Positions 1 through 42,992 of a DNA stretch of 42,992 nucleotides are shown here, piece by piece (positions within the stretch are counted from its first letter, which is position 1; each line of letters begins with the position of its first letter). This DNA is from Spartobacteria bacterium (GTDB lineage Bacteria; Verrucomicrobiota; Kiritimatiellia; CAIQIC01; Lenti-01). The stretch is from the NCBI GenBank assembly GCA_009930415.1, contig RZYG01000003.1, positions 1 through 42,992 on the forward strand. Direction: 5' to 3'. The notes beneath the pieces are model-generated. The model saw only the letters and a list, made by a program, of their open reading frames with translations. It made no database searches and was not told the DNA's origin. The position numbers were made by a program, and so were the translations under genes.

Positions 1-16
1 ACGTTCCGGTGACCGC

Positions 17-670
17 ATGAACAACGCGCTGGACATGTTGTTGGTGTTTTTGGTCCTGACGGACTTGGTCCTGCTGGGCTCGAGCCGGTTGCGGAACGCG
101 ATCCGCATCGTCGCGCTGCAGGGGCTGATGCTGGGTCTGCTGCCGCTGCTCGCGCACGGACACGGGTTTGGCTGGTCCGCGGTCTTGCTGGGCGCGGGCA
201 GCGCGCTGCTCAAGGGCTTCGTGTTCCCGTCTTTGCTGAACCGCGCCTTGCGGGAAACCAACGCCCGGCGCGAAATCGAGCCGCTGGTCGGCTACGTGGC
301 GTCGCTGCTGATCGGGATGGGGGCGATGGCGCTCTCGTTCGGGTTCGGCGCGCGGTTGCCGCTGCCGTGGCCGGCGCCCTCGCAATGGCTGGTGCCGGCG
401 GGCCTGTTCACGGTCTGGACGGGCTTGTTCCTGATCGTGGCGCGGCGGAAAGCCATCACGCAGGTGCTCGGCTACGTCGTGCTCGAAAACGGGATCTTCG
501 CGCTGGGCATGGTGCTGGTGGAAGCCATGCCGCTGCTGGTCGAACTGGGCGTGCTGCTGGACGTGTTCGTGGCGGTGTTCGTCATGGGCATCATCGTGTT
601 CCACATCAACCGCGAGTTCGACCACATCGACGTGGACCAGCTCCGGGCGCTGAAGGAGCCGGCGCCATGA
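17..670 (+). CDS. Hydrogenase-4 component E-like (HyfE/NuoK-like) membrane subunit
   Basis: 217-aa hydrophobic protein with 'VLENGIFALGM...' NuoK/HyfE-like motif; directly upstream of HyfF-like and HyfG-like genes. Confidence 0.8.
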   Translation: MNNALDMLLVFLVLTDLVLLGSSRLRNAIRIVALQGLMLGLLPLLAHGHGFGWSAVLLGAGSALLKGFVFPSLLNRALRETNARREIEPLVGYVASLLIGMGAMALSFGFGARLPLPWPAPSQWLVPAGLFTVWTGLFLIVARRKAITQVLGYVVLENGIFALGMVLVEAMPLLVELGVLLDVFVAVFVMGIIVFHINREFDHIDVDQLRALKEPAP

Positions 671-2142
671 CCTGGACGCTCGTCATCCTGCCGTTGCTGG
701 CCGCCGTGGCCGCGGTGCTGATCCGCTCCGACCGTCGCCGCCGCGCGTTGCTGGTGGGCACGGCCGCGGGGCATTTCGCCCTGATGGCGGTCTGCTGGAT
801 CGTGCCGCCGGACGTCGCGCCGGGCGCGTGGGTGGGGCTCGATGCGGCCGGCCGGCTGTTCCTGGGCATCGCCAGCCTGCTGTTCCTGGCGACGGCGGTC
901 TATGCCGCGCACAGCCTGGGGCGCGAGGCTCACGGCCGGCAGACCGAAGCGGACACGGGTTCCGTCTTCGTGAACGCGCCGGAGGCGGTTTTCACCGCCT
1001 GCCTGCTGGCGTTCCTCTCCACGATGTCGCTGGTGGCGGCCAGCCGCCATCTGGGCGTGCTCTGGGTGGCGGTGGAGGCGACGACCCTGGCCACGGCCCC
1101 GCTGATCTATTTCCACCGCCAGCCGAGTTCGTTGGAGGCGACCTGGAAATACCTGCTGGTGTGTTCCGTGGGCATCGCGCTGGCGCTGCTGGGCAATTTT
1201 CTGCTCGTGGTGGCGTCGGCCGCGGCCGACGGCTCGGACGGCACGCTGCTGGTGACGGAGCTGGTCGCGCGGGGCGCGGATCTGCGCGCGCCGTGGCTGA
1301 AGGCCGCCTTTGCGCTCCTGCTGGTGGGTTACGGGACCAAGATGGGCCTCGTGCCGATGCACACCTGGCTGCCGGACGCCCACAGCGAAGCGCCGTCGCC
1401 CGTATCCGCGCTGCTGTCGGGCGCGCTGCTCAACTGCGCGTTCCTGGGCATCCTGCGCGCGCATTCGATTTGCGCCGCAGCGGGGTTGGGCGATTTCAGC
1501 GGCGGGCTGCTGGTCGCGTTCGGCCTGGCCACGGTCGCGGTGGCCGCGGCGTTTCTGGCGAACGCCGCCGACTACAAGCGGATGCTGGCCTATTCCAGCA
1601 TCGAGCACATGGGGCTGCTGGCGCTGGGCGCGGGGCTGGGCGGCGCCGCATTGTACGGCGCGTTGCTCCACGCCGTGAACCATTCCGCCGTGAAGGCGGG
1701 CCTGTTCCTGCTGGCCGGCAATTTCCTGGCGGCCTACCGCACGAAGACCATCGCGCGCGTCGGCGGCGGCATCCGGCGCCTGCCGGCGAGCGGCCTGCTG
1801 TGGCTGGCGGGGCTGTTTGCCATCGCCGGTTCGCCGCCCTTCGGCACGTTCGCCAGCGAATTCACGATCCTGAAGGAAGCCTTCGCGCCGGGCCGGACGG
1901 CCGTCGGCGTCGTGGCTTTGGCGGCGCTGGCGATCGCGTTCGCGGGCATGTCGAAGGCGTTTCTCGGCATGGCGCTGGGGCGGTCTCCGGACGACGCGCC
2001 GGCGGAGCGGGAAGCCGCGGCATCCGTTTGGCCGGCGCTGGCGCTGCTGGCCGTATCGCTGGTGCTGGGCTTCTGGATTCCGTCCGGCTTGCAGGCGGGG
2101 CTGGAACATGCGGCGCGGTTGCTGGGCGGAGGTGCGCCGTGA
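667..2142 (+). CDS. Hydrogenase-4 subunit F / NuoL-M-N-like proton-translocating antiporter subunit
   Basis: ATG at 667 overlaps the previous stop; 'GYGTKMGLVPMHTWLPDAHSEAPSPVSALLSGALLNCAFLGILR' is a classic HyfF/NuoM motif. Confidence 0.9.
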   Translation: MTWTLVILPLLAAVAAVLIRSDRRRRALLVGTAAGHFALMAVCWIVPPDVAPGAWVGLDAAGRLFLGIASLLFLATAVYAAHSLGREAHGRQTEADTGSVFVNAPEAVFTACLLAFLSTMSLVAASRHLGVLWVAVEATTLATAPLIYFHRQPSSLEATWKYLLVCSVGIALALLGNFLLVVASAAADGSDGTLLVTELVARGADLRAPWLKAAFALLLVGYGTKMGLVPMHTWLPDAHSEAPSPVSALLSGALLNCAFLGILRAHSICAAAGLGDFSGGLLVAFGLATVAVAAAFLANAADYKRMLAYSSIEHMGLLALGAGLGGAALYGALLHAVNHSAVKAGLFLLAGNFLAAYRTKTIARVGGGIRRLPASGLLWLAGLFAIAGSPPFGTFASEFTILKEAFAPGRTAVGVVALAALAIAFAGMSKAFLGMALGRSPDDAPAEREAAASVWPALALLAVSLVLGFWIPSGLQAGLEHAARLLGGGAP

Positions 2143-3653
2143 GCGTTCTGGTTTTCCAGCATCTCGAAAAGGTTCCGAACGGGCAGATTCCGCTGCTGCC
2201 GATCGACGACTTCCGCCGCGCCGTGCTCGATGCCGTCGCCGAAGGTTGCCGGCTCGTTGCGTTCTACGGGCAGCCGCAAGCCGGCCCGGCCGTGCGGCTC
2301 GTGGCGGTGCTGGCCCGCGAGGCCGCCGCCGAATTGCGCGCCGTGGCGACGGATCCCGGCGAGAGCTATTCCGCTTTGACGCCGGAGTGTCCGCAGGCCG
2401 CCGGATTCGAGCGCGAAATCGCGGAACAGTGGGGCGTGAAGCCCCTCGGCCACCCGTGGCTCAAGCCGTTGCGTTTCCACCGGTCGTACCGCCCGGGACA
2501 CGATGCCTGGGACCGGCCGGAAGGCGAGCTTCCCGCGCCTTCGGTGATGGATTTTTTCCGCGTGGAAGGCGAGGGCATCCACGAGGTGGCGGTCGGACCG
2601 GTCCACGCGGGCATCATCGAGCCCGGCCATTTCCGGTTCCAGTGCCACGGCGAGCAGGTGCTCCATCTAGAAATATCGCTGGGCTACCAGCATCGCGGCG
2701 TGGAACGCGCGTTGCTGGGCGGCCCGCATCCGCGCACGATCCACCACGCGGAAACGCTGGCCGGCGACACGACGATCGGCCATGCGCTGGCCTACGTCCA
2801 GGCGCTGGAAGCGCTGGCCGGCTGCCGGGTGCCGGCGCGCGCGCAGGCCTTGCGGGCGGTAGCGCTCGAACTGGAGCGCCTGGCCAACCACGTGGGCGAT
2901 CTCGGCGCGCTGGCGGGCGACGTGGGCTTCTTGCCGACGGCGTCCTTCTGCGGGCGGCTGCGCGGCGACTTCCTGAACATGACCGCGCTGCTGTGCGGCA
3001 GCCGGTTCGGACGCGGCTTCGTGCGCCCGGGCGGTGTCGCGTTCGACGTGGATCCCGCCTTGCTCGCGGATTTGCGCGGGCGGCTGGACGCCACCTTCCG
3101 CGACGTGGCTGGGGCCGCGAACCTGCTGTGGGCAACGCCCTCGGCGATGGCGCGCTTCGAGAATACGGGCACGCTGGCGCCGGAAACCGCCGTGGAACTG
3201 GGCTTGGTCGGCCCGGCGGCGCGGGCCTGCGGCCGGGAGCTCGACGTCCGCCGCGATTTCCCGTCGGGCATCTACCGGTTCGCGCAGCTGCCGGTCTCGA
3301 CGTGCGCGGACGGCGACGTGTTCGCGCGGGCGACCGTGCGCTGGCTGGAAATCCAGCGCGCGGTCGAGTTCATCCGCGGCCAGATCGCGGCCCTGCCGGG
3401 CGGCGCGGTGCGCGCGCCGTGCGGGCCGCCGGCGGCGGAGACGACGGTGGTGTCGCTGCAGGAAGGCTGGCGGGGCGAAATCGCCCACGTGGCGACGACG
3501 GACGCCGCGGGCCGTTTCGCGCGCTACAAGGTGGTGGATCCTTCGTTCCACAACTGGCTGGGATTGGCGCTGGCGCTGCGCAACCAGGAAATCTCCGACT
3601 TTCCGCTCTGCAACAAGAGCTTCAACCTTTCGTACTGCGGACACGACCTATGA
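2139..3653 (+). CDS. Group-4 hydrogenase-related large subunit (NuoC+NuoD/HyfG-like fusion), without [NiFe] cysteine motifs
   Basis: GTG start at 2139 overlapping the upstream stop; 'HFRFQCHGEQVLHLEISLGYQHRGVERA' and C-terminal 'DPSFHNW...DFPLCNKSFNLSYCGHDL'. Confidence 0.85.
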   Translation: MSVLVFQHLEKVPNGQIPLLPIDDFRRAVLDAVAEGCRLVAFYGQPQAGPAVRLVAVLAREAAAELRAVATDPGESYSALTPECPQAAGFEREIAEQWGVKPLGHPWLKPLRFHRSYRPGHDAWDRPEGELPAPSVMDFFRVEGEGIHEVAVGPVHAGIIEPGHFRFQCHGEQVLHLEISLGYQHRGVERALLGGPHPRTIHHAETLAGDTTIGHALAYVQALEALAGCRVPARAQALRAVALELERLANHVGDLGALAGDVGFLPTASFCGRLRGDFLNMTALLCGSRFGRGFVRPGGVAFDVDPALLADLRGRLDATFRDVAGAANLLWATPSAMARFENTGTLAPETAVELGLVGPAARACGRELDVRRDFPSGIYRFAQLPVSTCADGDVFARATVRWLEIQRAVEFIRGQIAALPGGAVRAPCGPPAAETTVVSLQEGWRGEIAHVATTDAAGRFARYKVVDPSFHNWLGLALALRNQEISDFPLCNKSFNLSYCGHDL

Positions 3654-4417
3654 TCCGGGCCCTTCTCGAACGATTCCGCCAGAAGCACCGCACGGTGGCC
3701 TATCCCGCGCGGCCGCCGACGATTCCCGAGCGCTACCGCGGCGAGCCGGAACTCGCGCCGGAAAAATGCGCGGCCGGTTGCGCGGCCTGCGCGGCGGCGT
3801 GCCCCGTGGGGGCGCTCGAACTCGCGCCCGGCGCGATCCGCATCGATCTGGGGAAATGCCTGTTCTGCGGCGATTGCGCGGCGGCCTGCCCGACGGGCGC
3901 GATCCGCTTCACGCGCGACCATCGCGTGGCGGCGCGGCGGCGCGGAGAACTCGTGGCCGGCTCGCCGGAACGGCGGCTGGCCCAGACCCTCGACGCGAAG
4001 ATGAAAAGTCTCTTCGGCCGTTCGTTGAAGCTGCGCCAGGTCAGCGCCGGCGGCTGCAACGCCTGCGAGGCCGATACCAACGTGCTGAGCACCGTCGTGT
4101 TCGATCTGGGGCGCTTCGGCATCCAGTTCGTGGCCTCGCCGCGGCACGCCGACGGCCTGCTGATCACGGGGCCGGTGACGGAGAACATGGCGCTGGCGCT
4201 GAAGAAAACCTACGCCGCCTTGCCCGAGCCGCGGCTGGTGATCGCGGTCGGCGCCTGCGCGATTTCCGGCGGGCCCTACGCCGGCCATGCGGAAGTCCGC
4301 AACGGCGCGGACGCCGTCGTGCCGGTGGATCTGTATATTCCCGGCTGTCCGCCGCACCCCGTCGCGATTCTCGACGGCTTGCTGCGCCTGTTGGGGCGGT
4401 TGGACGAGTCCCGCTAG
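3650..4417 (+). CDS. Fused 2x[4Fe-4S] ferredoxin + NuoB/HyfI-like small subunit
   Basis: ATGA overlap with upstream gene; 'CAAGCAACAAACPVGAL', 'CLFCGDCAAACPTGAI', then 'GGCNACEAD...GACAISGG...IPGCPPHP'. Confidence 0.88.
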   Translation: MIRALLERFRQKHRTVAYPARPPTIPERYRGEPELAPEKCAAGCAACAAACPVGALELAPGAIRIDLGKCLFCGDCAAACPTGAIRFTRDHRVAARRRGELVAGSPERRLAQTLDAKMKSLFGRSLKLRQVSAGGCNACEADTNVLSTVVFDLGRFGIQFVASPRHADGLLITGPVTENMALALKKTYAALPEPRLVIAVGACAISGGPYAGHAEVRNGADAVVPVDLYIPGCPPHPVAILDGLLRLLGRLDESR

Positions 4418-6453
4418 GCCGGAACCGGCTTGGCGGGGAGCAACACGCGGAAGGTGGACCCTTGGCCGGGGACGCTGTGGACCTGGATGGCGCCCTTGTG
4501 GCCGCGCACGATGCCGAGCACGGCCGGCAGGCCCAAGCCGCGGCCCGTGAACTTCGTGCTGTAGAACGGCTCGAAGACTTTGCCGAGCTGGTCGGCGGGA
4601 ATGCCGACGCCGGGATCCGCCACTTCGACGTAGACGTAGCGTTCCGCCGCCAGCGGCGAATGGGGCCAGAGCGGCGCGGCCGGCACGTCGCGGGCCGCGC
4701 AGGCGCCGGCCGACAGTTCGATCGTGCCGGGCCGGTTTTCCAGGGATTCCGCGGCGTTGGCGATGAGATTCATGACGACCTGGCGCACTTGGCCTTCGTC
4801 GGCCTCGATGGCGGGCAGCGCGGCGGGAATCTTCAGTTGGATCTGGGCCTGCGGCGGCAGGGTCGTGCGGGCCATCTGGAGGGTCCGGTGCAGCATCGCT
4901 CCGACGTCCACCGTTTCGAGCGCGAACCGGCTTTGTCCGGAAAACGCCAGCATCTGCTCGACGAGTTCGGCGGCTTGCTTCGTGGAGACGCCGACGGCGA
5001 TGAGATCGTCGCGGACGGGCGAGTCCGGCGGCAGCGCCAGCAGGGCGAGATCGAGATTGCCCATGATGGCGGCCAGGCGGTTGTTGAAGTCATGGGCGAT
5101 GCCGCCGGCCAGCAGGCCGAGGCTTTCCAGTTTCTGGGCTTCCAGCGTCCGGCGCTCCAGCTCGCGCCGGTCGTCCTCGGCTTTTTTGTGGTCCGAAATC
5201 CCGCGGGCCACGACGAGCAGGCGGTCGGCGTTCCGGAACCGCACCCGGCGCATGGCGATTTCCACCCAGAACGGGTGGCCGGCGCGGTGGACGGAACGCC
5301 ATTCGAACACCTGGGGCCCTTCGTCGCGGGCCCGGGTCATCCAGCGGATGGCGTCGTCCATCGAAAAGGGCGATTCGCCGCCGGACATGCGATTGAAGGC
5401 GTCGATGGCTTCCGCGCGCGTGTCGTACCCGTACATTTCCAGCATGCGCCGGTTGACGTCGAGCACGCGGAACGTCTGTGCGTCGTGGATGAACAGGGCG
5501 TCGTTGATGCAGTCGAAGACCGTCGCGAAGTATTCGCGGGATTCGCGCAGTTCGGCGGTCCGGGCGCGGACCCGGAAGGACAGCACGGCGTTGAGCGCGG
5601 CGAGCGCGAGGATGCCGACCAGGACGATCAGCAGAACGGGACCCCATTCGCGGACGATTTCGCGCAGCAGGAACGGCGTGCCCAGCCATTTCCGCTCGAT
5701 GGTCCGGTATTCGCGCTTCGAAATTCGGCCGAATCCGGATTGGACCAGTTGCAGCAGATCCGGACGGTTTTTGCGCACCGCCCGGTGGAATTCGCCCGTA
5801 TAGAGCACGAACGACTCCCGGAATTCGCCGGCGACGCCCAGCTTGTACATGAAATAGACCGCGGCCGGCGCGTCGATCGAAAAGACCTTGAGTTCCTGGT
5901 TTTTCGCGGCCTGGACGATGGCTTCGTAGCTGGGGAATTCCTGGAGGGTTTCGATGCCCCGGCCGGTCAGGTGGTCGATGACGGCGTCGCCGGCCTTGAC
6001 GCCGACGTTGAACCCTTTCAGCGACGAAACGTCGGCGAGGCCGCCCAGGGATTTGTGGGCGTAGATGGGGACCTGGATGCGGGCGTAGGGCGGGGTGAAG
6101 TCGTAGAGCTGCTGGCGCTCGTCGGTGCGGAACGCGGTGTCGAGGACGTCGGCCTTGCCCGCGCGCATGAATTGCTGGGCCTTGTCCCAGTCCATGGCCT
6201 GCAGATCGACGGGGACGCCGGTCTTTTCCGACCAGCGCGCCCACTGGTCCGGGAGGATGCCCTTCAGGCGGCCTTCGGCGTCGCGGAACACGTAGGGCGG
6301 GTAATTGTCGTCGAGCGTCACCACCAACGGCGGCCGGGAAGTCTGGGCCGATGCCGGCGCGGGCGCCCAGAGCGCCAGCCAGACGATGCCCGCCGCGCCG
6401 GCCGTGCGCAGCGCGGTCCGGAATTTCGTTGGGCGAACAGGCCGGATTTTCAT
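4414..6453 (-). CDS. Sensor histidine kinase with N-terminal solute-binding-protein-like (SBP_bac_3) domain, TM, PAS, HisKA, HATPase
   Basis: Signal peptide, 'PPLVVTLDDNYPPYVFRDAEGRLKGILPDQWARW', PAS, 'LAGGIAHDFNNRLAAIMGN', 'NLIANAAES', 'GRGLGLPAVLGIVRGHKG'; ATG at 6453 overlaps LDH stop. Confidence 0.9.
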   Translation of the reverse strand: MKIRPVRPTKFRTALRTAGAAGIVWLALWAPAPASAQTSRPPLVVTLDDNYPPYVFRDAEGRLKGILPDQWARWSEKTGVPVDLQAMDWDKAQQFMRAGKADVLDTAFRTDERQQLYDFTPPYARIQVPIYAHKSLGGLADVSSLKGFNVGVKAGDAVIDHLTGRGIETLQEFPSYEAIVQAAKNQELKVFSIDAPAAVYFMYKLGVAGEFRESFVLYTGEFHRAVRKNRPDLLQLVQSGFGRISKREYRTIERKWLGTPFLLREIVREWGPVLLIVLVGILALAALNAVLSFRVRARTAELRESREYFATVFDCINDALFIHDAQTFRVLDVNRRMLEMYGYDTRAEAIDAFNRMSGGESPFSMDDAIRWMTRARDEGPQVFEWRSVHRAGHPFWVEIAMRRVRFRNADRLLVVARGISDHKKAEDDRRELERRTLEAQKLESLGLLAGGIAHDFNNRLAAIMGNLDLALLALPPDSPVRDDLIAVGVSTKQAAELVEQMLAFSGQSRFALETVDVGAMLHRTLQMARTTLPPQAQIQLKIPAALPAIEADEGQVRQVVMNLIANAAESLENRPGTIELSAGACAARDVPAAPLWPHSPLAAERYVYVEVADPGVGIPADQLGKVFEPFYSTKFTGRGLGLPAVLGIVRGHKGAIQVHSVPGQGSTFRVLLPAKPVPA

Positions 6454-7406
6454 GGTCCGAGTTGCGCGAGGTTGTCTTTCAAGATCTGGGCGGAATGGGC
6501 CAGCTCCTGCATTTCCTCGGGCGTGAGGCGGGCTTCGATGACGTCCTCGATGCCGCCCGCACCGACCACGCAGGGGATGCCGAGGGTGACGTCGCTCAGG
6601 CCGTATTCGCCTTCGAGCGGGGCGGAGACCGTCATGACGCGGCGCTCGTTGCGCAGGATGGCGCGCACGATCTGCGTCATGGCCATGGCGACGCCGAAGC
6701 TGGTGGAGCCCTTGTAGCCGATGATGTGGTAGGCCGAGCGCCGCACCTGTTCGAGGATCTGCGGCCGGCGGTGGATGAAGTCGCACTTGCGGCAGACGGT
6801 GCAGTAGTCGTCCATCGGCAGGCCGCCGACGTGCACGAGCGACCAGGCGGCGAATTCGCTGTCGCCGTGCTCGCCGAGGATGGAGGCGTGCACGTTCTGC
6901 GGCGAGATGCCGCAATGTTCGGCCAGCAGCCAGCGGAAACGCGCGGAGTCGAGCACGGTGCCCGAGCCGAGGATGCGGCCGCGCGGCCAGGCCGTGCGCA
7001 GCCGCGCGACGTGCGTGAGGATGTCCACCGGATTCGTCGCGATCAGCAGGATGGCGTCGGGGTTCACTGTCTGGACGTCGGTTGCGATGGCCGTGACGAT
7101 CTTGGCGTTGATCTGCATGAGTTCCAGGCGGCCTTGGTCCGGTCCCGCTTGCGCTTTGCCGGCGGTGACGACGACGATGGCCGCGTTCCGGTAGGCCTCG
7201 GGGGCGACGTCGGCGCGGATGTTCACCGGGCGGTAGAACGGCGCCCCGTGGGCGAGGTCCAGCGCCTGTCCCTTGGCGAGGTCGGCGTTGACGTCGACGA
7301 GCACGATTTCTTCCGCAATGCCCGACTGGGCCAGCGCGAACGCGAAACCCGAGCCGACCGCGCCGGCGCCCACCACCACCACTTTCCTCGATTTGAAATT
7401 CGCCAT
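6450..7406 (-). CDS. ldh: L-lactate dehydrogenase (LDH/MDH family)
   Basis: 'KVVVVGAGAVGSGFAFALAQSGIAEEIVLVDVN', 'ATNPVDILTHVA', 'GSGTVLDSARFR', 'ILGEHGDSEFAAWS'. Confidence 0.9.
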   Translation of the reverse strand: MANFKSRKVVVVGAGAVGSGFAFALAQSGIAEEIVLVDVNADLAKGQALDLAHGAPFYRPVNIRADVAPEAYRNAAIVVVTAGKAQAGPDQGRLELMQINAKIVTAIATDVQTVNPDAILLIATNPVDILTHVARLRTAWPRGRILGSGTVLDSARFRWLLAEHCGISPQNVHASILGEHGDSEFAAWSLVHVGGLPMDDYCTVCRKCDFIHRRPQILEQVRRSAYHIIGYKGSTSFGVAMAMTQIVRAILRNERRVMTVSAPLEGEYGLSDVTLGIPCVVGAGGIEDVIEARLTPEEMQELAHSAQILKDNLAQLGP

Positions 7407-7495
7407 GCGGCCTCCGGGATGATCCTGCACGGATGGAAGATTAACCCCTTCCCGGGCCGGGCGAAAGAAAAAACCGGTTTTCGCCCTTTTGCCGT

Positions 7496-8320
7496 TCAGG
7501 CCGTGGGTTCGGCGGGAGGGGCCAGGCGGTTGAGGAGGGCGGAGAGCGCGAATCCGCCGGCCAGCAGGCCAAGGCAAACCCAGCCCGCGCGTCCGGCGGG
7601 CCAGCCGGGGTAAACCAAAGCAAGCGACCCTGCCACGAGCCCGAGGACCCCCCGGGTGGCCGCGCCTTCGGCTTTTTCGAACAGCCAATGGGCCGCCCGG
7701 GCGAAGAGCAGGATGGCGGCGGCCGCACCGAGAACCACGGGACCGAGGATGCGCGGATCGAGCCGGGCAACGCCGTCGAGCAGGGGTTGGTAGATGCCGA
7801 AGTAGATCAGCAAAAAGGCGACGCTGGCGCCGGGCACGATGCTGCCGAGACCGATGCCCGCTCCGGCCGCCAGCCAAATGCCCCAATGGCCGGCCAGCGG
7901 CTCGCCGCGCGGCACCAGTCGATCTTGCACGGCGGCCAGGCCCAGGCAGAGCAGGAACAGCGTCGCGAAGGCCAGCCAGCCGGCAGGATGTCCGCCCGTG
8001 CGCCGGGCTTGGTGGAAGAGATCGGGCAGGATGCCCAGCATGAAGCCCATGAAGAGGAACAGGGTCGCCGTTTCGTGCCGCGCGAACGTGGCGGCCAGCG
8101 CGCGGCTGCCGATCAGCACTCCGACGCCCGCCGCAAGGAAGAACGGCCCGAAGCGGCGCAGGTTGCCCTGGATATCCGCGAACGGATGGGCGAGGGCGGC
8201 TGTCAGAGGGCGGTAGATCCCGAACAGCACCAGCAGGGTGCTGCCGCACAGCCCCGGCAACAGGCCCGCCAGTCCGACGAGAAACCCATGGACGAGCTGG
8301 CGGACGAGGCGCACGGGCAA
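7496..8320 (-). CDS. DUF368 family polytopic membrane protein (putative polyprenyl-phosphate transporter family)
   Basis: 'GFLVGLAGLLPGLCGSTLLVLFGIY' and 'GSIVPGASVAFLLIYFGIYQPLL' duplicated DUF368 motifs. Confidence 0.85.
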   Translation of the reverse strand: MPVRLVRQLVHGFLVGLAGLLPGLCGSTLLVLFGIYRPLTAALAHPFADIQGNLRRFGPFFLAAGVGVLIGSRALAATFARHETATLFLFMGFMLGILPDLFHQARRTGGHPAGWLAFATLFLLCLGLAAVQDRLVPRGEPLAGHWGIWLAAGAGIGLGSIVPGASVAFLLIYFGIYQPLLDGVARLDPRILGPVVLGAAAAILLFARAAHWLFEKAEGAATRGVLGLVAGSLALVYPGWPAGRAGWVCLGLLAGGFALSALLNRLAPPAEPTA

Positions 8321-8321
8321 C

Positions 8322-9944
8322 TCAGACGGCGCCGCCGCCGGGCAGATCGTGGATGGCCGTGTCGCGCCGCATGCTTTCGGCGAGGTAGGGGTAGTCCAGC
8401 GTGTAGTGCAACCCGCGGCTTTCCCGCCGCAGCATCGCGGAGCGGATGACCAGTTCGGCCACGGCGGCGATGTTGCGCAGTTCGAGCAAATCGGACGTCA
8501 CGAGATAGTCGCGGTAGTAGGCGCGGATTTCCCGCCGCAGGGTCGCGATGCGCCGCAATGCGCGGGCCAGGCGCCGGTTCGTGCGCACGATGCCGACGTA
8601 GTCCCACATCACGGTGCGGACTTCGTTCCAGTTGTGCGTGACCACGACGGCTTCGTCGGAGGGCACGGCGTCGCCGGTCTTCCAGGCGGGGATTTTGATC
8701 TTGCGCATCTTCGGGCGGGCCGTGGTCCGCATGTCGCGGGCGGCGGCGTGGCCGCAGACGAGGGCTTCGAGCAGCGAATTGCTGGCGAGGCGGTTGGCGC
8801 CGTGCAGGCCGGTGCAGGCGACCTCGCCGGCGGCGTGGAGCCCGGCCATCGCGGTGCGCCCGCGCACGTCGGCGGCGACGCCGCCGCAGAAGTAGTGCGC
8901 GGCCGGCACGATGGGGATGGGCTGCCGGGCCATGTCGAAGCCGTACTTCTTGCAGGTGGCGTAGATGTTCGGAAAGCGCTGTTTCAGGAACGCCGCGCTC
9001 TTGTGGGTGATGTCGAGATAGGCGCAGGCGTCGCCGCGGGTTTTCATCTCGTGGTCGATGGCGCGGGCGACGATGTCCCGCGGCGCCAGCTCGGCGCGCG
9101 GGTCGTAGCGTTTCATGAACGGCTTGCCCGCGCCGTTGAGGAGGCGCGCGCCCTCGCCGCGGACGGCTTCGCTGACGAGGAACGACTTGGCTTCGGGATG
9201 GAAGAGGCAGGTTGGATGGAACTGCACGAACTCCATGTTGCGGATTTCCAGTCCGGCGCGCCAGGCCATGGCGACGCCGTCGCCGGTGGCGACGTCCGGA
9301 TTGCTGGTGTAGAGGTAGACCTTGCCGGCCCCGCCGGTCGCCAGCAGCACGTGCGGCGCGCGCACGGCGAAGATTTCGCTCGTTGTCCGATCGAGGAAAT
9401 AGGCGCCGATGCAAGCGTCGTCGCCCGGTACCTTCAGCCAGCCGGTGGTGATCAGGTCGATCGCCATGGTGTTTTCGAGCACCTGCACGGGGGGCTGCCG
9501 CCGGACGCGTTCCGAAAGGACGCGGATGATCTCGGCGCCGGTGAAGTCGCCGCTGTGGAGGATGCGCCGGACGGAATGGCCGCCTTCGCGGCCCAGATCG
9601 TATTCTGCGTCCACTTCGCGCGGATGGTGGGGTTTGCGTTCGAACCGCACGCCCCAGGCTTCCAGCGCCGCGATGCGCTCGGCGCCGGCCGCGATGATTT
9701 CGCGGGCGACCGCGGCGTCGGTCAGGTCCGCGCCGGCGACGAGGGTGTCCTGCAGGTGCGCCTCGATCGTATCTTCCTCGGCGATGGGCACGGCGATGCC
9801 GCCTTGCGCGTGGGAGGAATTGCTCTCGTCCAGCGTGCGCTTGGCGCAGAGAACGACGTGGCCGTGCGGCGCCAGTTCCAGCGCGGCGGAAAGTCCCGCG
9901 AGGCCGCCGCCGATGATCAGGAAATCACAGTCCAGCGTTTTCAT
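8322..9944 (-). CDS. nadB: L-aspartate oxidase
   Basis: 'DFLIIGGGLAGLSAALEL', 'SSHAQGGIA', 'GREGGHSVRRILHSGDFTG', 'EFVQFHPTCL', 'HGANRLASNSLLEALVCG'. Confidence 0.94.
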   Translation of the reverse strand: MKTLDCDFLIIGGGLAGLSAALELAPHGHVVLCAKRTLDESNSSHAQGGIAVPIAEEDTIEAHLQDTLVAGADLTDAAVAREIIAAGAERIAALEAWGVRFERKPHHPREVDAEYDLGREGGHSVRRILHSGDFTGAEIIRVLSERVRRQPPVQVLENTMAIDLITTGWLKVPGDDACIGAYFLDRTTSEIFAVRAPHVLLATGGAGKVYLYTSNPDVATGDGVAMAWRAGLEIRNMEFVQFHPTCLFHPEAKSFLVSEAVRGEGARLLNGAGKPFMKRYDPRAELAPRDIVARAIDHEMKTRGDACAYLDITHKSAAFLKQRFPNIYATCKKYGFDMARQPIPIVPAAHYFCGGVAADVRGRTAMAGLHAAGEVACTGLHGANRLASNSLLEALVCGHAAARDMRTTARPKMRKIKIPAWKTGDAVPSDEAVVVTHNWNEVRTVMWDYVGIVRTNRRLARALRRIATLRREIRAYYRDYLVTSDLLELRNIAAVAELVIRSAMLRRESRGLHYTLDYPYLAESMRRDTAIHDLPGGGAV

Positions 9945-10008
9945 TTCCGCCAGCGTAGCACCCGGCCCCCTGCGGAGCAAGGGCGCAACCGCCGGCGGAG
10001 AAAGCGGA

Positions 10009-10617
10009 TCAATACTTCACGGAACAGCCGTAAGGCTTGGTTTGGGCGACGGGCACGGGCGCGCCGGCCAGGACGGCATCCAGCGCTTCGGCGACGTAGG
10101 CGCGCGCGCCGGGGATGTCCGCGGAATCCGTGGAGGGGTTGTCGTCGATGGCGCCATCGTAGACCAAGGTGCCGGCGGCATCGATCACGAACAGGTGCGG
10201 CGTGGTCTTGGCGCCGTAGGCAAGGCCGACCTGGCCGTCGGGATCCAGCAGCAGCGCGGTGGCGGCGCTGCCTTGCTCGGCGAGGATGCGGTTCCATTCG
10301 TCCGCCGGGTAATGGCCCTGCTTGCCGGGCGCGGAAGAACACACGGACAGCCAGACCGCGCCCTGCGCGACGTACTTGGCCTGCAGCGCCTGCATGTTTT
10401 TCGCGCCGTAGTGCTTCTTGACGAACGGGCACTCCGGATTCGTCCATTCCAGCACGACGGGTTTGCCGGCGAAGTCGGCCAGCGCGTGCGCCGCGCCTTT
10501 CGTGTCGGTCAACGTGAAGCTCGGTGCGGGCGCGCCGACGGCGGCCTGGGCCCAGGCCTGGACGGCGCCGAGCGCCAGCGCGGCGATCAGGATCGGGAGG
10601 AGGAATTTTGCTTTCAT
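10009..10617 (-). CDS. Secreted thioredoxin-like redoxin (AhpC/TSA-type)
   Basis: Signal peptide; 'GAPAPSFTLTDTKGAAHALADFAGKPVVLEWTNPECPFVKKHY' and 'GLAYGAKTTPHLFVIDAAGTLVYDGAIDD'. Confidence 0.88.
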   Translation of the reverse strand: MKAKFLLPILIAALALGAVQAWAQAAVGAPAPSFTLTDTKGAAHALADFAGKPVVLEWTNPECPFVKKHYGAKNMQALQAKYVAQGAVWLSVCSSAPGKQGHYPADEWNRILAEQGSAATALLLDPDGQVGLAYGAKTTPHLFVIDAAGTLVYDGAIDDNPSTDSADIPGARAYVAEALDAVLAGAPVPVAQTKPYGCSVKY

Positions 10618-11492
10618 GGGGTTTTCCTTTCTGGGTTTGCGGACCGAGGCGGAACCTCGGAATCGGAAAAGGGCGCGTCCACGCGCAATGCGCGGCGGGA
10701 GCTTCCGGCATGCCACGGGCTGGCGCCGACGAGCACGCCCGACAATGCGGCGGGCGGCGGCGCGGAAGGATCGGCCGGGACGAGTTCGAGACGGTAGCCC
10801 GCGCCGGCGCGTCGCCAAGCCTGCGGCGCGTTGTGCTGGATCAGATCTTCGGCGAACGGGAAGAATTCTGCGGCGGGCACGTCGCCGGCGAAATCGGCCG
10901 GCGGAACGGCCGCCAGCACGAAGCGATCGCTTTCGCGCCGGGCCCGGAACGCCCAGCCGCCCGGATCGGCGGGCAGGCGCGCCCGGGCCGCGGCGAACGC
11001 GGCGGCCCGGACGGGATCGGGTTCCGCCGGGGCCGCGCCCACGGGCAGCGTCAGTTCGACCTCGGCGCTGCCCGGGACGCAATATTCGTCGCAAATGAGC
11101 CAATCGACCGTGGCCGCCAAGGTGGCGCGTGCTTCGTTCCATTCCGCCGGGGGCGCGATCGTGGCCAGCAGCCAGACGTCGCCCTCGAGGCCGTAGGTCA
11201 TGAACGGCGGCGTGGCGATGGCGCGGGGATAGGGGAATTGCAACTCGCCGGCGGTGAAACCGGCCGGCAACTTCCACTCGATGGACGGCGCCAGCCCGGA
11301 ATCGCCCGGGTTCGTCCAGTAGGCGTGCCACGGCGGATCAAGCGTGAGGCGCAGGGCGACGGTGAAGGGCTGGCCGGGCGCGAAGGATCGGGTTTCGGCG
11401 ATCAATTTGGCCGCAACGGGCCCGTTGCGGACTGGGGCGGCGACGGCGAGCGTCGCCAAGGCGAAAATCCAACTGGTCAGGAGCGCTCTCAT
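10614..11492 (-). CDS. DsbD N-terminal (DsbC-like) domain secreted protein
   Basis: 'FTVALRLTLDPPWHAYWTNPGDSGLAPSIEWKLPAGF...WLICDEYCVPGSAEVELTLPV'; ATGA coupling to the redoxin gene. Confidence 0.82.
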   Translation of the reverse strand: MRALLTSWIFALATLAVAAPVRNGPVAAKLIAETRSFAPGQPFTVALRLTLDPPWHAYWTNPGDSGLAPSIEWKLPAGFTAGELQFPYPRAIATPPFMTYGLEGDVWLLATIAPPAEWNEARATLAATVDWLICDEYCVPGSAEVELTLPVGAAPAEPDPVRAAAFAAARARLPADPGGWAFRARRESDRFVLAAVPPADFAGDVPAAEFFPFAEDLIQHNAPQAWRRAGAGYRLELVPADPSAPPPAALSGVLVGASPWHAGSSRRALRVDAPFSDSEVPPRSANPERKTP

Positions 11493-11578
11493 CGGCGCAC
11501 CGTACCGCATGCCGGGGGCCACCGCAAATAGTCCGGCGATTTTTCCGCGCTACGTAAGAATCGGCGCGATGCCTACGC

Positions 11579-12547
11579 TCAGCCAAGCGGAACGAGATTC
11601 ACCGGTCGGCCTTCGAGATAGGCGCGGAGGTTGTCGGCGGCGATCTGGATCAGGCGCTGGCGCGCGGCGTCGGTCGCCCAGGCCACGTGCGGCGTGACGA
11701 GGCAGCGCGGCGCGGAAAGCAGGGGATTGTCGGGCGCCGGCGGCTCGGTGGACAGCACGTCCACGGCCGCGCCCGCGATCCGGTTTTCGCGCAGGGCCGC
11801 GGCGAGATCGGCCTCGACGACGAGCGGTCCGCGGGACGTATTGATGAGGAACGCAGTCGGTTTCATCTGCGCGAGGCGCCGGGCATTCACGAGACCCGCG
11901 GTGGCGGGCGTGAGGGGGCAGTGCAGGCTGACGACGTCGCTTTCGGCGAAAATCCGGTCGAGATCGGCGTATTCGACGCCCGCGGGCGGCGGCGCCGAAA
12001 CGTCGCGCCGGTTCGCCAGCACGCGCATGCCCAACGCCTGGCAGATGCGGGCCGTGGCCTGGCCGATTTGGCCGAAGCCGACGATGCCGAGCGTCAGTCC
12101 GGCCAGTTCCGTCAGGCGCCCGAGGCGATAGCAATAGTCGGGATTGCGCGCCCAGCCGCCGGCGCGGGCGTCGGCGGAATGCGCGCCGATCTGGTTCGTC
12201 AGTTCCAGCAGGAGCGAAATGGCATGTTGCGCCACGGAAGCGGTGCTGTAGCCCGGAACGTTGGCGACGACCAGCCCGCGCTGCTTCGCGGCGGCCAGAT
12301 CGATGGTGTTGTAGCCGGTGGCCAGGATGCCGACGTACTTCAGGTTCGGCGCCTGCGCGATGGTGTTCGCGTTCAGCACGCCCTTGTTGAGCATGACTGC
12401 GTCGGCGTCGCCGACGCGCGCCAAGATCTCGGCCGGAGCCGTCCGGTCGTGGATGGTGCAATCGGCGAGGGCTTCGACCGGACTCCACGACAAATCGCCG
12501 GGGTTGGCCGTGTAGGCATCCAGGATCACGAGGCGCAAGCGTTTCAT
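11579..12547 (-). CDS. D-2-hydroxyacid dehydrogenase (glycerate dehydrogenase/hydroxypyruvate reductase-like)
   Basis: 'LTLGIVGFGQIGQATARICQALGM', 'INTSRGPLVVEADLAAAL', 'TPHVAWATDAARQRL'. Confidence 0.92.
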   Translation of the reverse strand: MKRLRLVILDAYTANPGDLSWSPVEALADCTIHDRTAPAEILARVGDADAVMLNKGVLNANTIAQAPNLKYVGILATGYNTIDLAAAKQRGLVVANVPGYSTASVAQHAISLLLELTNQIGAHSADARAGGWARNPDYCYRLGRLTELAGLTLGIVGFGQIGQATARICQALGMRVLANRRDVSAPPPAGVEYADLDRIFAESDVVSLHCPLTPATAGLVNARRLAQMKPTAFLINTSRGPLVVEADLAAALRENRIAGAAVDVLSTEPPAPDNPLLSAPRCLVTPHVAWATDAARQRLIQIAADNLRAYLEGRPVNLVPLG

Positions 12548-12600
12548 GGCCCTGAATCTAGGCAACCGGCGAAGGGGATTCAAGCTCGATGCCGGATTGC

Positions 12601-13062
12601 GACCCCCACGGGCTTTGGACAACCTGTTTCACCCACGCCGCAAGGGCGTGGGGGTCATGGGTCGGAGACCCCCACGAGTAGGCATTCCGTGGACAACCTG
12701 TTTCACCCACGCCGCAAGGGCGTGGGGGTCATGGATCGGAGACCCCCACGAGTAGGCATTCCGTGGACAACTTGTTTCACCCACGCCGCAAGGGCGTGGG
12801 GGTCATGGATCGGAGACCCCCACAAGTAGGCATTCCGTGGACAACCTGTTTCACCCACGCCGCAAGGGCGTGGGGGTCATGGGTCGGAGACCCCCACGAG
12901 TAGGCATTCCGTGGACAACTTGTTTCACCCACGCCGCAAGGGCGTGGGGGTCCATGGATCGGAGACCCCCACAAGTAGGCATTCCGTGGACAACTTGTTT
13001 CACCCACGCCGCAAGGGCGTGGGGGTCATGGGTCGGAGACCCCCACGGGCTTGCCCCGTGGG
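12601..13062. repeat. Tandem array of six 74-bp units (one 75 bp) with two nested, mutually exclusive palindromes
   Basis: Unit GGACAAC(C/T)TGTTTCACCCACGCCGCAAGGGCGTGGGGGTCATGG(G/A)TCGGAGACCCCCAC(G/A)AGTAGGCATTCCGT starts at 12617, 12691, 12765, 12839, 12913, 12988; GACCCCCACGGGCTT bounds it on both sides (12601 and 13038). Confidence 0.97.
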
Positions 13063-13132
13063 TGAATGAGGTCTGTTCGGACAGGTTGGACGTTGACAAA
13101 TCCGCCGCTAGGGGATATTTCCTCACCCCGTT

Positions 13133-14224
13133 ATGGCTCGTGAGGTTCAGATTTCATTGGGCGACCGGTCGTACCCGATCGCCGTGGGTTCCGGCGTCCT
13201 GGCGCGGCTGCCGGCCGCGCTGCGGGGGCTGCGCGGGTTGGTCGTGACGGATGCCCACGTGGCGGCCTGCCACGGGGCCCGGGCCATGGATTTGCTGGGC
13301 GCGGGGTGGGGCCAGATCGTTTTGCCGCCCGGGGAGGCCACCAAGTCGGCGGCCGTCTGGGCGGATCTGCTGGAGCAAGTCGCCGCCGCCAAGCTAGATC
13401 GCCAAGGCGTGCTCGTGGCCCTGGGCGGGGGCGTGGTGGGCGATTTGGCCGGATTTGCCGCCGCGTCCTACATGCGGGGCATCCGCTTCGTGCAGGTTCC
13501 GACCAGCCTGCTGGCCATGGTCGATAGCTCCGTCGGCGGCAAGACGGGCATCAATCTGGCGGCCGGCAAGAATCTGGTCGGGGCTTTCCACCAGCCGATC
13601 GGAGTCTTCGCCGATACGGACGTGCTGGCGACCTTGCCGCCGCGGGAATTCGCCGCGGGCATGGCCGAGGTGGTCAAATACGGCGTGGCGCTGGATGCGG
13701 AGTTCTTCGGCTGGCTGGAGCAAAACGCCGCGGCCATCCAGGCGCGCGAACCGGCCGCGCTGGAACGGATGGTCGCCCGCTGCTGCGAGCTCAAGGCCGA
13801 CGTCGTCTCGCGCGACGAGCGCGAAGGCGGCCTGCGCGCCGTCTTGAATTTCGGCCACACGCTGGGCCACGCCATCGAGAAAGTCGCGGGCTTCGGAACC
13901 GTGCTGCACGGCGAGGCCGTCGCGTTGGGCATGCCCTTCGCGCTGGCCTGGTCCAGCGCGGCCAAGGGCTTCGATCCCAAGGACGCCGGCCGCGCGGTGA
14001 ACTTGCTGGACCGGTTTGGATTGAATATCGCCGCGCTGAAACCCAAGAATTTGGATTGGCGCGCGCTGCGCGACGCGATGGGGCGGGACAAGAAGGCGCA
14101 GAGCGGGGCGGTGCGCTTCGTGCTGTGCGACCGGCTGGGCCATTGCGGGTTGCCGGAAGAAATTCCGGCCGCGGACCTGGACGAGTTGCTGAAAGGATGG
14201 TGCCGCGATGTCGTCCGTGAATGA
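13133..14224 (+). CDS. aroB: 3-dehydroquinate synthase
   Basis: 'LGGGVVGDLAGFAAASYMRGIRFVQVPTSLLAMVDSSVGGKTGIN', 'NFGHTLGHAIE', 'LHGEAVALGM'. Confidence 0.96.
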   Translation: MAREVQISLGDRSYPIAVGSGVLARLPAALRGLRGLVVTDAHVAACHGARAMDLLGAGWGQIVLPPGEATKSAAVWADLLEQVAAAKLDRQGVLVALGGGVVGDLAGFAAASYMRGIRFVQVPTSLLAMVDSSVGGKTGINLAAGKNLVGAFHQPIGVFADTDVLATLPPREFAAGMAEVVKYGVALDAEFFGWLEQNAAAIQAREPAALERMVARCCELKADVVSRDEREGGLRAVLNFGHTLGHAIEKVAGFGTVLHGEAVALGMPFALAWSSAAKGFDPKDAGRAVNLLDRFGLNIAALKPKNLDWRALRDAMGRDKKAQSGAVRFVLCDRLGHCGLPEEIPAADLDELLKGWCRDVVRE

Positions 14225-14894
14225 AGCGATCGTCCGGGAATATCTGGAAGCGCTGGGCTTCCTCGTGCGCCAGCCGCGGAAGTACCAGGTCGTGGCGCGT
14301 TCGAAGAGCGTCCATGAAGAAATCGATTTGCTGGCGGTGAATCCCGCCATCCGGGCGGGCCAGCCGCTGCCGAAGGCCAAGATCTGGGGCGCGGCGGAGC
14401 TGGCGCAGGTCTCCTGCGCGGTCGTCGCGGTGCGCGGCTGGCATACCGAGAAATTCACGGCGGCCATGCTGGCGAGTTCGCCGGAAATCTACCGGTTCGC
14501 CGAGCCCGAGGCGATCCGGGCCGTCGAATCCGAATTGGGCCAGCCGGCTCCGGCCAGGATCCTGTGCATGGCCGACCTGCCGACGGACCCGGATCCCCGC
14601 GCCGAGGCGCTGGGCTTCCTGAAATCGCGGGGCATCGACGGCGTGATCCTGTTCCGGCCGATGCTGCTGGAGCTGGCCGAACGCCTCGACGTGAAGAAGA
14701 CCTACGAGAAGTCCGATTTGCTGCAGCTGCTGCGCATTCTCAAGAACTACGATCTGCTCAAGAGCGGCCAGATGGACCTGTTCGCGCACGTCCGCCGGCG
14801 CAAGTCGGCCGCGGCCCCGCCGGATCGAACCGGGGAATTGTCTCCCACGGAGATTCACGGAGATCCACAGAGTCAAGATGCGGGGGAGACGTGA
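14208..14894 (+). CDS. Uncharacterised protein, possible PD-(D/E)XK-like fold
   Basis: Overlaps aroB 3' end; 'IVREYLEALGFLVRQPRKYQVVARSKSVHEEIDLLAVNP'; C-terminal tail is encoded by the left inverted repeat of the GxxExxY cassette. Confidence 0.65.
   Translation: MSSVNEAIVREYLEALGFLVRQPRKYQVVARSKSVHEEIDLLAVNPAIRAGQPLPKAKIWGAAELAQVSCAVVAVRGWHTEKFTAAMLASSPEIYRFAEPEAIRAVESELGQPAPARILCMADLPTDPDPRAEALGFLKSRGIDGVILFRPMLLELAERLDVKKTYEKSDLLQLLRILKNYDLLKSGQMDLFAHVRRRKSAAAPPDRTGELSPTEIHGDPQSQDAGET
14846..14872. repeat. Left imperfect inverted repeat of GxxExxY cassette (10-bp internal period)
   Basis: CACGGAGATTCACGGAGATCCACAGAG; 23/27 identical to the reverse complement of 15273-15299. Confidence 0.9.
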
Positions 14895-15267
14895 CGTGGA
14901 TTTGAACGAATTGACGGAGAAAGTGATCGGACTGGCGATCAAGGTGCACCGCATTCTGGGTCCGGGCCTTTTGGAATCGGCCTATGAGCAGGCCCTGATG
15001 ATCGAGTTCCGAAGAAACGGGATTCAGGCCCAGAATCAGGTTTTGGTGCCCATCGTATATGAAGGAGAAATCGTAGAGAAGGCCTTCCGGGCGGACATCG
15101 TCGTGGAAGATCAGCTCATCTTGGAACTGAAGTCCGTGAAGACAATAGATCCAAGCGTGTATAAAACCCTGTTTACCTATTTGCGGCTTTCCCATTTGAA
15201 AGCCGGCCTGATCTTCAATTTCCACGAACGGCTTCTGAAGGATGGCATCAAGCGGATGGTCGTCTGA
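14878..15267 (+). CDS. GxxExxY family protein
   Basis: 'LTEKVIGLAIKVHRILGPGLLESAYEQALMIEFRRNGI...FRADIVVEDQLILELKSVKTIDPSVYKTLFTYLRLSHLKAGLIFNF'; start could be GTG at 14896. Confidence 0.93.
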   Translation: MRGRRDVDLNELTEKVIGLAIKVHRILGPGLLESAYEQALMIEFRRNGIQAQNQVLVPIVYEGEIVEKAFRADIVVEDQLILELKSVKTIDPSVYKTLFTYLRLSHLKAGLIFNFHERLLKDGIKRMVV

Positions 15268-15272
15268 TCGAC

Positions 15273-15299
15273 CTCCGTGAACCTCCGTGGATCTCCGTG
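15273..15299. repeat. Right imperfect inverted repeat of GxxExxY cassette
   Basis: CTCCGTGAACCTCCGTGGATCTCCGTG. Confidence 0.9.
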
Positions 15300-15315
15300 T
15301 GAGAAAAATGATTTC

Positions 15316-16470
15316 ATGACGACGCGCGCGGCCTATATCGTGCTGAACCGGATCGAGGGCATCGGTCCGGTCCGGACGCGCGCGCTCGTGGACGCGCTGG
15401 GGGCGCCGGAGGCGGTGCTGGAGGCGTCGCCGGCGGCGCTGGCCGCCGTCCGCGGCATCGGGCCCAAGGTGGCCGAAACCATCGTCGCGCAGCGCGCGGG
15501 CCTCGACGCGGCGGCGGAAGAGGCGGCCGCCGCGAAACTCGGCGCGCGGCTGGTCACGCCGGTGGACGCGGAATATCCCGCGCCGCTGAAGACCATCTAC
15601 GATCCGCCCCTGTGCCTCTACGTGCGCGGCGTGCTGGAAAAAAAGGACGAGCAGGCGCTGGCGGTCGTGGGCACGCGCCGCGCCAGCCACTACGGCGCCG
15701 CGCAGGCCGAGCGCCTGGCCTATCTGGCCGCGCAGGCTGGCTTTGTTATCGTCAGCGGCCTGGCCCGCGGCATCGACACCGTGGCGCATCGCGCCGCGCT
15801 GAAGGCCGGCGGCCGCACGCTGGCCGTGCTCGGCGGCGCGCTCGACAAGCTCTATCCGCCGGAAAACCGCGAACTGGCCGATGAAATCGCCGCGCACGGC
15901 GCGCTGATCAGCGAATTCGCGCTGGGCCGCGAACCGGACCGCACGACGTTCCCGTACCGCAACCGGATCGTCAGCGGCCTGTCCAAGGGCGTGCTGGTGG
16001 TCGAAGCCGGGCTGGACAGCGGCGCGATGCAGACCGCCGACCAGGCCATGGAGCAGGGCCGCAGCGTGATGGCCGTGCCCGGCCGCGTGGATCTGGAAGG
16101 TTCGCGCGGGCCGCACCGCCTGATCCAGAACGGCGCGCGGCTGGTGGCGGATTTGCCGGACATCCTCAAGGAATTCGAGTTTCTCTTCCCGCCGGACGAA
16201 CAGGCCCGTCTGGCCCGCCGGCAGGACGCGCGGCAGCGCTTGACCCTGGCGCCGCCCGAAGCGCGCGTGGTGCGCGCGCTGTGGCCGGAACCCGATCTGG
16301 ATTTCGACGTGCTGCTGCGGAAGACCGGCTTGTCCTCCGCGCAGCTGATGACGTTGGCGATGCAACTGGAAATGAAGCGCGTCCTGCGCCGGCTCCCTGG
16401 CCGGCGCCTGGCGCTGCTCGACGAAATCCGCGCGTGGGACCCGCCCGCCGCGGAAGAAACCCCTTCATAG
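15316..16470 (+). CDS. dprA: DNA-processing protein DprA
   Basis: 'ALAVVGTRRASHYG', 'VSGLARGIDTVAHRAAL', 'FPYRNRIVSGLSKGVLVVEAGLDSGAMQTA', 'VMAVPGRVD'. Confidence 0.95.
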   Translation: MTTRAAYIVLNRIEGIGPVRTRALVDALGAPEAVLEASPAALAAVRGIGPKVAETIVAQRAGLDAAAEEAAAAKLGARLVTPVDAEYPAPLKTIYDPPLCLYVRGVLEKKDEQALAVVGTRRASHYGAAQAERLAYLAAQAGFVIVSGLARGIDTVAHRAALKAGGRTLAVLGGALDKLYPPENRELADEIAAHGALISEFALGREPDRTTFPYRNRIVSGLSKGVLVVEAGLDSGAMQTADQAMEQGRSVMAVPGRVDLEGSRGPHRLIQNGARLVADLPDILKEFEFLFPPDEQARLARRQDARQRLTLAPPEARVVRALWPEPDLDFDVLLRKTGLSSAQLMTLAMQLEMKRVLRRLPGRRLALLDEIRAWDPPAAEETPS

Positions 16471-16486
16471 AAAGGACAGGAACGAA

Positions 16487-19057
16487 ATGGCGAAGACACT
16501 GGTGATCGTGGAATCTCCCGCAAAGGCGAAGACCATCAACAAACTGCTGGGCAAGGATTACGTCGTGAAGGCCTCGATGGGCCACGTGCGCGACCTGCCG
16601 GAACGCGCGCTGGGCGTGGACGTGGAAAACGGCTTTGCGCCGCAATACGTGCCCATCAAGGGGCGCGCCAAGGTCCTCTCGGACCTGCAGGCGGCCGCCG
16701 CGAAAGTCGAACAGGTTTTTCTGGCACCCGACCCCGACCGCGAAGGGGAGGCCATCGCCTGGCATCTGCGCGAGGCGCTGCAAACCAAGGTGCCGGCCGA
16801 CAAGTTCCGCCGCGTGACCTACAACGAAATCACCGCCGCCGCGATCCGCAAGGCCTTTTCCCAGCCGGGCGAAATCAACCAGTTGCGGGTGGATAGCCAG
16901 CAGGCTCGCCGCATCCTGGACCGGGTGGTGGGCTACAAGGTCAGCCCGATGCTGTGGCGGCGCATTCCGGGCGCGTCGAGCGCCGGCCGCGTGCAGTCCG
17001 TGGCGCTGCGGCTCGTCTGCGAGCGCGAAAACGCCATCCGCGCTTTCCAGCCCGAACCGTACTGGATCCTGGGCGTTAAGGCCGCCAAGCGCGTGGATCC
17101 CCGCGCGCCGTTCACGGCCCATCTCGCCAAGGTCAACGGCGAGAAGGCCGAGATCAAAGACGAAGCGCTGGCCCAGCGGCTTTCGGCCGAACTGCAGGGC
17201 CGCGAGCTGCGCGTGGCCGATCTCATCGAAAAGACCATCCGCAAAAACGCGCCGCCGCCGTTCATCACCAGCAGCCTGCAGCAGGCGGCCAGCAGCGCGC
17301 TGGGTTTTTCGCCCTCGCGCACCATGCGCATCGCCCAGAAGCTCTACGAAGGCGTGGACCTCGGCCACGGCTCGGCCTCGGGCTTGATCACCTACATGCG
17401 CACCGACTCGTTTTCCATCGCGCAGGAAGCGCGCGAACAGGCCCGGGAATTCATCCTCAAGGAGCATGGCCCGGACTTCCTGCCCGAGACGCCCAACGTG
17501 TTCCGCAGCCGGTCGAGCGCTCAGGAAGCCCACGAGGCCATCCGGCCGACCGATCCGGCCCGCACGCCCGCGAGTCTCAAGGACGTGCTCGAGCGCGACG
17601 ACTGGCGGCTCTACGACCTGATCTGGCGGCGCTTCATGGCCAGCCAGATGGCGCCGGCCCGCATCGCCCAGCGCACCGCCGAAATCGAAGCCGTCGGCGC
17701 GGGCCCCGACACGTTCCAGTTCCGCGCCACGGCGTCGGACCTGACGTTCCCCGGCTTCATGCGGGTGTCCGGCCAGGAGCAGCGCAAGAAAGAAGAAGCC
17801 GAAGGCGAGAACGGCGACGAGGTGGAAAACCTGCCGCCGCTCGCGAAAGGCGAGGGCCTCGATGCCGTCGAATGGCTGAGCGATCGCAAGGAAACCCAGC
17901 CGCCGCCGCGTTTCACCGAAGCGTCGCTCGTGAAAGTGCTCGAAGAAAACGGCGTGGGCCGGCCGAGCACCTACGCCCAGATCATTTCGACCCTCCTGGC
18001 CCGCAAGTACGTCGACCGCGAAAAACGCGCCCTCGTGCCCACGCCGCTCGGGCTCAAGGTGTTCGACTTCCTGATCGCGAACCTCGACGCCCTCTTCGAC
18101 GTGCAGTTCACCGCCGGCATGGAAGAGCAGCTCGACGAAATCGAAGAGGGCAAGGTGGGCTGGACGGACATGCTCTCCGCGTTCTACGGCAAGTTCCAGG
18201 AATGGCTCGGCGCGGCGCGCGGGCCGGCCGCCGATTCCGCCGCGGTCGAAAAGATGCTGGCCGCCCTGTCCGCCGTCAAGGAGTGGCAGCCGCCGATGAA
18301 GCGCGGCACCAAGACGGTTTACAGCGACGAGAAATTCGTCGAATCCATTCGCCGCCAGGCCGCCGAAAAGAAGCGGCCCATCTCGGGCCGCCAGCAGGAT
18401 GCGCTGGCCCGGCTGGTTTTCCGCTACAAGGCGCAAATTCCGGCCGTGGAGACCCTGATCGCCGACCTCCAGCTGGCCGAGCCCGCCGGCGATGCGGAAA
18501 AAAACCAGCCGCCGCGCGAAGAAACGATCGGCAAGCTGGCGCTGCTCGAAAAAGTGGAGTTCGATCCGCCCCGCAAGTTCGGCAAGAAAGTGTACGACGA
18601 CCGCGAATTCTGCGACTCGCTTCGCAGCCAGGTGTCCGGCGGCAAGCGGCTTTCGCCCGCCCAGGTCGCCTATCTCGACAAGATCCTGCGCAAGTACGCC
18701 AAGCAGATTCCCGACTTCGACCGGCACGCGGAAGCGCTGGGCCTCGGCGCCGAGCCGGCCGCCCCGTCGGAAAGCCATCTCGGCGAAATCTTGGCCCTGT
18801 TCGACGGGGTGACGGAATGGCGGCCTGCCGCGACCCGCAAGGGCCGCACGTGGGACGACAAGGAATTCCTGGCCTCGCTGAAAGCCCAGTTCGCCCAGCG
18901 TCGCCAGTTGTCCTTCAAGCAGGTCGGCGCGCTCAAGCGGCTGGCGATGTTCTACGCCGCCCAGATTCCGGACTACGCCGGCGCCGTGCAGAAGTACGGC
19001 CTGCCGGAACCGCGCGCGCCCAAGAAGAGCGCGCCGCGGGACGAGAGCGAAGCCTAG
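16487..19057 (+). CDS. topA: DNA topoisomerase I with three C-terminal ~75-aa repeats and no zinc ribbons
   Basis: 'MAKTLVIVESPAKAKTINKLLGKDYVVKASMGHVRDLP', 'DPDREGEAIAWHL', 'SAGRVQSVALRLVCERE', 'LITYMRTDS'; C-terminus repeats 'Y.D..F..S...Q......S..Q...L......Y..QIP'. Confidence 0.95.
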   Translation: MAKTLVIVESPAKAKTINKLLGKDYVVKASMGHVRDLPERALGVDVENGFAPQYVPIKGRAKVLSDLQAAAAKVEQVFLAPDPDREGEAIAWHLREALQTKVPADKFRRVTYNEITAAAIRKAFSQPGEINQLRVDSQQARRILDRVVGYKVSPMLWRRIPGASSAGRVQSVALRLVCERENAIRAFQPEPYWILGVKAAKRVDPRAPFTAHLAKVNGEKAEIKDEALAQRLSAELQGRELRVADLIEKTIRKNAPPPFITSSLQQAASSALGFSPSRTMRIAQKLYEGVDLGHGSASGLITYMRTDSFSIAQEAREQAREFILKEHGPDFLPETPNVFRSRSSAQEAHEAIRPTDPARTPASLKDVLERDDWRLYDLIWRRFMASQMAPARIAQRTAEIEAVGAGPDTFQFRATASDLTFPGFMRVSGQEQRKKEEAEGENGDEVENLPPLAKGEGLDAVEWLSDRKETQPPPRFTEASLVKVLEENGVGRPSTYAQIISTLLARKYVDREKRALVPTPLGLKVFDFLIANLDALFDVQFTAGMEEQLDEIEEGKVGWTDMLSAFYGKFQEWLGAARGPAADSAAVEKMLAALSAVKEWQPPMKRGTKTVYSDEKFVESIRRQAAEKKRPISGRQQDALARLVFRYKAQIPAVETLIADLQLAEPAGDAEKNQPPREETIGKLALLEKVEFDPPRKFGKKVYDDREFCDSLRSQVSGGKRLSPAQVAYLDKILRKYAKQIPDFDRHAEALGLGAEPAAPSESHLGEILALFDGVTEWRPAATRKGRTWDDKEFLASLKAQFAQRRQLSFKQVGALKRLAMFYAAQIPDYAGAVQKYGLPEPRAPKKSAPRDESEA

Positions 19058-19082
19058 CCTTCCCGAACGGGAGTCGCTCGCC

Positions 19083-20111
19083 ATGGCCGATTCGTTCTTC
19101 CTGCGCGGCCGCACCGCCGCCGACGCGTCTGCGCCGGCCGTGGCCGGCGCGGTCGCGGACGATCCGGCCGTGGCGCAGTTCATCCGGCACCTGCGAGGCG
19201 AGCGCAATGCGTCGGACCACACCTTGAGCGCCTATCTGGGGGATCTCCGCCAGTTCTGCGAACAGGTGTGGGGCGCGGACGCCAAACCGCCGTACCCGTG
19301 GAAATCGCCGGACCGCTTCACGGCGCGCCGGTTCCTGGCCTCGTTCCAGAAGGCGGGATTGGCGCCGGCGACCGCCAGCCGCAAGATGTCCAGCCTGCGG
19401 TCGTTTTTCCGCTTCCTCGTGCGCGAAGAGCTGGTGAAGAACAATCCGTTTTCCGGCCTGCAGCAGCCCAAGGCGCGGCGGCGGCTGCCGCAAGTCCTGA
19501 GCCGCGATGAAGTTTTGCGGCTGCTGGATGCCCCGGCGCGCCTGCGGGCAGCGGCGCAGGCGCAAGAACGGCCCGGCTCGGGGGCCTTCGCCGACTACGC
19601 CGCCTTGCGCGACGCGGCGATCCTCGAATTGTTCTACAGCACGGGCATGCGCATCGCGGAACTGTGCGGGTTGACCGAGGCGCGGCTCGACCTGCTCTCC
19701 GGCACGGCGCTCGTGCGCGGCAAGGGCAAGAAGGAGCGCCTCTGTCCGATCGGCCGGCCCGCGGCGGCGGCTCTGCAGGCGGCTCTGGACGCCCGCGACG
19801 CCTGGCTCGCGGCGCAAGGCGCCGGCCGGCGCGCGCCGCATCTGTTCGTCAACCGGTGGGGCGGGCCGCTGACGCCGCGGTCGGTGGAGCGGTCGCTGAA
19901 GAAGTTTCTGGCGGCGGCCGGACTGGACCCGGCCATCACCCCGCACGCCCTGCGGCACAGCTTCGCCACGCATCTGCTCGATGCCGGCGCGGACCTGCGC
20001 AGCGTGCAGGAACTGCTGGGCCACGCGAGCCTTTCGACCACCCAGATCTACACCCACGTCAGCGTGGAAAAACTCAAGGAAGAATACGGCAAGGCCCATC
20101 CCCGGGCCTGA
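19083..20111 (+). CDS. Tyrosine recombinase XerC/XerD
   Basis: 'LFYSTGMRIAELCGL', 'VRGKGKKERLCPIG', 'TPHALRHSFATHLLDAGADLRSVQELLGHASLSTTQIYTHV'. Confidence 0.93.
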   Translation: MADSFFLRGRTAADASAPAVAGAVADDPAVAQFIRHLRGERNASDHTLSAYLGDLRQFCEQVWGADAKPPYPWKSPDRFTARRFLASFQKAGLAPATASRKMSSLRSFFRFLVREELVKNNPFSGLQQPKARRRLPQVLSRDEVLRLLDAPARLRAAAQAQERPGSGAFADYAALRDAAILELFYSTGMRIAELCGLTEARLDLLSGTALVRGKGKKERLCPIGRPAAAALQAALDARDAWLAAQGAGRRAPHLFVNRWGGPLTPRSVERSLKKFLAAAGLDPAITPHALRHSFATHLLDAGADLRSVQELLGHASLSTTQIYTHVSVEKLKEEYGKAHPRA

Positions 20112-20134
20112 ATCCGCTGAACAGGAGAACCGAA

Positions 20135-20692
20135 ATGAGCAAAAAGAACGTCTGCGTGCTGATTGCCGACGGCACGGAAGAAATGGAAGCCGTCATCGTC
20201 GTCGACGTCCTGCGGCGCGCAGGCATCGGCGTTTTTCTGGCGGGCGTCGGCGACAGCCGGCTGGTGACGACCTCGCGCGGCGTGCGCATCGCGCCCGACG
20301 GCGCGTGGGATCCGGGCGAAGACATGCGTTTCGACGCCCTCGTCGTGCCGGGCGGCATCGGCGGGGCGGAAACCATGCGCGCGGATGCCGGCGTCCAGCA
20401 GGGCATCAACGATTTCCTGACGGCCGGCAAGCTCGTCGCGGCGATCTGCGCGGGGCCGACGGTCCTGCAGGCCGCCGGCGTGCTGGCGAACAAGACCTAC
20501 ACCAGCCATCCAAGCTGCCGCGAAGAACTGACGGTCGGCACCTGGGTGGATCAACCCGTCGTGCGCGACGGACAGATCTTGACGAGCCAGGCGCCCGGCA
20601 CGGCCTTTGCGTTCGCGCTCGCGCTGGTCGAGACGCTGGATGGCGCCGAAACGGCCCGGCGCGTGGCGACCGGCATGCTTTATCGGGATTGA
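20135..20692 (+). CDS. DJ-1/PfpI/YajL family protein
   Basis: 'VCVLIADGTEEMEAVIVVDVLRRAGI', 'DALVVPGGIGGAETM', 'LVAAICAGPTVLQAAGVL'. Confidence 0.92.
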   Translation: MSKKNVCVLIADGTEEMEAVIVVDVLRRAGIGVFLAGVGDSRLVTTSRGVRIAPDGAWDPGEDMRFDALVVPGGIGGAETMRADAGVQQGINDFLTAGKLVAAICAGPTVLQAAGVLANKTYTSHPSCREELTVGTWVDQPVVRDGQILTSQAPGTAFAFALALVETLDGAETARRVATGMLYRD

Positions 20693-20699
20693 TTCCGGC

Positions 20700-21278
20700 A
20701 TGCCGCAGGATTTCGCCATTCCGTCGGCGCTCGAACGCGTGCCCGTGCCGTTCGAAGTGGGCGACCTGCCCGTGCCGCGGTTCGTGGATGCCTTTTTGGC
20801 GGACGCCGAAGACCGCGCGGAGGAATACGGCGACCGGCCCGGCGGCGGCCTGTTCGTTCCGGGCGACGTCCGAACCGTTTTCCAGGTCCTGCAATGGCTG
20901 TTGCGGACAGGTGGCCTGGCGCGCGGCGCGGCGTTCCTGGAGTGGGGCAGCGGGCAGGGGTTGGCGACGATCCTCGCCGCCCTGCTGGGCTACGACGCCT
21001 GCGGCGTGGAAATCGACGAAAAGCTCTTGCGCGAATCCCGCGAACTGGCCGCGCGCTACGACGTGCGCGCGCGCTTCGAGCACGGCACCTACGACGCCGC
21101 CAAGCCCGGGCTGAAGGTTTTCACGGCTAAGCGCCGCGCGGCGGTCTACGTCTATCCGTGGCCTGGCGAAGAGCCGTTCTTCCTCGACCTGTTCGCGGCC
21201 ACCGCCGAACCCGGCGCCTGGCTGCTGATGGGCCTCGGACCCGAAGACGTCCGCCTGTATCGCAAGAAAGGGGCCTGA
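20700..21278 (+). CDS. Class I SAM-dependent methyltransferase-like protein
   Basis: 'AAFLEWGSGQGLATILAALLGYDACGVEIDEKLLRESRELAARY'. Confidence 0.75.
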   Translation: MPQDFAIPSALERVPVPFEVGDLPVPRFVDAFLADAEDRAEEYGDRPGGGLFVPGDVRTVFQVLQWLLRTGGLARGAAFLEWGSGQGLATILAALLGYDACGVEIDEKLLRESRELAARYDVRARFEHGTYDAAKPGLKVFTAKRRAAVYVYPWPGEEPFFLDLFAATAEPGAWLLMGLGPEDVRLYRKKGA

Positions 21279-21281
21279 GCC

Positions 21282-21845
21282 GTGGAACGCATCCTGATCC
21301 ATGCCTGCTGCGCGCATTGCCTCGGCAAAACGCTGGCGGGCTTGAAAGCGGAACCGGTCGCCTACGAACCGACGATTTTCTGGGGCAATCCGAACATCCA
21401 TCCGCTGATCGAATGGCGCCGCCGGCTGAAGGCGGTGAAGATGCTGGCGGAGCGCGCGCACCTGCCGCTGATCGCCGACGAAACCTACGGACTGGTGGAA
21501 TTCTGCCGCGCGGTGCACGGCCACGAAGCCGTGCCCGAGCGCTGCGCGCGGTGCTACGCCCTGCGCCTCGGCCGCGCGGCGCAGGTCGCGCGCGACGCCG
21601 GTTGCCGGGTCTTCACTTCCACGCTCGTCACCAGCCGGCACCAGGACCACGACCTGATCCGCGCCGCGGGCGAGGCCGCCGCCCAAGCCGCCGGAGTGGA
21701 ATTCCTTTATCGCGACTGGCGCGCCGCCGAAGCGGACGAAAAACTCGTGCAGATGCTCTACCACCAGCAATACTGCGGCTGCGTCTTCAGCGAATTCGAC
21801 CGCTTCAAGGACACGAAAACCCACCTCTGGCCGCCGCCGGCCTGA
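21282..21845 (+). CDS. queH: Epoxyqueuosine reductase QueH (DUF208)
   Basis: GTG start; 'ILIHACCAHCLGKTL', 'FWGNPNIHP', 'ERCARCYALRLGRAAQVA', 'HQQYCGCVFSEFDRF'. Confidence 0.9.
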   Translation: MERILIHACCAHCLGKTLAGLKAEPVAYEPTIFWGNPNIHPLIEWRRRLKAVKMLAERAHLPLIADETYGLVEFCRAVHGHEAVPERCARCYALRLGRAAQVARDAGCRVFTSTLVTSRHQDHDLIRAAGEAAAQAAGVEFLYRDWRAAEADEKLVQMLYHQQYCGCVFSEFDRFKDTKTHLWPPPA

Positions 21846-22013
21846 GGCGGTCCCCCCGCGTTTTCCGAGGGGGACGGCCACGTGCCGCCGGTCGGGCGAG
21901 GCAAGGCCGGGCGGAAGAAAAAGTCTCTTCAATAAAACTTCGGCGTTTCATTCGGCGTGGAAGCCGGTATACTCCATCGAAATGGGCCCGTACGGCATGA
22001 CGGGCCGAAAACC

Positions 22014-23915
22014 ATGTTCCACCAATTCAAAAACCGGAATTTCTACGTCATCCTGAGCGGCGACCTGATCCTCTTCGCCGCGTCTTTGATCCTCGCCTAT
22101 GGCCTGCGGTTTTCCCTGGATATCCCGGCGAAGGACTGGGCCCGCATCGGTTTTTTGCTGCCGTTCCTGCTGCCGACCAAGGCCGTGGTCTTTTTCTTGA
22201 CCGGCGTTTATCGCGGCATGTGGCGCTATACCAGCGTCCCGGACGCCCTCCGCCTGGTCAAGGCGTCGGTGCTGGCCACTTTGACCGTCATGACGGCTCT
22301 GACGTTGCTCCAGCAGTTCTACGGCTATTCCCGCTCCGTGTTCCTCGCGGATTGCATTTTCACGGTATTCTTCTGCGGCGGGTTCCGGTTGGCCATCCGG
22401 GTCCTGGGCACGAACAAGCGCGCCATGCTCAAGTATTGGGATCGGGACGACGACGACGGTTTGCCGGTGCGCCACCGGCGGCTGATGATCGTCGGCGCGG
22501 GCGACGCGGCGGCCAACATCATCCGCGAAATCCAAGGCAACCGCCGGTCGGAGTACGAAGTGGTGGCGTGCATCGACGACGACCATCGCAAGCACGGCCA
22601 GACGCTGCTCGACGTGCCCGTGCGGGGCTCGATCGAGCGGTTGCCGTATTTCGTGAACCGCTTCCAGGCCGATGAAATCCTGATCGCGATGCCGTCGGTG
22701 GTCGGCGCAGACATGCGGCGGATCGTCGCGGCGTGCAAGGCCTCGGGCTTGCCGTTCAAAACCCTGCCGATGCTGGAAGCGCTGGTGGACGGCAAAGTGA
22801 CGGTCAACGACGTCCGCGAAGTGCGCTACGAGGACATCCTCGGGCGGGCGCCGGTCCAGATGGATTATGCCGGGATCGGCAGCTGTCTCGCGAACAAGAC
22901 CGTGGCCGTGACCGGAGCCGGCGGTTCCATCGGCTCGGAACTGTGCCGGCAGATCCTGCGCTTCAAACCGGCGGCGCTGGTGCTGATCGAAGCCAACGAA
23001 TTCAATCTCTATCGGATCGAGCGGGAACTGCTGGCCGACCGCCACGCGGGCGTGCTGCGCGTCGTGTTGGGCCGGGTGCAGGATCGCGCGCTGATGGCGA
23101 ACGTCTTCGACAAATACCGGCCCCAGGCCGTGTTCCACGCCGCGGCCTGCAAGCACGTGCCGATGGTGGAGACCAATCCCTGGGAAGGCATCGCCAACAA
23201 CGTGATCGGCAGCCAAGTGCTGATGGACGTGGCGGAGGAGTACGGCGTCGAGCGGTTCGTGCAGGTCTCGACGGACAAGGCGGTGCGGCCGACGAACGTC
23301 ATGGGCGCCAGCAAGCGCGTGGCCGAGATCGCGCTGCAGTCGCGCGTTCCCGGCAAGACCCGGTTCATGGCGGTGCGGTTCGGCAACGTGCTGGGCTCTT
23401 CGGGCTCGGTGATTCCGTTGTTTCGCAAGCAGATCCACTCCGGCGGACCGGTGACGGTGACGCATCCGGAAATGACCCGCTACTTCATGATGATTCCCGA
23501 AGCCTGCCAATTGATCCTGCAGGCGGGCGCGATGGGCACCGGGGGCGAGATCTTCATTCTGGAAATGGGCACGCCGGTCAGGATTGCCGACATGGCCCGC
23601 GACATGATCCGGCTGTCCGGCAAGGTGCCCGACCAGGACGTCCAGATCGTCTACACCGGCCTGCGGCCCGGAGAGAAGCTCTACGAAGAACTCATCACGC
23701 AGGGCGAAGGCATCGTGGCGACGGCGCACGAGAAAATCATGGTGCTCAAGCGGGACGGGCATCGGGCGGACTCCGCGCAACCGGACCAAAAAGTCCGGGG
23801 ACAGATCGACCGGCTGGCGGCGGCGGCGGCCACTTTCGAGCCCGAACGGATCAAGGCCGCGCTCAAGGAAATCGTGCCCGAATACGCGCCGGCCAATCCC
23901 TCCGCGCCGGCATGA
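22014..23915 (+). CDS. CapD/WbpM/PglF-like nucleoside-diphosphate-sugar 4,6-dehydratase (polysaccharide biosynthesis)
   Basis: N-terminal TM region, 'KTVAVTGAGGSIGSELCRQILRFKPAALVLIEANEFNLY', 'VFHAAACKHVPMVETNPWEGIANNVIG', 'VSTDKAVRPTNVMGASKRVAE'. Confidence 0.93.
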   Translation: MFHQFKNRNFYVILSGDLILFAASLILAYGLRFSLDIPAKDWARIGFLLPFLLPTKAVVFFLTGVYRGMWRYTSVPDALRLVKASVLATLTVMTALTLLQQFYGYSRSVFLADCIFTVFFCGGFRLAIRVLGTNKRAMLKYWDRDDDDGLPVRHRRLMIVGAGDAAANIIREIQGNRRSEYEVVACIDDDHRKHGQTLLDVPVRGSIERLPYFVNRFQADEILIAMPSVVGADMRRIVAACKASGLPFKTLPMLEALVDGKVTVNDVREVRYEDILGRAPVQMDYAGIGSCLANKTVAVTGAGGSIGSELCRQILRFKPAALVLIEANEFNLYRIERELLADRHAGVLRVVLGRVQDRALMANVFDKYRPQAVFHAAACKHVPMVETNPWEGIANNVIGSQVLMDVAEEYGVERFVQVSTDKAVRPTNVMGASKRVAEIALQSRVPGKTRFMAVRFGNVLGSSGSVIPLFRKQIHSGGPVTVTHPEMTRYFMMIPEACQLILQAGAMGTGGEIFILEMGTPVRIADMARDMIRLSGKVPDQDVQIVYTGLRPGEKLYEELITQGEGIVATAHEKIMVLKRDGHRADSAQPDQKVRGQIDRLAAAAATFEPERIKAALKEIVPEYAPANPSAPA

Positions 23916-25465
23916 CGCCCGACCATTCCACGCCGCTTTTCTGGGACCGGATGCCGCAAGTTTCCGCCTGCCGCGAGGGGGTCCACCTCGTCTTGTTCGA
24001 TCCCGATTGCGCGCGCGAAAAAGTCGTCAACCGCGCCGGTGCCGCCGTCTGGGAGGCCATGAATGGGGCGGCGCGGACGGAAGACCTCGCCGCGGCGTTG
24101 GCACGGCACTTCGACATCGCGCCGACGGACGAACTCAGCGCCGATGCCTGCGCGTTCGCGGAGGAACTGTTGCGCGACGGTTTTGCCAAGGCCATGCCCG
24201 CGCCGCGGGCAACGCCGCGAACGGCGGAGAACTATTCCTGGCTCCACGAGGCCCCGCGCAGTTTCGATTTGTCCCTGACCGGCCGTTGCAACCTGCGTTG
24301 CGCCTACTGCTTCTACGCCGACGAAATGGCCGGGCGCCGCGATTTGCCGGCGGAACGCTGGCTGGCTTTTTTCCGCGAACTGGACGGCTTGGCCGTGCGC
24401 AGCCTGACGCTCAGCGGCGGCGAACTCTTCATGCGGCCGGATCTGTGGGAGTTGCTCGACGGAATCGTGGACGCGCGCATGCGCTATACGATCCTGACCA
24501 ACGGGACGCTGCTGACGGAAGACGTCCTCGCGCAGCTGGATCAGGCGCATCGGCGGCGGCGGTTGACCATGGTCCAGGTGTCCATCGACGGTTCTTGCGC
24601 GGAAATCCACGATGCGTCGCGCGGCAAAGGGAGTTTCGACAAGGCCATTCGCGGCTTGCGTCTGCTGAAAGCGGCGGGCTTCCCCGCGACGGCCCGCGTC
24701 ACGGTCAACCGGCACAACGTCGGCGATCTGGAAAACGTGTTCCGGCTGCTGCTGGACGACGTCGGTTTGGCGCGGGTCGGCACGAACGACGCGATGCCGA
24801 TGGGCACCGGCTGCGCGCGGCGGGAAGACATCGTCCTCTTGCCCGAGCAGCGGCCGGAGGCGATGCGGACGCTCGTGGAACTGGAGCGGCGCTATCCCGG
24901 CCGCATCCAGGCCTCCGCGGGATCGCTGGCCCTGTGGCACATGTTCCGGGAGATGGAAGAAGCGAAGGCCACCGGAAAGAAAACCCGGCGCTGGAAAATG
25001 GGCAGCCTCTCGTCCTGCGGCTGCATGTTCGCGAAGCTGGCGGTGCACCACGACGGGATGATCGTGCCGTGCAACATGCTGGCCGCCGCCGCATTGGGCA
25101 CCATCGGCGAGACGTCGATCCGCCGCATCTGGCAGGACCATCCGCTGCTGAAGGAAATGCGCGGGCGCGGCGCGATCCCGATGGACCAGGTGCCCGGCTG
25201 CGCCGGTTGCGAGTGGGGGCCGTACTGCAGCGGCGGCTGCCCCGCGGCCGAATACACGCGGACCGGCGAGATGAACGTGGCGAATCCGGAGTGCTGTTAT
25301 CGCAAGTTTCTTCAGGAGACAGGAGACAGGGGACAGGAGGCAGTCGGGCAAAAGAGTCAGGGGGCAGGAGACAGGGGACAGGGAACGGGAGGCAGTCGGG
25401 CAAAAGAGACAGGAGACAGGGGACAGGAGACAGTGGGAGGAGTAGACAATGGCGCAGACGGTTAA
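23912..25465 (+). CDS. Radical SAM/SPASM protein with N-terminal PqqD-like domain (ScmE-like)
   Basis: ATGA overlap with CapD-like gene; 'DLSLTGRCNLRCAYCFYADEM', 'LTLSGGELFMRPDLWELLDGIV', SPASM 'CGCMFAKLAVHHDGMIVPCNML...CAGCEWGPYCSGGCPAAEYTRTGE'; last ~48 aa encoded by repeat DNA. Confidence 0.9.
   Translation: MTPDHSTPLFWDRMPQVSACREGVHLVLFDPDCAREKVVNRAGAAVWEAMNGAARTEDLAAALARHFDIAPTDELSADACAFAEELLRDGFAKAMPAPRATPRTAENYSWLHEAPRSFDLSLTGRCNLRCAYCFYADEMAGRRDLPAERWLAFFRELDGLAVRSLTLSGGELFMRPDLWELLDGIVDARMRYTILTNGTLLTEDVLAQLDQAHRRRRLTMVQVSIDGSCAEIHDASRGKGSFDKAIRGLRLLKAAGFPATARVTVNRHNVGDLENVFRLLLDDVGLARVGTNDAMPMGTGCARREDIVLLPEQRPEAMRTLVELERRYPGRIQASAGSLALWHMFREMEEAKATGKKTRRWKMGSLSSCGCMFAKLAVHHDGMIVPCNMLAAAALGTIGETSIRRIWQDHPLLKEMRGRGAIPMDQVPGCAGCEWGPYCSGGCPAAEYTRTGEMNVANPECCYRKFLQETGDRGQEAVGQKSQGAGDRGQGTGGSRAKETGDRGQETVGGVDNGADG
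25313..25440. repeat. Left GACAGG-type low-complexity repeat block (includes a 52-bp internal duplication of GGCAGTCGGGCAAAAGAG context)
   Basis: caggagacaggagacaggggacaggaggcagtcgggca...; inverted relative to 25828-25883. Confidence 0.95.
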
Positions 25466-25820
25466 GGAGCTTGTCGTTTATAGAAAAGCCTATGATCTTG
25501 CGATGCGGATTTTCGAGTGTAGCAAGCGATTTCCGCCGGAAGAGCGCTACGCGTTGACTGGCCAGATCAGAAGGTCTTCTCGATCGGTGTGCTTGAATTT
25601 GCGGGAAGCATGGGCCAAACGAAGATAAGAAGCCCATTTCATATCCAAGCTGACCGATTGCGACGGAGAAAACAACGAAACGGACTCCTCGTTGGATTTC
25701 TCCAAGGATTGCGGTTATATCGATGCTAAAGAGCACAAGTCATTGGTTGAACTCAATCGCGAAGTCGGGAAAATGATTGGGTCTATGATCAAAACGCCAA
25801 CTCCGTTCATTTGCCTATGA
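25449..25820 (+). pseudogene. S23/IVP (23S rRNA intervening-sequence) four-helix-bundle protein with in-frame TAA at codon 60
   Basis: Hand translation: MAQTVKELVVYRKAYDLAMRIFECSKRFPPEERYALTGQIRRSSRSVCLNLREAWAKRR*EAHFISKLTDCDGENNETDSSLDFSKDCGYIDAKEHKSLVELNREVGKMIGSMIKTPTPFICL*; stop at 25626-25628. Confidence 0.9.
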
Positions 25821-26431
25821 CAACTGACCCCGATCCCCTGCCTCCTGCCTCCTGTCCCCTGTCCCCTGCCTCCTGTTCCCTGCAGTACGCGCTGCGTGCG
25901 GACGTCGCCATCGAGGATTTCGGCGAGCGGGCGCTGGTGTTGCGATGCGACGCGCTGGAATTGCGCGAAGTCAACGCCGGCGGGCGGAAGATCCTGGAAC
26001 GGATTGACGGGACGCGGTCGGTGCAGGATATTGCCGGAAACGTGGGGCTGGCGGCGGAGATCGTCGACAGCGCGTTGCGGAAGATGGAACGGCAGGGGAT
26101 CGTGCGGCGGCTGGTGGCGCTGAAGAAAGAAAGGCCCGAGACGATGAGCGAGGCGAAATTCATGGCGGATCCCGACGTGTCGTTCCGGCCGGAAGACGAC
26201 GACGGAGGCATTCTCTACAACGCGGAAACCGATGTGCTGGAGGTCGTCAACCCGACGGCGGCCGAAATCTGGAAATTCCTCGCGACGCCGCGCACGCCAG
26301 CCGAGGTGGTCGCACATCTGCTCGCGGTCTGCGACGGCGCGCTCCCGGAGCAGGTCGAGCGGGACGTGGGGGATTTCCTGGAATCGATGCGGAGCAAGGG
26401 ATTCATCGGCACGGTCGCGGAGCCGGCATGA
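25817..26431 (+). CDS. Tandem PqqD-domain protein (two PqqD-like units)
   Basis: 'ALRADVAIEDFGERALVLRCDALELREVNAGGRKILERIDGTRSVQDIA' and 'VSFRPEDDDGGILYNAETDVLEVVNPTAAEIWKFLATPRTPAEVVAHLL'; N-terminus encoded by repeat DNA, so the start is uncertain. Confidence 0.82.
   Translation: MTTDPDPLPPASCPLSPASCSLQYALRADVAIEDFGERALVLRCDALELREVNAGGRKILERIDGTRSVQDIAGNVGLAAEIVDSALRKMERQGIVRRLVALKKERPETMSEAKFMADPDVSFRPEDDDGGILYNAETDVLEVVNPTAAEIWKFLATPRTPAEVVAHLLAVCDGALPEQVERDVGDFLESMRSKGFIGTVAEPA
25828..25883. repeat. Right inverted copy of the GACAGG-type repeat
   Basis: cccctgcctcctgcctcctgtcccctgtcccctgcctcctgttccctg. Confidence 0.92.
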
Positions 26432-27621
26432 CGGATCCGCGCGACGCGTGCGACGGGCTGGCCAACCGGCCGGCAACCGGGCCGGTGGTCGCCATGGCGC
26501 CGGACGTGCCGGCCTTGCGGACGTTCTATCTCTACTTGTCCGCCGGCTGCAATCTGCATTGCCGCCATTGCTGGATCACGCCGACGTTCGTCCAGGGCCG
26601 GGCCGTGCCGGCCGAATGCCTCGATTCCGAACTTCTGAAACGTGCCGTGGCGGAAGCCAAGCCCTTGGGTCTGGCGGCGGCCAAATTGACGGGCGGCGAA
26701 CCGACCTTGCATCCCGAATTCCGCGAAATCGTCGATTTCCTGACGGCGGAAGGCCTGGAATTGTCCATGGAAACCAACGCCACGCTGATCGACCGCGAAC
26801 TGGCCGCGCATCTGGTTTCCCGGACAAATCTGCGGCGGGTCGCCGTGAGCTTGGACAGTTCCGTGCCGGAAGAGCACGATCGGTTCCGGGGGAAAGTCGG
26901 GGCGTTCGCGGCCGGGGTGGCCGGCATCGGACATTTCGTGGAGGCGGGGCTGCGCCCCCAGATCATCATGTCGGTCTATCGTCGCAATCTGGACCAGATC
27001 GAAGGCCTGATCGAACTGGCCATCCGCCTTGGCGCGGGCGCGGTGAAGTTCAATCCCGTGACGCCATCGGGCCGCGGCGCGGACCTGCACCGGCAGGGCC
27101 AAGGGCTGGATTTCGACGAGTGGCTGGCCTTGATCCACCGCATCAAGGGGCCGCTGCAGGACCGCTATCCGCAGATGCATCTGGGGGCGATGGTCCCGCC
27201 GGCGATGTCGAGCGTGAAAGAACTCCTGCGCTACGGCGGGGAAGGCGCCGGCTGCCACGTGCGGCACATCCTGGGCATCCTGGGGACGGGCGAAATGGCC
27301 TTGTGCGGCATCGGGCGCAATATTCCCGAGCTTTGCTTCGGCCAATTGGGCCGGGACAGCCTGCGAGACGTCTGGATGCGCCATCCGACGCTGGTCCAGA
27401 TGCGCAAGGATCTGGAAGGACCCTATCCGGGAATCTGTGGCGATTGCCTGCATGCCGGCCGTTGCATGACCCACTGCTTGGCGCAGAATTACGAAGCCAA
27501 CGGCAAACTGGTGTCGCCGTCGCCGCTGTGCGCGGAGGCGGAGCGGCGGGGGGTGTTCCCGCAGAGCCGAAGGATACAGTGGACAGGAGGCAGGAGACAG
27601 GGGGACAGCAGAAGACGATGA
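26428..27621 (+). CDS. Radical SAM/SPASM protein (ScmF-like)
   Basis: ATGA overlap; 'FYLYLSAGCNLHCRHCWITPTF', 'AKPLGLAAAKLTGGEPTLHPEFREIVDFL', 'AGLRPQIIMSVYRRN', 'GICGDCLHAGRCMTHCLAQNYEANGKL'; C-terminal tail encoded by repeat DNA. Confidence 0.9.
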   Translation: MTDPRDACDGLANRPATGPVVAMAPDVPALRTFYLYLSAGCNLHCRHCWITPTFVQGRAVPAECLDSELLKRAVAEAKPLGLAAAKLTGGEPTLHPEFREIVDFLTAEGLELSMETNATLIDRELAAHLVSRTNLRRVAVSLDSSVPEEHDRFRGKVGAFAAGVAGIGHFVEAGLRPQIIMSVYRRNLDQIEGLIELAIRLGAGAVKFNPVTPSGRGADLHRQGQGLDFDEWLALIHRIKGPLQDRYPQMHLGAMVPPAMSSVKELLRYGGEGAGCHVRHILGILGTGEMALCGIGRNIPELCFGQLGRDSLRDVWMRHPTLVQMRKDLEGPYPGICGDCLHAGRCMTHCLAQNYEANGKLVSPSPLCAEAERRGVFPQSRRIQWTGGRRQGDSRRR

Positions 27622-27682
27622 CGACATTTTCGACAATCCCGGGGCTCTAATATGTCGCTTGTCTCCTGTCACCTGTCTCCTG
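27581..27682. repeat. Second GACAGG-type inverted repeat pair, without cargo gene
   Basis: ggacaggaggcaggagacagggggacag (27581-27608) and cttgtctcctgtcacctgtctcctgag (about 27658-27684). Confidence 0.88.
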
Positions 27683-28245
27683 AGCCCGGCCTTTTCCTCC
27701 ACGCCTCCGCGGTAGTGGTCGAGGGCGGGGCCGTGTTGTTCCTGGGGCATTCCACGGCCGGAAAGAGCACCATCGCCCGCAAACTGGGCACCGTCCTGCC
27801 GGTGCTGGCCGACGATTCGGTCTACGCCGCTCGAGACGCCGCGGGCATTTGGCGGGTAGTGGACGGGGGATTTCGATTCGGTCAAGGGTGGGGCATCCCG
27901 GAATGGCAGACCGCCGTGCGCGAAAAGTCGCAAAAGGAAGGGGGGATCCCGTTGCGGGCTTGTTACCGCATCTATCAGGGGGAGACTGTCCGCATCGCCC
28001 GCCTGGAGACGGTGGAACTGGCGCGGCATTTGCTGGATGCGGCGCTGGAAATCGACGTGCAGCGCAAGCCGTTCCCGGCTCGCGAAAAAGCGAAGACGAA
28101 GATGACGCCGGAGCTCTTGTTGCAGGAGCGGGAATTCCGGCGGAACCTCTTGCGTTGGACGGCCGATATCGCCCGCAACCATGCCGGCGGGGCTTTGTGG
28201 TTCGCTCAGGAAACCACCGGGGAAGAATTGCGGAGCCGGCTGTAA
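27652..28245 (+). CDS. HPr kinase-like P-loop protein (HprK-like, ScmC-type candidate)
   Basis: 'LFLHASAVVVEGGAVLFLGHSTAGKSTIARKLGTVLPVLADDSVYAARD' Walker A and HprK-like N-terminus. Confidence 0.82.
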   Translation: MSLVSCHLSPEPGLFLHASAVVVEGGAVLFLGHSTAGKSTIARKLGTVLPVLADDSVYAARDAAGIWRVVDGGFRFGQGWGIPEWQTAVREKSQKEGGIPLRACYRIYQGETVRIARLETVELARHLLDAALEIDVQRKPFPAREKAKTKMTPELLLQEREFRRNLLRWTADIARNHAGGALWFAQETTGEELRSRL

Positions 28246-28321
28246 TCCCGATTGTCAGCCGGTTTAGCCCGCGTTTGGTTTCGTCGCCGCCTGGCGACCC
28301 CGCCCCTTGCCGCTGCGCCGA

Positions 28322-30274
28322 TCAGGCGCGCAAGGCGCGGCGAACGGTTTCCAGCAGGACGGCGGCGTCGAACGGCTTGAGCAGGAACTCGGCGGAGTCC
28401 GCTTCCAGCGCCTGGGCCATCTCGGCGCGCGACAGGCCGCCGGTCATGGCGACGGCCCTGAGTTGCGGTGCGGTTTGGCGGAGATGGCGCAGCAAGGCGG
28501 TTCCATCCATGCCCGGCATCATCAGGTCCGTGACGACGAGCTGGATGCGGGCCGGATCGCGGTCGTAAAGCGCCAGCGCCTCTTCGCCGCTGGCGGCGGT
28601 CTCCACGCGGTAGCCGTGTTGCGAGAGGATTTGCCGGACGACGTCCCGCGCGGCGGCTTCGTCGTCCACCACCAGAATGCCTTCGCCTTGGCCCGGCGGC
28701 GGCGCGGCGGCGGATTCCACTGCGACGGCCGGAACCTCCGCCGGGGCGGCGGGCAGATAGATCCGGAACCGCGTGCCGGCTCCGGGTCGGCTGTCCACGC
28801 GGATGAAGCCCCGATGGCGGCGGACGATGCCCAGCACGGTCGAGAGGCCCAGGCCGGTGCCTTGGCCGACCGGTTTCGTCGAGAAAAACGGATCGAAAAT
28901 CTTGTCGAGGATTTCGTGCGGGATGCCGGTGCCGGTGTCGGCCACTTCCAGCACCGCGTGCGGGCCCGCGGTCTGGGCCCCGCCGGCATTCACTTGCTCG
29001 GGCTCTACGGTTTCGGCGCGGGCGTCCAGGGTCAGCCGGCCGCCGCCGGGCATGGCGTCGCGCGCGTTGATGCACAGGTTCATCAGGACCTGGTGGAGAT
29101 GCGTGACGTTGCCGAGGACGGCCGGCAGGCCGGGTTCCACGCGGGACCGGACGGACACGTTCTTGGGGAACGTTTCGGCGGCGATCTTGAGCATGTCCCG
29201 GATCAGCGGTTCCAGATCCAGCGCGACGTGGCTTTCGCCTTCGCCCCGGCCGAACATCAGCAGTTGCCGGAGGATGGCGCCGCCGCGCTGGGCGCTGGAC
29301 TTGATCATGTCGAGCAGGTTGCGGCCGTTGGGATCCTGCACGAGGTCGAGCAGGAGGTCCGCGCCCATGAGCACCGGCGAGAGGATGTTGTTGAGGTCGT
29401 GCGCGATGCCGCCCGCGAGGCGGCCGACGCTTTCGAGCCGCTGGGTCCGCAGCAGCTGCCGGTCGCGCAGCACGCGCTCGGTGACGTCGAACACGAGCGA
29501 GAAATAGCCGAGGACGGTCCCGTCGCTGGCCCGGCGCGGGACGTATTGCACGTCGAAGCAGTAGTACTGGCCGTCGCGCCCGGTCATTTCGTGCTCGTAG
29601 CGGACGGTTTCGCCGGCCAGCGCGCGCCGGCTGTAGGGGCGCATGATCGCATAGGTGCTCGGGCGATGGACTTCCTCCAGCCGCCGGCCGATGAAGTGCC
29701 GGCGCGAATCCTTGAACCAGTTTTCGTGGTAGCGGTTGACGAAGCGGTAGCGTTCGTCGGCGTCCACGAACGCCCCGAAGGCCGGCACGGAATCGACGAA
29801 GGCGTTCAGCGTGTCGGTCGTGGCCTGCGACTCGGCCTCGGCCTGCTTGCGGCGGGTGACGTCCTTGACGGCGCCGTAGATGCCGACGAGCCGGTTCCGG
29901 GATTCGTCCCACACCGGATGCGCGGCCACTTCCACCCAGACGACGCGGCCGTCCTTGGCGAGCGTGCGCAGCTCGCTGCGCAGGTCGCGGTTGGCCCGGA
30001 GCGTGGCCAGGTCGCGGTCGTCCTGGGCCAAGTCGTCGGGATGCACCGCCGCCCGCCAGCCGCCGCGCGCCACGTATTCCGCGAACGTGTAGCCGGTGAT
30101 TTTTTCGAAGGCGCCGGCCACCCACTGCAGAATCAGCGCCCCGTCCGGAGCCAGCGCCGACGAGAACACGTAGTCCGTCGCCACGGACGAAATCAGCCGG
30201 TAGCGTTCTTCGTTGGCCGCGGCGATTTCGGGCGCGGGATCGGCCATGCCGTCTGGACGGGGCGGTTCGTTCAT
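28322..30274 (-). CDS. Hybrid histidine kinase (PAS-PAS-HisKA-HATPase-REC)
   Basis: 'LAGGIAHDLNNILSPVLMGADLLL', 'GTGLGLSTVLGIVRRH', 'ILVVDDEAAARDVVRQILSQHGYRVETAASGEEAL...VVTDLMMPGMDG'. Confidence 0.93.
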   Translation of the reverse strand: MNEPPRPDGMADPAPEIAAANEERYRLISSVATDYVFSSALAPDGALILQWVAGAFEKITGYTFAEYVARGGWRAAVHPDDLAQDDRDLATLRANRDLRSELRTLAKDGRVVWVEVAAHPVWDESRNRLVGIYGAVKDVTRRKQAEAESQATTDTLNAFVDSVPAFGAFVDADERYRFVNRYHENWFKDSRRHFIGRRLEEVHRPSTYAIMRPYSRRALAGETVRYEHEMTGRDGQYYCFDVQYVPRRASDGTVLGYFSLVFDVTERVLRDRQLLRTQRLESVGRLAGGIAHDLNNILSPVLMGADLLLDLVQDPNGRNLLDMIKSSAQRGGAILRQLLMFGRGEGESHVALDLEPLIRDMLKIAAETFPKNVSVRSRVEPGLPAVLGNVTHLHQVLMNLCINARDAMPGGGRLTLDARAETVEPEQVNAGGAQTAGPHAVLEVADTGTGIPHEILDKIFDPFFSTKPVGQGTGLGLSTVLGIVRRHRGFIRVDSRPGAGTRFRIYLPAAPAEVPAVAVESAAAPPPGQGEGILVVDDEAAARDVVRQILSQHGYRVETAASGEEALALYDRDPARIQLVVTDLMMPGMDGTALLRHLRQTAPQLRAVAMTGGLSRAEMAQALEADSAEFLLKPFDAAVLLETVRRALRA

Positions 30275-30780
30275 GGCGGCAGCGGTATCCATTCGGCCTG
30301 GTCCGTTTCGAGATCGAGCAGCGCCACCGTGGGCGGGCCTTGGCGGGGGCGGGCGGCCGAGCCGGGATTCAGCAAGCGCGTCGCCCCGGAGCGCTGGTCG
30401 GCCGGGGCGTGGGTGTGGCCGGTGAAGACGTAATCGAATCCGCCGTCCGCAACCGCCTGGGCCAACCGTTCGGCTCGGTCGCCGTGCAAACTGGCGCAGC
30501 GCTTGCCGGCCAGCGTGAATTCCAGCGTTTCGCCGCGTTCGATGCCCGCCGGGGCGGTCCGGAAGGGGGCGTCGCCCGGCTGCGGCCGGTCGCAGTTGCC
30601 GATGGCCACGTGGGCGTGCAGGCCGCGTTCCCGGCAGACGGCCGAAACGAGGTCCACGACGTCTTCCCCGGCGTCGCCGCAATGCACCAGATGGCCGGCC
30701 CCGCGGGCCACCAGCAGGTCCAGCGCGCGCCGCGCCGCGGGCACGTGGTTGTGGGTATCGGATAGCAGCCCGACCTTCAT
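30271..30780 (-). CDS. YfcE/MJ0936-type metallophosphoesterase
   Basis: 'MKVGLLSDTHNHVPAARRAL', 'HLVHCGDAGED', 'GNCD', 'VFTGHTHAPADQRSGATRLLNPGSAARPR'. Confidence 0.92.
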   Translation of the reverse strand: MKVGLLSDTHNHVPAARRALDLLVARGAGHLVHCGDAGEDVVDLVSAVCRERGLHAHVAIGNCDRPQPGDAPFRTAPAGIERGETLEFTLAGKRCASLHGDRAERLAQAVADGGFDYVFTGHTHAPADQRSGATRLLNPGSAARPRQGPPTVALLDLETDQAEWIPLPP

Positions 30781-30875
30781 GGGAAGGCAGTGTCGTCCGT
30801 CCCGTCCCGCGACGCAATCCGAAAACGCTTTTGGCTTGTTCGCCGCGGGGGCGCGCGCCATCATCCCTGCCCGTC

Positions 30876-31472
30876 ATGGACCGCGCCGAATTTTTCGAAA
30901 CCTTGGCCGGCGCAGACGACCCGCTGGCGTTCCGGCCGGAGCACGAGCCGCGGCTCGCGCGCCTGCGCCGCCGTCTGGGCGATTTGCGCGGCAAGCGCGT
31001 GTTCGAGCCCGGCTGCGGGGCGGGACCGTTGACCGCGCGCCTGGCGGAATGGGTGGGAGCGGGGGGGCACGTGCTGGCGCTGGACGCCTGCCCCGGCATG
31101 GTCGCGCGCTGCGAACGGACGGTGGCGGCGCATGCCCACGTGCGGACGATCCGCGGCAAGGCCGAGGAGGCGGAACTGGAGGCCGGTGGCTGGGATTTGA
31201 TCCTGTGCTTTCGCCTTTATCCCCATTTGGATGCCCCCGCGACGTTCCTGCGTCGTTGCGCGGATGGACTGGCGCCGGCCGGGGAACTGGTGATCGCCAA
31301 TCTGGAAGGCAGCCGCGAACTCAACGCTTTCCATGCCGACCGGGCCGGCGTCCGCGACGACGTCATGCCCGCCGGGAGCGAACTGGCGCGGCACCTGCGG
31401 GCGACCGGCTGGCAGGTGGCCGAGGTCGTCGACGAGCCGGAAGAGTTCTTTCTCCGCGCGCGTCGCGCCTAG
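30876..31472 (+). CDS. Class I SAM-dependent methyltransferase
   Basis: 'RVFEPGCGAGPLTARLAEWVGAGGHVLALDACPGMVARCE'. Confidence 0.88.
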   Translation: MDRAEFFETLAGADDPLAFRPEHEPRLARLRRRLGDLRGKRVFEPGCGAGPLTARLAEWVGAGGHVLALDACPGMVARCERTVAAHAHVRTIRGKAEEAELEAGGWDLILCFRLYPHLDAPATFLRRCADGLAPAGELVIANLEGSRELNAFHADRAGVRDDVMPAGSELARHLRATGWQVAEVVDEPEEFFLRARRA

Positions 31473-31474
31473 GG

Positions 31475-31514
31475 TTTTCCACGCCATGGAAAAGCCGTTT
31501 CCACGTCATGGAAA
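31475..31514. repeat. Pair of short TTCCA/TGGAA palindromes
   Basis: TTTTCCA-cgcca-TGGAAAA (31475-31493) and TTTCCA-cgtca-TGGAAA (31498-31514). Confidence 0.75.
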
Positions 31515-32211
31515 AATGCCGTTCGGGGCCACGCCTTGGCGGATCGGCGTGCGGGCGGCGCGGGCGAATCTCGTGCCGGGCTTGGTCTTGCAAGCGGCGG
31601 CCGCGGCTTTCGTGCTGGCCTACTATTTTTCGCCGGCCTTCCATGCGGCCTTGCAACGGCTCGTGGATTGGCAGACCCGCTATGGCATTGCCTTCACGGT
31701 GTTGACCCGCGTGGCGTTCAACGGCATCGTGCCGGCGGCGTTCTGCGCGCTGGTGCCGGGACTGCGCGTGCGGCGACCGTGGGCCGCGCTGGTCTTCGGC
31801 ATGGTCTGGTGGGGCTTCATGGGCGCGAACACGCACCTGTTCTACGCCCTGCAGGCCCGGCTGTGGGGCGCGGATGCTTCGCTGGCGACGGTGTTGCTCA
31901 AGACGGCGACGGACATGCTGGTCTATTCGCCGTTCTATGCCTCGCCGATCGTGGCCGTGGCCCACCTGTGGCAGGACCAGAACTATTCTTTCCACGCCAC
32001 GAAGCTCCAGTTGGGCCCGGGCTGGTACCGGCGGATCGTGCTGCCGAACCAAGTGCCCGGCTGGACGTTCTGGGCCCCGTGCCTGCTCGTGCTCTATGCC
32101 CTGCCCACGGCTTTGCAAATGCCGATGTCGGCCCTGCTGGGCTGCTTTTGGGCGCTGATGTGCCTGCAAATCGCGCTGCGCACGCCGGCGCAGGGGAGGG
32201 AACTCCGATGA
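31486..32211 (+). CDS. Polytopic integral membrane protein (Mpv17/PMP22-like resemblance tentative)
   Basis: Several hydrophobic segments, C-terminal 'WYRRIVLPNQVPGWTFWAPCLLVLYALP'; start 31486 or 31516. Confidence 0.6.
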   Translation: MEKPFPRHGKMPFGATPWRIGVRAARANLVPGLVLQAAAAAFVLAYYFSPAFHAALQRLVDWQTRYGIAFTVLTRVAFNGIVPAAFCALVPGLRVRRPWAALVFGMVWWGFMGANTHLFYALQARLWGADASLATVLLKTATDMLVYSPFYASPIVAVAHLWQDQNYSFHATKLQLGPGWYRRIVLPNQVPGWTFWAPCLLVLYALPTALQMPMSALLGCFWALMCLQIALRTPAQGRELR

Positions 32212-32693
32212 ACGGGCGGCTGTGGATTTGGGTCCTGCTGGGACTGGCGGCGGGGTGCGTGCGGATCGACGCGCCGTTGCCGGAGGCGAGGGGAGTGGAT
32301 CGTGCGGCCAGTCCGGCGGTGCTGCATCTCGACGTGACCTGCATCCTGCCGGGGACGGGGCCGGCCGTAAGCAACGGCGTGCTCGTGGCGCGACTCTACG
32401 AATACGACCCGCGCCGGGCCGATTCCCAGGCGCGCGAGGTCGCCCGGACGCGGCTGCCGGGCGTCTGGCATCGACCGGGGCAAAAAACGATGTTGCGGTT
32501 TGCCTGCAGCGGCCGGACGGCCGTGCGCCGCTCGTATTACCTGACGGCGGTCGTCTATCCCGAAGGCGCGCCGGCCGGCAAGTCGGGGCTGTATTTCCTC
32601 GATGGCTTCCAGCGCGTGCTGGCGTCCGGGAACCGGGAGTCGCTGCGCGTCGCGCTGGCCGCCGTGCCCGAAGAGGGTGGCCCGACTAATTGA
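32208..32693 (+). CDS. Putative lipoprotein of unknown function
   Basis: 'WVLLGLAAGC' lipobox; ATGA overlap with upstream gene. Confidence 0.65.
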   Translation: MNGRLWIWVLLGLAAGCVRIDAPLPEARGVDRAASPAVLHLDVTCILPGTGPAVSNGVLVARLYEYDPRRADSQAREVARTRLPGVWHRPGQKTMLRFACSGRTAVRRSYYLTAVVYPEGAPAGKSGLYFLDGFQRVLASGNRESLRVALAAVPEEGGPTN

Positions 32694-32766
32694 AACGCCT
32701 CCGTATTCGCGCTTGCTCCGGGGGGCAAGCCGGCGCACACTTTTGGCAAATCCAAGAGGAATTCAA

Positions 32767-34278
32767 ATGAAAACTCGTCGGGCCGTCGGCGTTTTTGTCG
32801 TTGGGGTCTTGTTCTTCGGATCTTCTTCCTTCGCGGCGACGCGCTACGTCAACGTGTCGAACGCGACGCCGGCGGCGCCCTACACCAACTGGGCCACGGC
32901 GGCCACGGCCATCCAGCCGGCGATCGATGCCGCGGCCAGCGGCGACGAAATCCTCGTGGCGCCGGGGACCTATTTGCTGACGGGCAGCGAAGTGTACATT
33001 CCCATCGACAAAGCGTTGACCTTGCGGAGCACCCAGAGCCGTGCCGCGATCATCGACGCGCAAGGATTGAGCCGGGGCGTGAGGGTCCAAGGCACCAACA
33101 GCACGTTGGATGGGTTCACGGTTTGCAATGGAAGGGCCGATCCGAGCGGCGGCGGCATCTCCGTGGGGCGGTTTTGCACGGTTCGGAATTGCCTGATCAC
33201 GAGCAATAGCGCCATCACCGGCGGAGGCCTCATGGTGTTCGGCGAAGCCATCAACGCGCGGGTGGAGGATTGCACCATCGCGGACAACGTCGCCGGTTAC
33301 AGCGGCGGAGGCGTTGCGCTCTACAACAATTCCTACGGCAGTCTCGACCGATGCGTCGTCCGCGACAATGTCGCTTCGAACTACGGCGGCGGGGTCTGGG
33401 TCCAGTACGGCGGGTCGATTTCCAATAGCTGGATCGGTGGAAACCGGACGCTTCAAAGTGACGGCGGTGGAATCTATCTGGATTATCAAGGCACCACGAA
33501 TCCGGCCGTCGTCGTGAATACCGTCCTGGCCGGCAATGCCGCCGCACGATTTGGCGGCGGTGTGTATTCCGTCGGGCCGGTGGGGACGCTTTCGCCCATC
33601 GTCAACTGCACCATCGTCTCCAATACGGCTGGCGTGGACGGCGGCGGTGCCTGGGCTAAAACGACGCGGTTCATCAATGACATCCTCTACTTCAATTCGG
33701 CACCGACCAACGCCAACCTCAACGCGCACGATTCGGAGCTTTCCTGCCTCATCAGCAACTGCTGCACCACCTCCAACTATTTCTGGCCGAACATCACCGA
33801 CGCCCCGGCCTTCGTGGACGCGGGCGCAGGAGATTTCCGCTTGGCGACGGCTTCGTTCTGCATCGACGCGGGCACGACCAACGGCGCGCCGCGGACGGAC
33901 ATCGAAGGAAATCCGCGGCCTCGGATCGGCAAGCCCGTCGTTTTGGGCGCGACCACGACGAATTGCGACATCGGGGCCTATGAATACGGTTTCCATTTCA
34001 ACGAAATCCAGACCGTGTCCAGCAATGCCGTGCGGTTCCAATGGGACGTTCAGGATCTGGGACGCTATCGGCTGGATGCCGCAACCAATTGGGCGGCCGA
34101 TCCACTCCATCCGGTATGGAACGCCGTCCAGACCTATACCCAATCCACGGCCGTCGGCCTTGGGCAATTCGCGGTCCATGCCGCGACGGTGACGAATCCG
34201 ACGCCGCCCATGCCGGGAAACGCCATTTTCCGGCTGAGCGTGGATCGTGCGGGGTTCGGCAAGCGGCGCGGGCGATGA
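32767..34278 (+). CDS. Secreted right-handed parallel beta-helix / choice-of-anchor-Q-like protein
   Basis: Signal peptide; 'ATRYVNVSNATPAAPYTNWATAATAIQPAIDAAASGDEILVAPGTYLLTG', repeated 'NN.A...GGG', 'DIGAYEYG'. Confidence 0.88.
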   Translation: MKTRRAVGVFVVGVLFFGSSSFAATRYVNVSNATPAAPYTNWATAATAIQPAIDAAASGDEILVAPGTYLLTGSEVYIPIDKALTLRSTQSRAAIIDAQGLSRGVRVQGTNSTLDGFTVCNGRADPSGGGISVGRFCTVRNCLITSNSAITGGGLMVFGEAINARVEDCTIADNVAGYSGGGVALYNNSYGSLDRCVVRDNVASNYGGGVWVQYGGSISNSWIGGNRTLQSDGGGIYLDYQGTTNPAVVVNTVLAGNAAARFGGGVYSVGPVGTLSPIVNCTIVSNTAGVDGGGAWAKTTRFINDILYFNSAPTNANLNAHDSELSCLISNCCTTSNYFWPNITDAPAFVDAGAGDFRLATASFCIDAGTTNGAPRTDIEGNPRPRIGKPVVLGATTTNCDIGAYEYGFHFNEIQTVSSNAVRFQWDVQDLGRYRLDAATNWAADPLHPVWNAVQTYTQSTAVGLGQFAVHAATVTNPTPPMPGNAIFRLSVDRAGFGKRRGR

Positions 34279-34314
34279 CGCCCGGCAAGCCGTGCGGGCG
34301 CCGCCGGCCGGAGG

Positions 34315-34422
34315 TCAGCGAGACAAGGACATTTGTTGGATGCCGGTCGAGCCGTCGCCGTAGGTGCCTGCTAGGGTGCCGTCGGCCGAATCGTCCTCGA
34401 AGTCCAGTCGGATGCTCCAGGC
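34315..34422 (-). pseudogene. Possible 3' remnant of a secreted-protein gene
   Basis: Minus-strand translation '...FSLAWSIRLDFEDDSADGTLAGTYGDGSTGIQQMSLSR*' with no start or body upstream. Confidence 0.35.
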
Positions 34423-34542
34423 AAGCGAAAATGCGCGTTGCCGTGAATTGCCGTAAATTTATAAATTTATCAGGACCGCAAATCGGGGGTTGGCATCTGC
34501 GGCGCGGGATTGTAGGATGGCGTCCATTGGGAGAACAATGCG

Positions 34543-34932
34543 ATGAAAAAAACGGACATGACGGTGTGGTTGCGGAGACTGGGGCTGTTGGCGCTGGCGG
34601 TTCTGGCGGCGTCGTGCGTTGGTTGCGACGACGACGACGACGATTTCGATCGCGTCCCGCCGGCCGGGCAAGGGTCCCTCGTGGTGGACAACAACACCGG
34701 CGACCGCGTGCGGGTGTTCATCGACGGCAGCCAGGTCCCAAGCGTCGGCAAGTACGACGACCGGTATTACGACCTGAATCCCGGATCGTACCGGATCGCG
34801 CTGGACGGGGACGACACGGATCGTTTCTGGACCGGCGAGGTCGATATCCTGCAGAGCCGGGTCACCGTTCTGGACGTGACCGACGATCTAGGCGATTTCG
34901 ACGACTTCGACGTCGATATCGACTACCAATAA
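34543..34932 (+). CDS. Small Asp-rich lipoprotein
   Basis: N-terminal hydrophobic segment and Cys ('LLALAVLAASCVGCDDDDDDFDR'), acidic C-terminus 'DDLGDFDDFDVDIDYQ'. Confidence 0.7.
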   Translation: MKKTDMTVWLRRLGLLALAVLAASCVGCDDDDDDFDRVPPAGQGSLVVDNNTGDRVRVFIDGSQVPSVGKYDDRYYDLNPGSYRIALDGDDTDRFWTGEVDILQSRVTVLDVTDDLGDFDDFDVDIDYQ

Positions 34933-34981
34933 GTCTGCATGCCGGCCGTCCACACGTGGGGATCCAAGCGTTCCGGCACGC

Positions 34982-36268
34982 TCAATCGCCGAGATTGACT
35001 TCGACTTCCTCGTCGTAGCCGGCAAGTACGGGCGCGGCCTCGTCGGGATTGCCGTAGAGCTGTTCGACCAGGCGGTCGAAGCCCCAGCTGAATTTGTCGA
35101 TGTTGAACGTGGTCAGCACGAGCACCACGAGATTCTTGCCCCCCAGCATGCGCTGGCCGTTTTCGATGCTTTTCTTCATGAAGCCCAGCCCCGCCACGTG
35201 GGGCAGGCCGTGGAGCTCGCGGCTGTCGAACGCCGGCGGCGAGGCGGTTTTGGCCGTGCGCATGTAGAACCAAAAGTGGATTTCGCCGCACAGCCGCGAC
35301 CGGGCCAGCGCATCGATGAAGGTGAACCCGAAGCTGTCGCCGACGACCAAGACGCGCAGCCGGCCGGCCGCTTCGGCCGGGATCGGCGCCGCCACGGGAT
35401 AGGCGGACGGGATCGTGCGCAGATGCGGCGCCGCGTAGAGGTTGAGCTGGCCCAGCAGTTCCTGGTTCATGCTGGAGGGCTTGCCCATCGCGACGGATTC
35501 CGTTTCCGGCACCGGGAGTTCCGGCAGGATTCCCTGGCGGTTGATCAGCGGAATCGTGTGCTGCCAGGCGATCCAAGCCCCTTCATGGCCCCAGTGGATG
35601 GCATGCGGCGGGACGAGGTCGGGATGCGTGGGCCGGAGTTCGCGGAACAGCGCCAGGCTGTCGAGGAAGGACACGCCGTGCCGGTCGAGCGCGCCGACGA
35701 ACGCGCGATAGTCGGAATTGGTTTCGGACACCCGGTCCCGCGCCCAGGCCGGCAACGCTTCGGGATAGACGATGGCTTTGTTCGGCGCAAGCACGACGAC
35801 GAAGGGAATGCCTTGCTCTTTCAGGAGATCCTGCGTGCGGCGCAGCCGCGCGGCGAAGTAATCCATTTTCTCCGGCGGCACCTGCGGCGGCCGCAGGGCG
35901 TCGGCCAGGAGGATGTTTTCGTAGAGCACCGGCGGCGTACCGATCACCAGCGCGCGTTTGCGCCGCGGGGAGGGCTCCACTTGCCCGAAGCAGGAGTAGC
36001 GGATCTGCCGGTTCAGCGCGACCAGCCAGCCGCGGTGGCCGACGTGCTCGCGGGCCCAGACGTCGACCGTCGCCGCGAAGGAGCCGTCCAGCCAGGTTCG
36101 CAGGGTGATCGCCGGAAATTCGCGCGTCCGCGGGTTGAACCCGCCGAGCCGCTTGTCGGCCGGCCACTTCGCGGCATGCTGGAAACAGGGGAACAGCAGC
36201 AGTGCGGACAGCAGCGCGATCAGGAAACCCTGGAAGCAACGGCGCGGAATGGAGGGGGGGGGCGGCAC
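34982..36268 (-). CDS. AlgX/AlgJ-like (SGNH/DHHW-type) O-acetylation partner protein
   Basis: GTG start; 'GFNPRTREFPAITLRTWLDGSFAATVDVWAREHVGHRGWLVALNRQIRYSCF', 'HAIHWGHEGAWIA', 'LVVGDSFGFTFIDAL'. Confidence 0.8.
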   Translation of the reverse strand: MPPPPSIPRRCFQGFLIALLSALLLFPCFQHAAKWPADKRLGGFNPRTREFPAITLRTWLDGSFAATVDVWAREHVGHRGWLVALNRQIRYSCFGQVEPSPRRKRALVIGTPPVLYENILLADALRPPQVPPEKMDYFAARLRRTQDLLKEQGIPFVVVLAPNKAIVYPEALPAWARDRVSETNSDYRAFVGALDRHGVSFLDSLALFRELRPTHPDLVPPHAIHWGHEGAWIAWQHTIPLINRQGILPELPVPETESVAMGKPSSMNQELLGQLNLYAAPHLRTIPSAYPVAAPIPAEAAGRLRVLVVGDSFGFTFIDALARSRLCGEIHFWFYMRTAKTASPPAFDSRELHGLPHVAGLGFMKKSIENGQRMLGGKNLVVLVLTTFNIDKFSWGFDRLVEQLYGNPDEAAPVLAGYDEEVEVNLGD

Positions 36269-36270
36269 GG

Positions 36271-37713
36271 CTAGAATTGGAAGTAGATGAAAGGATTGAA
36301 TCCGGAAGCGCACATTTCGGTGGCGACCAGAACGAAGATCAGGACGCTGGCCGCAAAGCGGAGCGCCACCGTTCGCGCCGGCAGGGCGTCGGGATCGGCC
36401 GGGTCCCGCGGCAGGAACCGGTCGAGACCCAGCGCCGGCGCGAAGGCGCAGGGGATCCCGACGGCCGCGGCCAGCCAGAGCGAGCGGTCGGCCATGACTT
36501 CGGGGAAGGTCAGCAATCCGGCGCCGTCCGGCAGCAGGTTGAACAGCAGCAGATAGAAGCCGCCGGCCCGGTGGATCGTGCCCGAGCGGAACAGCACCCA
36601 GCCCAGCGCCACCAACAGGAAGGTCCCGGCGATCGCCACCGGCCGCGGAATGCGCTTCATTCGCTCGGGACCCAAGGATTTCTCGATGGAAATGAGCGTG
36701 CCGTGCCAGATGCCCCACAGGATGAACGTCCAGGCCGCTCCGTGCCAGAAGCCGGACGCCAGGAACACCAGCCACAAATTGAACAGGGTGCGCCGGTGGC
36801 CCTTGCGGTTCCCCCCGAGCGGCACGTAGAGGTATTCCATCATGAAGCGACCGAGGGAAATATGCCAGCGGCGCCAGAATTCGCCGATGCCCGCGGAAGC
36901 GTACGGGAAGTTGAAGTTTTCCAGAAACCGGAAGCCCAGCATGCGGCCCAGCCCGATCGCCATGTCGGAATACCCCGCGAAATCGTAGTAGAGCTGGAAC
37001 GTGTAGGCCAGCACCCCGGCCCAGGCCTGCGTCGTGGTCATCAGCGACGGCGGCGTGTCGAACACCATGTCCGCCAATCTGGCGAAGGTATTTGCCAGGA
37101 AAACCTTTTTGGCGAGGCCGACGGCAAACCGCCAGAAGCCGTCGAGGAACAGGCCCGTGGTCGTGGAACGCCGGTCGATCTGCTGCGCGACGTCGTGGTA
37201 GCGCACGATGGGACCCGCGATGAGCTGCGGGAACAACGCGATGTAGAGCAAATGCCTCCCCGCGCTGCCGGCGACTTGCGCCGTGCCGCGGTAGACGTCG
37301 ACCAGATAGCTGATTTTCTGGAAGGTGAAGAACGAAATGCCGATGGGCAGCACGACCGCCGTCCACGCGAACGGCGGCCGGCCGAACCAGCCGAGCAAAC
37401 CATGGATTTCCGCCACGAAGAAATTGGCGTACTTGAAGTAGAGCAGCAGCCCGAGATCCAGCGCGACGACGAGCCCCAGCAGGAGCTTGCGCTTCGGGTC
37501 CGGCAGGCGTCCCCGCGGGAGCCAGCGGCTGGCGTGGTAGTCGACGAAGCATGTCGCGATCAGCACGAAGACGAACCGGGGCGCGCCCCACGCGAAGAAT
37601 ATCAGGCTGGCGGTCAGTGCGGCAACGTTCCGCCCGCGCGGCGGCGACAGGAAGTACAGCGCCAGGGCCGCCGGCAGGAAATAGAACAGGAAAGTGGCCG
37701 AACTGAAGACCAT
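36271..37713 (-). CDS. MBOAT family O-acyltransferase (AlgI-like)
   Basis: 'MVFSSATFLFYFLPAALALYFL', 'LPIGISFFTFQKISYLVDVYRG', 'YYDFAGYSDMAIGLGRMLGFRFLENFNFPYAS', 'FWRRWHISLGRFMMEYLYVPLGGNRKG', 'ASGFWHGAAWTFILWGIWHG'. Confidence 0.96.
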   Translation of the reverse strand: MVFSSATFLFYFLPAALALYFLSPPRGRNVAALTASLIFFAWGAPRFVFVLIATCFVDYHASRWLPRGRLPDPKRKLLLGLVVALDLGLLLYFKYANFFVAEIHGLLGWFGRPPFAWTAVVLPIGISFFTFQKISYLVDVYRGTAQVAGSAGRHLLYIALFPQLIAGPIVRYHDVAQQIDRRSTTTGLFLDGFWRFAVGLAKKVFLANTFARLADMVFDTPPSLMTTTQAWAGVLAYTFQLYYDFAGYSDMAIGLGRMLGFRFLENFNFPYASAGIGEFWRRWHISLGRFMMEYLYVPLGGNRKGHRRTLFNLWLVFLASGFWHGAAWTFILWGIWHGTLISIEKSLGPERMKRIPRPVAIAGTFLLVALGWVLFRSGTIHRAGGFYLLLFNLLPDGAGLLTFPEVMADRSLWLAAAVGIPCAFAPALGLDRFLPRDPADPDALPARTVALRFAASVLIFVLVATEMCASGFNPFIYFQF

Positions 37714-37722
37714 AAACGTCGT

Positions 37723-39351
37723 CTAGCCCTTGCACCCGGCGGGAATCCGGTACAGCCCGCCCGAGGCCGTCACGAGATCCTGCAGCGAATGGACCGGCAG
37801 GAGATCGGCCGTGGCGGTTGCCGGATCGATTCCGAGATCGGCCACGGTCTTCACGAGGCCCGCGGAACGCAGGGCGTCTTTCGCGGTGTCGTCGATCGAC
37901 TGCCCGACGGGCGTGTCGCCCGCGACGGCCGCCACGGCTTTCTGGCGCGTGGCGAGATCCGGACACCGGTCGAGATAGGCGATGCCGACTTCTGTCACGA
38001 CGTGTGTCACCTGGTCGCCCGCGATCATGACCGGCGGCTCGGGGAAAATGCCGTCCCGGTGCAACTGCTGCGCGTCGAGCTCCTCGACGAAGACGGGGAT
38101 GTTCTTCTTTTCGGAGCGGGTGGGCGTGAGCTGGACGACCAGCTTGCGGCCGCGGAACACCTGCTCGCGGGTACCGCCGGCGGCCGTGGTGGCCGGCGAG
38201 TTGTGGCGGCGGCCGGGCGGCGTCCCGCCGAGGTTGGGCGCGCCGCCGAATCCGGCGATCATCCCCTTGATGGCCGTCGATGAATTGCCGAAGCGGTCGA
38301 TCTGGAGCGTCGCGCCGATGAACAAATCGATGGCATAGAGCCCCGCGATGTGCGCGCAGCAGCGATTGGACCGCATGGAACCGTCGGGGCCGACGGCGAA
38401 GACGTCGGGGCGCGCCTGCACGTAGTCGTCCATGCCCGGTTCGCCGCCGAACGCGTAGACGTGCTCGACGAAGCCGGCTTCGATGGCCGGGATGAGCGTG
38501 GGGTGGGGATTGAGCACCCAGCGCGTCGCCACCTTGCCCTTGAGGCCCAGTTGCGCGCCGTAGGTCGGCAGCAACAGCTCGATGGCGGCCGTGGCGTAGC
38601 CGAGGCCGTGGTTGAGCGCCTGCACGCCGTAGGGTTGGTAGATGCCCTTCAGGGCCATCATCGCCATCAGGATCTGCTGGTTCGTGATCTTGCCGGGGTC
38701 GCGCGTGAAAAGCGGCTGCAGGTGGTAGTCCTCGTCCGTCACGACGATGAAATCGACCCATGAGGCGGGGATGTCCACGCGCGGCAGTTGCGCGAGCTTC
38801 TTTTTCGCCTGCACGATCACCACGCCCATCTTGAAGCGCGTGGCCTCGGCGATGAGCGGGGAATCCTCGGTGTTGTTGCCCGTGTAGATGTTTCCCGCTT
38901 CGTCGCAAGCCTCGGCCGCGAGGATGGCCACCTGCGGATAGAGATCCACGAAATACCGGCCATAGAGTTCGAGATACGTGTGGATGGCGCCGATCTTCAC
39001 CTTCTTTTCGGCGGCGAGCTGGTAAAGCGCCTTGGACTGCGGGCCGGAATAGGCGAAATCGAGGTGCTCGGCGATGCCCAGGCGGAACAGATCGAGGTGT
39101 TCGTTCAGCACGAGCGTGGATTGCGTCATGTGCAGGTGGTTGACCTGCTCGGGATCCAGCTTGATCATCTCGCGCGCGAAGAAATCGGCCTGCTTCTGGT
39201 TGTCGCCTTCGATGCACACGCGGTCGCCGCTGCGCACGACGGCCTGCAACAGCGCCAAGGCGTTTGCCTTGGCGACGAATTTGCCTTGGGCGACGGGGGC
39301 GGCGGCCTGCAGGCGGGAAAGGTAGCTGTCGCGGAGTCGGTCGAATTTCAT
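37723..39351 (-). CDS. Malonate decarboxylase alpha subunit-like (MdcA) CoA/ACP transferase
   Basis: 'VRSGDRVCIEGDNQKQADFFAREMIKLDPEQVNHLHMTQSTLVLNEHLDLFRLGIAEHLDFAYSGPQ...GFGGAPNLGGTPPGRRH'. Confidence 0.85.
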   Translation of the reverse strand: MKFDRLRDSYLSRLQAAAPVAQGKFVAKANALALLQAVVRSGDRVCIEGDNQKQADFFAREMIKLDPEQVNHLHMTQSTLVLNEHLDLFRLGIAEHLDFAYSGPQSKALYQLAAEKKVKIGAIHTYLELYGRYFVDLYPQVAILAAEACDEAGNIYTGNNTEDSPLIAEATRFKMGVVIVQAKKKLAQLPRVDIPASWVDFIVVTDEDYHLQPLFTRDPGKITNQQILMAMMALKGIYQPYGVQALNHGLGYATAAIELLLPTYGAQLGLKGKVATRWVLNPHPTLIPAIEAGFVEHVYAFGGEPGMDDYVQARPDVFAVGPDGSMRSNRCCAHIAGLYAIDLFIGATLQIDRFGNSSTAIKGMIAGFGGAPNLGGTPPGRRHNSPATTAAGGTREQVFRGRKLVVQLTPTRSEKKNIPVFVEELDAQQLHRDGIFPEPPVMIAGDQVTHVVTEVGIAYLDRCPDLATRQKAVAAVAGDTPVGQSIDDTAKDALRSAGLVKTVADLGIDPATATADLLPVHSLQDLVTASGGLYRIPAGCKG

Positions 39352-39430
39352 GGGGAGATCCTTGTTGGAAACGTGGTCTATCTACCTGAGGCCGGCCGGA
39401 AAACCAATGCCGAACTTCGCCGTCCGGTTT

Positions 39431-39997
39431 TCACTCCGGCGGCTGGATCAACCGCAGGAGAGCGGCTAAAAACGGAGGGCAATTCGGATTCAGGGCATAC
39501 CCTTGCCCTTCGCGGACGACCAATCCCCCGTCCAGCATGGTTTTCACGTGCCAATCGATGGTTTCGGGGCAGGAATGGACATGGGTCGCCAGCGCGATGC
39601 GGTTCAACGGGCCGGTGCGCAAGGCCGTTGCGAGGGCGATTCGCCGCTCGTGCCCGAGCGCGTGGGCCATGCCGGCGAGGGCGGCCAGATCGGGACGGGA
39701 ACGCAGCAGCGCGGCTTTCAGGACTTCCAACAAAGGCGCGGCCGTCGGGACCTGGGGATCCGGAATCGGCATGAACGTCACCGAGCGCCCTTGGCAAGTC
39801 CGGCGCAACAGCCCGCGCGACTGCAAACGGCGCAATTCCTGGCTGGCATCCGAAATGCCGATGCCCAGCCGCTTGGCCATTTGCGACACGTTTTGTCCGG
39901 GTTCCAGCAGGGTCAGCCGCAGGAGTTCCAAACGGTGGACCCCGGCCAAAACCCGGCACGTTCTCCAAAGCGTAGGATTCAGCGTTTTCAACTTCAA
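39431..39997 (-). CDS. Winged-HTH (ArsR-like) transcriptional regulator with two wHTH units
   Basis: 'HRLELLRLTLLEPGQNVSQMAKRLGIGISDASQELRRLQSRGLLRR' and 'GHERRIALATALRTGPLNRIALATHVHSCPETIDWHVKTMLDGGLVV'; TTG start, alternative TTG at 39991 has better RBS spacing. Confidence 0.8.
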   Translation of the reverse strand: MKLKTLNPTLWRTCRVLAGVHRLELLRLTLLEPGQNVSQMAKRLGIGISDASQELRRLQSRGLLRRTCQGRSVTFMPIPDPQVPTAAPLLEVLKAALLRSRPDLAALAGMAHALGHERRIALATALRTGPLNRIALATHVHSCPETIDWHVKTMLDGGLVVREGQGYALNPNCPPFLAALLRLIQPPE

Positions 39998-40011
39998 TCC
40001 TCCAGAACGCC

Positions 40012-40074
40012 TGATGTTTTATAAAACGTTTGGCAGCCCGTCAACCCGGAAACCAAACGTTTCATAAAACATCA
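40012..40074 (-). promoter_or_regulatory. Candidate promoter/operator: 22-bp inverted repeat with nested GTTT(T/C)ATAAAAC palindromes, TTGACG -35-like element in loop
   Basis: TGATGTTTTATAAAACGTTTGG (40012-40033) vs reverse complement of 40053-40074, 21/22 identical; minus-strand TTGACG (40044-40039) with TATAAA/TAAAAC 15-17 nt downstream. Confidence 0.65.
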
Positions 40075-40126
40075 TGTTCTCGGCAACCGCATGGAAGGGA
40101 AGTGGTTGCTGCATATAATGTCGGTT

Positions 40127-42805
<2,679 letters not shown>

Positions 42806-42946
42806 GGGTCGCTCCTATAAACAAAAATATCCGGAGAAAATAGCGCGGGACCGGGCCGGGGGCAATCACAGAAAACCGGGCCGCCGGGCTGGGGAGCGGG
42901 GCTGTTGCGGCTCGAAGGTAGATGCTATGGGGTCTTGCAGATCAGG

Positions 42947-42952
42947 TATAAT
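42947..42952 (+). promoter_or_regulatory. Candidate -10 (TATAAT) upstream of a truncated + strand gene starting about 42990
   Basis: GGTATAATGG, followed by AAAGGAG RBS and ATG at the window edge; -35 not convincing. Confidence 0.4.
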
Positions 42953-42992
42953 GGCGTTGTGGTGAACAACCAGAAAGGAGCCACGACACATG

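Follow-up and report, generated by a model that had tools for sequence, protein, structure and literature searches.

A tandem array of inverted REP pairs beside aroB in a PVC-group bacterium and the apparently fused Y1-like transposases whose genes are flanked by the same REPs

Described REP systems and the present array

The basic BIME module has been described as an inverted REP lying between two REPs in direct orientation (Nunvar et al., PMC2817692), and BIME-2 or tandem REPIN clusters, in which inverted REP pairs and their spacers follow one another head to tail, have been reported in E. coli, Pseudomonas and Stenotrophomonas (PMC2817692, PMC3116915). The array described here, which lies upstream of aroB in a window of 42,992 nt (the whole stretch of DNA that was analysed), has the layout inverted REP - [REP - inverted REP]n, the same as in that BIME module (PMC2817692). 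It shares with the BIME-2 clusters the head-to-tail arrangement, the intergenic placement and the direct REPs as bounds, and one array of the same genome also adjoins a RAYT gene, but it differs from them in the sequence and feet of its REPs, in its PVC-group, probably Verrucomicrobiota-type, host and in the decay of the second REP in five of six units. Tandem REPIN/BIME clusters being already known, the array is ordinary in kind. REP/RAYT systems have been little described in the bacterial group of its host.

In canonical REP/RAYT systems (TnpA-REP, class 2 of Quentin et al. 2018), an HuH/Y1 gene has REPs on both sides and many more elsewhere, as is the case here. On the other hand, the present system has no GT[AG]G foot and a fused two-half protein in which the Tyr motif stands before HuH, and its RAYTs score far below the cut-off of NCBIfam REP_Tyr_transpos (13.9 and 17.3 versus 80 bits; P0001 had no reported match). 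Planctomycetes among the hosts, the class-1-like Tyr...Gln signature and the atypical high-copy REP-like hairpins are common to TnpA-Y1 class 3 (PMC6006769) and to the system studied here, whereas the foot of class 3 is given as CnGA, and fused halves with a Tyr before HuH are not mentioned in PMC6006769. Of the groups described so far, class 3 of Quentin et al. comes closest, and the present RAYT may overlap with it.

The IS200/IS605 transposases IS608 and ISDra2 have the same fold as this RAYT, with HuH and Tyr each supplied by a different half, but they are homodimers of short chains with two sites, whereas the RAYT bears its catalytic motifs only once in its one chain. In the literature examined, no description of a fused two-half RAYT with Tyr before HuH was found. 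This design, encoded outside the window, is the least ordinary part of the system and looks like a single-chain fusion of two Y1 halves.

Structure of the array

The tandem array extends over positions 12616-13047 without an assigned strand (TRF: 74 bp x 5.8 copies, 96% matches, score 799; the other arrays in the window score far lower). The six-unit 74-bp repeat claimed by the sequence-only reading is real, with units starting at 12616, 12690, 12764, 12838, 12912 and 12987 (spacing 74, 74, 74, 74 and 75), although this copy number comes from a fragmented assembly (471 contigs) and its exact value could be off. Each unit is composed of a REP, a spacer and an inverted REP, in the + strand order TGGACAACYTGT, REP (CACCCACGCC-GCAAG-GGCGTGGGGGTC plus a TT foot), ATGGRTCGGA and inverted REP. 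The six REPs are located on the + strand at 12628-12656, 12702-12730, 12776-12804, 12850-12878, 12924-12952 and 12999-13027, and each of them scores 49.9 bits with the covariance model R1.

The inverted REP, on the - strand, is intact at the right end only, where the copy at 13038-13066 (R1, 51.4 bits) closes the array and forms one long REPIN hairpin with the sixth REP. At the left end it is cut to GACCCCCACGGGCTT (12601-12615, - strand), the same 15 bases with which the intact copy at 13038 begins, and the array is accordingly edged by a half REP at 12601 and by a full REP reaching 13066. The 15-bp direct repeats that had been seen to bound the array are these two occurrences of GACCCCCACGGGCTT, at 12601 and 13038, present at both edges because both ends are REPs, while the further hairpin that had been placed about 70 bp before aroB ends at 13066, 66 bp 5' of the aroB ATG (13133). 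In the five inner positions (the first at 12667-12696, - strand, the other four at about 12741, 12815, 12889 and 12964) the inverted REP is decayed and has a different core, AGTAGGCATTC, which occurs five times, in this array only.

At unit positions 9/46/61, units 1 to 6 read CGG, CAG, TAA, CGG, TAA and TGG. The co-segregation of variants proposed from the letters of the window holds for units 1 and 4, which are identical, and for units 3 and 5, which differ by an extra 1-bp insertion in unit 5, and these pairs match the two proposed haplotypes; it fails for units 2 and 6, which are mixed, and therefore growth by multi-unit duplication is weakly supported. A CRISPR, already discounted in that reading, is ruled out, since the entire 74-bp unit repeats and there are no unique spacers between the repeats.

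Each unit contains two stems, CCCACGCC-GCAAG-GGCGTGGG and GTGGGGGTC...GACCCCCAC, which have GTGGGGG in common and so compete, as had been noticed from the sequence; they correspond to the two forms that a REPIN can take, either two small hairpins or one long hairpin. When folded as DNA, the terminal unit prefers the long hairpin (-28.8 kcal/mol, z -6.3) and an inner unit the small hairpins; a single REP reaches z -4.2, so that both the terminal unit and the REP fold better than chance. The array thus consists, like REPINs and BIMEs, of an inverted REP pair able to form one hairpin within a tandem module, with the inverted partner decayed in five units.

A dispersed REP family

Comparison of the array with its own genome by BLAST (3.1 Mb, 471 contigs) returned 37 places. 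The REP itself is 29 nt long, with an 8-bp stem and the loop RCAAG, which agrees with the short palindromes of 20-40 bp with a conserved stem that define such elements. From this genome and its relatives, 37 distinct 29-mers were gathered by means of a pattern in which the feet are fixed; they align gap-free, with constant 5' TTCACC, constant 3' GGGGTC and variable arms. The feet are TTCA and GGTC (GACC on the opposite strand) in nearly all 37 variants, unlike the GT[AG]G tetranucleotide at the 5' foot of GTAG-type REPs. Across the 8-pair stem 97.3% of the cells are paired, a percentage favoured by the way in which the set was gathered, as variants were listed at 6 or more stem pairs. The stem also shows two-sided changes in six of the eight pairs and double changes in 60 cells, versus a mean of 20 after shuffling; no shuffle out of 500 equalled it in cells paired or in covariation, and slid controls collapse. 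The abundance of double changes is less easily put down to this way of collecting.

A covariance model, used because a loose text pattern gave mostly chance matches, found 126 matches in the genome at E <= 1e-3 and 94 at 1e-7. These high-copy elements are mainly intergenic, as 85 of 93 REPs (91%, counted over about 50 loci with a simple codon-usage gene finder) fell between genes, versus a non-coding share of 18%.

A REP/BIME-like element was one of the roles envisaged in the sequence-only reading, together with ways to check it, and those that were applied support it: the genome-wide count gave the 37 BLAST places and the 126 covariance-model matches, the scoring of REPs in 56 genomes showed that their presence tracks that of the RAYT, and the search for a RAYT yielded two IS200-like transposases with the same REPs on both flanks. 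The repeat, isolated at first sight, is thereby placed in a covarying REP family that has a named partner enzyme.

The spacing of inverted REP pairs was also recorded at the loci of the array's own genome, being 31-43 bp in all 13 pairs of inverted-then-direct order and 9-33 bp in six of the nine pairs of direct-then-inverted order, two classes that hint at two module types.

The partner transposase

A profile search placed PF01797 (Y1_Tnp) at eight places in the genome. Two of the proteins, encoded on contigs C463 and C119, are 263 and 255 aa long, 69% identical and above the PF01797 cut-off, and both genes are flanked on either side by REPs of the array's family; on C119 a 40-bp REP tandem array adjoins the gene. 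Homologues were found in Kiritimatiellae, Lentisphaerae, Planctomycetes and one Armatimonadetes MAG, flanked in nearly every case, by inspection, by hairpins with similar loops and lineage-specific stems. Over the 56 genomes, with a RAYT called at protein E <= 1e-10 and REPs at 3 or more matches with E <= 1e-7, the association of REPs and RAYT gave a table of 9/1/4/42 (Fisher p 9e-7, kinship ignored). In two of the genomes, G004 and G009, the RAYT gene is split over two reading frames and 12 and 37 REPs, respectively, are still present; these split genes beside surviving REPs (L122/L129 on G004:C66 and L120/L128 on G009:C48) are possibly decaying systems or sequencing errors.

Residues Y119, Q123, H210 and H212 are invariant in 16 RAYT homologues, so that both HuH and Tyr are present. 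Canonical RAYTs have one core domain in which the Tyr comes after HuH; here the Tyr lies in the N-half and HuH in the C-half, and the Tyr motif stands before HuH in this RAYT family (L030 on C463, L028/L126 on C119, and L032-L048). In the AlphaFold model (mean pLDDT 81.7, pTM 0.81) the protein is predicted to consist of two beta-alpha-beta-beta-alpha-beta units in succession, separated by a helix of low confidence (114-125) on which Y119 lies. Foldseek gave IS200/IS605 transposases as best neighbours in the PDB (2ec2, 2vic and 2xm3, prob 1.00) and no meaningful match among viral models. Compared with a canonical Y1 protein encoded on C462, the N-half matches through to the Tyr (E 2.3e-5; GYLRK with GYMRK), with HuH replaced by Q-I-Q, and the C-half matches with HuH included but stops before the Tyr helix (E 8e-12); the two halves match each other weakly in a plain profile comparison (E 0.01).

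The simplest reading is that the RAYT may have arisen by duplication of a Y1 domain and become a pseudo-dimer in a single chain, with one composite site. This site would resemble one of the two trans sites of the IS608 dimer and be assembled within one chain, although a dimer of fused chains may be an alternative and the invariant Y248 or Y255 may have a catalytic role. There is an even chance that such an asymmetric pseudo-dimer acts on this lineage's REPs; after tandem duplication of a Y1 domain, its N-half would have lost HuH (now x-u-Q) and kept the Tyr, and its C-half would have kept HuH and lost the Tyr helix. A one-site enzyme of this type might favour local, one-ended amplification, and with it tandem arrays, over clean transposition. 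The motif-swapped fusion poses the question of whether one active site is enough and whether it biases the system towards tandem arrays.

The canonical single-domain Y1 gene mentioned above (C462:20974-21588; L024 1474-2088) is adjoined by hairpins of its own (ATCCCACGGGCTTGCCCCGTGG), which are different and lack the TTCACC/GGGGTC feet, and it is probably part of a second REP/RAYT system of this genome.

Growth of the array in place

The core AGTAGGCATTC of the inner inverted REPs was absent from the rest of the genome in a search with a 21-base pattern that allowed 3 mismatches, and therefore the array was not put together from copies that arrived separately but stems from a single module, which diverged before being multiplied in situ. 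Tandem growth is a habit of this REP family, as 11 other REP loci in the genome contain tandem arrays, whose periods range between 33 and 214 bp.

The array is very probably a tandem REPIN/BIME cluster of a high-copy REP family mobilised by the RAYT of the lineage. The RAYT would bind the single-stranded REP hairpin, nick beside it and so spread REPs; a module would have landed at, or been carried to, the junction between the dehydrogenase and aroB genes, its second REP would have decayed, and the module would then have been copied head to tail in place by means of its directly repeated outer REPs, either through nicks made by the RAYT together with rolling-circle or slipped synthesis, or through unequal recombination. 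The resulting array is probably near-neutral for the host. Against this explanation as a whole stand the feet, which are TTCA/GGTC and not GT[AG]G, the fact that the tandem step could come from slippage alone, and the fragmented assembly.

Hairpin-rich direct repeats are prone to slippage, and it is quite possible, if somewhat doubtful, that the RAYT made the REPs and that the array then expanded without it, by slippage or unequal crossing-over. Such passive growth agrees with units that are 96% alike, one of them with a 1-bp insertion, and with the private core, which shows local copying; it agrees less well with the overlap of 12 of 21 tandem arrays (the window array included) with a REP, a proportion far above expectation for REPs that make up 1.8% of bases, albeit at loci picked around REPs. 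This overlap is not decisive against slippage, because any repeat could seed it.

The dehydrogenase/aroB junction

The left neighbour of the array encodes a D-isomer specific 2-hydroxyacid dehydrogenase (11579-12547, - strand; PF02826 E 6e-58, PF00389 E 2e-28) and the right neighbour is aroB, for 3-dehydroquinate synthase (13133-14224, + strand; PF01761 and PF24621 E 1e-46). Relatives have aroD immediately 5' of aroB, and their dehydrogenase gene is divergent from an RCC1-repeat-like gene; in the array's genome, aroD adjoins the RCC1-repeat-like gene on C326 (L215 about 1947-2168) and the dehydrogenase gene adjoins aroB (window 12548-13132). This exchange of neighbours is a reciprocal rearrangement private to this genome, and the REP array occupies the dehydrogenase/aroB junction. 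Neither the reciprocal junction on C326 nor the corresponding sites of relatives contain a REP, which leaves REP-to-REP recombination unsupported as the cause of the rearrangement; the module may have caused, sealed or later entered the junction. Since the array sits at a rearrangement junction that is specific to this species, one may ask whether REPs play a part in reshuffling the genome.

Both the start region of the dehydrogenase gene (GCTTGAAT...) and the block upstream of aroB, TTGACA...GGGGATATTTCC, are kept. The latter (TTGACA...GGGGATATTTCCTCACCCCGTT, 13092-13132, + strand) also stands before aroB in relatives (L054, L056, L059, L060, L062 and L064) and is not invaded by the array; its conservation is claimed and its function as a promoter is not, because a consensus scan does not recognise it as one. 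As the array fills a divergent intergenic region and spares both conserved blocks, and as BIME-2 binds gyrase in E. coli (PMC2817692), it might be regarded as a bidirectional insulator or supercoiling buffer between divergent promoters, maintained by selection. This is very unlikely, as the array is absent at aroB and at the dehydrogenase gene in all relatives inspected, and hence not conserved, and as divergent contexts account for only 7 of about 53 REP locus/context entries; the spared blocks fit a neutral insertion equally well.

It is also highly improbable that the junction is an assembly artefact, in which the repeat would have caused the contigs with the dehydrogenase gene and aroB to be joined falsely. 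The 471 contigs, the dispersed repeat exactly at the join and the synteny unlike that of relatives would be expected of such an error, but the units carry distinguishing variants and the reciprocal aroD/RCC1-repeat junction on C326 was also assembled, without a REP, so an artefact would need two matching errors. A structured non-coding RNA, another role envisaged at first, is scarcely credible despite the stable stems, since the only Rfam match, RAGATH-31, is weak (23.2 bits, a third of the gathering score of 71.8, with no family near its own), REP copies occur on both strands and in varied contexts, and a dispersed DNA element accounts for the conserved pairing.

A phage origin was rejected on the basis of 0 DNA matches in 50,697 phage records, and the consensus scan, which also misses the conserved block upstream of aroB, found 0 promoters or terminators among the hairpins. 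Elsewhere in the window, two tandem repeats of the CAGGAGA and CCTGCCT types lie at 25313-25433 and 25834-25883, about 400 bp apart, each looking like a rough reverse complement of the other.
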